Origin: a virus
Direction: 5' to 3' (one strand)
IMG/VR virus record: IMGVR_UViG_3300045978_000522
Span: 1-53,816 of that record
DNA: 53,816 nt
Shown: piece by piece, positions 1 through 53,816 of the stretch
How positions within the stretch are numbered: position 1 is the first letter of the stretch
Layout: the number at the start of each line of letters is the position of its first letter
Notes under the pieces: model-generated
What the model was told of the DNA's origin: nothing
The model's database searches: none
Seen by the model: the letters and a program-made list of their open reading frames with translations, nothing else
Program-made: the position numbers and the translations under genes

Positions 1-128
1 CCGCCGTACCGCCGTACCGCCGTACCGCCGTACCGCCGTACCGCCGTACCGCCGTACCGCCGTACCGCCGTACCGCCGTACCGCCGTACCGCCGTACCGC
101 CGTACCGCCGTACCGCCGTACCGCCGTG
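1..128. repeat. Octamer tandem array (left end)
   Basis: Fifteen perfect copies of CCGCCGTA fill positions 1-120, followed by one variant copy ending in G. The same array in the same orientation and phase closes the window at 53721-53816. The ends are therefore direct, not inverted, and join without breaking the repeat. Because 8 and 3 are coprime, all three forward frames encode the same cyclic octapeptide (VPPYRRTA) with no stop codon. Copy number in the assembly may be unreliable. Confidence 0.95.
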
Positions 129-144
129 CTGTGAATCAATCCTG

Positions 145-558
145 ATGGCGGCCCTGGACCCTACGGCCAACAACTGGCTCCTGACAAGTGAAGCCGTCTT
201 CGACCCGCGCGCCATCGTGGCGTGGTTCGTCTGCCGGGACATTGGCTACGACGGGAGCCTCCCTGGGCAAGGGCGCGGAGCGCCGGATATGGTCGGCCCC
301 CGTACCGCCGCCGAGTGGGACGCCTGGTACGACGGGTTGCTGCGCGCCCTGCTCATCTGGGCCGGGGCGACCCGGGAGACTGGAGAGCGCCTGCGCTGTC
401 CGCTCTGCGGGGAGGCCGGCACAGGGGGCCAAGGATACGCCCCGCGGGCCCTAGGGCGACATCTGAGCGGCCAAGGCGAAGTGGCCTATTGCCCGATCAC
501 GCTCGCCGTACAGGCGTTCTGGCAGGCGCGGAGGCAGGTACGCAGGAATCGTGGTTAG
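145..558 (+). CDS. Small putative zinc-binding protein
   Basis: This 137-aa protein has a possible zinc site near its C-terminal half: a CPLCG knuckle followed about 25 residues later by an H-x-x-G stretch and a further Cys (ALGRHLSGQG...AYC). The N-terminal half is rich in Trp and acidic residues. I do not recognise the family. The start ATG overlaps a TGA of another frame at 143-145, and no good ribosome binding site precedes it. If the molecule is circular, the reading frame is open upstream through the octamer array into the ORF at 53535. It converges on the gene ending at 590, with a GTACCGCC repeat in the 31-bp gap. Confidence 0.65.
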   Translation: MAALDPTANNWLLTSEAVFDPRAIVAWFVCRDIGYDGSLPGQGRGAPDMVGPRTAAEWDAWYDGLLRALLIWAGATRETGERLRCPLCGEAGTGGQGYAPRALGRHLSGQGEVAYCPITLAVQAFWQARRQVRRNRG

Positions 559-567
559 CGCCACGGG

Positions 568-584
568 CCGTACCGCCGTACCGC
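568..584. repeat. Dispersed GTACCGCC repeat copy
   Basis: CCGTACCGCCGTACCGC lies between two convergent genes. Related copies occur at 1635-1653, 50471-50508 and 53494-53513, and the terminal arrays are long runs of the same unit. Outside the arrays the copies sit between genes or at a gene's 3' end, as an intergenic repeat family would. Confidence 0.7.
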
Positions 585-589
585 TGTGT

Positions 590-1606
590 TCAGAGGCGAT
601 CCAGGTCGAGGCGGCAGATGCGGATCTGCCCCTGGTTGCTCAACCGGTCTTGCGTGAACACGGCGAGCTGCCGGCCGTCGGGATGCCAGTCGGAATCGGC
701 GCACACGATCCCGCGCTCGGCCACGAAGTGCGGATGCCCGGGCGTGTGGAAGTAGGTGAGCTGCTGCTGACGACTGCCGTCACGACTCATGATCCACAGC
801 TCGGTCTCCAGCTCCTCGAGCGGCGTATCGTCCTCGAGCCCGCGCATGAACACCACCCATTCGCCGTTCGGCGAGGCATGCGCGTGTTCCTCCCAGCAGG
901 CGTTGTCCGTCAGTTGCTCCAGCGTCAGCGCGAGCGAGTCGTACACGTATACATTCGAGCGCAGTACTGGCTCGCCGTTGGGATTCCCCGAACAGAGGAT
1001 GAACCGGTCGTCGACCGGATCGTAGCCGTGGTTCTCAATCCAGTCCGGCGCGGCGCCCGGGTCGGCCGTCTGGACATTGGCCAGCGTCGGTCGCCCATGC
1101 TCGACGATAAATGCCGCTTGCTTCAGGACCCAGTGCCCGAGCGGCGAGCGCCCGCCGCCCACGTACTCCGACCAGGAGAGCTTGCTGCCCTCGCCCGAGA
1201 AATGCGGATGGAGCACGCCGCCCGAGCCTGCCACCGACGCATAGACGCGTGTCGTCGTCGAAGCGTCCGGCGGCATCACATACAGGTCGTTCTGCATCCC
1301 GCTGCCAGGCGTCGCGTACGGATCCCAAAACAAAGGCGCATCGTCCTTCTCGGCCTGATAGACGATCCAGGCGCCGTCGGGATGCCAGGCCGGCTGGCCG
1401 ATATGGCGATGGGTGAACGGTGCCGGCTTGTCGCGGGTCAGGCACTGGCGCAGGTTCCCGTTTGGTGTCATCGACCAGAGATCGAAATACCGGTTGGCGT
1501 CCTCCTCGTCGATCTTGTCGAAGGTCAGGCCGTTCCCGCCCGGCTCCCACGCCAGCCGGCCAGCGTAACTGTGCAGCACGTCGGTGACGATGAGTGCGTC
1601 GGTCAT
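590..1606 (-). CDS. TolB/PD40-type beta-propeller protein (putative cargo gene)
   Basis: This 338-aa protein has repeated propeller blades with the PD40 signature, seen as WHPDGAWIVYQ, SPNGEWVVFMRG and WHPDGRQLAVFTQ, each followed by 'WIMSRDG..QQLT'-like strands. This is the TolB/oligogalacturonate-lyase-like propeller architecture common in bacterial proteins. No signal peptide is visible. The chosen ATG has a strong GGGAGG site nine bases upstream. It is the only minus-strand gene among the small plus-strand genes at this end. Bacterial-type propellers are not core phage functions, so I infer lysogenic-conversion or other cargo. A receptor- or ligand-binding role is possible, but the substrate cannot be read from the sequence. 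Confidence 0.8.
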   Translation of the reverse strand: MTDALIVTDVLHSYAGRLAWEPGGNGLTFDKIDEEDANRYFDLWSMTPNGNLRQCLTRDKPAPFTHRHIGQPAWHPDGAWIVYQAEKDDAPLFWDPYATPGSGMQNDLYVMPPDASTTTRVYASVAGSGGVLHPHFSGEGSKLSWSEYVGGGRSPLGHWVLKQAAFIVEHGRPTLANVQTADPGAAPDWIENHGYDPVDDRFILCSGNPNGEPVLRSNVYVYDSLALTLEQLTDNACWEEHAHASPNGEWVVFMRGLEDDTPLEELETELWIMSRDGSRQQQLTYFHTPGHPHFVAERGIVCADSDWHPDGRQLAVFTQDRLSNQGQIRICRLDLDRL

Positions 1607-1634
1607 GGGCAGAAATTTCCTCCCGGCCGGCCAT

Positions 1635-1653
1635 GGTACCGTACCGCCGTACC
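1635..1653. repeat. Dispersed GTACC repeat copy
   Basis: GGTACCGTACCGCCGTACC lies just upstream of the propeller gene, in the 228-bp divergent intergenic region 1607-1834. Apart from this repeat and the plus-strand promoter at 1795-1824, I see nothing in that region. Confidence 0.7.
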
Positions 1654-1794
1654 CCTGCCAGGTACGCCTGCGCTCGCCTCGCTGCAAGCCCTGCGTACTG
1701 CCCCTCTGAAGAGAAAGTGTACCGGAAGGACGTGGAGCAGGGGCCTGCGGGCCGCCCGGAGACCACACGGTCGCGCACCGTCTGCGGCCAAGCA

Positions 1795-1824
1795 TTGTGC
1801 GTAGTTCTGGTACGGTGCTACACT
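1795..1824 (+). promoter_or_regulatory. Putative extended -10 promoter
   Basis: TTGTGC (1795-1800), an 18-bp spacer and TACACT (1819-1824) preceded by TGC give the extended -10 TGCTACACT. The next gene's ATG is only 10 bases after the -10, so a leaderless transcript is likely. The same nonamer occurs on the minus strand at 40447-40455. Confidence 0.5.
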
Positions 1825-1834
1825 GGCAGGGTTC

Positions 1835-2281
1835 ATGACGCTGGCCCTCTTTGACCGCTACACGGTGTACCGGGTGACTGTCCGCCTGGGCCTCCGGACC
1901 GTGATCTATCAGGTGCGCACGACCGGCGATGCCAGGGCCGCCCGCGCGCTCGCGCTGCGCCGGGCCCGGGCGAGTGCGCCTGCTGCCCAGCCGCGCGTCC
2001 TGGTGCTCGCCGTCGATCAGCCGGCGGCCGGGCCGGATCTCCCTGGCCGGGTCCGCGCCCTGCGCTACCGCCTGGGCGAGTCGCGCACCGTCTTTGGCCG
2101 GCGCTTCGGCGCCAGCCCGCGCACGGTCGAGGGCTGGGAGCAGGGGCGCTTCCCGCCCCGGTGGCGCACCTGGCAGTACCTGCAAGCGCTGGAGATGGAA
2201 GTGCTGGAGGCGGAGCGGGCTGACCAAGATCCCGGACCCCGGACCCCGGTACCGTACCCCCTGGAGGCGAACCGTGGGTAA
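1835..2281 (+). CDS. Helix-turn-helix protein, XRE-like
   Basis: This 148-aa protein has a C-terminal helix-turn-helix around residues 78-110: an R-x-LRYRLGESRTVFGRRFG first helix, then SPRTVEGWEQGRF as recognition helix with the W-E-Q-G signature of XRE/HigA-type domains. The N-terminal part is a basic beta-strand-like region. It shares this layout with the protein at 5136-5555, so the two are probably paralogues. It starts directly behind a promoter and leads a plus-strand run of small coupled genes. A regulatory role is inferred. Confidence 0.7.
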   Translation: MTLALFDRYTVYRVTVRLGLRTVIYQVRTTGDARAARALALRRARASAPAAQPRVLVLAVDQPAAGPDLPGRVRALRYRLGESRTVFGRRFGASPRTVEGWEQGRFPPRWRTWQYLQALEMEVLEAERADQDPGPRTPVPYPLEANRG

Positions 2282-2444
2282 CCGCCTCGACCGTGTACAC
2301 GGCCCTGGGGCGAGCAATCATCTGGCAAGGGGTAGAGGCTGGGCCGACAGGCGATCGTCGCGCCTGGGCGGGCTCAGGCGGCCTGAGGGCACGGCCCGGG
2401 CCTGGGCGGTGCGCCAATCGGCCTGGCTGGGCGGGATCGCCTGA
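2274..2444 (+). CDS. Small basic protein, unknown function
   Basis: This 56-aa Arg/Gly/Trp-rich protein begins with GTG at 2274, preceded by GGAGG with about five bases of spacing. It overlaps the previous gene by eight bases, and its TGA shares one base with the next ATG (TGATG at 2442-2446). The double coupling is the main support. I recognise no family, and composition alone would not distinguish it from a chance frame in GC-rich DNA. Confidence 0.45.
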   Translation: MGNRLDRVHGPGASNHLARGRGWADRRSSRLGGLRRPEGTARAWAVRQSAWLGGIA

Positions 2445-2635
2445 TGCAGGACCGGGACCGGCACGCCATTGCCCATGTTGCTTGTCCGGTGTGCGGGGCG
2501 GCTCCGGGCCAACCCTGTGCCCGGCGAGTAGATCCGGAGACCCGGACCCGGGAGGCGCGCCCCTCGCCCCTGCACACGGCCCGCCGCCGGGCGTGGCAGG
2601 CGCACCGTGACGAGCAGCTGCGTAAGAAGGCATAA
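2444..2635 (+). CDS. Small zinc-finger phage protein
   Basis: This 63-aa protein carries CPVCGAAPGQPCARR followed by an HTARRRAW segment. This C-x2-C-x5-C...H arrangement is typical of small zinc-finger proteins found in many phages of high-GC bacteria. They are presumed nucleic-acid binding, but their roles are mostly unknown. The rest is short and basic. The start overlaps the stop of the preceding gene. Confidence 0.7.
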   Translation: MQDRDRHAIAHVACPVCGAAPGQPCARRVDPETRTREARPSPLHTARRRAWQAHRDEQLRKKA

Positions 2636-2655
2636 GCTACGGCACAGGAGTGGTC

Positions 2656-2907
2656 ATGAGCAACGACGACGACGATATGGGCTTCGAGGATGGCCGGCCC
2701 TTCCTGCTGGGTGCCAGAGTTAAAGCCGAGGTCGACGCCATCGTTGATGACCCGGACGCTACGCCGGTACTGGTCGTAGCCGTCAGCGCCCGCGGCATGG
2801 GTGTGCGCGTGTTCGGGCCCCCGTCGCTCAAAGTGGCCGACAAGCTCGACGAGGTCGCCCGCACCTACCGGCAAGCCGTCCTGGCTGCCCGGGCGAAGCA
2901 GAACTGA
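2656..2907 (+). CDS. Hypothetical protein
   Basis: This 83-aa protein has an acidic N-terminus (SNDDDD), a beta-strand-rich middle (TPVLVVAVSARGMGVRVFGPP) and a helical C-terminus. AGGAG lies six bases before the ATG at 2656, which decides this start over the GTG at 2650. I do not recognise a family. It is part of the small-gene run. Confidence 0.65.
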   Translation: MSNDDDDMGFEDGRPFLLGARVKAEVDAIVDDPDATPVLVVAVSARGMGVRVFGPPSLKVADKLDEVARTYRQAVLAARAKQN

Positions 2908-2908
2908 A

Positions 2909-3226
2909 TTGGCCAAGACGCCCGCGACCACGACCAGGCTCGGGGGTACGGACGCAGCCGTGGGCGCCCGTCTCGACGCGCTCCTCAGGGAGCTGGCTGC
3001 AATCCGGGCCGGCCTGGGCACGCCGCCTCCGGGGCAGCTCCCGGGCCTTGACCACGGCGACAGGCGCTGGCTGGCGCCGGGCCGTGCACTGCGCCACCGG
3101 TCACCTGGCCTGTTTCGCGTCTGGCAGCGGGGGCTGGAACATACCTGTGCGCTGGTGAATGCGCCCACGGGCCTGGTCCCGGATGGGCGGATGCGGAGGC
3201 GTAATGGCAACGCTGTTCCGGACTGA
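2909..3226 (+). CDS. Hypothetical protein
   Basis: This 105-aa frame starts at TTG 2909, immediately after the previous stop, and overlaps the next gene by 23 bases. An amphipathic stretch (ARLDALLRELAAIRAGL) could form a coiled coil. The ribosome binding site is weak, so the start is uncertain. No family recognised. Confidence 0.5.
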   Translation: MAKTPATTTRLGGTDAAVGARLDALLRELAAIRAGLGTPPPGQLPGLDHGDRRWLAPGRALRHRSPGLFRVWQRGLEHTCALVNAPTGLVPDGRMRRRNGNAVPD

Positions 3227-3587
3227 CGGCACCGTCATGCCCGTTCACCTACGCGAGGAGGCGCTCGACCAGCTGGCGGATCTGCAGCGTCTCGTCGGCG
3301 GGGCGATCGAGGTGGTGCGTCTGGACGCAGGCGACGACTGCCACGACTATCGCCCCGATCACAACGGCGAGTGCACCGTGTGCGACGAGGGGCCCGAGGG
3401 CCACGGTACCGTGCTCGGCTCTTGGAGCGTGCTCGTCGTCGACGAGGAAGGCAAGCTCCGGGGGAAGCCAGCCAATCGCCTGGCGACGGTGCTGGCCGCC
3501 GAGGTGCTGCACGGTGATGTGATTGCCGGCGACGCCGTGCTCTGCACGGTCTGGGATCCCGGCACGGCCAAGGAGCGCTGGTCATGA
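3204..3587 (+). CDS. DUF3846-like phage protein
   Basis: This 127-aa protein resembles the DUF3846 family. It has GGAIEVVRLD near residue 30, a central HNGECTVCDEG segment, then LVVDEEGKLRGKPANRLATVL and VIAGDAVL. Family members are common in phages and mobile elements but have no known function. Two central Cys residues in a C-x2-C pair could bind metal. GGAGG four bases upstream supports the ATG at 3204. It is ATGA-coupled to the next gene. Confidence 0.7.
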   Translation: MATLFRTDGTVMPVHLREEALDQLADLQRLVGGAIEVVRLDAGDDCHDYRPDHNGECTVCDEGPEGHGTVLGSWSVLVVDEEGKLRGKPANRLATVLAAEVLHGDVIAGDAVLCTVWDPGTAKERWS

Positions 3588-3793
3588 CCACTGTGGAAGA
3601 ACGGCAGTGTGCGTTACTCCAAATCCAGATCGACAACGCCACGACGGAGTTCGCGGTGCTCCGGGCGCAACTGGACTTCTGGCGCACCGCCACCGGCGAG
3701 ATCGCCGCGACCGCGGCGGCCCTGCGGCAGGCGCTGGGCGGCATGCCGGCCTGGGCGCAGCGCGCTCTGGACCACGAGGACCGACAGGACTGA
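3584..3793 (+). CDS. Small coiled-coil protein
   Basis: This 69-aa, almost entirely helical protein (TTEFAVLRAQLDFWRTATGEI) is coupled by ATGA to the upstream DUF3846-like gene. No family recognised. Confidence 0.6.
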   Translation: MTTVEERQCALLQIQIDNATTEFAVLRAQLDFWRTATGEIAATAAALRQALGGMPAWAQRALDHEDRQD

Positions 3794-3875
3794 TCGCCGC
3801 GTCGCTGATGCGTCCGGTACGCCCGGGCGACTTCGGTGCCGGATTGAGCCCACCGTCGCTAGAGGAGGTGGCATC

Positions 3876-4085
3876 GTGAATGACCGGATCACGCAGACCA
3901 TCGACGAGGTCAGAGACGCACTCGAAACCGTCTGGGAGACGATGGCGGTCGAAGACTTCCGCCGGCTGCACGGCCGGTTTGTCGGCGTGGTGCTGTCGGT
4001 GGAAGCCGGCTTCCGGCAGCGCTTCCCCGAGGAGTGGGCCGCCTACCAGCAGGAGTTCTACGGCGAGGACGGCGAGGACACATGA
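3876..4085 (+). CDS. Small helical acidic protein
   Basis: This 69-aa protein starts at GTG 3876 behind AGAGGAGGTG, the strongest Shine-Dalgarno sequence in this run. It is helical with aromatic residues (AVEDFRRLHGRFVGVVLSVE) and has an acidic C-terminus (EDGEDT). No family recognised. The 136 bases downstream hold a promoter-like element at 4198-4206. Confidence 0.6.
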   Translation: MNDRITQTIDEVRDALETVWETMAVEDFRRLHGRFVGVVLSVEAGFRQRFPEEWAAYQQEFYGEDGEDT

Positions 4086-4197
4086 CCGCCCGCCTGGCGC
4101 GTCGCGGCTAGCCATCCACCCCGCTGACCGGGCGCGGTTTCCGTGCAGGCGGCACCGGGCGGGGCGGGTCGCCGTTCGACAAAGCATATGCTTCTTG

Positions 4198-4206
4198 TGG
4201 TATCCT
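4198..4206 (+). promoter_or_regulatory. Putative extended -10 element
   Basis: TGGTATCCT fits TGNTANNNT and lies 15 bases before the next ATG, with no Shine-Dalgarno between them, again suggesting a near-leaderless transcript. TATCCT is shared with the elements at 16819 and 50512. A -35-like TTCGAC at 4175 is 20 bp away, which is too far to be convincing. Confidence 0.4.
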
Positions 4207-4221
4207 GTACATGGTACCGTG

Positions 4222-4416
4222 ATGACTCCTGAGGAACGCTTCGCCGCGCACGAGCAGTGGCTGCTCGACCACGATCGCGCGATCGCGGAGCTGCGCGCTA
4301 TCCAAACCGAGCAGGCGCGGTTGCAGCAGCAGCAGAGTGCGGTGCTGTTGGAGCTGACGCAGCAGATCGTACGCCTGCTGGATCGGCGAGACAACGGGCG
4401 CACAGGAGGCGCGTAA
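4222..4416 (+). CDS. Small Gln-rich coiled-coil protein
   Basis: This 64-aa protein is nearly all helix, with heptad-like spacing (IAELRAIQTEQARLQQQQ). It opens a tight run of coupled genes: its TAA shares a base with the next ATG. No family recognised. Confidence 0.6.
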   Translation: MTPEERFAAHEQWLLDHDRAIAELRAIQTEQARLQQQQSAVLLELTQQIVRLLDRRDNGRTGGA

Positions 4417-4658
4417 TGCCCCAGACTCTGCTCGCCAGACTGATCGAGCGCCAGGTCACCAGCTCGCTGGCCGCCACGATCGCCCGCATGACGGACCCGG
4501 TGGTCGAGGAGCTGGCGCTGGACCTGTTCAAGGATCCGCTGTTCCGCGTCGAGCTGCAGGCGCTGGTGCGCGAGGCGTTTGTCAAGGCGCTCAGGGATCT
4601 CCAGGGGGGCGAGGCGCCGCCAGACGACCGGCCGGAGCGGTGGCCGGAGGGACGCTAA
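4416..4658 (+). CDS. Small helical protein
   Basis: This 80-aa protein starts at ATG 4416 behind AGGAGG. It contains ARMTDPVVEELALDLFKDP and ALVREAFVKALRDL helices. It overlaps its neighbours by one base on each side (TAATG). No family recognised. Confidence 0.6.
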   Translation: MPQTLLARLIERQVTSSLAATIARMTDPVVEELALDLFKDPLFRVELQALVREAFVKALRDLQGGEAPPDDRPERWPEGR

Positions 4659-4783
4659 TGCCCAGGCCTGTCAGCGAACAGCAGCGCATCGCGCTCGGAC
4701 TGCGCCCCCGCACGCTCGGCGGCTGGTGGTGCTGGGTACGTTACTGGTCGCCCCTGGCCCAGTTGTGGCGGAGGGGTCGGTAA
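4658..4783 (+). CDS. Tiny Trp-rich protein
   Basis: This 41-aa protein has six Trp residues, including a GGWWCWVRYW cluster. It is flanked by TAATG overlaps at both ends, with GGAGG ten bases upstream. The coupling and the exact fit between neighbours support it. A membrane-interface location is possible, but no function can be assigned. Confidence 0.55.
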   Translation: MPRPVSEQQRIALGLRPRTLGGWWCWVRYWSPLAQLWRRGR

Positions 4784-5139
4784 TGCCCAGGACCATCGGC
4801 GCCGAGCGCATTGCGCTGGCGCGTGCCGCCCTGGCGGAGTACCGGGCCCAGGAGCGCGTCGGCTGCGACGAGGCGACCTGGCTCGCACTTCGCCTTGGCT
4901 GCTCGCCGCACGAGGGGGCGCGCCTGCTGCGGGCAGTCGAGCGGCGCCGGCCGTACTCGACGCGCCACACCGCCCGGGCCAACCCGCGGCGCTACCTGCT
5001 CAGCGGCATTCCGCCCACGCTCTGGGCGGAGGTGCGGACCCGGGCGCGCCGGGAGCCCATTGCCGTGCGCAGCCTGATCCTCGACTTGCTCAAGGCGTGG
5101 GTGGAGGCCAGGCGCCACACGCCGGAGTCGCCCGTATGA
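4783..5139 (+). CDS. Putative ribbon-helix-helix protein
   Basis: The 118-aa protein's C-terminal part (RRYLLSGIPPTLWAEVRTR, then REPIAVRSLILDLLKAWVE) fits a ribbon-helix-helix fold: a short strand, then two helices ending in a hydrophobic L-x-x-LL run. The N-terminus is a basic helical region with Cys residues. The protein at 18317-18547 has a similar C-terminal layout. A DNA-binding role is inferred. It is ATGA-coupled to the next regulator-like gene. Confidence 0.55.
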   Translation: MPRTIGAERIALARAALAEYRAQERVGCDEATWLALRLGCSPHEGARLLRAVERRRPYSTRHTARANPRRYLLSGIPPTLWAEVRTRARREPIAVRSLILDLLKAWVEARRHTPESPV

Positions 5140-5555
5140 CCCCCCCGCGTCTCCGCAGCTGGCGCGTCACGGCGGCAGCCACGCATCCGCTGACCGGGCA
5201 GGGCGACATCGAGAGCGTGGAGATCCGGGCCTTCGACCGGCACAGCGCCCGCAAGCGGGGCATCCGCCAACTGCGCGACGACGGCTGGGAGGTGGACACC
5301 GGCTCGGCCACCGTCATCGAGGTGGTGCCGGTGGTCGGCCTGGGGACCCCGGGCCAGCGCATGCGCACGCTGCGCGAGATACTCGGCGAGGACCGGCGCA
5401 CCTTTGCCGGTCGCTTCCTGGTGCCTGCCACCGGGACGCATGTCCTGCGCTGGGAGCAGGGGCGGCCACTCCGGCCCTTTGAGCTGGAGACCCTGGCCCA
5501 TCTGGAGCGGGCCTTGTTCGGGCGTACGCAGGCGCCGCGTGCGCGGCACGCCTGA
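5136..5555 (+). CDS. Helix-turn-helix protein, XRE-like (paralogue)
   Basis: This 139-aa protein has a C-terminal helix-turn-helix (QRMRTLREILGEDRRTFAGR, then THVLRWEQGRPLRP) and a beta-rich N-terminus. The WEQG recognition-helix signature and overall layout match the protein at 1835-2281. The ATG at 5136 overlaps the previous stop by four bases (ATGA). It is the last gene before the compositionally different stretch at 5.6-7.5 kb. Confidence 0.65.
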   Translation: MTPPRLRSWRVTAAATHPLTGQGDIESVEIRAFDRHSARKRGIRQLRDDGWEVDTGSATVIEVVPVVGLGTPGQRMRTLREILGEDRRTFAGRFLVPATGTHVLRWEQGRPLRPFELETLAHLERALFGRTQAPRARHA

Positions 5556-5598
5556 GAACCACACCCTGGGAAGGTGCAGGAAGAAGAGGTGTGGGTGG

Positions 5599-5709
5599 GT
5601 GATCTGTCAAACCTGCACGCGACACAAGGCGTGGACGCCTGAGTATTCAACCCGCAATGACCCGGCTGCGGTGGCATGGTGGGTGAAGTATGGGGGTAGC
5701 CGAGGATGA
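5599..5709 (+). CDS. Tiny CxxC protein
   Basis: A 36-aa frame from GTG 5599 encodes VICQTCTRHKAW followed by an aromatic-rich tail. AGGAAGAAGAGG lies upstream, and the TGA overlaps the next ATG (ATGA at 5706). C-x2-C with a nearby His could bind zinc. The start is uncertain, and CTG 5566 is an alternative. Confidence 0.4.
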   Translation: MICQTCTRHKAWTPEYSTRNDPAAVAWWVKYGGSRG

Positions 5710-6260
5710 CTGTCGAGGATCGCGAGACGCTCCACATCCTGCGTGGGTGGCTGGAGGATCATCTCTCCGAAACCAACCACATCCCCTCGATGCTGCCCGA
5801 GGGGACGACCATCGAGGACTGCGTGAGGGCTCTGCGGGTGGTTGAAGCGGAACTCCAACTCGACTTCCGGTTCGGCCCGCTCGCGGATGAATTGCAGGCG
5901 TGTCAGGAGGAGCACGCGCGGCTGAAGAAGGGGCTGGCGAACGCCCTCGACAACGCCGAAGCTTGGCACTCCAAATACATCCGCTGCCGTGACGCGCTGC
6001 TCGCATTGCTCGACCTCGACACTGACGCTGACGGGGGCATCGGGGACGCGATGACGATTGCACGCAAGGCGCTCCTCCATGAGAGGACGGACAGCGACGA
6101 AGATGCGTGGCTCCATTCCGAGCAGCTGAAGGCGCTCGTGGCGGTTGAAAGGTTCGTGGTGGAGATCGAGGCGGAGTTCTGGAAGACCCCCGGCATCGCC
6201 TACACCGTGGCGATCCAAAACGTCCTGAAGCGGTGGCGTGCCGACATGGTGAAGCCGTGA
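5706..6260 (+). CDS. Coiled-coil protein, accessory island
   Basis: This 184-aa acidic, helical protein contains ADELQACQEEHARLKKGLAN and a C-terminal segment rich in Trp and aromatics (FWKTPGIAYTV). No family recognised. Codon use here is less GC-biased than in neighbouring modules, with more codons ending in A or T. With the next five genes it forms a distinct cluster that may be a later acquisition. Confidence 0.6.
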   Translation: MTVEDRETLHILRGWLEDHLSETNHIPSMLPEGTTIEDCVRALRVVEAELQLDFRFGPLADELQACQEEHARLKKGLANALDNAEAWHSKYIRCRDALLALLDLDTDADGGIGDAMTIARKALLHERTDSDEDAWLHSEQLKALVAVERFVVEIEAEFWKTPGIAYTVAIQNVLKRWRADMVKP

Positions 6261-6308
6261 GCCGGTTGCTGAGGCGCACCGGCACATCTGGGCTTGAGAG
6301 GGAGTGAC

Positions 6309-6833
6309 GTGCCCTACTACGACACGATTGCGGAGGACTTGGCGCGGGCGAAGGCGATCCTGGCTCGACTCGCCAAGCCGGAGCACACGCCACCGACGTG
6401 GGTTGTGGGGATGGATGTGCGCGCCGCTTACAAGCTGCTGGAGAGCTTCATCGCGGAGATCGAGCGGCTGCAGCCACGGCTGGCTGATGCCGAGCGCCGC
6501 GCGGGGAGCATCCTGCAACAGTTCGAAGACCAGCAGGATCGCACCGCCACGCTCGGGGAGGAGTTGCTGCAACTGCAAACGCGCCTCGCCGCCAAGGACG
6601 AAGAGCTACTCAAGGCCAACGAGAAGGTCGAGGCGCTGCGCGAGACGGCGATGGAGTTGGAGCGGGAGGTGGCGCGGCTGAAGCAACGCCCCTGTGAAGT
6701 CTGCGGCTGGCGTAGCAAGGCCGAATACGATGCGCACCCAGACCGTGCGGAATGCACCTGCAATGGCGGCGAACAGGGTGATGGGCTGGTGAGTCTGCCG
6801 CATGAGCCGGGGTGTGCGAGGTATCGGGGATGA
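6309..6833 (+). CDS. Coiled-coil protein with C-terminal Cys/His motif
   Basis: This 174-aa protein starts at GTG 6309 behind GAGAGGGAG. Residues from about 40 to 130 form a long predicted coiled coil (heptads in ELLQLQTRLAAKDEELLKA). The C-terminus carries CEVCGW, then C-x-C, then HEPGCARYRG, which could form one or two zinc sites. A coiled coil tethered to a zinc module suggests a scaffold or DNA-linked protein, but this is inference. It is ATGA-coupled to the next gene. Confidence 0.6.
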   Translation: MPYYDTIAEDLARAKAILARLAKPEHTPPTWVVGMDVRAAYKLLESFIAEIERLQPRLADAERRAGSILQQFEDQQDRTATLGEELLQLQTRLAAKDEELLKANEKVEALRETAMELEREVARLKQRPCEVCGWRSKAEYDAHPDRAECTCNGGEQGDGLVSLPHEPGCARYRG

Positions 6834-7030
6834 CAGAGATTCGTTTGCAGACCGCCATCGACAAGGACGCTGTGCTCTACGGCGTGATGGTCAACAACGT
6901 GTGCGTGTGGAGCAAGGAAGTAGGCTTCAGCATGAAGGGTCGGAACCGTGCCGGTGGGCCTGCGTTTGTGCAGGCCGCGCGTGAACAGGAAGCCATCGCG
7001 AGGACGTATGCCGAGAAAGCCGAAGCGTAG
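6830..7030 (+). CDS. Small hypothetical protein
   Basis: This 66-aa protein is coupled by ATGA to the upstream gene. It has a beta-rich N-terminus (AVLYGVMVNNVCVWSKEVG) and a helical Ala/Glu-rich C-terminus. No family recognised. It overlaps the next gene by 23 bases. Confidence 0.55.
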   Translation: MTEIRLQTAIDKDAVLYGVMVNNVCVWSKEVGFSMKGRNRAGGPAFVQAAREQEAIARTYAEKAEA

Positions 7031-7184
7031 TCCGGTCGTTGCGTTGCGGGAAGCCGCGAAGGCGTGGGTGGGCGGGCTGCACATGCCGGTCAGGTATTCC
7101 GATGACCGAGAGTTCGCCGCGCTCGACCGCCGCCTTCAACGTGCTGCAATCGCCTTCGCGAAGGCATCGGGGCGGTTGACGTAA
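7008..7184 (+). CDS. Small basic protein
   Basis: This 58-aa protein starts at ATG 7008 inside the previous gene. The N-terminus is basic (PRKPKRSP), followed by helical segments (AALDRRLQRAAIAFAKA). No family recognised. Confidence 0.5.
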   Translation: MPRKPKRSPVVALREAAKAWVGGLHMPVRYSDDREFAALDRRLQRAAIAFAKASGRLT

Positions 7185-7193
7185 TCACGGTTT

Positions 7194-7442
7194 ATGCGAC
7201 CCTTGCCGAAGCTCCACTACATCCTCTCGATGGGCTGCGTCGATGGTTCATCGGTTCAGGTGCGCTCGTTTTCGATTGACGGCCTTGCGGGCTGGCTCTG
7301 CACACTCGACCACGAAGGCTCGTCATGGGGCGCGGTCATGCATGAAATGGACGACGCCAACACGAAGGTGCTGAGCACGCGTGACGTGACTGATGACGTG
7401 ACCGCAGCGTATGTGGCGAAGCGCGAAGGGAACCCCCGATGA
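7194..7442 (+). CDS. Hypothetical protein
   Basis: This 82-aa protein looks beta-rich (LHYILSMGCVDGSSVQVRSF). It is ATGA-coupled to the 33-aa gene at 7439. No family recognised. Confidence 0.55.
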   Translation: MRPLPKLHYILSMGCVDGSSVQVRSFSIDGLAGWLCTLDHEGSSWGAVMHEMDDANTKVLSTRDVTDDVTAAYVAKREGNPR

Positions 7443-7540
7443 ACTTCCGCAAGATGGGTCCGCGCTCCTCCGACCATCCCTTGGTCGATCAGCGCAGCTG
7501 GCGGGAGGCCGGCCTCGCACCCGTTCATACCGCCCGGTGA
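7439..7540 (+). CDS. Tiny ORF closing the island
   Basis: This 33-aa frame is coupled by ATGA to the gene before it and ends 27 bases before the convergent gene end at 7568. Coupling is the only support. Confidence 0.3.
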   Translation: MNFRKMGPRSSDHPLVDQRSWREAGLAPVHTAR

Positions 7541-7567
7541 GGCGCGCGATCGGCGCTTGAGCAACTC

Positions 7568-8236
7568 TCACGCGCACAGCTTGGCCAGCGCTCTTGCCAA
7601 CTCCGCCAGCTGCGCCTCGATCCGCGACAGGCGCAGGTCGGTGGACAGCGGCGCCTCAGGTGCCTCGGCGACCACACGGCTGCCGCCCTGGTGGTCGTAG
7701 TAGACCAGCATCCCGCCGGCATCGGCGCTATGGGCATTCAGCTCGTAGCGCCCGTCGGCCGACACCAGCTTGTCGATCGGGGCGCCGGGCCCGGTGCCGC
7801 CGCCGCTGGTGAGGTTGGGCGCGTAAATCGGCACGGTGCTCCAGATGCCGTGCGCCGTGACGTAGAGCGCCTTGACCTCGTTGCCGTCCTGGGCGTCGGG
7901 CGTCGCCTGGGGGTGCAAGCAGAACATCCAGACCGGCACGCGCTGCCCGGCGGGCCAGCCCGGGGGCTCCTCGTTGACCGCCGCCAGGCGCCAGCACTCC
8001 GAGCGCCGCGGGTAATCCTGGTCGCCCTCGCCGCCACCGGTGAGGATGTCGCCACTGATGCTGACAACCATGCCAAACTCCGGGCCGCCAGAACGGTCCT
8101 CCCACGACTTACCGAAGCGCAGCTTGATCTGGTCCGGGTTGGGGACCTTGGCGTCGAGCGCCACTTCGTCGTGGCTGCAGGCGTAGAGACCGGCGTGCGC
8201 GAGTTCGTGAATCAGGTCTTCGGGTTTGATGGTCAT
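7568..8236 (-). CDS. Putative virion protein with lectin-like segment
   Basis: This 222-aa protein is the last gene of the left minus-strand late block. Residues around 160-190 (LVSADGRYELNAHSADAGG, then MLVYYDHQGG) recall the L-x-S-x-DG-x-L...NLVxYD repeat of bulb-type (B-)lectins. The C-terminus is a short coiled coil (RIEAQLAELARALAKL). A receptor- or glycan-binding virion role is plausible from these features and its position, but the lectin match rests on one repeat only. Confidence 0.5.
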   Translation of the reverse strand: MTIKPEDLIHELAHAGLYACSHDEVALDAKVPNPDQIKLRFGKSWEDRSGGPEFGMVVSISGDILTGGGEGDQDYPRRSECWRLAAVNEEPPGWPAGQRVPVWMFCLHPQATPDAQDGNEVKALYVTAHGIWSTVPIYAPNLTSGGGTGPGAPIDKLVSADGRYELNAHSADAGGMLVYYDHQGGSRVVAEAPEAPLSTDLRLSRIEAQLAELARALAKLCA

Positions 8237-8260
8237 GTCGGTTGCAGTCCTTTCATGGCG

Positions 8261-10321
8261 TCAGGAGCCCTCGCGCCCGGCGGTGCCGGCGGCCACGGCG
8301 GCCGGGATCGCCATCAGTGGCAGCCCGCGCTCCAGCAACTGCCGGCGCAGCTCCGGCGTGAGACGCAGGAGCGTGGCCGGCACGTCGCCGTCGCCGCCCG
8401 GGATCGTGCCGCGCTCGACGACACCGCCCAAGGGCTTGACCAGCTTCTCCAAGCGGCGGGGCAGCAGCTCGTCGTAGAAGGCCTTCATGCCCTCGCCGCC
8501 GACCTGGAGGTCGAGGCCCGTGTAGGTCGAGGCGGTGTTGGCATCCTCCAGGATGCGATCGGCCATCTCCTTGCCGATGGTGTCGGCCAGCTGCGCCGGC
8601 TGCACGTCCTTGGCGAGGATGTCGTCGCCGCCCTGCTGCGCGGTGAGTGAGATGGTGCCGTCCTGGTTCTTGCGCCAGGTCAGGGCGTCGATCTGTTTGC
8701 TCAGGTCGTAGCGCGCCGCCTGGGTCTCGCCGCTACTGAGGCCCAGCCACTGCAGGTCCGGGTTCTCGGCCACCTCCAGCAGCTGCTGCTTGAGCGCCAG
8801 GTCGGGCCAGCTCTCCTTGAAGGGGGCGTCGGGCACGCCGCCGGTCACCAGCGCCCGCGCGGTCTGGTGCGCCTGCGCGGCCTCGTGGTACCCCTGCAGG
8901 GCCGCCAGATCCTCGGGCGGGAGGTCGGTGAGGTCCCAGCGCTGGGCGAAGTCAGGATGCAGCGCAATGGCGTCGAGCGCCTGCTCAGGCCGGTCAAAGC
9001 CGAGATCATCCAGCTTCATGATCGTCTCAAGCGCCGGTTGTCGCGCCGCGACGCGCGCAGCCGCCGCGCGCCTTGCTTGCGCGGTGCTCTCCGGGGTGGT
9101 GTAGCCCTTCTGCTTCCCGGCCTGGTGCCAGTCGCTCTGGATCTCCTCCAGAAAGCGCCCGCGCTCACCGGGTGGCTCCGGGTAGTTGGTGAAACCGCGG
9201 CTGTGGCCATAGGCCGCGGCCTCGTCGTGGGAGATGAGCCCTTGGCGTACGGCCGCCTGCGGGCCGCCCGAGGCGATGTGCTCGGGGAAGCGAGCACCGA
9301 CCGTCTCCTGGATGATGCGCTCGATCTCGGGCAGCGGGCGCGTCTGAGCCGGGAGCGTGCGCTCGGTCGAGCGGATGTGGGTCAGGATGTTGGGCTCATC
9401 GAAGTGGCTGCTGCGGTATTCCGTTGGCGCCGGCAGCGCGTTGATGCGCGCCTGTGCCACATCGTGTTCGGCGATGAGCGCGTCCAGCTCCTGACGGCCC
9501 ATGGTGACCGGGCGTTGATCGACGCGCTCGCCGATGGCGAAACGCTCGCGCTCTAGCGCCTCGCGCTGCGCCACCGCCGGATCCGGCAGCGTCAGCAGCG
9601 TCTCGCGGTAGCGCTCCCCGCCCGGGACGGTGTAGCGCTCGTACTTTGTCCCCCTGTCTGGGCGCGTCGCCTCGCCCCACAGCTGGTGCTGCTGCGCCTG
9701 CTCCGCCGGTGTCAGCTGCGCGGTGTCGTAGCCCACACCGTAGCGCCGCTCCATCTGGCCGACAAACTCGTCGTAACGATCGGACCCGGACCCCCGCGTC
9801 GCCGTGGCGGGCCGTGGCGGCGGGTTGGCCGTCAGGTGCGCCCGCAGCTCCTCGATGGGCACCGGCTGGTTGCCCTTGCCGGCCAGGTACTCCGGCAACT
9901 TGCGGTAGGCGGCCTCCTCGGCGCTGGCCCCACTGCGCAGGAGCGACGCCACCTTGTTCGGGTGGAGCGACTTGGCGGTGAGCCTGTCGACCAGGTCGTC
10001 GATGCGCGAGTAGAGGCCACGCCCAGCGCCGCGCACGGCGCCCGGGCCGAAGGGGACCGCCGCCAGCAGCTCGCCGCCCATGGCCCAAGGGGTGTCCTCG
10101 GGACCCGACGCCCCCGCGAGGGCGCCGCGCACCAGGCCGAGGCCACCCTCGATCGCCGGGGCCAGGAACCCCAGGGGCGCCTGGACGGGCGGCAGGTCGG
10201 GTCCTGGCGGTCCTTGCAGCGGCGTCGGCCTGCGCCGCCCCGTCAGCAGCTCCCAGGCGGTCGGCGGCGTCGGCATCTGGCGCGCCAGCAGTTCCGCCCG
10301 CAACTCGTCGCTTGTCGGCAT
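8261..10321 (-). CDS. Large virion-associated protein with phage polyvalent-protein domain
   Basis: This 686-aa protein contains, in its second half, a conserved block known from large polyvalent proteins and related phage proteins: FLEEIQSDWHQAG, PFKESWPDLALKQQLLEVA, GETQAARYDLSKQIDALTW, LDLQVGGEGMKAFYDELLP. Such proteins are thought to be delivered with phage DNA, but the function of this block is not established. The N-terminal third is Pro/Gly-rich with a helical region. The ATG at 10321 is chosen because it overlaps the TGA of the 51-aa gene upstream (TGATG). An in-frame upstream start 20 codons earlier is less likely. Its neighbours are a transglycosylase and internal virion-like proteins, so I infer ejection into the host. 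Confidence 0.65.
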   Translation of the reverse strand: MPTSDELRAELLARQMPTPPTAWELLTGRRRPTPLQGPPGPDLPPVQAPLGFLAPAIEGGLGLVRGALAGASGPEDTPWAMGGELLAAVPFGPGAVRGAGRGLYSRIDDLVDRLTAKSLHPNKVASLLRSGASAEEAAYRKLPEYLAGKGNQPVPIEELRAHLTANPPPRPATATRGSGSDRYDEFVGQMERRYGVGYDTAQLTPAEQAQQHQLWGEATRPDRGTKYERYTVPGGERYRETLLTLPDPAVAQREALERERFAIGERVDQRPVTMGRQELDALIAEHDVAQARINALPAPTEYRSSHFDEPNILTHIRSTERTLPAQTRPLPEIERIIQETVGARFPEHIASGGPQAAVRQGLISHDEAAAYGHSRGFTNYPEPPGERGRFLEEIQSDWHQAGKQKGYTTPESTAQARRAAAARVAARQPALETIMKLDDLGFDRPEQALDAIALHPDFAQRWDLTDLPPEDLAALQGYHEAAQAHQTARALVTGGVPDAPFKESWPDLALKQQLLEVAENPDLQWLGLSSGETQAARYDLSKQIDALTWRKNQDGTISLTAQQGGDDILAKDVQPAQLADTIGKEMADRILEDANTASTYTGLDLQVGGEGMKAFYDELLPRRLEKLVKPLGGVVERGTIPGGDGDVPATLLRLTPELRRQLLERGLPLMAIPAAVAAGTAGREGS

Positions 10322-10476
10322 CAGCGGGGCCCCTGGCGGTCCTGCACGCGGCGTTCGCGGGCGCGCCAGAGCGCCAGGCACAGGCGCCCGTGGAGGCCAA
10401 GGCCGATGGCCAGCACGACTGCCAGACCGATAACGGCGAGCAGCCCCTGGGCAGCGAGCAGGAGCGCGTCAATCAT
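10321..10476 (-). CDS. Small membrane protein, holin-like size
   Basis: This 51-aa protein has one clear hydrophobic helix (residues about 4-28, LLLAAQGLLAVIGLAVVLAI) and a basic C-terminal tail (RAREERR-like, positively charged). AGGCAGG precedes the ATG, and its stop overlaps the next start. Size and topology would fit a holin-type or other membrane protein, but no family is recognised. Confidence 0.6.
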   Translation of the reverse strand: MIDALLLAAQGLLAVIGLAVVLAIGLGLHGRLCLALWRARERRVQDRQGPR

Positions 10477-10525
10477 GCGCCTGCCTTTGTTGCCCGGCGG
10501 CGAGGACGGCGGCGTCGATCACGAG

Positions 10526-10554
10526 TTGCCTTCCCTGTCCCGGTACGGGATACT
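10526..10554 (+). promoter_or_regulatory. Putative promoter for the 10592 gene
   Basis: TTGCCT (10526-10531), a 17-bp spacer and GATACT (10549-10554) face a plus-strand gene embedded in the minus-strand late block. An AAGGAG site follows at 10579. Confidence 0.5.
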
Positions 10555-10591
10555 GGAGAGGCATACCGGGACCGATACAAGGAGCATGGCG

Positions 10592-10891
10592 ATGGAGTGG
10601 GCGACGATCGTGCCGTGGGTGTTCTTTCTGGCGTGGGTCGTGTTGGGCCTGTCGCTCGCGTATGAGGCGGGCGTGGTGACAGTCGTGGGCGTGCAGCGGG
10701 CAGCGAGCCTCCGCCCCCGCGATGCGCGGACCGCCGTGGTGCGTACCCGCGACTGGATGCGCGACACCGTCCAGGGAACTGGTGAGGCGATCGGCGAGTG
10801 CGTCACGGGCTTTCTGGTGTGGGTCATAGACTGTTGGCCGATCTACCTTGCTGCGGCGCTTCTGGGCGCCGCATTATCCCGCCTCCTCTAG
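10592..10891 (+). CDS. Two-TM membrane protein, opposite strand to late block
   Basis: This 99-aa protein has two hydrophobic segments: residues about 2-32 (IVPWVFFLAWVVLGLSLAYE) and about 70-98 (LVWVIDCWPIYLAAALLG). They flank a basic loop with two Arg-rich stretches. The ATG at 10592 is seven bases after GGAG. The ATG at 10586 is too close. It has its own promoter, and its TAG overlaps the convergent gene's stop in a shared CTAG. A singly transcribed membrane gene inside a late operon fits a moron-type gene (inference). Confidence 0.6.
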   Translation: MEWATIVPWVFFLAWVVLGLSLAYEAGVVTVVGVQRAASLRPRDARTAVVRTRDWMRDTVQGTGEAIGECVTGFLVWVIDCWPIYLAAALLGAALSRLL

Positions 10892-12324
10892 CGTCGAAGC
10901 AGCTCCTCCGCCAGTTGCTGCCGTAGCGCCTCCTGCTCCCGCTTCTGCTCCTCGGCTTCGGTGGCGCGGGCGCCTGGCGCCGCCCAGAGCGCCGGGACGC
11001 GGAACGCGGGATGGCCGACCGCCCCCACGCCCTGCCCGGCCAAGTCGGATCCGATGATGAGACTCGCGGCCACCTTGGGTGAGCGCAGCGCCTCGTAGCC
11101 CGCCACCACGCCCAGACCGGCGAGAGGATTGCCGGTCACAGAGCCGGTGATCAGGGCCGACGCCGGGCTGACAAAGGTCGAGAGGGGCCGTTGTTCCGCC
11201 TCGCCCAGCGCTCGCTTAGCCCAGATCAGGCGCTGGAGCTGCTGATTGGTCGCGGCCAGTTCCGGGTTGGCCGTTTCCAGCCCGCGGCGAATCGCCTGCG
11301 CTTGGGCCTGGGAGAACATCTGGGCGGGCGTATCCACCTGGCGGCCCGCCTCATAGGCCAGGTCCTGCGCCTCCTGCTTCAGCGTGTTCAGCTCCGGTGC
11401 GGGGAACCGGGCGCCGGGCCGGCTTTGCGCCTCGGTCCAGAACCGCATCAGCTTCTCGCGGTAGGGGGCCACCTGGTTGGCTTCGCCCAGCTTCTCGCGC
11501 ACCTGGAGCCGGGCACGCTGCGGCGCGCGCGAGATATCGCGCACGATGCCCACAGCCGGGACGTCTGGCGTCCGGGCGAGTTGCGGGGTGAGGGTCCTAG
11601 CGGTGACCCGGTCCGCCTGCGTCTCCGCGCCCACGGACCGAAACACCTTCTCCCGGCGGATGGCCTCGGCGACGCCGTGCTGCCCAATGGCTTTGCCGGT
11701 GGCGTCCACCTCCTCGCGCAGGGCCTTGGGCGGCCGAATGATGGCGGCGCTGGCGAGGTCGCCCACGCCTTCGCCAGTCCGGCGCGCGACGGCGGCCACC
11801 GGCGTCAGCGGATTCAGGGCGCGCTCGGTGGCGGTGGCGGCGCGGGCGGTCTTGTCGATGATGCCGGGCACGGTCCGTCCGGCGGCCCGGCCCGCAGCGC
11901 CGGTCAACCGGGCCGCCCCACTAACCCCACCGGCCACCGTCGCCAGGTCGCTCAGGACCCGGAAGGGATCCTCCCGCAGCGTGGTCTCGGCGTTCTCCAG
12001 ACCGCCGTAGGCCTTGGCATAGTCCTCCGCGACGGCGCCCGGCAGGCTCGCCAGCAGCCCTGGCGGGAGCTGACCGGTGGCGCCCTGGTAGGCCAACTTG
12101 CCAATTGTGTAGGGCGCCGTCACCAGACCCCAGACGTTGCGCCCGAAGGAGCCGGGGGCGTTGCTGAGCAGCTCGGTGGCGTAGCGCCCAGGCTCCTCCA
12201 GCAGGCGCGGACCCCCAGGCGGCGTGCTCGCGGCGGGCTGGTCGGGGCGCACCAGGCGCCAAGCGGTGCCGGTCCACTCCCGCGTCTCATCCCCCTTGGT
12301 GCGGCGTTCGCCGACGTCAGGCAT
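10888..12324 (-). CDS. Putative internal virion/ejection protein
   Basis: This 478-aa protein begins with a G-x-x-x-TREWTGTAWRLV segment. It continues with long helical regions and Gly/Ala-rich hydrophobic patches (ASALITGSVTGNPLAGLGVV near residue 415), ending in a charged helix. It lies directly after the transglycosylase gene, overlapping its stop by one base. In podoviruses, large helical proteins with membrane-active patches next to a transglycosylase often form the ejected core. No specific family was recognised. Confidence 0.5.
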   Translation of the reverse strand: MPDVGERRTKGDETREWTGTAWRLVRPDQPAASTPPGGPRLLEEPGRYATELLSNAPGSFGRNVWGLVTAPYTIGKLAYQGATGQLPPGLLASLPGAVAEDYAKAYGGLENAETTLREDPFRVLSDLATVAGGVSGAARLTGAAGRAAGRTVPGIIDKTARAATATERALNPLTPVAAVARRTGEGVGDLASAAIIRPPKALREEVDATGKAIGQHGVAEAIRREKVFRSVGAETQADRVTARTLTPQLARTPDVPAVGIVRDISRAPQRARLQVREKLGEANQVAPYREKLMRFWTEAQSRPGARFPAPELNTLKQEAQDLAYEAGRQVDTPAQMFSQAQAQAIRRGLETANPELAATNQQLQRLIWAKRALGEAEQRPLSTFVSPASALITGSVTGNPLAGLGVVAGYEALRSPKVAASLIIGSDLAGQGVGAVGHPAFRVPALWAAPGARATEAEEQKREQEALRQQLAEELLRR

Positions 12325-14426
12325 CAGCGCCCCCAGTCCGGATCGGTGACCTCGTCAGGCGCCTGGCGCTCAAACTGGCCAAGCGCTGGCTGCTCCCCGA
12401 GGATGGCGGCAGCCCGGTTCTCTGGCGGGAGCCCAGTGAGCACACCCAGCAGCCGCGAGAAGTTAGCCTGGCGCTCGGGCGGGAGCGCCTCGTAGCGTTT
12501 GTACAGGACCTTCCACTTGAGGGCGGCGGTGGTCGCCGTGTCGCGCCCGATGGTCGGGAAGCGCTGGGCAGCCAGCGCGATGTCGTTCTCGCTGAGGCGT
12601 CCGCCCGGGTCCTCGGTGCGGGCCAGGGCGAAGGCCGCCGCGTTGACGAGGTCGTTATAGGCCACGGCGGTCGGATTCGTCCGGGCGCCTATGCCCAGCG
12701 GCGCCGTGGTGGCAAAGAGCTGCTTCCCGCTCTCCAGCACGCCAGCCACACCGGGCGTATCGGTGAAAATCTGGTCGGCGAGCGCCTTGAAGTTGTCCAA
12801 CTCCCGCAGCGCCGAGGCCCGGTTCGCCTTTTGCTCGGTCTGCTTGGCCAGGTCGGCCGGGCTGCGCGGGGACTGGAGGCCACCGGTCTTGGGGGCCGGA
12901 GCCTTTTGGGGCGCCGCCTGGGCTGGCGTCCGCCCGCGCGCCTGGTCGGCTGCCGCCAGTACGGCCGGCACATAGCCTCGAGTCTCAGCGATGCCGGGAA
13001 TGCCGCCCGCCCGGCTGACCCGGCCCGGGCCGGCGTTATAGGCAGCCAAGGCCAGCTCCGGCGTGCCGAAGCGCTGGAGCTGCTGACCGTAGTACCGGAT
13101 CCCACCGGCAATGTTCTCCACCACGTCGCGCGGATTGACGCCCAGCTCCTTGGCGGTGCCGGGCATGAGCTGGAACACGCCGTACGCCCCGGCCGGGGAG
13201 ACCGCCTCCGGGTTGAAGCCAGACTCGCGCTGGGCAATGCTTTCCATCAGGTCCGGATCCTGCCCTTGCCTGACGGCCTCCGCCCGCACCAGGGCGCGCA
13301 GGTTGTCCTCCATGAAGCTGCGCCTGCCGGTGGGCGCCACCACGCCGAGCGGGGTGCCGGCCTGAGGGGCCCGTGCAGGTCCGCCGGCACCGCCAGAAGG
13401 GCCTGGAGGAGCGACAATCCCGAGCGGGGGCAGGGTGACCCCGGCATCCAATGCGTCTGGAGGGGCTCCTGGCGAGGCTGTGGCGGCCTCCCGGTCAGGC
13501 AGCCCGGGTCCAGGGCTTGGCACTGGTGGCGCCCCGCCAGGAGGCGCTGGTGCAGCCGAGGTGGCACTACCCGGGAAGGGTGCCAGGACGGTGCCCTCGG
13601 CATCGATCACGCCGTCCCGGGTGATGAAGGCGAACTTATTCTGGCCGCTCGCCTCGTCGAAGTACTGCATCGCGGTCGGCCGGCCCTCGTAGCTCCAGCT
13701 GATATCCAGACCGGCGATATCGCGGCCCGTCACCGGGCGCTGCTGCCCGGTCGCCGGGTCCATGATGAAGCCCTGCTCGCCCACGATGCGCCCGGGCACC
13801 TTGGTCTTGGCGGTGGCCGGCGTGGCGCCCAGGCCAAACGCTTTCAGGTACGGCTCGGTGAAGGTGACTCCTTCCTGCATCGCCTCCAGCAGCATCTGCG
13901 GCGTCATGGGCCCTTCCCGCAGCCGGCCCAGCACCGCGTCGCGCCGCGCCCGGGCCTCCTGCGCCGTTCGCTCGGTCTCCTGCTCCTTTTGCTCGGCCGG
14001 CGTCGCCTTGCGCCGATAGGTCTCCGGCGCGGTCGACGTGGCGTAGAGCGGGATCTCGTCCTCGGTGGTCCCGATCTGGGCGCCTTGGGTGACCTGGCCC
14101 GGGCGGCGCTCGATCGGGATGCCAGCGGCAATGGCCTTCTGCGCGGTGCCCGCCGGCAGGTCCTCGTCCAGACCGTAGGCGCCCACTTCGGTCAGCGCGT
14201 TGGCGCGCTTGACCGCCTCGCGCTGCTCCTGCTGCGCAAGCAGCCGCTCGTTGCGCTCGGCCAGTTGCATGGCGTCGAGCTGTTGCTGGCGCTCAAACGC
14301 CATGCGCTGGGCCATGAACCGTTGAATCCCCTCGATGGCCGAGGGCCAGGGGTTGGTGCCCGCCACCGCATCGAGCAGGTCGCCGCGGCCGTGACCATAG
14401 CCGGAGCCGTAGCCGTACTCAGTCAT
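12324..14426 (-). CDS. Virion protein with lytic transglycosylase (SLT) domain
   Basis: This 700-aa protein has an SLT domain at about residues 372-490: the catalytic Glu 401 in IAQRESGFNPEAVS, AYGVFQLMPGTAKELG, and ALAAYNAGPGRV. These are the standard motifs for peptidoglycan cleavage. The first 200 residues are Gln/Glu-rich helices, followed by a Pro/Ala-rich linker (about 285-370). A transglycosylase inside a very large virion-type protein fits cell-wall penetration during DNA injection, as in T7 gp16-like proteins. A role in lysis is possible but less likely. Confidence 0.85.
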   Translation of the reverse strand: MTEYGYGSGYGHGRGDLLDAVAGTNPWPSAIEGIQRFMAQRMAFERQQQLDAMQLAERNERLLAQQEQREAVKRANALTEVGAYGLDEDLPAGTAQKAIAAGIPIERRPGQVTQGAQIGTTEDEIPLYATSTAPETYRRKATPAEQKEQETERTAQEARARRDAVLGRLREGPMTPQMLLEAMQEGVTFTEPYLKAFGLGATPATAKTKVPGRIVGEQGFIMDPATGQQRPVTGRDIAGLDISWSYEGRPTAMQYFDEASGQNKFAFITRDGVIDAEGTVLAPFPGSATSAAPAPPGGAPPVPSPGPGLPDREAATASPGAPPDALDAGVTLPPLGIVAPPGPSGGAGGPARAPQAGTPLGVVAPTGRRSFMEDNLRALVRAEAVRQGQDPDLMESIAQRESGFNPEAVSPAGAYGVFQLMPGTAKELGVNPRDVVENIAGGIRYYGQQLQRFGTPELALAAYNAGPGRVSRAGGIPGIAETRGYVPAVLAAADQARGRTPAQAAPQKAPAPKTGGLQSPRSPADLAKQTEQKANRASALRELDNFKALADQIFTDTPGVAGVLESGKQLFATTAPLGIGARTNPTAVAYNDLVNAAAFALARTEDPGGRLSENDIALAAQRFPTIGRDTATTAALKWKVLYKRYEALPPERQANFSRLLGVLTGLPPENRAAAILGEQPALGQFERQAPDEVTDPDWGR

Positions 14427-15477
14427 CGTCCTGGTCTCCTGGCGGCGGCTGCTGCTGTTGCTGACGCCGTTGCCGCTCCAGTTGCTGCCACTGCCCGAAG
14501 CCGGTCAGGCCGGTGCCGACCAGGCCGGTGATCTGCTCCCAGGCCCCGGGGCGAGCCAGCGACGGGTCGATGCGGTACGGGTCGGTGGGCGCCGTTGGCG
14601 TCAGGCTGGTGGGCCCCTCCTTGAGGTACTGCTGCGACCGGTCGCTGAGCGTGCGCGCCCCGGCCTGGGTGTTGGCGCTTGGGGCCGTCGGCCCAAAGCC
14701 ATAGGTCGTCATCCAGTCAGCGGCCTTGTAGGGCCGGCCCCCACCGGCGACATACTCCGAGGTCTGCAGCTGCTTCCAGGCATCGCTCCGGCCGGCGCGC
14801 CCTTCCTGCTCGCGCTGCAGCAACTGGTTCCACAGCTCGGTACGGCGGCGCTGGTTGATGTCCTCTTCGGCCAAGGCAATGGCCAGCTCCGCCTGGCGCT
14901 GGTTCCCCTGGCTGGCGGAGTGGGCGCCTAGGACCGGGCCGGCCATGCCGAGGAGGTCCCGCCAGTTGTCGCCGAGGAAGCCGCTAATGGCGCCAAGCGC
15001 GCCACCGGTCCCGGTGGTGGCCGCAGCCGGCGCGACGAGACCTGGTAGCGTCGCCGCCGACCCGGAGACCACCGGGATCCCCGTGCCCGGGATTACGCCC
15101 GCCGTGCCCGCGGTGGTGCCTGCCGTTGTAGCAGTTGGTGCCCCGCCGCCAAAAAGGCCCAGCGCCCCGGCGCCCCCGACCGCCGCCCCGGCGATCGCGG
15201 CCCCCTTGAGGAGGCGCTCGGCCTTCAGGTTCGCCTGATTCAGGTTGCCGGCCGGGTCGATGTTCATGCCACTCGGGATCGCCATGCCGTAGTGCGAGCG
15301 CAGGACGGCGAGGATGTTCCTGCGCTGGTCGTCGCTGAGCGGCCGGCCCGGGGTGCCGCCGACCAGGCGGTACATCTGCTCGTAGATCGGGCTGGCGCGC
15401 CACGCCTGGTTCCACTGGTCGAGCGTGCGCGCGTCGACATCACGGCCGGGCGCGGGTGGAAGTGGTGCGGTCGGCAT
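14419..15477 (-). CDS. Putative internal virion protein, Gly/Ala-rich
   Basis: This 352-aa protein has an N-terminal helical domain with WNQAWRASPIYEQMYRLVG. A hydrophobic Gly/Ala stretch at about 88-115 (LLKGAAIAGAAVGGAGALGL) could insert in a membrane. A Thr/Gly-rich segment, a helical Gln-rich region and a low-complexity Gln/Pro tail follow. It overlaps the transglycosylase gene by eight bases. Position and composition resemble podoviral internal proteins. No homology claim is made. Confidence 0.5.
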   Translation of the reverse strand: MPTAPLPPAPGRDVDARTLDQWNQAWRASPIYEQMYRLVGGTPGRPLSDDQRRNILAVLRSHYGMAIPSGMNIDPAGNLNQANLKAERLLKGAAIAGAAVGGAGALGLFGGGAPTATTAGTTAGTAGVIPGTGIPVVSGSAATLPGLVAPAAATTGTGGALGAISGFLGDNWRDLLGMAGPVLGAHSASQGNQRQAELAIALAEEDINQRRRTELWNQLLQREQEGRAGRSDAWKQLQTSEYVAGGGRPYKAADWMTTYGFGPTAPSANTQAGARTLSDRSQQYLKEGPTSLTPTAPTDPYRIDPSLARPGAWEQITGLVGTGLTGFGQWQQLERQRRQQQQQPPPGDQDDD

Positions 15478-15558
15478 GCTACTCCTCTGCAGGCGAGTAC
15501 GGGTGCCCCTGTGGGCAGGAGGTCTTGCGTGCGAGTGCCGCCCGTGCCACGCTGCCCA

Positions 15559-16716
15559 TCACAAGAGCCCGGATCTCAAAGCATCCCAGTACGCCGCCCG
15601 GTCCTCGGCGCGCAGGCTCAGATCCCGGTTGGCTTGTTGCTGTCGCAACTGTTCAATCTGCCACTGCAACTGGTTGCCGTGGAGCCCCTGCTGCCAGTCG
15701 ATGTCCTGGCCGCGCGCCGTGAGCCCGCCCTGCAGGAGCGCGTTGAGCTGGCCGATGTCCTGGCCGCGCGCCGTGACGTCGAGCCCGCGCTGCTTGATGG
15801 CGTTGTCGAGCAGCGCCAGCTCGCGCTGCATCGCCTGCTGCTGCTCGCCAGTCAGTAGCCCCTGCATCTGTTGCAGCGAGCCGGCGATCTCCTCGCGCCG
15901 GGACTGCAGCTCGCGGCCCATCAGGTCAGCCTGGTACTGCGCCGTCTGGGCGCCCAGGCGCTCGGCCGAGAGGCGCTCCTCCCCTTGCAGGTTGGTGAGG
16001 GCGCCACCGCGCTCGGCCAGGTCGGCGAGATAGTTCCGGCGGGCGCGCTCCTGCTGCGCCGAGTAGGCGCCAGTCTGCTGCGCGATGAGGGGGTCCGATG
16101 CTTGGACGTTCAAGGATTGCTGGGCGCGGCTCTGGAGCTGCCCAAAGAGCTGGTCGCGCTCGGCCCGGCGCTGGACCTCGGCCTGAGCCGCCGCTGCCGC
16201 CGCGGCCCGAGCCGCCTCCTCCCGTTGCTGGCGGTCCAGGGCGTACTGGCTCTGCAGATCGGTAAACTGCTTGTTGCCCGCGGCGATCGTGGCGTCATAG
16301 GCCGCTTGCTGCTGGGCACGGGCTGTGGCGTCCGCCTCTCGTTGCTGGCGCTCGCCCGCCAACTGCTCCTGGAGCGTCGTGAACATCTGCTGGTACCAGT
16401 CGGGGATGCCTGGCGCAGCCGGGGGCGCCGCAGACGCCAGGTAGGGCGGGGCGGCCTGTGGCGTCTGGTACTGAGGCGTCGACCACGATTGGGTCACGCT
16501 TGGCGGCGGTCGGTACGCCGGGCCGCCATCGTCGCGAGGCCGGTTGCCCTCGCTCTGGCTGCTCTCGCGCCGCTGCTGCTTCGCCTCGATGTCGCGGAGG
16601 TACGACTCGTAGTTCTCGCTGGCGCCGGGATCGGTCCGGAGCCGTTCCAGCTTGGCGAGATCCTCTGCCTCGATTGGCGTGCGGTACTTCTGCTGGATGT
16701 CCTCAAGGCTCGCCAT
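15559..16716 (-). CDS. Putative structural protein, long coiled coil
   Basis: This 385-aa, Gln- and Ala-rich protein has extended helices (residues about 140-360) and a short near-repeat, RGLDVTARGQDI then GLTARGQDIDW. It is the first large gene of the left late block and lies about 100 bases downstream of a strong minus-strand promoter candidate. Composition fits a virion-core or scaffold-like role. The ribosome binding site is weak. Confidence 0.5.
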   Translation of the reverse strand: MASLEDIQQKYRTPIEAEDLAKLERLRTDPGASENYESYLRDIEAKQQRRESSQSEGNRPRDDGGPAYRPPPSVTQSWSTPQYQTPQAAPPYLASAAPPAAPGIPDWYQQMFTTLQEQLAGERQQREADATARAQQQAAYDATIAAGNKQFTDLQSQYALDRQQREEAARAAAAAAAQAEVQRRAERDQLFGQLQSRAQQSLNVQASDPLIAQQTGAYSAQQERARRNYLADLAERGGALTNLQGEERLSAERLGAQTAQYQADLMGRELQSRREEIAGSLQQMQGLLTGEQQQAMQRELALLDNAIKQRGLDVTARGQDIGQLNALLQGGLTARGQDIDWQQGLHGNQLQWQIEQLRQQQANRDLSLRAEDRAAYWDALRSGLL

Positions 16717-16818
16717 GGCGCTTGCCCACTCCACGCAACGGGTTGTGGTGGATTGACGGGCAAACGCCGGGCAGGATGCCCGACGCGACGAACCGGCGAG
16801 AACCGCGAAAGCGGCGCT

Positions 16819-16848
16819 AGGATAGCACCACTGGCGGCGCGGTCTCAA
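16819..16848 (-). promoter_or_regulatory. Putative late promoter, minus strand
   Basis: On the minus strand, TTGAGA (16843-16848), an 18-bp spacer and TATCCT (16819-16824) give an extended -10 TGCTATCCT. The same nonamer occurs at 50509-50517 on the plus strand. It faces the 15559-16716 gene and the virion genes beyond. Confidence 0.55.
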
Positions 16849-16863
16849 AAAGGAGGCGACCCC

Positions 16864-16944
16864 GTGCGCGAAACCACGGTCGCCGATCCCGCGAAGGCAC
16901 CCGAAGTGCCGCGCTGGGGCTTCCCGGGGGCCAAACGCCCCTAG
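16864..16944 (+). CDS. 26-aa leader-like ORF
   Basis: A 26-codon frame starts at GTG 16864 behind AAGGAGG with seven-base spacing, one of the best ribosome binding sites here. Its TAG overlaps the stop of the convergent gene in CTAG. The peptide is Pro-rich (ADPAKAPEVPRWGFPGAKRP). It could be a small protein or chance, and only the start signal supports it. Confidence 0.35.
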   Translation: MRETTVADPAKAPEVPRWGFPGAKRP

Positions 16945-17630
16945 CGCAGCCAGGTAACCGCAGCCCCGAACGCCGGACCGCGTGTGACGTCGGACTGCCC
17001 GCTGGCCCAAGTCACCGCGCCGGTCCTTCGCATGTTCCCGAGCGCCGACCCGAGCAGGACGCCCTCACGCCCCTTGCCGAGCTTCGCCGCCCGCAACTGC
17101 CTGGCGAGCGATGCTGTGGTCACCGAGGGCGCCTTCCGGAGCGCCCTGACGACAAGGGCGGCCACCGGTCCGAGCTTGTAGCGCCGGCGCGTTTTCCGGT
17201 GCTGGTCTGCCCGGGCACCGTGCCCGAGCGCCGCACGCACGACGAAGTAGGCCTGGCGCGCCGCTGTCTCCTGGACGTTCGCGCCTTCGGCGCGCCACAG
17301 CGCCTGGAGACGCGCAGCTTCGGCGGACGGCGAGGCACTCCAGTTGCCGTGCTCGGCGATGAAGGCGCGGAACGACCCGGGCTTGAAGGTCGCTGTGGCG
17401 CTTACCGGCGCGTCGCTCTGGCCGTTGGGGCTCGCGAGGCCCAGGTGCCCAGCCGCCACATCGAGCGCCGTGACTGCCTTGGCGTGCGTATGGTTCTCGG
17501 TGAGGACAGCCAGCGTGGCGAGGAAACTGGTGAGGCGCTCGACCTCGGCTCTGGCCGCCGCCAGGTCCTGCTCGGCGCGCCTGCGCACGCGGATCAGCGA
17601 GAGCGCCGGAGCGTGCGTGTCGGTCTGCAT
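16941..17630 (-). CDS. Hypothetical protein, possible regulator
   Basis: This 229-aa protein has an N-terminal coiled coil (RRAEQDLAAARAEVERLTSF), a middle region and a basic C-terminal half that could contain a winged-helix-like unit (PSVTTASLARQLRAAKLGKG, then LLGSALGNMRRTG). AAGGGAG eight bases before ATG 17630 decides the start. A GTG at 17666 overlaps the previous stop (GTGA) and is an alternative. DNA binding is inferred only from charge and helix pattern. Confidence 0.5.
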   Translation of the reverse strand: MQTDTHAPALSLIRVRRRAEQDLAAARAEVERLTSFLATLAVLTENHTHAKAVTALDVAAGHLGLASPNGQSDAPVSATATFKPGSFRAFIAEHGNWSASPSAEAARLQALWRAEGANVQETAARQAYFVVRAALGHGARADQHRKTRRRYKLGPVAALVVRALRKAPSVTTASLARQLRAAKLGKGREGVLLGSALGNMRRTGAVTWASGQSDVTRGPAFGAAVTWLR

Positions 17631-17662
17631 GATCGGGTCTCCCTTCGGGACTGACGCGGTGC

Positions 17663-18118
17663 TCACTGCTTCTTCGGGCGCGTCTTGACCGGCTTGGCCT
17701 TGCCTTCCTTACGGCGGACGCGCGCTTTCATCGTCAGAAAGGTGCGAATGGATTCATCACGGCCTTTCTGGTACCACGCCGTCGGATCGAGCCCGACGTA
17801 CTCGAAGACGCGCCAGGCGACGTAGAGCGTGGTCACGCCACACGCCGGCTCGCGCGCCAACTGGTACATGGTGGTCCGCTCCCAGAGGTCTTTGACGTGG
17901 CGCACCTTCAGCTCCTGACAGAACGCACTGAGATGGCGCGCAGCAGCGGTGTGCACGATGCCCAGCTCGGTCGCCAGCGCGTGGCGCGACCAGCTTTGTG
18001 ACCCGATGCGGAGCGGATGAGAGGTAGGATCGTTGTCGTCGATCGAGCGGATGAACGTTGTGCCCAGGATGGGCCGCAGCGTCGTCCACCCGTCTGGGGC
18101 AGGCGGTGTCTTAGCCAA
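17663..18118 (-). CDS. Putative DNA-binding protein in control region
   Basis: This 151-aa basic protein starts at TTG 18118 behind AAAGGAG. It has a segment resembling helix-turn-helix (SRHALATELGIVHTAAARHL) and a Lys/Arg-rich tail. It reads away from the divergent region 18119-18316 that also serves the integration genes, the usual place for a lysogeny regulator. No repressor family was recognised. Confidence 0.5.
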   Translation of the reverse strand: MAKTPPAPDGWTTLRPILGTTFIRSIDDNDPTSHPLRIGSQSWSRHALATELGIVHTAAARHLSAFCQELKVRHVKDLWERTTMYQLAREPACGVTTLYVAWRVFEYVGLDPTAWYQKGRDESIRTFLTMKARVRRKEGKAKPVKTRPKKQ

Positions 18119-18143
18119 CAGGTTCCTACTCCTTTACGCCGGC

Positions 18144-18149
18144 AGGATA
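18144..18149 (-). promoter_or_regulatory. Possible minus-strand -10 element
   Basis: TATCCT on the minus strand sits 26 bases before the TTG start at 18118 in the divergent control region. No convincing -35 is visible, so support is weak. Confidence 0.3.
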
Positions 18150-18259
18150 GGCGAAAATGCCGAATAGCCGGCTACCTTACGCGATCTGACACTGGAAGCC
18201 AAGAGCAAACACCCGCAGCGCCCGGTACAGACGCGCATCCTGTGCGACCGAGTGCCTCC

Positions 18260-18289
18260 TTGCGTCACTGCGCCTTCCTGCGGTAATAT
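18260..18289 (+). promoter_or_regulatory. Putative promoter for RHH/integration genes
   Basis: TTGCGT (18260-18265), an 18-bp spacer and TAATAT (18284-18289) form one of the most consensus-like -10 sequences in the window, 28 bases before the ATG of the ribbon-helix-helix gene. A GGTACC copy follows at 18294. Confidence 0.55.
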
Positions 18290-18316
18290 AGCCGGTACCG
18301 CCTTTAGAGTCGGCCT

Positions 18317-18547
18317 ATGGCCCATCCACGCCCCAAGCGCCCCCGCGTGTACTCCACCGAGTTTCCCGTCAGCCGGCACGACGAGCGCCTGCGCGTGGAG
18401 ATCGACCGTGTGCCGCGACCGATCTACAGGACCGTCCGGCAATTGGCTCGCCGGCAGCGCCTCAGCATGCGTACACTCACGCTGCGCCTATGGCAGCAGT
18501 GGGCCGACGAGCAGCAGAGGCAACCCCACCCCGATCAGGTGGCCTGA
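18317..18547 (+). CDS. Putative Arc/CopG-type ribbon-helix-helix protein
   Basis: The 76-aa protein's C-terminal 45 residues fit a ribbon-helix-helix: a strand (RLRVEIDRVP), a first helix (RPIYRTVRQLARRQ) and a second helix (SMRTLTLRLWQQWADEQ). The N-terminus is basic. It is the first gene after a strong promoter and precedes excisionase and integrase, a location typical of a phage regulator. Its target sites are unknown. Confidence 0.55.
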   Translation: MAHPRPKRPRVYSTEFPVSRHDERLRVEIDRVPRPIYRTVRQLARRQRLSMRTLTLRLWQQWADEQQRQPHPDQVA

Positions 18548-18702
18548 CACAGTGGTGGCGTCGCTGGCGCGCCGCGCGCGAGTCCGCGCCGCCACTCTAC
18601 CTGTGGCGCGCGCTGCTCAAGGGCGAGCGCTTCACCTCGGCCCGCCTGCCCCGGCTCTCCGACACTTGGGTAAGTGCCCGCTGGCGGCGCGGCGACGAGT
18701 AG
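18490..18702 (+). CDS. Small Arg/Trp-rich protein
   Basis: This frame of up to 70 aa ends at TAG 18702. The part after the upstream gene's stop reads WWRRWRAARESAPPLYLW and looks protein-like. The ATG at 18490 has no ribosome binding site, and a CTG at 18544 overlapping the previous stop is an alternative. Low support. Confidence 0.35.
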   Translation: MAAVGRRAAEATPPRSGGLTQWWRRWRAARESAPPLYLWRALLKGERFTSARLPRLSDTWVSARWRRGDE

Positions 18703-18870
18703 GCCCCCGCGCGTCAAAAAGGTGTAACAGCTTGGCGACTTCCGGCGTAGGATCCGGCGTCGAGTCCCGGTACTACCTGAACCCAGTACGCGCTGCGAGG
18801 TCGCGGGCGCCGCCGCGTCACTATCGGCCTCTCACGCTCTGTGCTCGTCTGCAGAGAAAGGGGCCACGAT

Positions 18871-19200
18871 ATGCGACGGCCTCCCATAGGGTGGATGTCC
18901 CTGCCCGTCTGCGCACGTTACCTGTCAAAGACCGAGTACGCCGTGCGCGGTTTGGTTCGCCGCCACCAGATTCCGTTCTACAAGACACACGGCCGGCTGT
19001 TGTTCGATGCCGGCGAGATCGACGCATGGGTGCGGCAGCAGGACTGGCTGCCGCTCACGACCAACGACGAACAGGAGGGTCACGATGAAGGGAAAAAAGC
19101 TGCGCCTGACCAGGCGCGGGAGCTGGTTCTACGCCACCGGGCGTATCTCCGGTCAGCCGCGGAGTTTCACGACGGGCGTCCGCGACGACGGAACGCCTGA
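18871..19200 (+). CDS. Putative excisionase, MerR/HTH_17-like
   Basis: The first 65 residues of this 109-aa protein (MSLPVCARYLSKTEYAVRGL, then RRHQIPFYKTHGRLLFDAGEID) follow the helix-turn-helix pattern of excisionase (HTH_17) proteins. In these a DNA-binding wing Y/K-x-x-GR-x-L-F leads to a final D-x-x-EID-x-W. GAAAGGGG seven bases upstream supports the start. The frame continues 116 bases into the integrase gene in another phase. The overlapping tail may be non-essential. With the integrase it would direct prophage excision. Confidence 0.65.
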   Translation: MRRPPIGWMSLPVCARYLSKTEYAVRGLVRRHQIPFYKTHGRLLFDAGEIDAWVRQQDWLPLTTNDEQEGHDEGKKAAPDQARELVLRHRAYLRSAAEFHDGRPRRRNA

Positions 19201-20221
19201 AGCCACGCAGGCGGCGCAACAACGGGTCGACGAGATCAGTGCCGAGCACGGGCTCGTGCGTGCCGCCGCGCTGCCCACCTTCGCCGCGTTCTGGGCGCTC
19301 TACCAGACGCTGCCCGCGGCGCGGTACCACAAGGGCAAGCCGAAATCGCCCAAGACGCTGCTGCGCGAGCAGTCGCTCATTCGCCCGGCGCTCGTCTTCT
19401 GGGGCAACAAGCCGCTCAACACGCTGAACGGCGAGGCGTACGAAGCACATCGCCAAGAGCGGGGCATGACCGCGCGCCACCGTCAGCGCGTGCCAACGCC
19501 GGTCACCCGGTCCACCGTCGCGCGCGAAGTGTCGCTCCTCATCAAGGTACTCGGCGTGGCGTGCGAACAGTACGGCCTCAAGCGCGTCAAGTTCGCGCTG
19601 CGCGCCTACCTGTCTCCGGTGCGGGAGCGTGTGGTCACGGTGGCCGAACAGACCGAACTCCTGCGACGGCTGCCGCGGCGCTATCACGGGCTCGTGCTGT
19701 TCCTGCTCCTCACGGGCGCACGCATCAGCGAGGCGCTGGGGCTGCGGCCGGAGCATATCGACTGGGACCGGCGGATGGTCCGCCTCACCGGCAAGGGCAA
19801 CAAGACACGCAAGGTCGGCATGAACGACGAACTCGCCGCAGTGCTGCGCGGGCAGCTGGCCATCTCGCCCACGCTCTGGCGAAGCTGGCCGGAGGCACGT
19901 CTGATCGGTGCGCTCCGCCGTGCCTGCAGGGCGCGCCCGGCGTGCGACGGCGATCCGGGCCGGCCGGCGATGCCCGCGGTGACGCCGCACGCGTTCCGCC
20001 ACACCTTTGGCTGGCGGTACCTCACCGGCTCGGGCGACCACAGCAAGCGCGGCGACATCTACTCGCTCAGTAGGCTTCTTGGACACAGCGGTGTACAAAT
20101 CACGCAGCGTCACTACGCGCATCTGTTCGACGAGGACCTGCGCGATCTGATGCTCGGGGTCAATCTCGGGGTGTCCGCCGAAACCGTGCAACAGGCGATC
20201 GGCGATCCGGCGAGCAGGTAA
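19085..20221 (+). CDS. int: Tyrosine-family integrase
   Basis: This 378-aa protein has the full catalytic set of tyrosine recombinases: R213 in TGARISEAL, K237 in TGKGNKTRK, H302-x-x-R305 in HAFRHTFG, H334 in LLGHSGV and the nucleophile Y344 in TQRHYAHL. The N-terminal 60 residues (WFYATGRISGQPRSFTTG) form an arm-type DNA-binding domain, and residues 65-180 are a core-binding region. AGGAGGG five bases upstream supports the start. The excisionase lies upstream and repeated sites (candidate attP) lie directly downstream. It integrates and, with excisionase, releases the phage genome. Confidence 0.92.
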   Translation: MKGKKLRLTRRGSWFYATGRISGQPRSFTTGVRDDGTPEATQAAQQRVDEISAEHGLVRAAALPTFAAFWALYQTLPAARYHKGKPKSPKTLLREQSLIRPALVFWGNKPLNTLNGEAYEAHRQERGMTARHRQRVPTPVTRSTVAREVSLLIKVLGVACEQYGLKRVKFALRAYLSPVRERVVTVAEQTELLRRLPRRYHGLVLFLLLTGARISEALGLRPEHIDWDRRMVRLTGKGNKTRKVGMNDELAAVLRGQLAISPTLWRSWPEARLIGALRRACRARPACDGDPGRPAMPAVTPHAFRHTFGWRYLTGSGDHSKRGDIYSLSRLLGHSGVQITQRHYAHLFDEDLRDLMLGVNLGVSAETVQQAIGDPASR

Positions 20222-20560
20222 GCGCAGGTACACTGCGTTGTGCTACGCGATCACAAACCGATCGCACTCGCTGACCACTCCTGGTCATTCCTGACAACCC
20301 CTGACAACATCGGGGGGACGCCCTGAGCGAGTTTCCTTAGGGAAATCGCGAAATTCTGGCCTGTTTTCCCCACCACGCTCACTCCGATCATCGCAGTTCA
20401 ACCGCGATGGTCGGATCCTCTAAGGCCTTGACTGCACAGGAGTAAGCGGCAGGCCCCTGACGCGCGACACCCAAAAACGATCGCACTTCGATCACACTGC
20501 CCGGTCCGCCCCTCGATCTGTGATCGGTTTGTGATCGCACTTATGGGCAGGCGCCCCCCG
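20222..20560. other. Candidate attP region with paired 11-bp-spaced sites
   Basis: This stretch follows the integrase and holds three pairs of GATC-based sites, each pair spaced exactly 11 bp. The pairs start at 20249/20260, 20479/20490 and 20522/20533. GATCGCACT occurs at 20260, 20479 and 20533, and GATCACACT at 20490. GATCACAAACCGATC (20249-20263) is repeated inverted at 20522-20536. Between the outer pairs are a dyad (20384-20414), TGACCACTCCTGGTCA, and a CCTGACAAC direct repeat. Arm-type sites flanking a core next to int are the usual attP design; the core is not identified. The whole gap 20222-20694 is otherwise non-coding. Confidence 0.5.
20384..20414. repeat. 11-bp inverted repeat in candidate attP
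   Basis: CCGATCATCGC and GCGATGGTCGG pair at 10 of 11 positions around a 9-base loop. No T-tract follows, so it is not a standard terminator. It may be a recombination core or a protein-binding dyad. Confidence 0.5.
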
Positions 20561-20694
20561 ACTCTCCTCGCCTCCACGCACGTCCACGCCGGCCCACCGG
20601 ACAGGAGCGACAAAGCGCCGGTATGTGTTCTGCACTCCGGCCGCGCGTTTCGCTTCAAGGTCCATTGCTCCCAAGCGCGGAAGGAGGCCCCGCG

Positions 20695-21549
20695 ATGTCC
20701 GAGACCGATCCTGCTGTCAGTCTGCTCACCGCCGATACGACGCTCTTCCTCGACGGCGCCGAGGTCACCGTCGCGTCGATGCGTACGGGGATGTGGGATT
20801 ACAAAGGCCAGCGCGCCGCCGTGCCGGCCATCCTGGTGCAGTACACGAGTCCCAGCTTCGGTGACCGGCAACCCGAGGTGCAGGCCTACACCGTCGGCAG
20901 CGCCAACGACCGCTATCCGAGTGACGACGGGCGCCGCTTCCACAGCGCCACCAAACAGGGCCTGCCGACCGGCTGCAACGGCCTGCGCCTGCTGGAGTCG
21001 TTCGTCAGCGAGGGGTTCCCGAAGGACCGGGTGGCCCAGGACGTCAGCGTGTTCGCCGGCTGCAAGATCGTCCTGCATGCCCAGGCGCGGCCCAAGACAG
21101 CTGATGACCAGTCGCCTGGGGAGCGCACGGTGCTGCTCGTGCGCAAGCTCCTGGCGCTGCCAGAAGCCAACATGGAAGGCCCGCAGCCGGCTGCTACCGC
21201 GCCGGCCGCCACGCCCGCCACCAAGGCCGCCAAGGCCGCCAGCAAGACCACCAGAGGCGGCAACGGCGAGTCCGCTGGCTCTCCTATCCCGGCTGACCTG
21301 CTCGCCAACGAGGACGCCCGGCTCGCTGCCATTGGCGCCATCCTGGAGCTGCTCGGCGACGAGCACATCGCCAAGCCGATCAAACGCGCCCAGCTCGCAG
21401 CGCTCTCGTTCAAGCTGCTGGCGCAATCGCCCCTGCGGAATGCAGCCACCAAGCTGCTGGGCCAGCACAGCGCCGACTTCCTGCCGCTGCTGGCCGCCGA
21501 CCAGGTCATTACCTACGACGCCCAGACGCAGACGATCGGGGCTGCGTAA
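20695..21549 (+). CDS. Conserved-looking replication-module protein, unknown function
   Basis: This 284-aa protein starts behind a perfect AAGGAGG. The N-terminal 160 residues look beta-rich and globular (GMWDYKGQRAAVPAILVQY, SVFAGCKIVLHAQARPK). An Ala/Thr/Lys-rich linker follows (about 165-200), then a helical C-terminal domain. It heads the plus-strand replication module and precedes a nuclease and a RecA-like ATPase, so a single-strand-binding or recombination-partner role is possible. I do not recognise the family. Confidence 0.6.
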   Translation: MSETDPAVSLLTADTTLFLDGAEVTVASMRTGMWDYKGQRAAVPAILVQYTSPSFGDRQPEVQAYTVGSANDRYPSDDGRRFHSATKQGLPTGCNGLRLLESFVSEGFPKDRVAQDVSVFAGCKIVLHAQARPKTADDQSPGERTVLLVRKLLALPEANMEGPQPAATAPAATPATKAAKAASKTTRGGNGESAGSPIPADLLANEDARLAAIGAILELLGDEHIAKPIKRAQLAALSFKLLAQSPLRNAATKLLGQHSADFLPLLAADQVITYDAQTQTIGAA

Positions 21550-21627
21550 TGGGTCCAGGTTCTGTCCCTGCAGTCACGCCGGGGGCCTCCGACCCTCGCT
21601 TCCCGGTGCCGGGAGACAGACCGGTGG

Positions 21628-21652
21628 GGGACCGGCCGGAGAAAGCGGTCCC
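21628..21652 (+). promoter_or_regulatory. Hairpin upstream of nuclease start
   Basis: GGGACCG and CGGTCCC form a perfect 7-bp stem with an 11-base loop, ending ten bases before the nuclease ATG. The loop contains GGAGAAAG, the only Shine-Dalgarno-like sequence nearby, so the hairpin may limit translation. This is inference. Confidence 0.4.
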
Positions 21653-21661
21653 ATAACCGCC

Positions 21662-22261
21662 ATGCATCTGACCCCTGCTGACCTGACGCTCGGCGATCTG
21701 CAGGCGCGCGCGGCGTACGCGGCCTCGCACCTGCGCAGCGAGGGCGTGCACCTCTCCACGGTGCTCAAGGACCTGCTGGCCGACAAGGACCCGAAGCGCT
21801 TCGATCGCAGTAAGCCAATAGACATGATCCGGGTTGAGGCGGGCTTTGCCTTCGAGGCGGCGCTGGAGCAGGCGCTCGCGGCGCGGCACCCGGGCCTGAT
21901 GCGCCCGGGCGAGGTCGTCTGCGAAGGGCTCATCGGCAGCCCGGACGGGCTCGACCTGGAGGCCGACCCGCCGTATCTCGCCGAGTACAAGTGCACCTGG
22001 ATGTCCTCGGCCCACGGCATCGAGGACGCCCGCTTCTGGCACTGGTGGGTCCAGGTGCGCTGCTACCTGTACATGCTGCACGAGGCGTGCGGGCTCGACG
22101 TCCTGGACGCCCTGCTCATTGCGCTGTTCGTCAACGGCGACTACCGCGGCTCCGGGCCGCAGCTGCTCGCCTGGCGCGCCACCTTCGATCGCCGGGAACT
22201 CATTGAGGCGTTCGCGATGGTCGTCAACCACGGACGCCGGAAAGGATTGCTTGCCGCATGA
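21662..22261 (+). CDS. PD-(D/E)XK family nuclease
   Basis: This 199-aa protein has the core motifs of Cas4/RecB-type PD-(D/E)XK nucleases: a helix with Glu (EAGFAFEAALEQALA), GSPDGLDLE with the catalytic Asp, then YLAEYKCTW with E-x-K. A final helix carries WWVQVRCYLYML, like the Q-x-x-x-Y motif. It is ATGA-coupled to the RecA-like ATPase. The pair resembles phage recombination modules in which an exonuclease works with a Sak4-type ATPase. No iron-sulphur cysteines are evident. Confidence 0.8.
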   Translation: MHLTPADLTLGDLQARAAYAASHLRSEGVHLSTVLKDLLADKDPKRFDRSKPIDMIRVEAGFAFEAALEQALAARHPGLMRPGEVVCEGLIGSPDGLDLEADPPYLAEYKCTWMSSAHGIEDARFWHWWVQVRCYLYMLHEACGLDVLDALLIALFVNGDYRGSGPQLLAWRATFDRRELIEAFAMVVNHGRRKGLLAA

Positions 22262-23079
22262 CCACGATCGCTGCTCCCACTCCGCTGACGCTCGACGAGC
22301 TACTCAAGCTGCCCACCCGCGAAGTGGTGCTGCTGGCCGGCCGGGACGGCAGCGGCAAGACGTCCGCTGTCGTCTCCGTGGCCGCCTGGGTCGCACTGAT
22401 CACGCCGAGCGCGCGCATGTTCGTGATCGACACCGAGAACAAGTTTGCGCCGGTCGTCCAGAGCTTCGGCCCCGACGCTCCGCGCAACCTGCACTACTAC
22501 CGCGCCGAGACGATGAACGCGGCGACCGAAGCGCTCGATACGATCCTGACGCAGGCGCGCCCGGGCGACTGGCTCGCGGTGGAGTCGATGGGCCGGCTCT
22601 GGGACCGCGCCCAGGACATGGCCTACATGACCATCTCCGGACTCGACAAGGCAGCCTACCTGGAACGGCGCCGCGACGCAGTCGGCAAGAAGCCGCCCGT
22701 CACGCCGCGGCCCGACGACTTCTGGAGCGTGTGCAAGGGCGCCCACGATGGTGCCTTTGTCGAGCGCCTGGCCCAGCACGCCACGCTCAACGTGCTGCTG
22801 ACGACGACCATCGCCAAGCCGCCACGCGAGAACACCACCTACAAGGAGTCCGAGGTGCGGCGCGACGTGCGCGTCGAGTTTGGCATCGACGCCGGCCTGG
22901 AAGGGGCACCGCGCCTGCCCTACTACGTCCAGACGCTGTGTCTGCTGGAGCGCCGCGGCGGCGTGGTGTGCCGCGTGGTGCGCGACAACCTGTCGACGCT
23001 GGAGAACCCGGTCACCGAATTTGCTGTCGAGTCACGCAAGCTCTGGGCGCAGGCGTTCTGGAGCGCCTGCCGGGTGTAG
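22258..23079 (+). CDS. RecA-like ATPase (Sak4-type)
   Basis: This 273-aa single-domain P-loop ATPase has Walker A GRDGSGKTS at residues 28-36 and a Walker-B-like strand at about 103-112 (GDWLAVESMG). FVIDTENKF at 56-63 is typical of phage RecA/RAD51-like Sak4 recombinases. It has no N- or C-terminal RecA extensions. ATGA coupling to the PD-(D/E)XK nuclease suggests a two-part recombination or replication-repair unit. It could also act as a helicase loader. Confidence 0.75.
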   Translation: MTTIAAPTPLTLDELLKLPTREVVLLAGRDGSGKTSAVVSVAAWVALITPSARMFVIDTENKFAPVVQSFGPDAPRNLHYYRAETMNAATEALDTILTQARPGDWLAVESMGRLWDRAQDMAYMTISGLDKAAYLERRRDAVGKKPPVTPRPDDFWSVCKGAHDGAFVERLAQHATLNVLLTTTIAKPPRENTTYKESEVRRDVRVEFGIDAGLEGAPRLPYYVQTLCLLERRGGVVCRVVRDNLSTLENPVTEFAVESRKLWAQAFWSACRV

Positions 23080-23081
23080 CC

Positions 23082-23357
23082 ATGCCGCTCCTCGAATATC
23101 ACGCCGAGCCGCGCACCAATCTCCGCATCGGGTACCCGTACGCGCCCGATCTGTTTCGCATGAAAGGCGAGACGTTCGCGATTCTACGCGTCGATCCGGA
23201 TCAGAACTTTCCGCGCCCGTACTGGCTGACACGGGAGCAAGTGGTAGCGCTGCGCGACATGCTGGCGCAGGCGCTCACCGAATGGCCCATTCCGGACGAG
23301 CCGGTGGTCGAAGCGTCGCTGCTGTCGCCCGGCGATGGCCATGCTCTGGCTCGATGA
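23082..23357 (+). CDS. Hypothetical protein in recombination operon
   Basis: This 91-aa protein contains LFRMKGETFAILRVDPDQNF and WLTREQVVALRDMLAQAL. It starts two bases after the ATPase stop and overlaps the ERCC4-type nuclease gene by 23 bases. Function unknown. Confidence 0.6.
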   Translation: MPLLEYHAEPRTNLRIGYPYAPDLFRMKGETFAILRVDPDQNFPRPYWLTREQVVALRDMLAQALTEWPIPDEPVVEASLLSPGDGHALAR

Positions 23358-24060
23358 CCGTATCGGCGCCAAGGACCTGCAGGCACCACTTCAACGCCTG
23401 GGCGTCGAGGTGGAGTCAGTGCGACTCGACTTCGCCGACTGCGCCTGGCTCGGGCACGGGCCGGAGGGGCCCGAGAGCGTCCAGGTCGGCTGCGAGCTGA
23501 AGACGGTCTCGGACCTGCTCGACATCGACCGCTTCGCCGGACACCAGATCCCGGGGCTCCTGCGGCAGTACGACCGGGTCTGGGTGATTGTCGAAGGGCT
23601 GTGGCGCCCGGGTGAGGACGGCGTGCTGGAGGTCTGGAGCCACGGCTGGGCCCCGCTCCGGCACGGGCGGCGCGGGTATACCTACCGCGAGGTCGATCAT
23701 CTGCTGGCGACTCTGGAGCTGCGCGCCGGGCTCTCCCTGCGGCGCAGCTCGACGCGGAGCGAGACGGCGCACATCCTGGCCGGCCTCTACACCTGGTGGC
23801 GCGACAAGCGGTGGAAGGAGCACCGCGCCCACTTGCGTCTGGCGCGGGCGGCCGACGTGGCGCTGCTGACGCCGCCCCCGCTCAGGCGCCGGGTGGCGCA
23901 TGAACTGCCCGGAGTTGGCTATGAGCGTAGCGCCGCAGTGGCCGCGCATTTCCCTTCGACCCTCGCGTTGGCCACGGCGGACCGAGCTGCCTGGGAACAG
24001 ATTGACGGCATCGGACCGCGCCTCGCTCAACGCATCACAGAGACGCTGGCCCGGGAATGA
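23335..24060 (+). CDS. ERCC4-type nuclease with helix-hairpin-helix domain
   Basis: The N-terminal half of this 241-aa protein matches the ERCC4 (XPF/MUS81-type) nuclease: GCELKTVSDLLDIDRFAGHQ has E-x-K in the place of the usual ERK motif, followed by VWVIVEG. The C-terminal 60 residues form tandem helix-hairpin-helix motifs (LPGVGYERS and IDGIGPRLAQRI). Such proteins cut branched or flap DNA. Here it probably processes recombination or replication forks together with the upstream ATPase and nuclease. Confidence 0.8.
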   Translation: MAMLWLDDRIGAKDLQAPLQRLGVEVESVRLDFADCAWLGHGPEGPESVQVGCELKTVSDLLDIDRFAGHQIPGLLRQYDRVWVIVEGLWRPGEDGVLEVWSHGWAPLRHGRRGYTYREVDHLLATLELRAGLSLRRSSTRSETAHILAGLYTWWRDKRWKEHRAHLRLARAADVALLTPPPLRRRVAHELPGVGYERSAAVAAHFPSTLALATADRAAWEQIDGIGPRLAQRITETLARE

Positions 24061-24076
24061 CGAGACCGAGATCCTC

Positions 24077-24571
24077 GTGGGCTGTCAGCGCCTGGCGCGA
24101 GCGGTACTGCTCCGGGCTCTGCGCGACATCGTCAACGAGCCCAACGCCTGCAATAGCCGCCGCGACGGGAAGCCCGCCGCCGTTGCCGCCGCCATCAGCG
24201 CGCAGGCGTTTTTCTTCGACCAGACGCCGGAGGCGCGGCACTGGCGGCAGTACTGGGTGGCGGCTGCCGGTCTGCCACCCGAGGCCCTGGAGCATGCGTA
24301 CTGGTGGCTCCACGACCACCACGCGCATGTGGGACTGCAGTGGGAGCCTGTCATGATTGCTGAACCCGATCGCCCCAGCCCGTGTCAGTTCGTGCTCCAG
24401 GCCTTCGACATAGGCGTGCAGCGCTGCATCGCGCTCGCCAGGCCCGGCACCCTCTACTGCGCGGTGCACCAGCCCTATCCGGCAGAGGCAAAGCGGCGCG
24501 ACGAGCGCTTGCGTGCCCTTCTGGACCAGGCGGTGCCCCGGCCGGTGACGCGGCGGCCAGACGAGGCGTGA
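24077..24571 (+). CDS. Hypothetical protein in replication module
   Basis: This 164-aa protein starts at GTG 24077 with a weak ribosome binding site. The N-terminal 90 residues are helical with aromatics (RHWRQYWVAAAGLPPEALEH). The C-terminal part has a possible metal site: C at about 95, then C and Y-C-A-V-H-x-P (LYCAVHQPY), similar to the last half of small zinc-binding modules. Function unknown. Confidence 0.55.
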   Translation: MGCQRLARAVLLRALRDIVNEPNACNSRRDGKPAAVAAAISAQAFFFDQTPEARHWRQYWVAAAGLPPEALEHAYWWLHDHHAHVGLQWEPVMIAEPDRPSPCQFVLQAFDIGVQRCIALARPGTLYCAVHQPYPAEAKRRDERLRALLDQAVPRPVTRRPDEA

Positions 24572-24572
24572 G

Positions 24573-25862
24573 ATGGCTACCGCGGTGCACGGCTCAGGGT
24601 CGCAGCAGGCGCGCGTGTTCTTCCTCGGGGAAGCGCCCGGCGAGGTCGAGGAGAAAACCGGCATTCCCTTCACCGGCAAGGCCGGGGCGGAGTTCGACTA
24701 CTGGCTGCAGCGCACGTGTCATCTGGCGCGCAAGGACGTCTTTGTCACCAACCTGTATCGGTACCGGCCGCCAGCCAACCGCGACCCGACGCCGCTGGAA
24801 ATCGCCGGCTGCGAGCCCGACTTGTGGCGGGAGCTGCTGACGGTCGGGCCGCGCATCCTGGCGACGCTCGGGCGCCTATCGACCCGGTGGGCGCTCGGCG
24901 ACTGGGCCTCGATGGAGGCGACGCACGGGCTGCCGCACCTGGCTGCCCTGACTTCGCCCTGGGGCGAGTGGAGCGGCACGGTGGTGCCGATCACGCATCC
25001 GGCGGCCGGGCTGCATCAGCCAACCTATTACGCCTGGACGGTGGCCGACTTCGAGGCGCTCGCCGAGGTGCTCGCCGGCACCCGGGCGGTGCACCGGCTG
25101 GACACCGAGCCAACCGACTATGGCTGGCACACGCCGGCTGACCTGGGGCGCATCCGGCGGACGAGCCTGCTGGGCCTGGATACCGAGGGGAGCCCGCGCC
25201 AGCCCTGGGGCCTCAGCTACAGCGTGGCGCCCCGGCACGGACGGGTCATCCGGGCCGGCGACCGGGAAGCGCTCACCGCCTTCGACCGGGCGCTCGTCGA
25301 GCAACAGCCCCAGCTCGTGCTGCACTACGCCCCGCACGACTTCCGGGTGCTCTCCGGAATGGGCCTCAACGTGGACGCCTGGCCCGGCCAGGTCTACGAC
25401 ACGATGCAGCTGGCCTACCTGGCAGCCCAGCCGCAGGGGCTCAAGACGCTCGCCTACCGCCTCTGTGGGCTCCGCCTGCGGGAGTACGAGGATCTGGTCG
25501 GGGAGGCTGCCGATCGCCTCGCCAGGGGCTTCCTGGAGGCCGCAGCGACCCTTTTGGCGCCTAGGGAGGGGGAGAAGCCGACGCCCATCCTGCGGGCGGT
25601 GCGGCGGAGCCTGAAGAGCGCCAGTCCCCGGGCGCTCTGGGGCCGGCAGCGGGAGGACATCCGGGAGGTGGTCGCCGGGGTCTGCGGCGCCATGCCCGAG
25701 GCCAGCCTCGACGAGGTGCCGGTCGAGGAGGCGCTTGCCTACGCCTGCGCCGATGCCGACGCGACGCGGCGGGTGTTCCTGGTGCTGCGGGATCAGTTCG
25801 ACTACGACCAGGCGATTGCGCGGGACGGCTATGCGCCCACCGGGATCCCCCATGGCGCGTGA
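24573..25862 (+). CDS. Uracil-DNA glycosylase fused to DEDDy 3'-5' exonuclease
   Basis: Residues 1-170 of this 429-aa protein form a family 4/5-type uracil-DNA glycosylase: GEAPGEVEEKTGIPFTGKAG (19-38), VTNLYRYRPP (58-67) and THP at 141-143. Only two Cys (49, 80) are present in this part, so the usual four-Cys iron-sulphur site appears incomplete. Residues 195-410 form a DnaQ/PolA-type exonuclease: ExoI LLGLDTEGS (D203, E205), ExoII HYAPHDF (D256) with YDTMQLAYL, and ExoIII Y390-x-x-x-D394. It appears to supply proofreading to the polymerase at 27170, which lacks this domain. That pairing is inference. Confidence 0.8.
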   Translation: MATAVHGSGSQQARVFFLGEAPGEVEEKTGIPFTGKAGAEFDYWLQRTCHLARKDVFVTNLYRYRPPANRDPTPLEIAGCEPDLWRELLTVGPRILATLGRLSTRWALGDWASMEATHGLPHLAALTSPWGEWSGTVVPITHPAAGLHQPTYYAWTVADFEALAEVLAGTRAVHRLDTEPTDYGWHTPADLGRIRRTSLLGLDTEGSPRQPWGLSYSVAPRHGRVIRAGDREALTAFDRALVEQQPQLVLHYAPHDFRVLSGMGLNVDAWPGQVYDTMQLAYLAAQPQGLKTLAYRLCGLRLREYEDLVGEAADRLARGFLEAAATLLAPREGEKPTPILRAVRRSLKSASPRALWGRQREDIREVVAGVCGAMPEASLDEVPVEEALAYACADADATRRVFLVLRDQFDYDQAIARDGYAPTGIPHGA

Positions 25863-25899
25863 CCCGGATGGCCGAGGCGCGCATCGCCAAGGAGAAGCC

Positions 25900-26521
25900 A
25901 TGACGCGCGGGGCGGCGCAGCCTGGCCGCAGCGGGAGCCGCGTCACACAGGCGCTCCGGCCTCTCACCGGCGGCGATACCGATCCAGCTGTGCGCGTCAC
26001 CCCCAGCTCCTATCGCGAGGTCTGCCGCTACGTCACCTTGCACCACCGCCATCACAAACCGCCGCGTGGCGGCAAGGTGTTCATTGCCCTGCGCAGCGGA
26101 GACGGCGAGTTGCTCGGCGTTGCAGTCCTCGGGCGACCCAGTGCCCGCGCCTTCGACCCGGCGAGAGTCGCCGAGATCACGCGCACCTGTACCGACGGGG
26201 CGCACAACGCCAACAGCCGCCTTTACGGCGCGTGCCGGCAAATCGCCCGGGCCATGGGCTACGAGCGCGTCGTCACCTATTACGGAGGAGAGCGAGAGCG
26301 GGGCGAGCCTCCGCGCGGCGGGTTTCGTCAGGGTGGCGGTCCTCGAGCCGCGGAAGAACTGGGCCGACAGCAGCCGAGCACTCAGACACCTGCGCGATCC
26401 CGAGGGACGCGGTGGCGTACGCCGCTACCGGTGGGAAGTGGTCTTTGTGGGCAACGGCGGGCCAAGCTATGACCACCGTGCTACGTCCGGCGCTCGTGCA
26501 ACAGGCGCTCCGGCTCTATGA
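25900..26521 (+). CDS. XF1762-like phage protein, apparent frameshift
   Basis: The first part (25900-26283) reads TLHHRHHKPPRGGK...GVAVLGRPSARAF...EITRTCTDGAHNANSRLYG...MGYERVVTYY. The continuation SGASLRAAGF...NWADSSRAL...RYRWEVV lies one frame over (26285-26521). Together they make one typical XF1762-family protein of about 206 aa. The break is at TAC-G-GAG-GAG (26281-26290), where a +1 shift restores the family sequence next to an SD-like GGAGGAG. Without the shift the frame ends at 26472. A programmed +1 frameshift, a real mutation or a sequencing error are all possible. AAGGAG precedes the ATG. Confidence 0.7.
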
Positions 26522-26675
26522 GGCGCTGCTCGACAAGACATGTGCGGACCCGGTCCGGGCGCACATCGCCCAACTGGCAGCGGTTATCGACGCCATGAGC
26601 CCGCGCGAGCAGGCCACCTACTACGCCGGGGCGCAGCGGGTACGCCTCGCCCGGCGCGGGCAGCAGGAGGCGTGA
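26469..26675 (+). CDS. Small helical protein
   Basis: This 68-aa protein contains LYEALLDKTCADPVRAHIAQ. It is coupled by ATGA to the unshifted frame of the previous gene and by TGATG to the next. Function unknown. Confidence 0.6.
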   Translation: MTTVLRPALVQQALRLYEALLDKTCADPVRAHIAQLAAVIDAMSPREQATYYAGAQRVRLARRGQQEA

Positions 26676-27034
26676 TGCGGGCCGACCTGTTCGTGTACCT
26701 GAGCGGGCCGCTGACGGCGACGCTCGGCTACACCGTCGAGGACAACATCGCCTCGGCCCTGCGCACCTACTGGGCCCTGCTGCTGCGCGGCGTGCCGGCC
26801 TTCTGCCCACATCTGGCGGGCGCCTTCCCGACTGCCTGGACGTTGATGCCACGAGAGCAATGGCTCGCCTACGACTACCGCGTGATCGAACGCGCGACGC
26901 ATGTGCTGATGCTCCCGCGGTGGGAGACGAGCGCCGGTGCCGTGGACGAGAAGACCTACGCTGAGGCGCGCGGGCTCCCGGTCGTCTACAGCATCGGCGA
27001 GTTGCTCGGCGACGAGGCGCCGGAGCCGGCATGA
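26675..27034 (+). CDS. DUF4406-like protein (deoxyribosyltransferase fold)
   Basis: This 119-aa protein has VYLSGPLTA at residues 7-15, FCPHLAGAF at about 43, then WLAYDYRVIERATHVLMLPR and WETSAGAVDE...ARGLPVVY. These are the hallmarks of DUF4406 proteins with a nucleoside 2-deoxyribosyltransferase-like fold. They are frequent in phages and may act on nucleotides or DNA bases. The chemistry here is unproven. GCAGGAGG precedes the start. Confidence 0.7.
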   Translation: MRADLFVYLSGPLTATLGYTVEDNIASALRTYWALLLRGVPAFCPHLAGAFPTAWTLMPREQWLAYDYRVIERATHVLMLPRWETSAGAVDEKTYAEARGLPVVYSIGELLGDEAPEPA

Positions 27035-27077
27035 CGCTCCTGGCGCGGGCGCAGCGTGCCAAGAAAGGCTCACCGCC

Positions 27078-27173
27078 ATGCCAGAACTGAGTCTGCCCCA
27101 GGCCATCGTCATCGTAGGGGTCATTTTCGCTGCGCTGATCTACGTCATCGCGCGGGCGTGGTTTGAACGGTGA
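27078..27173 (+). CDS. 31-aa single-pass membrane protein
   Basis: This tiny protein consists of one hydrophobic helix (AIVIVGVIFAALIYVIARAW). AAAGG lies about nine bases upstream of the ATG, and its TGA overlaps the GTG of the polymerase gene (GTGA). Function unknown. Confidence 0.5.
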   Translation: MPELSLPQAIVIVGVIFAALIYVIARAWFER

Positions 27174-28477
27174 CGCTGCTCCCCTGGGCGCTGGTCGAGA
27201 CCGAGCGCCAGCTGCTGCCCCAGATCCGGCGCATGGAGGATGTCGGGCTGCCGGTGGATCTCGACTACTTCAAAGCCTTCAGCGATTACTTGGCGTACCA
27301 ACTGGAAACGGAGCGCACGGCGATTCACGCACGTGGCGGCCCGGTGAATCCGAACTCGGCAGACCAGGTCGCCGCCTGGCTCTATGACGATCTCGGCGTG
27401 TCGCCGCCGCGCAAGCGCACCAAGCGCGGACGCGGCTCGACGGCGGAGAAGTACCTGCAGGCGGCACGGCACCGGCCGGCGACGACACGGCCGCAGCGCC
27501 AGGCGGTCGATCAGGTGCTGTCGTACAAAGAGCTGGTAACGCTCAAGACGCGCTACGTGGATCCGATGCCGGCGTGGGTCGGGGCCGATGGGCGCCTGCA
27601 CGCGCGCATCCTGTACACGCGCACCGATACCGGGCGGTTGGCGGCCAAGGATCCGAACGTGCTGGCCTTTCCCAAGCACTCGGACCTGGGGTTGCTCGTG
27701 CGGCGCGGCTTCGTGGCGCCGCCAGGGCGCGTGCTGGCCGAGTGGGATCTGCACCAGATCGAGATCGTGATGCTGGCCATCGACAGCGGCGACGAGCGCA
27801 TGCTGGCGGAGATCCGGGCCGGCGTCGACAAGCACCGGGCAACGGCGGCCCATATCCTCTACCGGATTCCGCTCAACCAGGTGACCCCGGAGCAGCGCTT
27901 CACCGCCAAGGCCGTCAATTTCGGGATCGTCATGGGCCTCACCGCCAAGGGGCTGCGCGAACAGTTTGACAAGCAGGGGAGCGTGCACGTCGATGCCCGC
28001 GGCCAGCGGCGCGCCTGGACCGAGGCCGACTGCCAGGCGCTGCTCGATGCCTGGGCGCGCGGCTACCCGCAGGCGGCGGCCTATCTGGAGCGCAAGCATG
28101 CCGAGGCGCGCCGGCTTGGCTACGTCACCGACTGGCGCGGCCGGCGACGGGCCCTGCCGGCGGTCCACTCGCCTCACCGCCAGGTCGCCGCCGAGGCGCT
28201 ACGCCAGGCGCAGGCTACGCCGATCCAGGCGGGGGCACAAGAACTGACCAAGCTGTGGATGCTGGCCACCTGGCCACGCCTGGAGTGGCTGCGGGCGCAG
28301 GGTATCTATGTCGAACTCCTGCTCCAGGTGCATGACGCCTTGCTCTGCGAACTGGACGCCGCCGCCTACGACGACGTGGATGCGCATATCCAGGCGGCGC
28401 TCGGCGAACTTCCCCGGCTTCTCGCCCCGGTGACGTGTACAGGCAGCGGGCCCGCCCGGACGTGGGCGGACTGTTGA
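27170..28477 (+). CDS. Family A DNA polymerase, polymerase domain only
   Basis: This 435-aa protein carries only the polymerase domain. Motif A is LAEWDLHQIE (D193, E198), D-x-H at 220-222, motif B K247 in FTAKAVNFGIVMG, and motif C QVHDALLCE (D389). Compared with E. coli Pol I, the position of Tyr766 is Met (M255) and that of Glu883 is Ala (A390); the catalytic Asp residues and Phe762 equivalent (F251) are present. The exonuclease domain is encoded separately at 24573. The GTG start overlaps the preceding stop. It is the presumed replicative polymerase of the phage. Confidence 0.88.
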   Translation: MTLLPWALVETERQLLPQIRRMEDVGLPVDLDYFKAFSDYLAYQLETERTAIHARGGPVNPNSADQVAAWLYDDLGVSPPRKRTKRGRGSTAEKYLQAARHRPATTRPQRQAVDQVLSYKELVTLKTRYVDPMPAWVGADGRLHARILYTRTDTGRLAAKDPNVLAFPKHSDLGLLVRRGFVAPPGRVLAEWDLHQIEIVMLAIDSGDERMLAEIRAGVDKHRATAAHILYRIPLNQVTPEQRFTAKAVNFGIVMGLTAKGLREQFDKQGSVHVDARGQRRAWTEADCQALLDAWARGYPQAAAYLERKHAEARRLGYVTDWRGRRRALPAVHSPHRQVAAEALRQAQATPIQAGAQELTKLWMLATWPRLEWLRAQGIYVELLLQVHDALLCELDAAAYDDVDAHIQAALGELPRLLAPVTCTGSGPARTWADC

Positions 28478-28491
28478 GAAAGGCCTGGACG

Positions 28492-28827
28492 ATGGGACAA
28501 AGTGCCGCCTGGCTCTCTGATGACTGGCGCGATCATCTGGCGCGAGTGTGCGCCGAGCGCGCCGAGATGGCGATGTACCGGAAAACGCTCGACGACGGGA
28601 TCGACAGCATCAATGCCGAGATCCGCGAGATCCTCAGCGCCCACGACCTGATCGAGGCCAGGGTGCCGGGCTACCAGGTGACGATGGTCACCACGCGCCG
28701 CGGCACGCTGAGCGCCGAGCGGCTGCTGGAGCTGGGGGTCTCGACGGCGACGATCGCCGAGGCAACTAAGGTGGCGCTCATCGTCTCGGTGCGCGTCACC
28801 GAGCAGTCACGGGACAGCGTATCCTAG
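28492..28827 (+). CDS. Hypothetical phage protein
   Basis: This 111-aa protein starts behind GAGAAAGG. Its helical N-terminal half (DDGIDSINAEIREILSAHD) is followed by a strand-rich part (PGYQVTMVTTRRGTLSAERL, LLELGVSTATIAEAT). The pattern of a coiled coil plus a GY-x-V strand recurs in small proteins of phage replication modules, but I cannot assign a function. Confidence 0.6.
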   Translation: MGQSAAWLSDDWRDHLARVCAERAEMAMYRKTLDDGIDSINAEIREILSAHDLIEARVPGYQVTMVTTRRGTLSAERLLELGVSTATIAEATKVALIVSVRVTEQSRDSVS

Positions 28828-28835
28828 AGGGCACG

Positions 28836-29114
28836 ATGGCGATATGGACCTTCCTGGCTCGCGTGATGTCGTGGATCTGGTGGTGGTTGAGCGGGCTGTG
28901 GCCGCGGCAGCCGTTCCTGCGCGCCGACCCGCGAGAGGAGGGCGTCGTGCTCGTCTTCAGCCACCCGATGCGCTTTGTGGCGCTCGACGCGGCCGCTGCG
29001 GTGGCGCTGGCCAACGAACTGCTGCAGGCCGCGCACACCATCGACAGCGAGGCCGCCGAGCAAGCGGAGACCGCGATCCTGGAGCAACTGGAAACGCCGA
29101 CGACGCGGCACTGA
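28836..29114 (+). CDS. Hypothetical protein with hydrophobic N-terminus
   Basis: This 92-aa protein begins with a Trp-rich hydrophobic stretch (residues 2-22, WTFLARVMSWIWWWLSGLW) that could anchor it in the membrane. A soluble part follows (VVLVFSHPMRFVALDA and a helix). Function unknown. Confidence 0.55.
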   Translation: MAIWTFLARVMSWIWWWLSGLWPRQPFLRADPREEGVVLVFSHPMRFVALDAAAAVALANELLQAAHTIDSEAAEQAETAILEQLETPTTRH

Positions 29115-29116
29115 CG

Positions 29117-29515
29117 ATGGGCTTCCACGTACCCGAAGCAGCGCGCATGACCGAGGGGCCAATGGGGACGCGCCCGGGCTCAGGGCAGTACGGCGTTTTT
29201 GCGATCGACTCGCCGGAGCCAGGCTGGCACCTCGTGCTGATCGCGGATGACGGGACCCATGCCGACGTCCCGGAGTCGCTCGGCTGGGAGCATGTCAGCG
29301 TGCGCGCCACCCGCAAACGGCGCAGCCGGGTACCGAGCTGGCGGGAGATGTGCTTCATCAAGAGGCTGTTCTGGGACGACGAGGATGTCGTCGTGCAGTA
29401 CCATCCGCGGCGCTCCGAGTACGTGAACACCCACCCGGACGTGCTGCACCTGTGGCGGCATGCGACGCTGCCCTTCCCGACACCACCACCGACGCTCGTG
29501 GGTCCGGATCAGTAG
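29117..29515 (+). CDS. Conserved phage protein (YHP..S.YVN.HP motif)
   Basis: The C-terminal half of this 132-aa protein (REMCFIKRLFWDDEDVVVQY, then HPRRSEYVNTHPDVLHLWR) matches a motif widely seen in phage and prophage proteins of unknown function (DUF7694-like, from memory). The N-terminal part is a beta-rich domain (PGWHLVLIADDGTH). Its start lies two bases after the previous stop. Confidence 0.65.
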   Translation: MGFHVPEAARMTEGPMGTRPGSGQYGVFAIDSPEPGWHLVLIADDGTHADVPESLGWEHVSVRATRKRRSRVPSWREMCFIKRLFWDDEDVVVQYHPRRSEYVNTHPDVLHLWRHATLPFPTPPPTLVGPDQ

Positions 29516-29566
29516 CCGCGCAACGGCGCGAGGACGATTCACGACTTCAATTGCAGGAGCCCGCCA

Positions 29567-29806
29567 GTGTTCATTGCACAAACCTGGCTCAACGAAGGCG
29601 AGCAACTGCTCATCCTCGGCCTCTCGGCCGAGAACCGCAAACGCCTCGCCGAGGGGCGTCCGATCGACCTTTCGCGCAAGACGCACGGGCTGGCGATCCC
29701 GGCAGGGCTGCGCATTATGATCTTCGCGGGCGAGACCGAGGAGTCGATGCGCGCGGAGCTGGCCTCGCTTATCGGGCCCGAGACCGTTCAGACGAAGTCG
29801 CAGTAA
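29567..29806 (+). CDS. Small hypothetical protein
   Basis: This 79-aa protein starts at GTG 29567 behind GCAGGAG. It contains LLILGLSAENRKRLAEGRPI and IPAGLRIMIFAGETEESM, the look of a small alpha/beta phage protein. Its stop is five bases from the convergent gene end at 29812. No terminator is visible there. Confidence 0.6.
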   Translation: MFIAQTWLNEGEQLLILGLSAENRKRLAEGRPIDLSRKTHGLAIPAGLRIMIFAGETEESMRAELASLIGPETVQTKSQ

Positions 29807-29811
29807 AGCCG

Positions 29812-30030
29812 TCAGTAGCCGCGTACGTCGGGCACCGGCACGTCGCCCTCGCTGCCGCGCAGCGCCGGGGCGTCGGTCGGCGCAACGCCCGGCGCCCCGG
29901 TCACCGTCAGGCGCGGGGTGCCATCCTCGTTATGCGCCACGTAGAACAGATTCCGGATCGCCGCGATGAGGCCGTCCAGTTCGTCGGCCACCACTGGCGG
30001 GAGCTGGTCCCTATAGCGAAGCCCGTACAT
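29812..30030 (-). CDS. Small hypothetical protein, end of late block
   Basis: This 72-aa protein, the last gene of the right late block, has a helical N-terminus (LPPVVADELDGLIAAIRNLF) and a Pro/Gly-rich tail. One base separates it from the gene upstream. A minor virion role is inferred from position only. Confidence 0.55.
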   Translation of the reverse strand: MYGLRYRDQLPPVVADELDGLIAAIRNLFYVAHNEDGTPRLTVTGAPGVAPTDAPALRGSEGDVPVPDVRGY

Positions 30031-30031
30031 G

Positions 30032-30211
30032 TCAGTACTCCTGGGGCTTGGGGCCCGAGCGGTGCGTGGCCAACGTCTTGGCGCGCACCGAGCGTGCGCC
30101 CTTGTTCTTGCCCTTGCTCACGTAGGCAGCGGCGGCGCGGGTCTTGGCCTGCTTCGGCTCCACCTGACGCGCGATCAGCTCGTCGCGAATCGCTTCGTAG
30201 ACTTTCGGCAT
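30032..30211 (-). CDS. 59-aa basic protein
   Basis: This frame encodes KVYEAIRDELIARQVEPKQA followed by a Lys/Arg-rich tail (SKGKNKGARSVRAKT). GAGGGAG lies five bases before the ATG. Gene spacing is tight on both sides. Similar short basic helical proteins are common in phage structural operons. Function unknown. Confidence 0.6.
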   Translation of the reverse strand: MPKVYEAIRDELIARQVEPKQAKTRAAAAYVSKGKNKGARSVRAKTLATHRSGPKPQEY

Positions 30212-30226
30212 AGCAACGCTCCCTCG

Positions 30227-30652
30227 TCACGCGACCGTGTAGAGCCGGACCTGTTGCGCCAGTAGCGCCGACTCCGCGCTGCGGAAGGTCACGACAAACT
30301 CGACATAGGTCGCCTTGTCGACGGGCGCCGCCGTCACGGTGAAACTGACGTTGCGCGCGGCGTCGTCGCGGTCCTGCACATAGAGCACCGAGCCTGCCTT
30401 GACCGTGACGAGCAGCACGCGGCCCACATCCTCGCCGTCCACGGTGTGGTAGCGCGCCCAGACCCTGGTCACGGCCGTATAGGGGGCCGCAGCGTTGAAG
30501 CGCAGCTGACTCTCGCTCGGCGGCTCGGTGAGCGTGAGGTTGTGCGTGTAGAGATACGAGCTGCCGGCGCTCGGGCGCACCGGGACGCCATCGACGCGCA
30601 GCTCCTTGACGTCGAGCACGCGGCCCTGGGCGACTTGGAACTGCAGATCCAT
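30227..30652 (-). CDS. Putative structural protein
   Basis: This 141-aa beta-rich protein contains SYLYTHNLTLTEPPSESQLR and VLLVTVKAGSVLYVQDRDD. Position after the tail genes suggests a minor tail or decoration protein. No family recognised. Confidence 0.5.
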   Translation of the reverse strand: MDLQFQVAQGRVLDVKELRVDGVPVRPSAGSSYLYTHNLTLTEPPSESQLRFNAAAPYTAVTRVWARYHTVDGEDVGRVLLVTVKAGSVLYVQDRDDAARNVSFTVTAAPVDKATYVEFVVTFRSAESALLAQQVRLYTVA

Positions 30653-30660
30653 AACGGGGC

Positions 30661-30909
30661 TCAGGCCTGCGTGGCGATGGCGATTGCGGCGCCGGTGGCG
30701 AACTGGATCATCAGCTGCGTCTTGCCCGAGCCGTTGTCCTGGACCCAGAGGTTGGCGGCATTGGCGGCCGGCGCCGCCGGAGCGGTGGTCTCGGTGAAGG
30801 TCAGCCGGCCCCCGGTGGCGACCGGTTGCGCGACGCCGGAGGCGTCAAGCGTCCGGAGCGTCTTGACGTCGAGCGTGGTGATGCGCGCGTTGTGGGAAGT
30901 CAGATCCAT
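30661..30909 (-). CDS. Putative small tail-associated protein
   Basis: This 82-aa beta-rich protein has an Ala-rich centre and a segment often seen in tail fibre or fibre-associated proteins: LRTLDASGVAQPVATGGRLT, then NLWVQDNGSGKTQLMIQFAT. It may be a minor fibre component. Confidence 0.5.
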   Translation of the reverse strand: MDLTSHNARITTLDVKTLRTLDASGVAQPVATGGRLTFTETTAPAAPAANAANLWVQDNGSGKTQLMIQFATGAAIAIATQA

Positions 30910-30932
30910 GGTCGGTGCTCCTTCTGGTGACG

Positions 30933-32864
30933 TTATCCAGTTTGCTCCCGGCGGACTTTCACGACCAGCTGATTCACCTCCCAGCGCACGCCGGGCGTGG
31001 GCGAGTCGGCGATCTCCAGCTGGAACGTGCGCAGGGGACTCAGGCTCAGGCTGTCGAGCGGGCGGATGACGGCTTCCTCGCCAAGCGAAGAAGGCGTCAG
31101 GTCAACGGTGTCCACGGTCTTGCGCTCGCGGCCAAAATCGCTGACGAGCGCAATGGTGACCTGGGCGCCGGCCTGGGCCTTGGCGAGCACGCAGCCCGCC
31201 ATGACGCCGGCTTCGTTGAGGATGTTGGCGGGCGCGACCGGCTTGGTCAGGATGCGACTGGTGTACGGCTGGCCGGAATCCTGGTCACCGGTGTCGCAGC
31301 GCCAGATGAGCCCGTTGCCCTCGACCCCGATGAAGGGCTGCAGGATGCGCGAGCGGGCCGTGCCGGCGTCGACGTTGGCGGCGTAGAGACAGGCGGTGAG
31401 CGCGCGGGCGGAAGCGCCGTCCCACAGCACCCAGCCCTTGCGCCCGCCGTCCTCGCTGTCGCGCATGAAAGGCGTGTGGAGTACCAAGTGATAGTTGGGG
31501 CGGCTGGCGCCGTCGATCGGGACCCACCAGTGAATCTGCTGCTTGTCCGGGTAATAAACCACCCGCGCCGTGACCTCGCTGGCATCGAGCGAGACGCGCT
31601 CGCGCCAGGTGGGCAGGATGTCGGTGCCGCAGGTCTGGAGCCCGTTGGCGCCGATGCGGCACGGGCCGATGCGCGGGTCGAGGAAGTAGACCGCCGGGCG
31701 CCCGACCTGGTCGGCGGCTTCCACCACGCTCCCCGGCACGGCGCCGCGCTCCTTGCTGATGGCGATGGCCTCGTAGGCGCGGCTGCGCACGCCGGTGCGA
31801 ACCAGCTTGTAGACGGCGCTCGCCTTGAAGGCCCAGATGGCGCCGTTGCTCGACCGCGAGAGCGCGGTCAGCCGGCCGCCGTCGGTCGTGTCGAGATCGA
31901 CGAAGTTCACCGTCGAGACCGGGATGCGCTCGTCGTTGCCGATACCGGTCGGATCGCCGTAGACCGGCGTCCAGCTCACGCGGGAGTCCAGGGCAGCGTT
32001 GTTGAAGGCGCCACCGAGCAGGAGGCGGTCGTCGTCGGCGACGACGAAGCGGGCGCTGTAGGGCGGCGTGTAGTCGCCGGGTTCCGCCACCAGGGGAAAG
32101 AGGCCGGTGTAGCCCGGGCTGGCCGGAGTCGAGTCGACAATCGGCGTGCCGATGGCGGCGGTCCCGATGCGGTACCACGCTGAGGCGTTGAGGCTGGCTT
32201 CAGCCTCCCACTGATCAGCGCTCTCGGCAGCCGCGGGCGAGGCGATAGAGGCGCCAGAGCCCGAGCCCGGCGGAGCAAACGTCGTTGCCGCACTCGGCTC
32301 GCTGCGCAGGGCGCGCGTGGAGTGCTTCAGCCGGGTGCGGTAGTAGCGCGTAGTGGCGAAGCTGCCGCTCCCGGTCGTGGTGACAGCAGGGGCCGCAGTG
32401 GGCGCGATGAGGCCGGCGCGCCTGAGCGTCGAGCCGTCCCAGACGTGGAGCCGGTCGACCGCGCTCGGATAGGCCAGGAACAGCTTGCCGTGCAGCGTCT
32501 GGGCGGCCCAGGCGTAGGGCCCCTCGCCGGTGAGGACCGGCGCGTCGGCAACGGCGACCGACGACCACGCGTTCACCTTGCGCGCCAGGGTGGCCGAGGA
32601 CGTGCCGGTCACGCCGAGCGCCCACAGCTCGCTGTCGGTCCAGGCGGAACTCGGCAGGTGGCGGTAGAGGAAGGTCACCCGGTCGTGACCGACCAGGCCG
32701 CTACCGGTCAGGTCAATGGCGCGCGCGCCCAGACGGCGCTCGCCCAGGGTGGAGCGCGTGAACTCGACATTCATCGCCACCAGACACTGGTCGTCGGGGA
32801 TCGCAATCGGGGCGTCCTGCTGGTTGACCCCGCCGCGCAGCGACGCCAGCACGTAGTCGGGCAT
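30933..32864 (-). CDS. Putative tail nozzle/beta-propeller protein
   Basis: The N-terminus of this 643-aa protein (LRGGVNQQDAPIAIPDDQCL, then NVEFTR..GERRLG) matches the common start of phage tail proteins built around a beta-propeller: G-G-x-N near the start, N-V and a G-x-x-x-R-x-G turn. Blade-like repeats follow, such as VYKLVRTG, WWVPIDG and LIWRCDTG. Podoviral nozzles (T7 gp12-like) have this size and fold. The start at 32864 overlaps the TGA of the gene upstream. Assignment is by architecture, not specific homology. Confidence 0.6.
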   Translation of the reverse strand: MPDYVLASLRGGVNQQDAPIAIPDDQCLVAMNVEFTRSTLGERRLGARAIDLTGSGLVGHDRVTFLYRHLPSSAWTDSELWALGVTGTSSATLARKVNAWSSVAVADAPVLTGEGPYAWAAQTLHGKLFLAYPSAVDRLHVWDGSTLRRAGLIAPTAAPAVTTTGSGSFATTRYYRTRLKHSTRALRSEPSAATTFAPPGSGSGASIASPAAAESADQWEAEASLNASAWYRIGTAAIGTPIVDSTPASPGYTGLFPLVAEPGDYTPPYSARFVVADDDRLLLGGAFNNAALDSRVSWTPVYGDPTGIGNDERIPVSTVNFVDLDTTDGGRLTALSRSSNGAIWAFKASAVYKLVRTGVRSRAYEAIAISKERGAVPGSVVEAADQVGRPAVYFLDPRIGPCRIGANGLQTCGTDILPTWRERVSLDASEVTARVVYYPDKQQIHWWVPIDGASRPNYHLVLHTPFMRDSEDGGRKGWVLWDGASARALTACLYAANVDAGTARSRILQPFIGVEGNGLIWRCDTGDQDSGQPYTSRILTKPVAPANILNEAGVMAGCVLAKAQAGAQVTIALVSDFGRERKTVDTVDLTPSSLGEEAVIRPLDSLSLSPLRTFQLEIADSPTPGVRWEVNQLVVKVRREQTG

Positions 32865-33100
32865 CAGGCTGGCCCCGAGCCGTTGGGCGGGACGTCGAGG
32901 GCGCACTCGTCGTCGCGGGCGACGTAGCGCTGCTGCGGGTCGAGGCCGTACTGCGTCAGCACGCTTCGCCACAGCGCGTCGTGCCTGGCGCGCGTGGCGT
33001 CGAGGCGGGTCTGGATCACCACGAGCGCCGCCTGGTCGCGCTCCAGCTCGGCGCTGCTCGTACGCAGGCGCCAGTAGTCGGAGGGCTCCAGCTTCGTCAC
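32864..33100 (-). CDS. Small hypothetical structural protein
   Basis: This 78-aa protein has a helical N-terminal two thirds (RTSSAELERDQAALVVIQTR) and a flexible tail. Its stop and start overlap both neighbours (TGATG and ATGA), so the three genes are probably translated together. Function unknown. Confidence 0.55.
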   Translation of the reverse strand: MTKLEPSDYWRLRTSSAELERDQAALVVIQTRLDATRARHDALWRSVLTQYGLDPQQRYVARDDECALDVPPNGSGPA

Positions 33101-33438
33101 GGCGCCGGGGTGTCCACGCCGGAGAGGGCGTCCCAGAAGGTGGCCAGTTGGCTGAGCAGCGCCGGGTCGGTGGCGGTGGTAACCGGGCCGCTGTCCTCCA
33201 GGGTCACCGTGCCAATGACGTTGACGCCGCCCACGACCATGACGGCGGCGTTGACGACCGCCGACTGCGGGCTGTTGATCACCGTCGTCGCGTAGTTGCT
33301 GCGTGCCGTGTGATTGGGTGTGGCCGTCGCCTCGCTCTTGACCACCCGGGCGTGCTGCACCAGCAGGTACTGCAAGCGGATCTGAAAGTTGGCGTCGCGC
33401 GCCAGGGCCATCTGGAGGAACGACTCAGTGAGCGCCAT
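33097..33438 (-). CDS. Conserved-looking virion protein
   Basis: The N-terminal segment of this 113-aa protein (LARDANFQIRLQYLLVQHAR) and VINSPQSAVVNAAVMVVGG recall a small protein often found beside podoviral tail genes. It overlaps the tail fibre gene by 14 bases. Role unknown. Confidence 0.5.
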   Translation of the reverse strand: MALTESFLQMALARDANFQIRLQYLLVQHARVVKSEATATPNHTARSNYATTVINSPQSAVVNAAVMVVGGVNVIGTVTLEDSGPVTTATDPALLSQLATFWDALSGVDTPAP

Positions 33439-36091
33439 CGGGTCTCCCTTCGAGCGCGGCGAGCCGCGCGTGCAGTGCCTGGATCGCGGCCACGAGCGGC
33501 GCCGTCAGTTGGGCATAGGTCACGCCGTCAGGCTGTCCGTCGGCGTCGCAAGTGACGAAGCGGGCGTCGACGGCAGCCACGTCCTCGGCGACAAAGCCCA
33601 CGCGCCGCTGACCACCGTCACCGATGTGGGCGTAGCTGACCGGTTCAAGCGCGAGCAGCCACTGCCAGTCGAGGAGCGGCTCGATGGCGCGCTTGTGCCG
33701 CCTGGTCGAGGAGAAGCGGCGGAGCAGGCCGGTGTTGTCGACGTTGACGTTGGCCGAGACCCCGATCGTGCTGTTGTAGACGTCGGGCGCGAGGACCTCG
33801 GCGATGTCCGACTTGAGCACCAGCTTGCTGGCGGCGCGCACGCAGAGACAGGCGTTGACGAAGCTGGTCGAGATGAGCACGGCGGCGCTGCCGATCCAGC
33901 CGCTCGTGCTCCCGCCGTTGATGTACTGGGTGTACCCGCCGTTGGTGGAGGTGTTGGAGAACTGCCACGACGCGGCACCGGTGGCCACGCTCGTGAAGTC
34001 AATGGACCCGCTCACCCCACGGAACAGCAGCGCCGCCCGCCCGTAGGCGTCATAGACGATGAAGTTGGCGCTGTCACTCGCTCCGAGGTTGAGATGGAGA
34101 GAGCCCAGGCCACTGGAGGTGGTGCCGTAGACCTGCAGAAACGCGCCGTTGGCCCGCGCCCACCCCGATCCGCCTGCCAGTTGCAAGACTCCACTGTCGG
34201 TCGTCATCCGCTGCGTCGTGTTGCTGCCGCAGAGGAGGCTGTTCGAGAACGTCACGTCGCCGGTCGAGCCCGCGACACTGACGGCGACGACGCTGTCTGC
34301 GCGGTAGAGGTCGATCTTCGACCCCGCCACGTTGCCGCAGAGCAGCTGCAGCACGCCCGTCGAGGCGTGCTCGTTCCCGTAGAGGCGGATGGCCGCGCCG
34401 CGGTCACGGACGCTGGACACGCCCGGATCGCCGCCGCCGGTGACCAGCAGAAAGCCCGTATCCCCCCCGTCGCCGGTGTTGCGGGCAATGGTGCCCGGCT
34501 CGGCAACGGTGACCAGGCCGCCGCCGCCGACGCCACCCAGGTAGAGCGGCCCGAGCAACTGGGTGTAATCGGCAGCGGTGCGCAGGTAGACGGCGCTCGT
34601 CGTGAGGTTCTCGACGCGGAAGACCGAGCCAGCCACGTTCGGGAGCCCGACGCGGACGACGTTGGCGAAGCCGACTTTGCCCGGCCCGCACACCTGCACG
34701 AAGGCGGTTGAGCCGACAGCGCCGCCCCAGACAACGACGCTCTGGTCACTCACGCTCCGGTAAATAGAGTCATCCGTCAGCTGCAGGCCAGGCATCGTCT
34801 GCGGACTAGCGGTGAAGGTGTTGGCCTGGTCCTTCCGGGCAAAGGTCGTACTGTCGATGCCGTCCAGCTTGTCGGCGTCGAGGTTGGCGACTGCTGCCGA
34901 TCCGGCGGTGACGGCGAAGGGCGGGGCCGGCGAACGACTGAACGTCTTGAGCCCGGTGTAGGTCTCGTTGAGCGCCGCGTCGCTGACGTTGAGCGTCGTG
35001 CCGGCAAGCGCCAGCGCGGTGCCGAGCACGATCTCCTGGGCAGGGCCGCTGCCCACGCCAGGCGCGCGGCCGGCCAGGCGATTCTCCGCTAGGATAACGC
35101 CGCTGCCGCCACCCCCGGTCGCATGTAGCGTGTCACCGCTCATGACCAGGTTGGAGCCGAGCAGCACCTCGACCGGCGAGCCACTGCCTGCGCTGCCGCG
35201 CCCAAGCAACCGGCTTGGCGCGAGAGTCGGCAGCCGGGCGAGGCTGGTCATCTGGCCCGTCAGTAGCGCCGCGTCGTGGTAGGCCGCGCCGCTCTCGCCA
35301 TCGAGCTTGTCGGCATCGAGATTAGCGACCGTGGCGCTGCCCGCCGTAACGGCAAAGGGAGGCCCCGGGTCGCGGTCGAAGGTGACGAGGCCGGTCTGGG
35401 TGTAGCTGCCCGTGCCGCCGCCGCCACCACCGCCGCCGCCCGAGCCGCCAGCGGCCCCGCCACCGGCGATCGGCGCGGTGCGCCCACCCTGGCGGATGAC
35501 GAGGTAGCTGCTCTTGGCGATCCACATCCGCAGATCGGAGAGCCGCCGCTCATAGGTCTGGTCGGCGAAGGCGGCGAGCTGTGTCTTCTCCTGCTTTCGC
35601 AGCTCGTCGGTCAACACGCCCTCGATCAGCACGTCGTGGAAGCTCTCGGGAAAGGCCGGCTCCTGCGTGCCGGTCAGCACTGCCGCGCGCTCGTGACCAA
35701 AGACCCGCAGAGTGAGCGCCGTCTGCACGATCGTGTCGAGCCGCAGCGTGACGCTGTGAGCAGACATGCGTTCGGCCGCCCATGCCTGCGGGATCCCCGA
35801 CGATAGCGGCCGATCCCGCAGCTCCGCGACGGTGAACTCCGCAAGGAGACGCCGCTGTCCGCCCGTGAGGTCGAGAACGCTGATGGCCTTCTCCAGACCC
35901 TCCACGACAACGGTGGTCGCGCCCAGTGTGGGGCTCACATCGACGCTCGTACGCCGGCTGACGGCGAGGCCAATCGCGGAGGTGAGGCGCTTGTACCGGG
36001 CGTTCACCGCGCGACCGATGCGGAGCTGGGCTTCGGTCGACTGCAGGTTGAGCCGCCCCATCGCCTCGCTCACGATCTCATCGAACGTCAC
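33425..36091 (-). CDS. Tail fibre with adaptor-like N-terminus and S74 chaperone
   Basis: This 888-aa protein starts at GTG 36091 behind CGGAG. Residues 1-200 look like a globular head-tail adaptor domain (FDEIVSEAMGRLNLQSTEAQ). A Gly-rich linker follows, then a repetitive shaft with two copies of PPFAVTAGSA-x-VANLDADKLDG. The last 100 residues form an intramolecular chaperone of the peptidase S74 type (STRRHKRAIEPLLDWQWLLA and GFVAEDVAAV), which is normally self-cleaved after trimerisation. The protein probably recognises the host surface. Fusion of an adaptor-like domain to a fibre is unusual and worth checking. Confidence 0.75.
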   Translation of the reverse strand: MTFDEIVSEAMGRLNLQSTEAQLRIGRAVNARYKRLTSAIGLAVSRRTSVDVSPTLGATTVVVEGLEKAISVLDLTGGQRRLLAEFTVAELRDRPLSSGIPQAWAAERMSAHSVTLRLDTIVQTALTLRVFGHERAAVLTGTQEPAFPESFHDVLIEGVLTDELRKQEKTQLAAFADQTYERRLSDLRMWIAKSSYLVIRQGGRTAPIAGGGAAGGSGGGGGGGGGTGSYTQTGLVTFDRDPGPPFAVTAGSATVANLDADKLDGESGAAYHDAALLTGQMTSLARLPTLAPSRLLGRGSAGSGSPVEVLLGSNLVMSGDTLHATGGGGSGVILAENRLAGRAPGVGSGPAQEIVLGTALALAGTTLNVSDAALNETYTGLKTFSRSPAPPFAVTAGSAAVANLDADKLDGIDSTTFARKDQANTFTASPQTMPGLQLTDDSIYRSVSDQSVVVWGGAVGSTAFVQVCGPGKVGFANVVRVGLPNVAGSVFRVENLTTSAVYLRTAADYTQLLGPLYLGGVGGGGLVTVAEPGTIARNTGDGGDTGFLLVTGGGDPGVSSVRDRGAAIRLYGNEHASTGVLQLLCGNVAGSKIDLYRADSVVAVSVAGSTGDVTFSNSLLCGSNTTQRMTTDSGVLQLAGGSGWARANGAFLQVYGTTSSGLGSLHLNLGASDSANFIVYDAYGRAALLFRGVSGSIDFTSVATGAASWQFSNTSTNGGYTQYINGGSTSGWIGSAAVLISTSFVNACLCVRAASKLVLKSDIAEVLAPDVYNSTIGVSANVNVDNTGLLRRFSSTRRHKRAIEPLLDWQWLLALEPVSYAHIGDGGQRRVGFVAEDVAAVDARFVTCDADGQPDGVTYAQLTAPLVAAIQALHARLAALEGRPDGAH

Positions 36092-36126
36092 GGCGTGACT
36101 CCGATCGGTTGCAGGAGCATGGCGGC

Positions 36127-36450
36127 CTAGACGAACCGCTGCGTGTGGGGGCTCTTGTCGGACCCTTCCACGCCGATGTGGTGGACGGCGTTCGTGAGAC
36201 CAGCGGCGCGCGCGGCGCGCCTGAGCGCCTGGCGACTCTCGAAGCGGCGCGGGGAGCCGTCGGGATGGCAGAGGCCGTGCCGGACGACGATGTCGATCTC
36301 GCCGTGCACGGCGGCAGTTGCCGAAGGCACCGTCCAGCAACGACTGGTCGAGGCTCCACATTCCGGACAGCACGGGTACTGCCCGGCGAGCCGCCACGCG
36401 TCGCGCGTCACATGCCCGGCGGCACAGACGATGTCGACGAGCGTCCTCAT
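36127..36450 (-). CDS. Zinc-ribbon protein next to portal gene
   Basis: This 107-aa protein begins DIVCAAGHVTRDAW and continues CCPECGASTSRCW, a likely zinc ribbon, followed by a basic C-terminal half. The ATG overlaps the portal gene stop (ATGA). Function unknown. A virion or assembly role is inferred from location. Confidence 0.55.
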   Translation of the reverse strand: MRTLVDIVCAAGHVTRDAWRLAGQYPCCPECGASTSRCWTVPSATAAVHGEIDIVVRHGLCHPDGSPRRFESRQALRRAARAAGLTNAVHHIGVEGSDKSPHTQRFV

Positions 36451-38621
36451 CGTGGGACCTCGCCCGGGTTGCCCGTGACCAGGCGCGGCGCCGGGCGCCA
36501 GGCCGGATAGGCGTGGCCGACACCGGGCGGGGCGCCGCCTACCGGACTCGCAGGAGGCTCGCCAAGGCCCGGAGGCGGGCGGAAGGGCATCGGCCCGTTC
36601 GGCCCGGCGATCGGGCCTCCTGGGGGCGGCGGGAGCCCCTCCAGGCCCAATCCGGCCATCCCCGGCGGGGGCGTGCCCGCCTGCGGCGGCGTGGCCGGCA
36701 CTGGCGGGGCTGGCGGGATGCCCATCGTCGCCAGCAGGTTCTGGGCCGCCTGCAGCTCCTCGGGCGAAGGCGCCTGGCCGGCCTTCATCAGGATCGCCAG
36801 CACCACCGGATTGGTCAGGTCCTCAGCGCCGCTGAAGCGGTAGCTGACGTTGGGCGGCTCGGGCGCAGAGGGCGGCGGCTGGCGAACCAGGCGGTCCGGG
36901 TCGAGCCCGGTCAGCTCGGTCACCTCGCGCGCCACCTGCTCGACGTCGATGAGGCCGGAGGTGGCCATGACGTTCATGTAGCGCAGCAGGCGCTGCGTGC
37001 GCTGCTCGGCGTCGAGGTGCACGCTGCTGTCGGGGCGCACGCCGAAGACCATCTGGTGATTGAGCTTGTGGCGGTCCCACTCAGCCAGGCGCGCGCGCTC
37101 CTCCTCGGTCAGGTACTGCTCGGCGGCGTCGCCGTGGAGAGCGAGCAGGCCGGCCATGACATCGACGATGCCGAGGTAGAAGTTGACGCAGCGCGCGCGC
37201 TCGTAGCCGATGCGCGTCTGGACGTTGCTCTGGACGATCTGGACCTCGCTCGCACTGCGCTCGCCGCTGTCGAGGGCGGAGGCGCCGGTATTCCACTGCT
37301 CGCGCAGATCGCTTTTGGCGACCTGGTCGAAGGTGTAGTCCTCGCGCGGGTAACTGGCGCGGGCCACTTCGCCAATCGCCTGGGAGCCCGAGCCCTGAAT
37401 GGGGAAAATCTGCTGCCAGTGCCCGCGCATCAAGGCGTCCTGGACCGCCGGGTCGACGCGATTGACGTCGTACCAGCGCACCGGCAGGCTGTAGCTGCGC
37501 TGCTGGATCATCTGGCTACGGCTGCGGTTCAGCTCGTCGACCTGGGGGCGGCCAATGGCGCTGTCGCTCGGCGGGATGGCGTGATCGGAGACGTAGGTGA
37601 GCGTCAGGAAGCGCAGCGGATAGCGCTCCGAGCCCAGGTAGCTACGCGTCGCCTCGTCGTAGCGCTGGCCCTCCCAAGGCTGGTCAATGACCGGGTCGTC
37701 CTGGCCGTGCGCGAAGACCAGATGGTGAATGGCGCAGTAGCTGCGCTCCTCAGGGTGGTAACAGGCGCGCCGGTAGAAAACCTCGTCGAAGCAGACCTCC
37801 TCGTCATCGCTTCTGGCGCCGCTCTCGACGTCGTAGGCCACGCGATCCTGGCTGGTGCTCTCCTGCCCCACCAGCTGGCGCTTCTGCTCCGGATGCAAGC
37901 GAAAGCGCACCGCGGCTTCGGCCCACGGCAGCGAGCCGCTGCGGCCCACCCAGGGGGCGTCGTCGAAATCGGAGCCGACGAAGGCGGCGGGCCAGAGCGC
38001 CTGAGCCGGCGAGAGGCGCGAGACGGTGTAGCGGGCGTCGCTGACGCGCGTGACGGGCTGCGGCGGCAGCGCCTGCCCCGGCGCCAGGAAGGCGAGCAGC
38101 ATCGGGTCGGTGACCGGCATGAGCACGGTCTCGGTGCGGGCTTCATAGGCGACGAGCACCACGCCAATGCCAGCCGCGTTGATGACGTCGGGCAGCACTT
38201 CGTCCATGGCGACGGCGACGCGCGCCTTCTCCAGCGTGCGATTGAGCAGGGCGCTGTAGACGGGAACGGCCGCCTTGACCTGCTCGATTCGGGGGTGCAG
38301 GACCAGCTCGGGCTTCTGCGAAAAGAGCTGGGCCTGCTTGTTCTTGGTCAGGGTCCAGTCGAGATTGACGGCAATGCGGTCCTCGTCCGAGGCGGTCTCG
38401 AAGGGCTTGCCGTAGCGGTACTCGACATTCACGCGCCAGTCGCTGAGAAACTCGCGCCTGAGGCGCTTGCTCTCGCTGATGCGGCCCCGCCAGCGCGCCA
38501 GGCGCCCGGAATCGTCCGAGCCCTCGGGCAGGACGGGGCCGCCGCTGCCGCCGCCCGCGACAGCGACTGGCGCCATGCCCTCAGGCAGTGGCGCCGGCAA
38601 CAGGTCAGGGAGTCCGCTCAC
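36447..38621 (-). CDS. Portal protein
   Basis: This 724-aa protein has features of large podoviral portals: an N-terminal helical region (RISESKRLRREFLSDWRVNV), NLDWTLTKNKQAQLFSQKPE, a wing domain with VLVAYEARTE, a long central helix (AIGRPQVDELNRSRSQMIQQ), and a Pro-rich C-terminal tail (residues about 650-724). It would form the dodecameric DNA gate of the capsid. It lies downstream of the capsid gene rather than between terminase and scaffold, which is not the most common order. Confidence 0.8.
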   Translation of the reverse strand: MSGLPDLLPAPLPEGMAPVAVAGGGSGGPVLPEGSDDSGRLARWRGRISESKRLRREFLSDWRVNVEYRYGKPFETASDEDRIAVNLDWTLTKNKQAQLFSQKPELVLHPRIEQVKAAVPVYSALLNRTLEKARVAVAMDEVLPDVINAAGIGVVLVAYEARTETVLMPVTDPMLLAFLAPGQALPPQPVTRVSDARYTVSRLSPAQALWPAAFVGSDFDDAPWVGRSGSLPWAEAAVRFRLHPEQKRQLVGQESTSQDRVAYDVESGARSDDEEVCFDEVFYRRACYHPEERSYCAIHHLVFAHGQDDPVIDQPWEGQRYDEATRSYLGSERYPLRFLTLTYVSDHAIPPSDSAIGRPQVDELNRSRSQMIQQRSYSLPVRWYDVNRVDPAVQDALMRGHWQQIFPIQGSGSQAIGEVARASYPREDYTFDQVAKSDLREQWNTGASALDSGERSASEVQIVQSNVQTRIGYERARCVNFYLGIVDVMAGLLALHGDAAEQYLTEEERARLAEWDRHKLNHQMVFGVRPDSSVHLDAEQRTQRLLRYMNVMATSGLIDVEQVAREVTELTGLDPDRLVRQPPPSAPEPPNVSYRFSGAEDLTNPVVLAILMKAGQAPSPEELQAAQNLLATMGIPPAPPVPATPPQAGTPPPGMAGLGLEGLPPPPGGPIAGPNGPMPFRPPPGLGEPPASPVGGAPPGVGHAYPAWRPAPRLVTGNPGEVPR

Positions 38622-38630
38622 GACTCGGGC

Positions 38631-39353
38631 CTAGCGCAGCTCCCGGGTCGAGGCTGGCCGCCGCTTCGGCTGCGCGATCGTGTCGCCCGGGCGACCCGCC
38701 GCCAACAGGTCGATCGCCGAGGCATGCAGCGCCTGCTGCGGCGCAGGCGACTCGTCGTCCTCGGGCGGCGTGTCCTCGCTCTCCTCGGCCGCCGCTTCGT
38801 CAGCCGAGGTGCCCGTCGTCTCCGGGTACTCGAAGGGCGTGTCGTCTCTGCCCGGGATCGCCGGCTGCACACGCTGCCGCGGGCTCGGAGCCTCCTTCTT
38901 CGGGAGCACCATCGACTTGAGCGGGTCGTCCGTTGCCTGGCCGGCCAGGAGCACCCCGGGATCGGCCAGGCCCAGGCTCACGGCGTCGACCAGGCAGCGC
39001 ATGAGCAGGGCGCGGAAGCTGCTGGCGTGCGCCGAGAGCGCGATGCGCTGGTCGGCCGTGGCCGAGCGGTAGAAGATGTGCAAGTCGGTGTCGGGACCGG
39101 CGTCCATCTCCTTGACGACGACCAGGCCGTCGAGGAATTTGCCGGGCACGAGCGCATTGGTCAGCCGGATCTCCTCCTCGGTGAGGAACATCTCGTCGAG
39201 GCGCCGGCCGTTCTGGAACGAGCGCCGCCGGAGCTTGGTGTGGACCTTGCCGTCGGGATGAAACGGCGTGCGCGCGACGTACTCGTCGGCGCCGATTTTG
39301 CGCGGCGGCTGGAGCGCGACGATCGCTTTCACGAGATCGGTAATGTCGGACAT
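38631..39353 (-). CDS. Putative head protein
   Basis: This 240-aa protein lies between capsid and portal. Residues 1-170 are a globular alpha/beta domain (LTEEEIRLTNALVPGKFLDG, AGPDTDLHIFYRSATADQRI). The rest is acidic and Pro-rich (ESEDTPPEDDESPAPQQ). A decoration, maturation or assembly role is possible. No family recognised. Confidence 0.55.
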   Translation of the reverse strand: MSDITDLVKAIVALQPPRKIGADEYVARTPFHPDGKVHTKLRRRSFQNGRRLDEMFLTEEEIRLTNALVPGKFLDGLVVVKEMDAGPDTDLHIFYRSATADQRIALSAHASSFRALLMRCLVDAVSLGLADPGVLLAGQATDDPLKSMVLPKKEAPSPRQRVQPAIPGRDDTPFEYPETTGTSADEAAAEESEDTPPEDDESPAPQQALHASAIDLLAAGRPGDTIAQPKRRPASTRELR

Positions 39354-39364
39354 CGCAGCCCCCT

Positions 39365-40303
39365 TTACGGCGTCTTGGTGAGCACGGCCAGACGCGACTT
39401 GTTGTTGGTGACGGCCTGCAGGGCGCTGTAAATCTTGGTGACGAAGGCGTTCTTGTCCGGTAGCTCGTTGGTCTCGCCGCGGTCGCGGAAGTACTGGCGC
39501 GAGCAGACCAGTTGGAACGACTTCGGGTTGAGGAAATAGATGCGGTCGCCGCCGTACTGGGAGAACACGTAGCGGGCCGTCTTGAAGGCGAGGACCTTGA
39601 AGCCCTTCTGGGCCTCGTCGGTGTCGATGTAGCGCTGCTGCGCCTGGAGGTTGGCCTCGAAGATGGCCTGGGGCGCGGCGCCGCTGACGACCATCTTGGG
39701 CGCGAGGCTGGCGCCACTGCCCTTGCTGGCGGCGTTGAAGGCGGTCGTCATCGCCGCTTCGATGTTGGTGCCGTCGGTGTAGGTGCCGGTGTAGTTGCGC
39801 CAGAAGGTTTCGGTGTTGGCGTCGATGCCACCGACCACGCCCAGGCCCGTGTCCGGCACCAGCGTCTGGAGCCCCAGGAAGCCGTTGGTCGCCGTGGTGA
39901 AGAGCGCCTCCTCGATGGCGTCGTCGTGCGCGTTGATGGCGTTCTCCATCAGCGAGCGGACGAGCGGCACCTTCTGGTTCTCGGTCGGGTTTTTGGCGTC
40001 GTCGCCCTTGCTCCAGACGATGGGGACGCTCAGTTCCGCCGGGTTGAAAGTGGCGGCGGTCAGGACGTCGGTCTTGGCGAGGCTGACCGCGTCCATGTCG
40101 GTGGCGAGGAAGGCGGTGCCCGGGTTGGGGCGCCAGTCGAGCGGGCATTCGATGACCGGGCCGAGCGAGAGCCGGATGATCGCGTTCATGCGCTCGCACT
40201 CGCGCATGAAGGCGGATTCGTTCCACTGGTTCGCCGCCCGGCGCATCTCGGCGAGCACAGCGTTGTAGCTGGCTGCCACGATCTGGCTGATGCTGAGGGC
40301 CAT
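39365..40303 (-). CDS. Major capsid protein
   Basis: This 312-aa protein has the architecture of HK97-fold major capsid proteins: an N-terminal helix (SYNAVLAEMRRAANQWNESA), an E-loop/P-domain region (ENQKVPLVRSLMENAINAHD with DDAIEEALFT), and a late VLAFKTARYVFSQYGGD / FLNPKSFQL segment. Gene position fits. AGGTG lies upstream of the ATG. An extended -10 (40447-40455) may drive this gene and those downstream. Confidence 0.8.
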   Translation of the reverse strand: MALSISQIVAASYNAVLAEMRRAANQWNESAFMRECERMNAIIRLSLGPVIECPLDWRPNPGTAFLATDMDAVSLAKTDVLTAATFNPAELSVPIVWSKGDDAKNPTENQKVPLVRSLMENAINAHDDAIEEALFTTATNGFLGLQTLVPDTGLGVVGGIDANTETFWRNYTGTYTDGTNIEAAMTTAFNAASKGSGASLAPKMVVSGAAPQAIFEANLQAQQRYIDTDEAQKGFKVLAFKTARYVFSQYGGDRIYFLNPKSFQLVCSRQYFRDRGETNELPDKNAFVTKIYSALQAVTNNKSRLAVLTKTP

Positions 40304-40446
40304 GGGTCACACCTGCGGCTGGGTGCTGCCAGGTGGTGACGCCGGAGCAGCGACGCGGCGTGCTTAGGGAGTGGCCGTGACCCGGGCCGGGGAATCCAGA
40401 GATGTCGTGCCGATCAGAACGCTCGGCACCGGCGAGATGGCGCGGC

Positions 40447-40455
40447 AGTGTAGCA
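40447..40455 (-). promoter_or_regulatory. Putative extended -10, minus strand (capsid promoter)
   Basis: TGCTACACT on the minus strand is identical to the element at 1816-1824. It lies about 145 bases before the capsid start. It overlaps the upstream region of the plus-strand gene at 40465, whose own -10-like TAGCAT (40451-40456) is in the same bases. Confidence 0.45.
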
Positions 40456-40464
40456 TACCCGCCT

Positions 40465-40800
40465 ATGACCAAGCTCGATGCCGACCTCAGCGCGCTCCAC
40501 AAGACGCTCAGCGACGATCCGGCGCTGCGGCACTTCGCCGAGGTCGTCCAGCTGGCGCGGCTGGCGCTTGACGAGCACGCTGCCAGCGCCGGGGAGGGCT
40601 ATACGAGCACCGGCGGCTTTACCGAGACCCTGACCCTGCCCGAGTCGCTGCCCGTGTACCTACAGGTGGTCATCGTGGCGGGGCTCGACGAGCCGGCGCC
40701 CGATCCGCTGCTGGCACGCCGGGCCGATCAGGTGGTCGAGGCGCTGGAGCGCGACTTCAGCGCGCAAATCCAACTTCTGCGCGCCGTGCTCGACGCCTAG
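40465..40800 (+). CDS. Opposite-strand gene inside the structural block
   Basis: This 111-aa acidic protein has a central beta-rich segment (GGFTETLTLPESLPVYLQVV) and helical ends. It is encoded against the direction of the late genes between scaffold/membrane protein and capsid. No Shine-Dalgarno precedes the ATG, so a leaderless transcript from TAGCAT (40451) is likely. Transcription would oppose the late operon. Moron-type gene is an inference. The flanking gaps 40304-40464 and 40801-40957 hold no other gene that I can see. Confidence 0.55.
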   Translation: MTKLDADLSALHKTLSDDPALRHFAEVVQLARLALDEHAASAGEGYTSTGGFTETLTLPESLPVYLQVVIVAGLDEPAPDPLLARRADQVVEALERDFSAQIQLLRAVLDA

Positions 40801-40957
40801 CCCGGACGTGTTGCCGGTTGGCTGGGTGAGCCCCGCGGCTGCGGCGCGGTGGCTTGCTGGGCGGCAATAACACACGAGCGCCACCCGCTCATAGACACGG
40901 ATGACGCTCTGTGACTCCTTTCCTCGGCACCCCACACGCGCGACTGGCCCACCCCGC

Positions 40958-41095
40958 CTACCCAACCGGCAGCACGTCGAGGAGCTGCGCAATGGCCAGC
41001 AGCACAACCGCGATCCAGAGCGGCGCCTTGCCTATGCCGGCGGCCACGCTGACGACAAAGGCCGCGAGCAGCACCACGATACGGACGGTCAGCAT
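40958..41095 (-). CDS. 45-aa membrane protein in head module
   Basis: Two short hydrophobic segments (VRIVVLLAAFVVSVAAGIGK and LWIAVVLLAIAQLLDVL) fill this 45-aa protein. GAGGAGGAG immediately upstream is one of the strongest ribosome binding sites in the window and decides the start. It may be a holin-like or other membrane protein. Its position directly after the scaffold gene is unusual. Confidence 0.6.
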   Translation of the reverse strand: MLTVRIVVLLAAFVVSVAAGIGKAPLWIAVVLLAIAQLLDVLPVG

Positions 41096-41105
41096 GGGCT
41101 CCTCC

Positions 41106-42071
41106 TCAGCGCGTGGGTTGCGCGCGAATGGCGGCATAGATGACATCGTCGAGCGAGCGCGGGGCGCCGCCGGTGCCGGTCGCGCCCGCCGTTGGCGCAG
41201 CGGTGCTCGTCGGCGCCGTCTGCAGCTCCTTGAGCACCTCGGCGCGCAGTTGGTCGCGCTGGAGCGCCAGCCTGGGCAGTACCACTTGGCGGTAGGCGGC
41301 TTCGAGCGTCAGCTGCGAGTGCTGGCCGCGCGCCCGGGCGTCGGCGCTGTCTTTCTTGAGCGCCTCCAGGATGTCCGGGGCGTACTTGTCGAAGAGCGGC
41401 CAGGTCATGGCGTCAGCAAGCTGGGCATTCACGCGCTGGCCCGCGTCGGCGAGGATCTGCTGCTCGCGGTGGCGGTCTTCGAGCGGCTGGTAGCGCTGCT
41501 GCAGACGCGCCTCCAGATGACCGGCCTGCCAGTCGAGCAGCTTCTCAAGCCCCTGCGGCGAATAGGTTCTGTAGCCGTTGCCCAGGTCGAGGTCGGGCTC
41601 GGGGCGCCCGTCGCCTGGCGGCTGACCGTTGCCGGCAGCGGGCGACGCGCTCTGGAACTGCCCGTAGGCCGGATTGACCTGCTGCAGCATCTGGAGGAAG
41701 CGCGCCGGGTCACTGCGCATGATGTCGCCGAGGGCGTCCATCTGCTGCAGGCGGGCCTCCAAGGCGCGCTGCGTTTCGGTCGCCTTGCCGCGCTCGGTGT
41801 CGAAATCCTTGTGCAGCTTCCTGCGGGCGTTCTCGACAATCGCGCGCACCCGCGAGTACGGAATGCGGTTCTCGCGCTGCCCGGGCTGGAGCGGCGCCTG
41901 CGAGTCGAGCCCGAAGGTCTTGTAGTCGTCGTCGCTGAAGCCGGAGGCGGGCGCCGCGGGCGCAGGCGCCGCGTCGCCTGGCGCCGGGTCGGCGACGGGA
42001 GCCGGATCGGACGCCGCGCTCTGGGCGTCGGCGACGGAATCGGCCACGACGGTATCGAGATCATCAGACAT
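41106..42071 (-). CDS. Putative scaffolding protein
   Basis: This 321-aa protein has the typical composition of phage scaffolds: a disordered Asp/Ala/Pro-rich N-terminus, long charged helices (RRKLHKDFDTERGKATETQR, EARLQQRYQPLEDRHREQQI), and a basic-polar C-terminus. It lies between the terminase and capsid genes, as expected. No protease motif is visible. Confidence 0.65.
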   Translation of the reverse strand: MSDDLDTVVADSVADAQSAASDPAPVADPAPGDAAPAPAAPASGFSDDDYKTFGLDSQAPLQPGQRENRIPYSRVRAIVENARRKLHKDFDTERGKATETQRALEARLQQMDALGDIMRSDPARFLQMLQQVNPAYGQFQSASPAAGNGQPPGDGRPEPDLDLGNGYRTYSPQGLEKLLDWQAGHLEARLQQRYQPLEDRHREQQILADAGQRVNAQLADAMTWPLFDKYAPDILEALKKDSADARARGQHSQLTLEAAYRQVVLPRLALQRDQLRAEVLKELQTAPTSTAAPTAGATGTGGAPRSLDDVIYAAIRAQPTR

Positions 42072-42077
42072 GGTGCC

Positions 42078-43607
42078 TCACCGCGAAGAAGGCCGCCGCA
42101 CGCCGTCACGCCCCAGCAGCCGCGACCTGCGCCGGGGCTGCATCCACTTGCGGCGGCGCATCGGCGCCACCGGCTGGGTGACGGGCACGTGGCTCATGAG
42201 GAAGTAGGCGAGCGCGACCACCGCGTGATCGATCCGGCTGCGCGCCAGTGCGCGCGGGCGGACGGCGTCGTACTGCATGCGCGGGATCGTGCGAATCAGG
42301 TAGGGGCAGCCCGTGAGCGGGGGACCGTAGTTGCCGGGCCGCAGGATCTGGAGACGCGGTTGCCCGGTCGAGGTCGTCTCGTGCAGCGCCGACTGCACGG
42401 CGTGGGCGAAATGTTCGCGGTTGTTGACCGAGCACTCCAGCGGCAGGCCTTCGCGCTCCATGGTTTCCCGGATGGTCTGGATCTGGCCGTGCTGAATGTC
42501 GATCGAGGGGTCGCAGTAGGTGGTGACGATGGGCAGATCGCCCGTCTCCTGCAGGATCTCGCGCGCGATGTGCTTGGCGATGGTGCGGTGCCAGAGCTGC
42601 TCGCGGAAGACGAGGATCTGGTGGCCGATGACCGCGATCCACAGGCACACCGCCGGGTCGGGGTCGAAGCCGTGGTCGTAGGCGCGGTAGAGGCGGACCC
42701 AGGGCTCGTGGAGAATGGTTCTGAGGCCCGGGGTCAGCGCCTGGGGGACTTCGGTGACAACGTGGTGCGGCTGGCCGTTGCGCGTCGGCTCGAAATCGAG
42801 CAGGCCGCGCTCCTGGGTGCGCTCGCCCTCGAGCCACGCCAGGCGCACGTGCGCCGGTAGCCCCGCAAACCGCTTGCGGTATTGTTGGAGGTCCAAGTGC
42901 GGGTTGTCGGCCTGGGTGACGTGGATATGCCGCCAGTCCGCCGGGTCGTAGTCCGGGTCGTCCTTGGGCTCGACGTCCTTGTCGACGAAGTACTTCCAGA
43001 TCTCGTCGACCGAGCCGCCGAGCGGGTTGGTCGTCAGGCGCAGCATCGCAATCAGCTTGAGCGTGGCCGGCACGCGCACCGAGGCGGCCAGGCGCGTGAT
43101 CACTTCCCAGGGGAAGGTGGTCGCCTCGTCGATGCCCATCCAGTAGAACTGGGCGGAGAGGAGGTTTTCGACGTCCAGCTCCGACTGGCAGTGGTAGTAG
43201 TAACCGCGGGAGCCGTTGGGATAGAGCGCCAGGTGCTCGCCGACCCGGTACTCGCCACCAAGCGCGCGCATCTCGGCGTCAATGAACACCAGATGGCTCT
43301 TGAGCAGTTCCGGCATCGTGCGCCGGAGGATCACGTAGAGGAAATTCGGCGTGAGCATCGCGCGCAGATGCGCGTCGAATCTCAGGGCGATAGACTTTCC
43401 TGACCCTCGGCTGCCTTCGAGCAGCACGTTGGGCTCAATGGCGCCGTGGAACTCCCGGGCCTTCGGCGTCGGCTTGTAGAGGATCGAGACCTCGCCGTTG
43501 GCGTTCCGGATGAGCACGGCGCCTTCGCGATCCTCGGGCCGGTGGAGCGGAAGCGCCGTGGGCGGCGGAGCCGAATCGAGGACCAGCTCGGCGCGCGAGA
43601 GGCTCAC
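42078..43607 (-). CDS. terL: Terminase large subunit
   Basis: This 509-aa protein has the ATPase motor and nuclease of TerL proteins: Walker A EGSRGSGKS (G65-S72), Walker B YWMGIDEATTF with D160-E161, and nuclease acidic residues D311 (RAYDHGFDPD), D366 (TTYCDPSIDI) and D460 (SRIDHAVVALAYF). It cuts concatemeric DNA and pumps it through the portal. Its start overlaps the small-subunit gene stop (ATGA). Confidence 0.9.
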   Translation of the reverse strand: MSLSRAELVLDSAPPPTALPLHRPEDREGAVLIRNANGEVSILYKPTPKAREFHGAIEPNVLLEGSRGSGKSIALRFDAHLRAMLTPNFLYVILRRTMPELLKSHLVFIDAEMRALGGEYRVGEHLALYPNGSRGYYYHCQSELDVENLLSAQFYWMGIDEATTFPWEVITRLAASVRVPATLKLIAMLRLTTNPLGGSVDEIWKYFVDKDVEPKDDPDYDPADWRHIHVTQADNPHLDLQQYRKRFAGLPAHVRLAWLEGERTQERGLLDFEPTRNGQPHHVVTEVPQALTPGLRTILHEPWVRLYRAYDHGFDPDPAVCLWIAVIGHQILVFREQLWHRTIAKHIAREILQETGDLPIVTTYCDPSIDIQHGQIQTIRETMEREGLPLECSVNNREHFAHAVQSALHETTSTGQPRLQILRPGNYGPPLTGCPYLIRTIPRMQYDAVRPRALARSRIDHAVVALAYFLMSHVPVTQPVAPMRRRKWMQPRRRSRLLGRDGVRRPSSR

Positions 43608-44026
43608 GGCTCCTCCAGCTCCGGCAGTGCCACGGTCTCGATCGCCGGCTCCGCCGAAAGCGGGGCGGCCGGAAGTGGGCCCGAGGTCGGGGCGGGCGCC
43701 TGGATCAGCCCGCCGAGCGCGAAGCCGATCTGGACCGACGGGATCCCGCCCGGGTCGGTCAGCGCGACGGCGTGCGGTACCGGGCCAGCCGTGCGGTCGA
43801 GGATGGCCTTGACGGCCCCGAGCGCGACGCCCTCGTTGCGCGCCAGGAGCAGCATTTCGAGCCGCTCGACGGCCGGTACGGTGAGCCGATTGAGCTTGCG
43901 CTCGGCCTTGCGCAGCTCGCGCCCGTCGTGCTGGGCGCAGCGGGTCTTGCCCGGGCGTACCGAGCGCGCACAGGGCTCCCCGCCTAGAGTGCGGCCGGTG
44001 CAGCGAGGGCGCGGCTCAGCGTCCAT
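43604..44026 (-). CDS. Putative terminase small subunit with zinc motif
   Basis: This 140-aa protein begins with RCTGRTLGGEPCARSV...TRCAQH, a four-residue Cys/His zinc site. A helical segment typical of TerS-like proteins follows (RLTVPAVERLEMLLLARNEG, then ALGAVKAILDRTAG), with a low-complexity Pro/Ala-rich C-terminus. ATGA coupling to terL supports the role. The zinc site would serve in DNA recognition. Confidence 0.65.
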   Translation of the reverse strand: MDAEPRPRCTGRTLGGEPCARSVRPGKTRCAQHDGRELRKAERKLNRLTVPAVERLEMLLLARNEGVALGAVKAILDRTAGPVPHAVALTDPGGIPSVQIGFALGGLIQAPAPTSGPLPAAPLSAEPAIETVALPELEEP

Positions 44027-44339
44027 GGACCCCGGGGGCGGCCGGCGGCGGCGGCGAGAGCCGGCGCGTCTGCACGCGCGACCGGAAGGCGATCATCGCG
44101 ACGTGCGCCCGGTACAGCTCGACGTCCTCCTGGGGCGCGGCGAAGGTGATGGTCCAGCCGGTCTCGGTGACGGCCAGACGGTCCACACCATCGCGCAACG
44201 TGCAGCTGTACTTCTGGCCGGAGCCGAAGATGACGTCGCAGTCGGTGACGGGGAAGGACTCGATGGCCGGGTCGGAGACGACCGGCATCGAGGGCGCCAG
44301 GGTTCCCCGCAGGGTACCCGGCAGGCGAGCCGAGGGCAC
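44016..44339 (-). CDS. Hypothetical protein leading the terminase operon
   Basis: This 107-aa protein starts at GTG 44339 behind AAGGAG. It is beta-rich (FPVTDCDVIFGSGQKYSCTL, WTITFAAPQEDVELYRAHVA). It overlaps the next gene by 11 bases. Function unknown. Confidence 0.55.
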   Translation of the reverse strand: MPSARLPGTLRGTLAPSMPVVSDPAIESFPVTDCDVIFGSGQKYSCTLRDGVDRLAVTETGWTITFAAPQEDVELYRAHVAMIAFRSRVQTRRLSPPPPAAPGVHGR

Positions 44340-44369
44340 GCGGACTCCTTCCGCGACCCTCGGCCGGGG

Positions 44370-44378
44370 AGTCTAGCA
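44370..44378 (-). promoter_or_regulatory. Putative extended -10 for terminase operon
   Basis: TGCTAGACT on the minus strand lies about 30 bases before the GTG start at 44339. This is a variant of the TGCTANNCT element found at five other intergenic places. No clear -35 is visible. Confidence 0.5.
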
Positions 44379-44428
44379 CAGGGCTAGGCGGTTCCCCTAA
44401 AACCACGACCGATTTGTCTGAATGCGCA

Positions 44429-45712
44429 TCACATCAGCGTCTGATGCAACACAAAGCGACCGCCCTCGCCCTCCACGATGCCGCCCGCAGCGCGTTCGCG
44501 CTGGAGGGCCTTCGTGAACGTCTCGTAACTCAGTGCTTGGCAGGAGGCGCGCAGCTCCTTCTTCGTCATGGGCTGCTCAGCCAGCGCCGCGCGCAGCTGA
44601 TCGCGTGCGGTCAGGGTCTGCTCATCGCTCGGTGCCTCCTGCGGGGCCCCCACCGACCGGACCTGCACCCGGGGCTCCTCTGTGACCAGCTGAATCACGC
44701 GGGGCGTCGAGTCTGGCGTCGCAAACGAGGTCTTTCGTTGCTGCATCACCAGACCGGCTATGCCTTCTCCGCTGTGCCCGGGCGAGCTGGCGATACCCCA
44801 CGTCTCCCGCGGCCGGTTGTGCCAGAAGACCGTCCCAAACGGCTTCTCCGCCGTCTGGGCGGCGTGTTTGGGGACGTGGGCCAGGTGCAACGAGCCCACG
44901 CCAAGCCGCCTGGCCAGCTTGAGGTACGCGATCGCGGTCTGCGGGTCCCCCACGTCACCCCCGCATGCCTCCGCCACCGAGTCAAAAATGACGAACAGAA
45001 TATTCCGTGCTCGAATCTCGGCGTTGAGGTACTCCCAGAGCTGCGCCAGCGGGGCGTCGCACTCGAAGTAATGCACCCCACGAGGCAGTTCGTCTCCAAA
45101 CAGTTGTTGCAGCCGCAGCCGATGGTTGCAGCCGTTCATTTCCCAGTCGCAGTAGAGCACCTCGAACCCCTGAACCGCGAGCTGGCCCGCGGCGTAGAGC
45201 GCTAGAAAACTTTTGCCGACGCCACCGTCGCCGAACCACAACGACACTTCGTCGAGCATGATCGGTGGGAGCGGATCGATGGGCCAGCGAATCGCGGGCC
45301 CCACGCACGGCAAATCAACCAGGCGCACGATCTCGTTCCGCTGCTTCAATTGCTGGGACACCCGGACGCAGAGTTGACTGAGCGCCAGGCCCCAGGCGCG
45401 TTCGCCCAGCGCGGCGCCCACCCTGACAAACCCGGCGACATCGTAGAGATCGAATAACGGGCTGTCGAGGGCGATGCTCTCGCCGCACCGGAGCGTTACA
45501 TGGCTGTACAGGTGCTTGTGCTCCCTACGCGGCTGCTGCGCCACCAATGTCAGGATCTGACCGCTGTGCGTGTCGTGCGCGACGAGGGTGTAGGTGCCCT
45601 CGTCGGTGACCTGGAGGGGTTGAAAAACGAGCTGCGTTGGATGTAGCATGCGCGCCGCTGAGCACGCGGCGTGCCCATGTGACGACACAATAAACCTATC
45701 TCGAAACGGCAT
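44429..45712 (-). CDS. RepA-like RecA-fold ATPase with C-terminal winged helix
   Basis: This 427-aa protein has Walker A WFGDGGVGKSF (161-169 region) and Walker B ILFVIFDSVAEACGGD. H-V-P-K-H and GTVFWHNRPR are typical of the RepA/AAA_25-type helicase-like ATPases of plasmids and phages. The last 60 residues (EQPMTKKELRASCQALSYET) suggest a winged-helix domain. The N-terminal 150 residues are less clear. It could be the replicative helicase or initiator. ATG 45649 is an alternative start that would leave a 100-bp divergent promoter region. Confidence 0.7.
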   Translation of the reverse strand: MPFRDRFIVSSHGHAACSAARMLHPTQLVFQPLQVTDEGTYTLVAHDTHSGQILTLVAQQPRREHKHLYSHVTLRCGESIALDSPLFDLYDVAGFVRVGAALGERAWGLALSQLCVRVSQQLKQRNEIVRLVDLPCVGPAIRWPIDPLPPIMLDEVSLWFGDGGVGKSFLALYAAGQLAVQGFEVLYCDWEMNGCNHRLRLQQLFGDELPRGVHYFECDAPLAQLWEYLNAEIRARNILFVIFDSVAEACGGDVGDPQTAIAYLKLARRLGVGSLHLAHVPKHAAQTAEKPFGTVFWHNRPRETWGIASSPGHSGEGIAGLVMQQRKTSFATPDSTPRVIQLVTEEPRVQVRSVGAPQEAPSDEQTLTARDQLRAALAEQPMTKKELRASCQALSYETFTKALQRERAAGGIVEGEGGRFVLHQTLM

Positions 45713-45749
45713 GCACCGCGCGCATGCAATTCCTGTTCAAGGGGGTTGA

Positions 45750-45893
45750 ATGAAGGACAAGCCGCACAGCGCCCAGAGGTGGGTCTGTCCCTGCTGTGGG
45801 TGCTGGTACTTCAGCAATCAAGTGTACAGGGGCCGCTGCGGGGATCTCTCGCGCGGACAGCCGCGCCCGTGTGCGGGCATCCTCGTTCCTTAG
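45750..45893 (+). CDS. 47-aa zinc-ribbon protein
   Basis: The protein contains WVCPCCGCWYF and RCGDLSRGQPRPC, four to five Cys arranged as a zinc ribbon. GGGGG precedes the ATG at 45750. It is divergent from the ATPase gene, with only 37 bases between the two annotated starts. Function unknown, probably nucleic-acid related. Confidence 0.55.
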   Translation: MKDKPHSAQRWVCPCCGCWYFSNQVYRGRCGDLSRGQPRPCAGILVP

Positions 45894-46207
45894 CACGAGT
45901 CAGAGCTAACACCCAAGACACTACAGCCAAGGGTCAAGAGCTTAGAGCCAAGAGCCTAGAGCATTGGCTTAGAGTCTTCAGTATGGGGGTCGAGCGGCGC
46001 CTTAACCTTGGCGCGGACAGTGTCCGGACACCTCTCGCAAAATAATCAAAAAGAGGCCTGTTTTTGCTGGACAGGACAGTGCCTCCCTAGGTACACAAAA
46101 ACTGTCCGCTTGTCCGGGTGTCCCTCTCCCCGTACCCCTCACCCCGGGCCGGCGTACCCCGGAGCCGGACCCGAGGAGTAAGTACAAAAAGCCTGGGACG
46201 TCCACGC
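45894..46207. other. Gene-free region with palindromes and AT-rich patch
   Basis: Within these 314 bases are a 12-bp perfect palindrome GTGTCCGGACAC (46020-46031) and several further GGACAG/CTGTCC half-sites up to 46125. A near-repeat around TTAGAG (45938-45976) and an AT-rich patch with CAAAAA...TTTTTG (46047-46066) complete the region. The palindrome and half-sites suggest operators or an origin-associated region next to the replication ATPase. No gene is visible. Confidence 0.5.
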
Positions 46208-46573
46208 TCAGGTCCCGCCAAGGAACGCTTCCCGAACCCGGACACACATCTCCTGGTGACCGGCGACGGCCTCAGCCAGAGAGGCGTACCGCTCACAGGC
46301 CCACTCGTCGCCATCGACGAACACCATGGTTTCCCACAGCAGGGGAGACCCGCCGAAGTACGCCATATCGGTACCCAGGAACACGGTGGAGACGTGAATG
46401 CGCTTGCCGCTATCGCCCTCGTCGTAATCCTGGCTCACCCGGCGGTCGGCGGTTTCCATCCAGCTGGCCCAGGCCACGGGATCCTCGCAGGGAATTGGCG
46501 TCATGCCGTCGTCGGCGAGCGTGTAGAGCAACGGTCGCGTGTCCACGTACCGTACCCGGTACAAGGGCCCCAC
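46208..46573 (-). CDS. Conserved hypothetical protein (STVFLG...ETMVF motif)
   Basis: This 121-aa protein has VSTVFLGTDMAYFGGSPLLW followed by ETMVFVDGDEWACERY, the core of a conserved family seen in phages, plasmids and bacterial genomes with no known function. GTG start at 46573 directly abuts the previous stop (TAGGTG), with AGGA upstream. Confidence 0.7.
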   Translation of the reverse strand: MGPLYRVRYVDTRPLLYTLADDGMTPIPCEDPVAWASWMETADRRVSQDYDEGDSGKRIHVSTVFLGTDMAYFGGSPLLWETMVFVDGDEWACERYASLAEAVAGHQEMCVRVREAFLGGT

Positions 46574-47107
46574 CTAAGGGTCCTCTACAGGGCCTCTCTG
46601 GTGGACAACCGGCTCCGGAGCCCCCAGGCGACTGTCGAACTTGGCCATCCTGGCGAGGAAGCGCTCCAGGTTCCTGTTCAGGCGCATCTCAGAGAAGGTC
46701 GGTACCGGATCGGGCTCAGGCTGGTACTCCGGCAACTCGACGCGAATGGGCTTTTCCAGGCGGGCCGGGTCGAACACTTCGCGCAGGCTCTGGGCCCAGC
46801 GCTGGCGCAACTCCCGGGTCTCGGGCGGATCGTCCTGGTTCAACTCCTCCAGGAGCCCGTCCAGGCGAGCCTGGTAGTTGCGGATCCAGCCCAGAAGCAG
46901 GAGCGCGTACACCTGGGGGATTTTCGCTGGCCCACGGCCTGCTTCGCCGAGCGCTCTGGCCAAGCGGCGGGCAACCGCTTCCGCCGTATGAGGCTCCGGC
47001 GGCGGCTGGTTGGCCTTGAGCACTGGCACCGGGCGGATTGGCCGCCTGTGCACACGCGTGCGCCAGTTGTTGGGCGGCTTCCGGGGCAGGCGATATTCGA
47101 TGGCCAT
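46574..47107 (-). CDS. Hypothetical helical protein
   Basis: This 177-aa basic and Arg-rich protein has a central helical region (VARRLARALGEAGRGPAKIP, LLEELNQDDPPETRELRQRW). Upstream (47108-47220) are GTACC-rich palindromes that may regulate it. No family recognised. Confidence 0.55.
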   Translation of the reverse strand: MAIEYRLPRKPPNNWRTRVHRRPIRPVPVLKANQPPPEPHTAEAVARRLARALGEAGRGPAKIPQVYALLLLGWIRNYQARLDGLLEELNQDDPPETRELRQRWAQSLREVFDPARLEKPIRVELPEYQPEPDPVPTFSEMRLNRNLERFLARMAKFDSRLGAPEPVVHQRGPVEDP

Positions 47108-47174
47108 TCAGGCGCTTTATAGGCGCTTTCCAGCGCACATTGGCCACGAGCGCGAAGCGCCGGGCCTGTACACC

Positions 47175-47192
47175 GTACCCTGTACAGGGTAC
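47175..47192. promoter_or_regulatory. 18-bp palindrome, putative operator
   Basis: GTACCCTGTACAGGGTAC is a perfect 18-bp palindrome upstream of the 46574-47107 gene. Its CCTGTACAGG core is shared with palindromes at 49976 and 49996, as expected for binding sites of one dimeric regulator. The surrounding bases contain further GTACC copies. Confidence 0.55.
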
Positions 47193-47242
47193 ACGTACCC
47201 GGTACGGTGGTACCCGGTACGGTACAGGAGTTTCACTTTGGT

Positions 47243-47400
47243 CCTGAATTTTCCAGGGAAATTTTCCATGCACGGGCGGCCGCCTGAAAATTCTCCAAGG
47301 AAATTTTCATGCGGGCGTGGCCCCTGAAAATTCTCCAAGGAAATTTTCATGCACGGAGGGTCCCCTGAAAATTCTCCAAGGAAATTTTCATGCACGGGTG
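47243..47400. repeat. Four AT-rich dyads at 40-bp spacing
   Basis: Units begin at 47243, 47283, 47323 and 47364. Each has TGAAAATT, a short centre with TCC-AA-GGA, then AATTTTCA, forming a 25-bp dyad in otherwise very GC-rich DNA. The first copy is slightly diverged. Each copy also shows AAGGAAATTTTCATG, but the reading frames after the ATGs differ, so the dyad rather than a peptide is conserved. The spacing is near four DNA turns. Candidate roles: origin iterons, partition site or multi-site operator. Confidence 0.75.
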
Positions 47401-47404
47401 GAGG

Positions 47405-47431
47405 CCCCTGCCCTAGCCAGGGGGGCAGGGG
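47405..47431. terminator. GC-rich hairpin
   Basis: CCCCTGCC and GGCAGGGG form a perfect 8-bp stem with an 11-base loop next to the dyad array. No T-tract is present, so a terminator is only one possibility. Confidence 0.3.
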
Positions 47432-47681
47432 TCGCTCCGCTTCGCCCGGGGAAGTGGCGCACAGTACGCCCTGGGCCCCGGGCGTACCGCTAGGATCCTA
47501 GGCAGAGACGGGCTCAACCCCCTACCAGCCCTAGGCGTACAGCTCGCTCCGAAGCGACGCCAATCAGGTAGTATGCGCAGGGTGACCGCGCCTTGCTTTG
47601 CCCGTACAGTCGAGGGAAATTGGCCCTGATGCTCTGGAGACCTTGGCCGGATTCGATCGCAGGCGTGTACACCTGCGCCCA

Positions 47682-47800
47682 GAGCCCCAGGCGTGTACCG
47701 GCAGGCCCGGGCAACCAAAGCCTAGAGCCTTAGGCATGTCTCTGGAGCCCCAGGCAAGGCCGGCAGAGCCCCAGGCAACGGGCCTGGAGCCCCGTGGGGC
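47682..47800. repeat. 21-bp-spaced direct repeats (GAGCCCCAGGC)
   Basis: GAGCCCCAGGC occurs at 47682, 47745 and 47766, with a variant at 47725 and a partial copy at 47787. The spacing is 43, 20, 21 and 21 bases, about two turns each. The block lies in a stretch without convincing genes. This resembles iterons of replication origins, but no initiator site is known here. Confidence 0.6.
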
Positions 47801-47845
47801 GCCTCCTGGGCAGGACTGACCCGGCAGGTGCTGGGGCGCCTGACC

Positions 47846-47911
47846 CACAAGCGGCTCACAGGCGACCCACAAGCGGCTCACAAGTGGCTCACAAGTGGCC
47901 CAAGCGGCTTC
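47846..47911. repeat. 11-bp direct-repeat array
   Basis: Six consecutive 11-bp units follow CACAAGYGGCT, at 47846, 47857, 47868, 47879, 47890 and 47901. The second and sixth are degenerate. One-turn spacing places all units on the same face of the helix. Together with the 21-bp repeats upstream it makes this region a candidate origin or nucleoprotein-assembly site. Confidence 0.65.
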
Positions 47912-48061
47912 GAGAGACGTACTAGGCCCTAAAACCCCCAGCAAGGCGGCTGTACGCCTGTCGGAGCCACGCGCCACGAACCAGCAAGGGCGAAAGGTTG
48001 CCTCGCTCACGGGTCGTCAACGCAGCCCGTGAGCCCCATACTAGGGTACGGGTACAGGGCA

Positions 48062-48097
48062 CGGGCCCGCGCGTCTGGTTCAGACGGTGCGGGCCCG
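48062..48097 (-). terminator. Strong hairpin downstream of the 48126 gene
   Basis: CGGGCCCGC and GCGGGCCCG enclose an inner GTCTG/CAGAC stem with a 3-base loop, one of the most stable hairpins in the window. It lies about 30 bases past the stop of the minus-strand gene ending at 48126. No T-tract follows, so termination is likely but not certain. The rest of 47912-48125 shows nothing further. Confidence 0.45.
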
Positions 48098-48125
48098 GGG
48101 CGAAGGTACAAGGTACGGTACGGGC

Positions 48126-48746
48126 TCAGAACGGATCGGCAATGCCGGCAGGTGCCGGTGTTACCCGGCGTACCGGCGCCGCAACGGGCACGGGAACCGG
48201 GGCGGCTGCCGGCGGAGCTGGCGCGAGAGGCGTTGGCTGGCGCGGGACACGCGATCCGCCCGGCGGGTTGGCCGCTGGCGGGAGAGGCGCGACAGGGGCC
48301 GGAGTTTCGGCCAAGGCTTGATTGCCTGCCGTTTCGGCTGTATGTCGTTGACGGCCACGCAGGAGCCCGCGGAGGAGATCCTGGGTGCCGATCAGGCGGG
48401 CTAGCGCCTCAGGGGACACGCCGCTGGCTGCCGTGACGTTAACCGCCTCAGCGGCTGCTTCGATCGCGTCATCAGGCAGGAGCCAAGTGACATCTTCCGC
48501 TAGCACAAACAGCAGAGCCCGACGGCCGTAGGCGGTCCAACCTTCCGCCGCGGTGCGCGCCTCGAATACGGGCCGGGTTGGCTGGGTAGCCGCTGGGCCT
48601 GTGACAGCAACGGGGGCAGGAGCGGCAGGGCCCGGGCAGCTGACGTGCCGGGCCGGTTGGCCCTTGGCCCAGATGATCGGCGTACCGGCAGTAAACCGGC
48701 CTTTGCAGGTGTGGCAAGTGCCGGCAAATTTCGCGTTAATGGTCAT
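48126..48746 (-). CDS. Zinc-ribbon protein with Pro/Ala-rich tail
   Basis: The first 40 residues of this 206-aa protein (KFAGTCHTCKGRFTAGTPII, then HVSC) form a C-x2-C...H-x2-C zinc ribbon seen in many phage and actinobacterial proteins linked to DNA metabolism. Residues 65-135 are a helical domain. The last 70 are low-complexity Pro/Ala, ending ADPF. No acidic SSB-type tail is present. It probably binds nucleic acid, but its role is unknown. Confidence 0.6.
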   Translation of the reverse strand: MTINAKFAGTCHTCKGRFTAGTPIIWAKGQPARHVSCPGPAAPAPVAVTGPAATQPTRPVFEARTAAEGWTAYGRRALLFVLAEDVTWLLPDDAIEAAAEAVNVTAASGVSPEALARLIGTQDLLRGLLRGRQRHTAETAGNQALAETPAPVAPLPPAANPPGGSRVPRQPTPLAPAPPAAAPVPVPVAAPVRRVTPAPAGIADPF

Positions 48747-48813
48747 GTGGCTTCACTCCGGAAGTGGGTTGATGAAAACGGGCCCGGGGCAACTCAACCC
48801 GGACCCGGGCGCC

Positions 48814-49836
48814 TCAGGCCGCGACCAGCTCGCGCGCCAGAACAAGAGCATTCGCCTTGATCAGGGCATTGCCGCCAAACACGGCCGACTCATTGGCCTT
48901 GCTCACACCGGCATCCGATTTGGCTTCGGCCGGGCGAACGTGGTCGTAGTACTCAGTCACTGAGTTGTACACGGCCCAGAGGCTTGCGGATCCATCGCGG
49001 GTATCCACGAGCTGGTTGGCCATGGCGGCCCCGCGGCCGTAGAACACGAGTCGCGCGATCGTGTCGCGCCGAGCCTGAATTACCGGCGACGCAGTGAGCG
49101 CCCTCGGGTCACCGTTGGGCGTAACCCTGGTCACAAACTCCGCCACCTGACTGGCCGTTAGCGCCTTGCGCGCCATGCCGGCAAACGTCTCGCCGCTGGC
49201 GATCATCTCGGCCGTCAGCGTGCGCACAAGCGAGGCAGCATCGTCGATACGGGCCCCAAGCGAGGCAGAGTGCCGGAGGCTGAACCAGTTGCGTGCCCCA
49301 CGGGGCGTTGCCATGGCCAGCGTGTTCTGACAAACCACCCGGATCGGCGTGCCCAAGCCAGTGACCCCTACGGAACCGTCGTGACCCCAGTGCAACAGGA
49401 AATACCCGCGGACATCATCGCCGTCTACGGGCGACACGGTAGCGCTGTCGGGAAGCTTCATGAGAAACCACGCTTTTTCACCAACGCCCAGCGCCCCAGC
49501 ACACGCGACGCTGCAACCGACATCCTGCAAGGCTTCAGCGATCCGGGCCACCTGCTCGTTCTGCCCGACCTCGTACCCGCTGCCGACGACCCCGAGAAAC
49601 GTCTCAACGCCCGGGGCGTGCACGTCCAGGCGGACTGTAGCCTTGTGCCCTTTCACCAAGGCGCCGCTCGCCAGAAACAGATCGCGCGTGTCGACGGTGT
49701 AGCGGAGCCCGGCTGCGTCAAGCGCCTCCGCTACGGTCGCGCCAGCAGGCAAGCGCTGGCCTTTCTCGTGCCACGGCGTAGCGTCCTGCCAGGCGATCGC
49801 GTCTATGCCGTTGATGTGAGCAATGTTGTCTGCCAT
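48814..49836 (-). CDS. DUF932 phage/plasmid-like protein
   Basis: This 340-aa protein fits the DUF932/TIGR03299 family: AWQDATPWHEKG near the N-terminus, VGSGYEVGQNEQV, VGEKAWFLMKLP, LGTPIRVVCQNTL, SLRHSASLGARI, and a C-terminal WAVYNSVTEYYDHVRP. These proteins are common on plasmids and phages, often near replication genes, and have no settled function. GAGGAGA supports ATG 49836. The gap 48747-48813 to the next gene holds only its ribosome binding site. Confidence 0.85.
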   Translation of the reverse strand: MADNIAHINGIDAIAWQDATPWHEKGQRLPAGATVAEALDAAGLRYTVDTRDLFLASGALVKGHKATVRLDVHAPGVETFLGVVGSGYEVGQNEQVARIAEALQDVGCSVACAGALGVGEKAWFLMKLPDSATVSPVDGDDVRGYFLLHWGHDGSVGVTGLGTPIRVVCQNTLAMATPRGARNWFSLRHSASLGARIDDAASLVRTLTAEMIASGETFAGMARKALTASQVAEFVTRVTPNGDPRALTASPVIQARRDTIARLVFYGRGAAMANQLVDTRDGSASLWAVYNSVTEYYDHVRPAEAKSDAGVSKANESAVFGGNALIKANALVLARELVAA

Positions 49837-49870
49837 TGGCTTCTCCTCGGAAGTAAGTGGACGTATGCTT

Positions 49871-49900
49871 AGTCTATCGGTATACGCGTAGCTTTGTCTA
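49871..49900 (-). promoter_or_regulatory. Putative promoter for DUF932 gene
   Basis: On the minus strand TAGACA (49895-49900), an 18-bp spacer and TAGACT (49871-49876) face the DUF932 gene 35 bases downstream. TAGACT also forms the -10 at 44370. A 12-bp palindrome CTGGGGCCCCAG (49906-49917) lies just upstream and could be an operator. Confidence 0.5.
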
Positions 49901-49975
49901 GGTCTCTGGGGCCCCAGGCGCAAGAAAGTGTGCCGGAGTGTGCATGGGCACCGCCAGGGCCGCGCGACCCCTGAT

Positions 49976-50007
49976 CCCCTGTACAGGGGTGTACTGCCTG
50001 TACAGGC
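49976..50007. promoter_or_regulatory. Two TGTACA palindromes, putative operator pair
   Basis: CCCCTGTACAGGGG (49976-49989) and GCCTGTACAGGC (49996-50007) are perfect palindromes whose centres are 19 bp apart, close to two helical turns. They lie between the divergent DUF932 gene and the 50068 promoter. Core CCTGTACAGG matches the palindrome at 47175. Confidence 0.6.
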
Positions 50008-50067
50008 GTACCGGCGTACCGGGTTGGGCCTAATGGTTAGGGCCGGAGTGCCGATACATAGGCTGGG

Positions 50068-50096
50068 TTGACACGTTGGTCTGTATCATGTATCGT
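50068..50096 (+). promoter_or_regulatory. Putative strong promoter
   Basis: TTGACA (50068-50073), exactly 17 bp, then TATCGT (50091-50096) is the best sigma70-type match seen in this window. It faces the small genes from 50141 on and lies about 60 bases from the TGTACA operator pair, which could repress it. Confidence 0.65.
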
Positions 50097-50140
50097 CAAT
50101 GCCAGGGCTGGCTATGACCGGCCGCAAGGGGGAAACGGCA

Positions 50141-50245
50141 ATGCTACTGATGGGGTTATGGCTGATAGTCTTGGCTGCCACAATCAATGAGTACCGCTGC
50201 GATTGCAGCGAGGCGGAATACGACGATTCCGATGATCTTGTTTGA
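50141..50245 (+). CDS. 34-aa membrane protein with acidic tail
   Basis: The protein has one hydrophobic helix (LLMGLWLIVLAATI) followed by CDCSEAEYDDSDDLV. AAGGGGG about nine bases upstream supports ATG 50141. ATG 50114 in frame would add nine residues. It is the first gene after the strong promoter. Function unknown. Confidence 0.5.
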   Translation: MLLMGLWLIVLAATINEYRCDCSEAEYDDSDDLV

Positions 50246-50258
50246 GGAAGATCCTGAG

Positions 50259-50465
50259 ATGCGCATTTATGTCGTTCCGCGCCCGTACACGCTCACGTGC
50301 TTGGCGACTGGCACCGCCTACTGCCTCACGTCGGACGAGGCGCAGCGCGTGCTTGACGCCTATGCGCCTGTGCTCGCCACTTCAGCCCGTGTCGTGCTGT
50401 CAGGGCGTACCGTCCTGCAACCAGCAACGCGTGGTGGAGGAACGGCGTTTGTCATTGAGCGATAA
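50259..50465 (+). CDS. Small hypothetical protein
   Basis: This 68-aa beta-rich protein (YVVPRPYTLTCLATGTAYCL, SARVVLSGRTVLQ) has AGGAAG eight bases before ATG 50259, favouring this start over the in-frame ATG 50232. A block of GTACCGCC repeats follows its stop. Confidence 0.6.
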   Translation: MRIYVVPRPYTLTCLATGTAYCLTSDEAQRVLDAYAPVLATSARVVLSGRTVLQPATRGGGTAFVIER

Positions 50466-50470
50466 GGTGC

Positions 50471-50508
50471 GGTACCGCCGTACCGTACCGTACCGCCGTA
50501 CCGGTACG
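50471..50508. repeat. GTACCGCC repeat block
   Basis: GGTACCGCCGTACC-type units fill the gap between two genes, just before the TGCTATCCT element. This is the longest dispersed copy outside the terminal arrays. Confidence 0.8.
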
Positions 50509-50517
50509 TGCTATCCT
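50509..50517 (+). promoter_or_regulatory. Putative extended -10 element
   Basis: TGCTATCCT is identical to the minus-strand element at 16819-16827. It lies 42 bases before ATG 50560, with a GAGGAG ribosome binding site between. The -35 position falls in the GTACC repeat and is not consensus-like. Confidence 0.5.
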
Positions 50518-50559
50518 GTGAGAGTCGGCAACAAACAACACTCCCGAAAGAGGAGCCCA

Positions 50560-51165
50560 ATGCCCAAGAAAACATCCGCCATCCTCGGTCTCTACATTCG
50601 CCCCACGCGCGACGCCAATTACTTCCACATCCACGCCAGCGCTGTCTGGGTTGGTCTCACGCCTCAGGACATGCAGGATATCGATAACGGCGCCGGGCTT
50701 CGTGCGCCCGTGGCTAACGACCGGATCCGCAACGTGTGCGACGACGATGCGCTGTACCTGCGCGGACTGCGCCTGGGGTCGCTGACCGTTACCTCGCAAG
50801 GCGACAGCGACAGTGCCAACCGCCGCCTGTACGCCTGGGGCGTCGAATACCGCAATGTGTTCTCCGTGGATCGCCAGAGTGCCGAAGGCATGGCCAAGAC
50901 CTTGGCCGCGATCGAGCGGCGCATGGAGGCGATCGCCGTGAAGTACGGCCAGCCGGCAACCTTCGGCGCCTATCTGTTGCGCATGGCCGATGCTATTGGC
51001 GCAACGCGGATCGTGATCCCGGCAGGCGAAATCCGGAGCAGTTATGACGATCGGCAGCATCGCGTGTTGAGCCTGGATGATGGGGCCTATGCCGTTGATC
51101 GCCTGGTGGCCAACTGGGTCGCCGAGACCAGGTCAGCGTCCGTCTCGGCCAGCGAGGCGAATTGA
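50560..51165 (+). CDS. Hypothetical phage protein
   Basis: This 201-aa protein is behind GAGGAG. It is alpha/beta with LGLYIRPTRDANYFHIHASA, YAWGVEYRNVFSVDRQSAEG and a C-terminal acidic/Ser-rich tail. No family recognised. Next to it lies the IS-interrupted gene. Confidence 0.6.
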   Translation: MPKKTSAILGLYIRPTRDANYFHIHASAVWVGLTPQDMQDIDNGAGLRAPVANDRIRNVCDDDALYLRGLRLGSLTVTSQGDSDSANRRLYAWGVEYRNVFSVDRQSAEGMAKTLAAIERRMEAIAVKYGQPATFGAYLLRMADAIGATRIVIPAGEIRSSYDDRQHRVLSLDDGAYAVDRLVANWVAETRSASVSASEAN

Positions 51166-51399
51166 CCGTGAAGGCGATCACAGTGCGCTATCACGGCCCG
51201 ACGGCGACGCACGGAGTGCGACTCTCGGCCACCGACATGGACGGGAACCGGATCACAGTGCCCTATCCCGACGACGACGGAGTGCCCATGGGGGAGGCGC
51301 GCTACCGCGTCGCAGCTGTGGCCCTCTGCCACAAGATGGGTTGGACAGGTACCTTGGCTGGCGGAGCCATCGCTAGCGGTTACCCGATGCGGCGTAAAG

Positions 51400-51420
51400 C
51401 CCCCGGCTTCAGCCGTGGGG
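51400..51420 (+). repeat. Left-end hairpin of IS element
   Basis: CCCC-CGGC-TTCA-GCCG-T-GGGG folds into an 8-bp stem with one bulged T and a 4-base loop, the structure that TnpA of IS608-type elements recognises in single-stranded DNA. AAAG precedes it. Confidence 0.85.
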
Positions 51421-51478
51421 ATATAAGCCGCTCCAATGGATAGCCAATAGATAGCTGTGTGCTGTATACTTCTCATGC

Positions 51479-51880
51479 GTGCGTCTCACGAACTACAAGT
51501 CGAACCGCCACGTCGTCTACTCCAGCAAGTATCACGTCGTCTGGTGCCCGAAGTACCGACGCCCGGTGCTGGTCGGGCCCATCGCCAAGCGATTAGCGCG
51601 CCTGCTGCGGACGCTCTGTGCCGACATGCAGGTCGACGTGCTGGCGCTGGAAGTGATGCCGGATCATGTGCATCTCCTGGCCGAAGTCGACCCCCAGTTC
51701 GGCATTCATCGGCTCGTGAAGCGGTTGAAGGGGCACACCTCGCACGCGCTGCGACAGGAGTTCCCGACGCTGAAGTCCCGGCTGCCGACGCTGTGGACAC
51801 ATTCCTACTTCGTGAGTACCGTCGGCGGGGCGCCGCTCTCGGTGATAAAGCAGTACGTCGAGACCCAGCGTGATGTCTAA
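51479..51880 (+). CDS. tnpA: IS200/IS605 Y1 transposase TnpA
   Basis: This 133-aa HUH transposase has H63-x-H65 in VMPDHVHLL and the nucleophilic Tyr126 in VIKQYVETQ, with KYHVVWCPKYRRPVL near the N-terminus. It acts as a dimer on single-stranded DNA, often at replication forks, to excise and insert the element. GTG start at 51479. A TATACT -10-like sequence lies at 51465. Overlap with tnpB is eight bases. All catalytic residues are present. Confidence 0.95.
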   Translation: MRLTNYKSNRHVVYSSKYHVVWCPKYRRPVLVGPIAKRLARLLRTLCADMQVDVLALEVMPDHVHLLAEVDPQFGIHRLVKRLKGHTSHALRQEFPTLKSRLPTLWTHSYFVSTVGGAPLSVIKQYVETQRDV

Positions 51881-52988
51881 GCGGACGTTCCGCTACCGGT
51901 TGTATCCCACCACCGCGCAAGGCGACACGCTGGACGCTCACTTGCGGATCTGCTGCGAGTTGTACAATGCCGCGCTCCAGGAACGCCGAGACGCATGGCG
52001 CCTGTGTCGCCGCTCGTGCGGGTTCGCGCAGCAATCGGCGCAGTTGCCCGCCATCAAGCGCGACCGGCCGGACGTGGCGGCCGTGTACTCGCAGGTCTTG
52101 CAGGACGTGTTGCACCGCGTCGACAAAACGTTCCTGGCGTTCTTTGCCCGCGTCCGTCGTGGAGAGCGCGCGGGCTATCCGCGCTTCCGCGCGTCGCAGC
52201 GGTTCGACTCCCTCACCTACCCCCAATCGGGCTTCAGCGTCAGCGGTCGACACCTCGAGCTCTCGAAGATCGGCGCCGTGAAGATCAAGCTCCACCGGCC
52301 GATCCTCGGGACGATCAAGACCCTGACGATCAAACGAGAAGCCGGCCGGTGGTACGCGTGCTTCAGCGTCGATGTGGCGCCTGAGCCGCTGCCCGCGTCG
52401 ACCGCGGCGATCGGGATTGACGTCGGGTTGACCCACTTCGCCACGCTGAGTGACGGCACCGCGATAGCGAATCCGCGCCACGCCCGACGGGCCGAAGCAA
52501 AGATGCGCCGTGCGCAGCGTCGGATCGCTCGTCGCCGCCGAAGAAGCGCCGGCCATCGTGAGGCCGTGCAACTCCTGCAAGCGGCGCACGCGCACGTTCG
52601 TCACCAACGGGCCGACGTGCAGCACAAACTCTCTCGGCAGTTGGTCGACCGCTATGGCCTGATTGCGGTTGAGGATTTGAACGTTCGAGGATTGGCGAGC
52701 GGGAGGCTCGCCAAAGCCGTGCAGGATGCTGGTTGGGCGTCGTTCATCCACAAGCTCGCGTACAAGGCTGAGAGCGCCGGGCGCGTGCTGGTGAAAGTCG
52801 ACCCGCGCGGCACCTCGCAGACATGCCCGTGTGGGGCCCACACCCCGAAGCCTCTGAGCCAACGCTGGCATCAGTGCCTCGACTGTGGGTTGTCGGCCGC
52901 TCGGGATCATGTGTCTGCTCGTCTCATACTCTCGCGGGGACTCCGCGATCAGGACTCAACGTGGGCAACGGTGCCGTGCGTGTCCTGA
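51873..52988 (+). CDS. tnpB: RNA-guided nuclease TnpB
   Basis: This 371-aa protein has an intact RuvC triad: D183 in IGIDVGLTHFATLSDG, E267 in IAVEDLNVRG and D345 in SAARDHVSARL. The zinc finger is C318-x-C320 and C335-x-x-C338. The first pair is CxC rather than the usual CxxC. TnpB uses an RNA from the element's right end (omegaRNA) to cut DNA next to a TAM matching the insertion site, here TTAC, which helps the element persist. The gene ends five bases before the right-end hairpin region. It looks functional. Confidence 0.93.
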   Translation: MSKRTFRYRLYPTTAQGDTLDAHLRICCELYNAALQERRDAWRLCRRSCGFAQQSAQLPAIKRDRPDVAAVYSQVLQDVLHRVDKTFLAFFARVRRGERAGYPRFRASQRFDSLTYPQSGFSVSGRHLELSKIGAVKIKLHRPILGTIKTLTIKREAGRWYACFSVDVAPEPLPASTAAIGIDVGLTHFATLSDGTAIANPRHARRAEAKMRRAQRRIARRRRRSAGHREAVQLLQAAHAHVRHQRADVQHKLSRQLVDRYGLIAVEDLNVRGLASGRLAKAVQDAGWASFIHKLAYKAESAGRVLVKVDPRGTSQTCPCGAHTPKPLSQRWHQCLDCGLSAARDHVSARLILSRGLRDQDSTWATVPCVS

Positions 52989-53040
52989 GAAGCCGCCGGC
53001 TTTAGCCGTGCGGAGTAGTCACGTGTTCGTGTTTGTCGAT
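52880..53040 (+). ncRNA. Predicted omegaRNA of TnpB (extent approximate)
   Basis: By analogy with known IS605-family systems, the 3' end of tnpB and the right end form the guide RNA scaffold, and the first 16-20 bases outside the element (from 53023, GTGTTCGTGTTTGTCG) act as guide. I infer the RNA from family knowledge; only the right-end hairpin is directly visible. The 5' boundary is a guess. Confidence 0.4.
52993..53013 (+). repeat. Right-end hairpin of IS element
   Basis: CCGC-CGGC-TTTA-GCCG-T-GCGG has the same stem plan and bulged T as the left-end hairpin, preceded by GAAG and followed at a short distance by the TCAC cleavage site. Confidence 0.85.
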
Positions 53041-53088
53041 TCGGCCACCCTAACGCCTGTCCAGGCCAAGTAAGGAGAACTAATCGCC

Positions 53089-53538
53089 ATGGCAGCCATG
53101 ACACCACGGCAGGAGCTAATCGGGCACGTCAGCCCGGAGACCGCCTATCTCGTCTCGGATTACCCGTACGGGTTCCGCCTGCGCACCGAGATTCGGTACT
53201 GGGTCGAGACCAGAGCCAGCTACGGCCAGCGCGTCATGAGCCAGACGCGCGATCCGAAGCGCGCCGCTCGCCCCTGGAACAAGCCGAAAGGCTCGACCTA
53301 TGCCGAAGTCAAAGCGCTCTATCTGGACGACTGGAAGCACGTCCAGCACGCCTCGCTGAGCCTTCACAGCACAGAGGCGGAGCTGGTCGCCTTTCAGGCC
53401 ATGTTTCCGCTGACGTGCACCGAACCACGCAACGCCGAATGCCTGTTGTTGCTCATGGCCCGACAGCGGGCTAGTGCACGCCTGAGAGGGGGCGGTACCG
53501 CCGTACCGCCGTATACCGCTGTGCGAGAACCCTCATGA
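53089..53538 (+). CDS. Conserved phage protein (DYPYGFRLR..IRYW motif)
   Basis: This 149-aa protein contains SPETAYLVSDYPYGFRLRTE, IRYWVET, MSQTRDPK and WNKPKGSTY. These motifs recur in a conserved family of phage proteins of unknown function. AAGGAG precedes the ATG. Its C-terminus is encoded by a GTACCGCC repeat (GGGTAVPPYTAV), as if the repeat had invaded the gene end. The stop overlaps the next ATG (ATGA). Confidence 0.7.
   Translation: MAAMTPRQELIGHVSPETAYLVSDYPYGFRLRTEIRYWVETRASYGQRVMSQTRDPKRAARPWNKPKGSTYAEVKALYLDDWKHVQHASLSLHSTEAELVAFQAMFPLTCTEPRNAECLLLLMARQRASARLRGGGTAVPPYTAVREPS
53494..53513. repeat. GTACCGCC repeat inside a gene end
   Basis: Two and a half repeat units lie inside the last codons of the 53089-53538 gene and are translated as TAVPPYTAV. 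This shows that the repeat can be tolerated in coding sequence. Confidence 0.75.
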
Positions 53539-53816
53539 AACGCCAAGCCCGCCAGCTGACCACGATCCGCGATCGCGCCGTGCGTCTGGACAGCCAGCTC
53601 CCCCGGGAACAGTCGGAACAGTTCCGCCTGGAGCTGGCCGACCACCTAGTCGTGCTGATGGCCTGGCTGGACCGGTTGGCAGCAGTTGCCCGCACCGCAA
53701 GGGAACGTTTCGTGAGGGTACCGCCGTACCGCCGTACCGCCGTACCGCCGTACCGCCGTACCGCCGTACCGCCGTACCGCCGTACCGCCGTACCGCCGTA
53801 CCGCCGTACCGCCGTA
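53535..53816 (+). CDS. Helical protein running into the octamer array (partial)
   Basis: ATGA coupling starts this frame. Residues 1-62 are a basic, helical domain (IRDRAVRLDSQLPREQSEQF, DHLVVLMAWLDRLAA), and after RFVR it reads VPPYRRTA repeats to the window end without stop. On a circular molecule with the assembled 27 copies, the frame continues in phase into the gene at 145 and ends at 558. Other copy numbers give stops at TGA 132-134 or TGA 143-145, the latter coupled to ATG 145. Function unknown. Confidence 0.6.
   Translation, partial: MKRQARQLTTIRDRAVRLDSQLPREQSEQFRLELADHLVVLMAWLDRLAAVARTARERFVRVPPYRRTAVPPYRRTAVPPYRRTAVPPYRRTAV
53717..53816. repeat. Octamer tandem array (right end)
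   Basis: Twelve perfect CCGCCGTA units (53721-53816) preceded by a GGTA half unit match the left-end array in orientation and phase. With the left end the total is at least 27 perfect copies, 216 bp, if the ends join directly. True copy number is unknown because assemblers cannot resolve such arrays. Confidence 0.95.

Follow-up and report, generated by a model that had tools for sequence, protein, structure and literature searches.

Uracil-DNA glycosylase (UDG) domains are common in phage polymerases, and their role there is undescribed in the open-licence literature that we searched. In polymerases of the SPO1 gp31 or PHROG_17 type, which include that of Thermus phage phiLo (PDB 9qhs), the UDG is the N-terminal part of what is usually one chain with an exonuclease and a polymerase domain, so there is precedent for a replicative polymerase that carries a glycosylase. 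Poxviruses, too, have been shown to couple uracil surveillance to a replicative polymerase: in the sections of PMC11142717 available to us, the polymerase holoenzyme of vaccinia includes the UDG D4, and the poxvirus holoenzyme is reported to excise template uracil. The poxvirus E9-A20-D4 complex offers an analogy only, because its polymerase belongs to the unrelated family B, its UDG is tied in via A20 and, in those sections, that UDG is termed UNG rather than a family-4 enzyme. A search of open-licence literature by title and abstract opening returned no paper on a split UDG-exonuclease/polymerase pair and none on a UDG-exonuclease with an ERCC4 nuclease. A term search of the main text of PMC11348598, on phage polymerases, found no mention of uracil or glycosylase, and the available portions of PMC7824862 and PMC2147016 contain nothing on such a split.

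Split pairs do exist in described phages. Caulobacter phage Kuura and phage ctLwi270 (MW202554.1) have a UDG-exonuclease gene followed by a separate polymerase gene, annotated merely as polymerase or hypothetical proteins. The stretch of DNA analyzed here (the window; IMG/VR record IMGVR_UViG_3300045978_000522, 53,816 nucleotides) has the same gene order, and Kuura and ctLwi270 lie far from it in the polymerase tree. What the window carries is a known kind of phage polymerase in rearranged, split form, and other loci share such a split. The relevant features are:

21662..22261, + strand: putative PD-(D/E)XK-type nuclease (position; tblastn 47% to the closest relative, L109)
22258..23079, + strand: AAA ATPase, Sak4-like at most, a weak assignment (Pfam, PHROGs; 61% to L109)
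23335..24060, + strand: ERCC4-HhH nuclease, XPF/Hef-like (Pfam ERCC4 and HHH; NCBIfam Hef, 1.3e-07; synteny)
24573..25862, + strand: whole UDG-exonuclease gene (429-aa ORF; AlphaFold2 pLDDT 93.0, pTM 0.86)
24573..25076, + strand: family-4-like UDG domain, residues 1-168 (Pfam UDG, structure alignment, pocket residues)
25104..25832, + strand: DEDDy 3'-5' exonuclease domain, residues 178-420 (Pfam DNA_pol_A_exo1, Klenow alignment, residues)
25900..26472, + strand: XF1762/Mom-like protein between the halves (phrog_1384, 1.8e-22, scanned inside the longer ORF 25735-26469; NF045478, 1.2e-35)
26675..27034, + strand: DUF4406/nucleoside deoxyribosyltransferase-like protein between the halves (PF14359 and phrog_355, scanned inside the longer ORF 26540-27031)
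27078..27173, + strand: 31-aa hydrophobic, predicted membrane peptide directly before the polymerase (hydropathy 2.56, 19 residues)
27170..28477, + strand: family A polymerase domain, 435 aa, GTG start, catalytic D193 and D389 (Pfam, PHROGs, residues)

A preliminary description had proposed a glycosylase-exonuclease fusion, and the fusion is real. The single ORF matches Pfam UDG at residues 7-150 (1.7e-25; 90.2 bits against a cut-off of 24.3) and DNA_pol_A_exo1 at residues 201-309 (2.8e-08). Modelled alone, the protein gave a confident structure. By structure comparison, its UDG part is nearest to family-4 enzymes (Z 25, rmsd 1.5 Å over 161 residues of Thermus 1ui0 with VIA-align) and its exonuclease part is nearest to Klenow (Z 18.7 over 174 residues of 1kfs). 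The window shares fold and pocket residues with family-4 glycosylases (Thermus 1ui0, Sulfolobus 4zbx), but it lacks their [4Fe-4S] cysteine set and is joined to an exonuclease. The catalytic residues D203, E205, D256, Y390 and D394 place the exonuclease in the PolA DEDDy kind; an insertion lies between its motifs II and III. DnaQ-type exonucleases are of the DEDDh kind, and of the earlier label "DnaQ/PolA-like DEDDy" the DnaQ part is therefore ruled out by the YxxxD motif III, while the PolA part stands.

The polymerase ORF matches DNA_pol_A alone (residues 33-414, 4.6e-71) and, as described, has no exonuclease domain. It retains R243, K247 and F251 besides the two catalytic aspartates, with Ala directly after D389 where Taq has Glu. 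Its GTG start overlaps the stop of the preceding ORF (GTGA), and the distance to the upstream exonuclease gene, given earlier as 1.3 kb, measures 1307 bp. Both proteins match the profile PHROG_17 side by side, at positions 476-831 and 834-1233, and 9qhs matches the UDG-exonuclease profile at 4.7e-43. Judged by these profile matches, the two proteins are the halves of the PHROG_17 polymerase family, cut at the exonuclease/polymerase junction. The preliminary description had taken the glycosylase to be joined to the proofreading part. The join holds, but not to that part alone, because this UDG is the N-terminal part of a polymerase type most often made as a single chain (40 of 59 loci). What was observed earlier, a UDG-exonuclease fusion beside a polymerase without an exonuclease, is confirmed; its interpretation as a whole is partly supported. 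The joint PHROG_17 match had gone unremarked there.

Sequence, structure models and likeness to known systems together make it probable that the two genes encode one two-chain replicative enzyme whose UDG reads template uracil. An ancestral UDG-exonuclease-PolA chain would have been divided between the exonuclease and polymerase domains, and the halves would later have been parted further by inserted genes. Together the two chains would restore a Klenow-like architecture, the UDG sitting on its N-terminal side. As the template is copied, uracil would be recognized in the UDG pocket, and probably excised as well, and synthesis would halt at that base. A stalled or abasic site of this kind could then be a substrate for the neighboring XPF/Hef-like nuclease. 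A model of a fused relative, L044 (pTM 0.84), has the Klenow arrangement of exonuclease and polymerase, with 568 residues aligning to 1kfs. A Foldseek search with this model found Klenow-type and other family A chains, and 9qhs was absent among the 50 matches listed.

To place the split we compiled 59 distinct UDG-exonuclease loci, defined as complete ORFs with UDG and exonuclease matches, one per distinct first 250 residues. They comprise 40 fused loci, 15 split loci, three broken inside the polymerase (SPO1 falls here because of its intron) and one with the UDG-exonuclease only. The window's two ORFs depart from the single chain of the PHROG_17 type, and the 15 split loci indicate that one polypeptide is no fixed feature of this group. 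The loci come from 17 annotated phages picked by choice and 42 IMG/VR records, including the window, that were found with patterns mostly requiring GEAPGE, so the ratio of fused to split loci and the pocket frequencies are not unbiased. The window and L010 were among the seeds of the custom HMMs. One locus (L029) was admitted by hand; its exonuclease is seen by alignment rather than by HMM, and its exo-II Asp is replaced by Glu. The set leaves out ORFs cut by a contig end (e.g., L049, L065, L077-L079, L172 and L174), a fused UDG-polymerase with no exonuclease match (L045), a UDG followed by a broken exonuclease-polymerase (L030), UDG-only loci and repeats of the same contig. Searches of viral contigs with single window proteins found one contig only, 100% identical to the window, and those with the L010 protein or a strict motif pattern found no relative. 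A search of cellular genome contigs with the window protein found none, and among the best 80 of 311 genome-contig relatives of A4, none has an exonuclease or polymerase in the UDG ORF.

In a quick polymerase tree (55 of the 59 rows, with at least 300 polymerase residues; 16 of 52 inner branches open), the window falls in a clade of nine rows (SH-aLRT 97), eight split and one fused (L102). Splitting is recurrent: a rough count gives six fused/split changes on the tree, at least three of them forced. The closest relative, L109, has no gene between its halves, and its three domains are equally conserved with those of the window (57-59% identity; UDG 96/163, exonuclease 118/208, polymerase 244/424). 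Under NG86, dN is 0.40, 0.39 and 0.39 and dS, near saturation, is 1.06, 0.96 and 1.66 for UDG, exonuclease and polymerase, respectively.

We consider it highly improbable that the split reflects an assembly error or the decay of a fused gene through a stop, a frameshift or an insertion. The 1.3-kb insertion between the window's halves, absent in L109, would fit such an origin, but the catalytic residues are intact in both halves, dN is well below dS, which is near saturation, and eight of the nine clade rows are split. Over the two stretches compared, of 17,287 and 17,305 bases, the window is 100% identical to a second contig, IMGVR_UViG_3300045977_000592, which speaks against an obvious assembly error, although the two records may derive from common reads or a common sample. 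No homing endonuclease that might have caused the split was recognized by eye among the genes between the halves, for which the Pfam/PHROGs scan covered the window's own.

A quite improbable alternative is that the UDG-exonuclease acts alone, in trans, as a repair or DNA-degrading nuclease, and that the polymerase copies without proofreading. In its favor, the window's chains are separate and unrelated genes lie in the 1.3 kb between them, and a separate PolA-type exonuclease structure exists (7r0t, ExnV1). However, the halves jointly match the fused polymerase, a fused member sits inside the window's own clade, and the polymerase lies at most 1.4 kb downstream in all 15 split loci, a closeness partly built in because the split test required a polymerase gene within 4 kb. 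Moreover, the two genes overlap in L106 and L109, and in L109 a TTGA stop/start overlap is readable, as coupled genes would have.

The glycosylase was described as lacking most of the family-4 iron-sulfur cysteines, and indeed C80 is the only one of four that remains; motif A is not preceded by a CxxC, and the third cysteine position holds Tyr. The domain scores 108.7 bits against NCBIfam TIGR00758, under the cut-off of 125.3. The pocket itself is complete (E20, F33, N60 and H142), at what we take to be the family-4 uracil-pocket positions. The phiLo polymerase retains both pocket and four cysteines, whereas the window retains the pocket only; SPO1 has lost the pocket residues that the window keeps. 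Within the window's clade all nine rows have an intact pocket, so the loss of glycosylase residues in relatives that would have counted against the earlier interpretation is not seen. The window, like L109 and L029, lacks the cysteine set, which other members of the clade have. In the nearby fused L112 the pocket Phe is replaced by Leu.

Because the cluster is normal in family 4, excision may be weak or lost in these three loci. The UDG could instead be a DNA-binding or processivity module that holds template or primer for exonuclease and polymerase without excising, with a dispensable cluster; we regard this as unlikely. Pocket residues are altered in 11 of 18 annotated-phage rows (the 17 phages plus phiLo) with the domain still there, as in SPO1, Almagne, Shrew and others, so some non-excision role exists in those phages. 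The cysteine loss points the same way, and D4 belongs to the processivity factor in the available sections of PMC11142717. Against a non-excising module, the four pocket residues persist in the clade over deep divergence, and the UDG of the window and L109 is as conserved as their exonuclease and polymerase. Under the reading of a uracil-sensing two-chain enzyme, the glycosylase would be active without its cluster, and the subclade with an intact pocket and no full cysteine set raises the question of whether a family-4 glycosylase needs one. The natural split also makes the coupling testable by adding or omitting one subunit.

Upstream, the window's ERCC4-HhH nuclease exceeds both thresholds (PF02732, 30.9 bits against 24; HHH_2, 28.7 against 27). 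Its motif is ELKTVSD, and that of L116 and L121 is ERKTVTD, variants of an ERKxxxD-like motif that we take to be the ERCC4 nuclease signature. Such a gene lies upstream of the UDG-exonuclease in 10 of the 59 loci, namely all nine clade members and L112, and was found in none of the other 49. Neither Kuura nor ctLwi270 (covered for 1.7 kb upstream only) showed one, unlike the window. In three of these loci the two genes do not abut (512 bp in the window, 1614 bp in L109, about 2.1 kb in L029), and since the synteny is confined to one clade plus L112, it may reflect shared descent. Its constancy among the closest relatives suggests a link between copying and uracil repair. This conserved nuclease, to which uracil would perhaps be handed over, is a candidate enzyme for what follows excision, a step that the available part of PMC11142717 calls unknown in poxviruses. 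Tentatively, and with more doubt than belief, the XPF/Hef-like nuclease, the cluster-free UDG-exonuclease and the polymerase might form a compact, replication-coupled phage repair unit that finds, excises and refills uracil at that phage's fork. If so, the divided polymerase would let the UDG-exonuclease leave the fork for repair and then return.

In favor of the uracil-reading two-chain enzyme, neither thymidylate synthase nor dUTPase was found in the window or in five clade records. The name PD-(D/E)XK for the gene at 21662..22261 is inferred from annotated nuclease genes near fused polymerases. HMO-2011-type phages were considered as a source because the window's terminase is distantly similar to theirs, yet the polymerase there, according to the available part of PMC9038755, is an exo-DnaJ-pol protein, so their replication genes differ from those of the window.

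The window is an IMG/VR virus record of 53,816 bases. UDG-exo and Pol, its genes for the uracil-DNA glycosylase (UDG)-exonuclease fusion and the family A polymerase, are arranged as follows:

24573-25862, UDG-exo, 429 aa; Pfam UDG at residues 7-150 and DNA_pol_A_exo1 at 201-309
between the two, an XF1762/Mom-like gene, a small ORF, a DUF4406 gene and a gene for a 31-aa hydrophobic peptide
27170-28477, Pol, 435 aa; Pfam DNA_pol_A at residues 33-414

The Pfam scan found no exonuclease domain in the 27170-28477 product, whose alignment to Taq begins at Taq residue 426, where the polymerase domain of Taq starts. Because both products match PHROG_17, the profile of the SPO1 gp31-type UDG-exo-PolA phage polymerase (UDG-exo at profile positions 476-831, Pol at 834-1233), at the sequence level they are a single polymerase family divided at the exo/pol boundary. 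A second contig is 100% identical to the window across both 17-kb stretches compared.

Structures were predicted for UDG-exo and for a fused relative. In the AlphaFold2 model of UDG-exo (pLDDT 93.0, pTM 0.86; alignment of 42 sequences from the window and IMG/VR), residues 1-170 resemble family-4 UDGs (4zbx, Z 25.4; 1ui0, Z 25.1; rmsd 1.5-1.9 Å over 161-166 residues) and residues 177-429 the Klenow exonuclease (1kfs, Z 18.7, rmsd 2.5 Å, 174 residues). For a fused IMG/VR relative of 824 aa (L044; pLDDT 89.2, pTM 0.84), exo and pol are predicted to be arranged as in Klenow, with 568 residues aligned to 1kfs. The UDG-exo profile also hits PDB 9qhs (4.7e-43), by its title the family A polymerase of phiLo with a modified template, so the fused kind has a solved structure. 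As a kind, this polymerase is already known, through the fused enzyme, its family profile and a solved structure.

Two IMG/VR scans and 17 chosen annotated phages yielded 59 distinct UDG-exo loci including the window: 40 fused (all three domains in one chain), 15 split (among them Caulobacter phage Kuura and ctLwi270), three broken inside pol and one with UDG-exo only. In a quick maximum-likelihood tree built from the polymerase domains of 55 of the 59 rows, the window and L109 are sisters (support 100) within a nine-row clade (support 97), in which L102 is fused and the window, L109, L029, L032, L034, L115, L116 and L121 are split. The tree needs a minimum of six fused/split changes, at least three of them forced by well-supported branches; we found no recurrent exo/pol-junction split in the open-licence literature searched. 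L109 shares 59% (UDG), 57% (exo) and 58% (pol) identity with the window, with dN of about 0.4 per domain and dS of 1.0-1.7, near saturation. Its pol ORF starts at the UDG-exo stop, where a TTGA overlap would provide the natural start. In the window the stop of the 31-aa peptide overlaps the pol start (GTGA). Such a small hydrophobic, probably membrane, protein (27078-27173 in the window) lies directly 5' of pol in six of the eight split clade members, the others being L032, L034, L115, L116 and L121 (maximum 19-residue hydropathy 2.2-2.6); none was found before pol in L109 or L029.

Two other kinds of interruption were observed. In Vibrio phage ABTNL-3 (L022) and Bacillus phage BSP7 (L027) the UDG-exo-pol gene is interrupted in the polymerase domain, its parts separated by another gene or by a gap. 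In L102 (5935-9426), polymerase motif A is interrupted, after ADY and before SQIE, by an insert that its sequence marks as intein-like and in which Pfam finds an HNH_3 domain.

The window retains exonuclease residues D203, E205, D256, Y390 and D394 and Pol catalytic residues D193 and D389. Motif C reads HDA, whereas Taq has HDE (Ala at 390 for the Taq Glu), and O-helix position 255 is Met rather than the Tyr of Taq; HDA is shared with L109 and L029, the Met with L109. The uracil pocket is complete (E20, F33, N60, H142), and of the four [4Fe-4S] cluster cysteines C80 alone is left. The cluster was probably lost within the clade while the pocket was retained, since L102 keeps all four cysteines, the third and fourth are still present in L032, L034, L115, L116 and L121 (with extra N-terminal cysteines not in CxxC spacing), and L109 and L029 have neither of these nor a CxxC. 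No cluster-free, pocket-intact UDG subclade was found in the open-licence literature searched.

UDG-exo has an ERCC4-HhH nuclease gene on its upstream side at 10 of the 59 loci, namely all nine clade rows and L112 (a weak match, 3.5e-07); no such gene was found at the other 49, for 42 of which the upstream sequence available spans 2 kb or more. The nuclease gene abuts or nearly abuts UDG-exo (0-59 bp) in L032, L034, L102 and L116, overlaps the called ORF start in L112, L115 and L121, and lies farther off in the other three rows, at 512 bp (window), 1614 bp (L109) and about 2.1 kb (L029). Because the clade is one lineage, this synteny is a conserved order over deep divergence and not many independent events. 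We found no mention of it in the open-licence literature searched. NCBIfam relates the nuclease to Hef and archaeal Xpf, with scores far below the curated cut-offs.

Read most simply, the two genes encode a UDG-exo-PolA replicase of two chains, which would form an active complex. The UDG pocket suggests recognition of uracil; the poxvirus holoenzyme shows that template uracil can be excised by a UDG built into a polymerase (PMC11142717). Uracil entry into phage DNA is plausible, as neither the window nor five clade records (fragments among them) yielded a member of the thymidylate synthase or dUTPase families. For cleavage at an abasic or stalled site, the XPF/Hef-like nuclease is a candidate enzyme, to which the site would be handed over.

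We also compared annotated phages (L003, L005, L006, L012, L018, L020, L024, L025 and others, several closely related; L019 was left out for want of annotation). UDG pocket residues are lost in seven of the eight whose polymerase has a thymidylate-synthase-like gene nearby (six genes checked by Pfam, two by annotation only) and in three of nine without such an annotated gene in the stretch examined. The UDG domain has perhaps been repurposed in phages with modified thymidine.

Elsewhere the genome encodes:

19007-20221, tyrosine integrase (Pfam, PHROGs)
42078-43607 (minus strand), large terminase subunit with distant similarity (27% identity) to HMO-2011-type marine podoviruses
51479-52988, IS200/IS605-like pair, Y1 transposase and OrfB/TnpB

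The terminase is distantly HMO-2011-like, although the replication genes differ from those of such podoviruses; structural and replication modules have probably exchanged genes. Given the integrase, the phage may be temperate.
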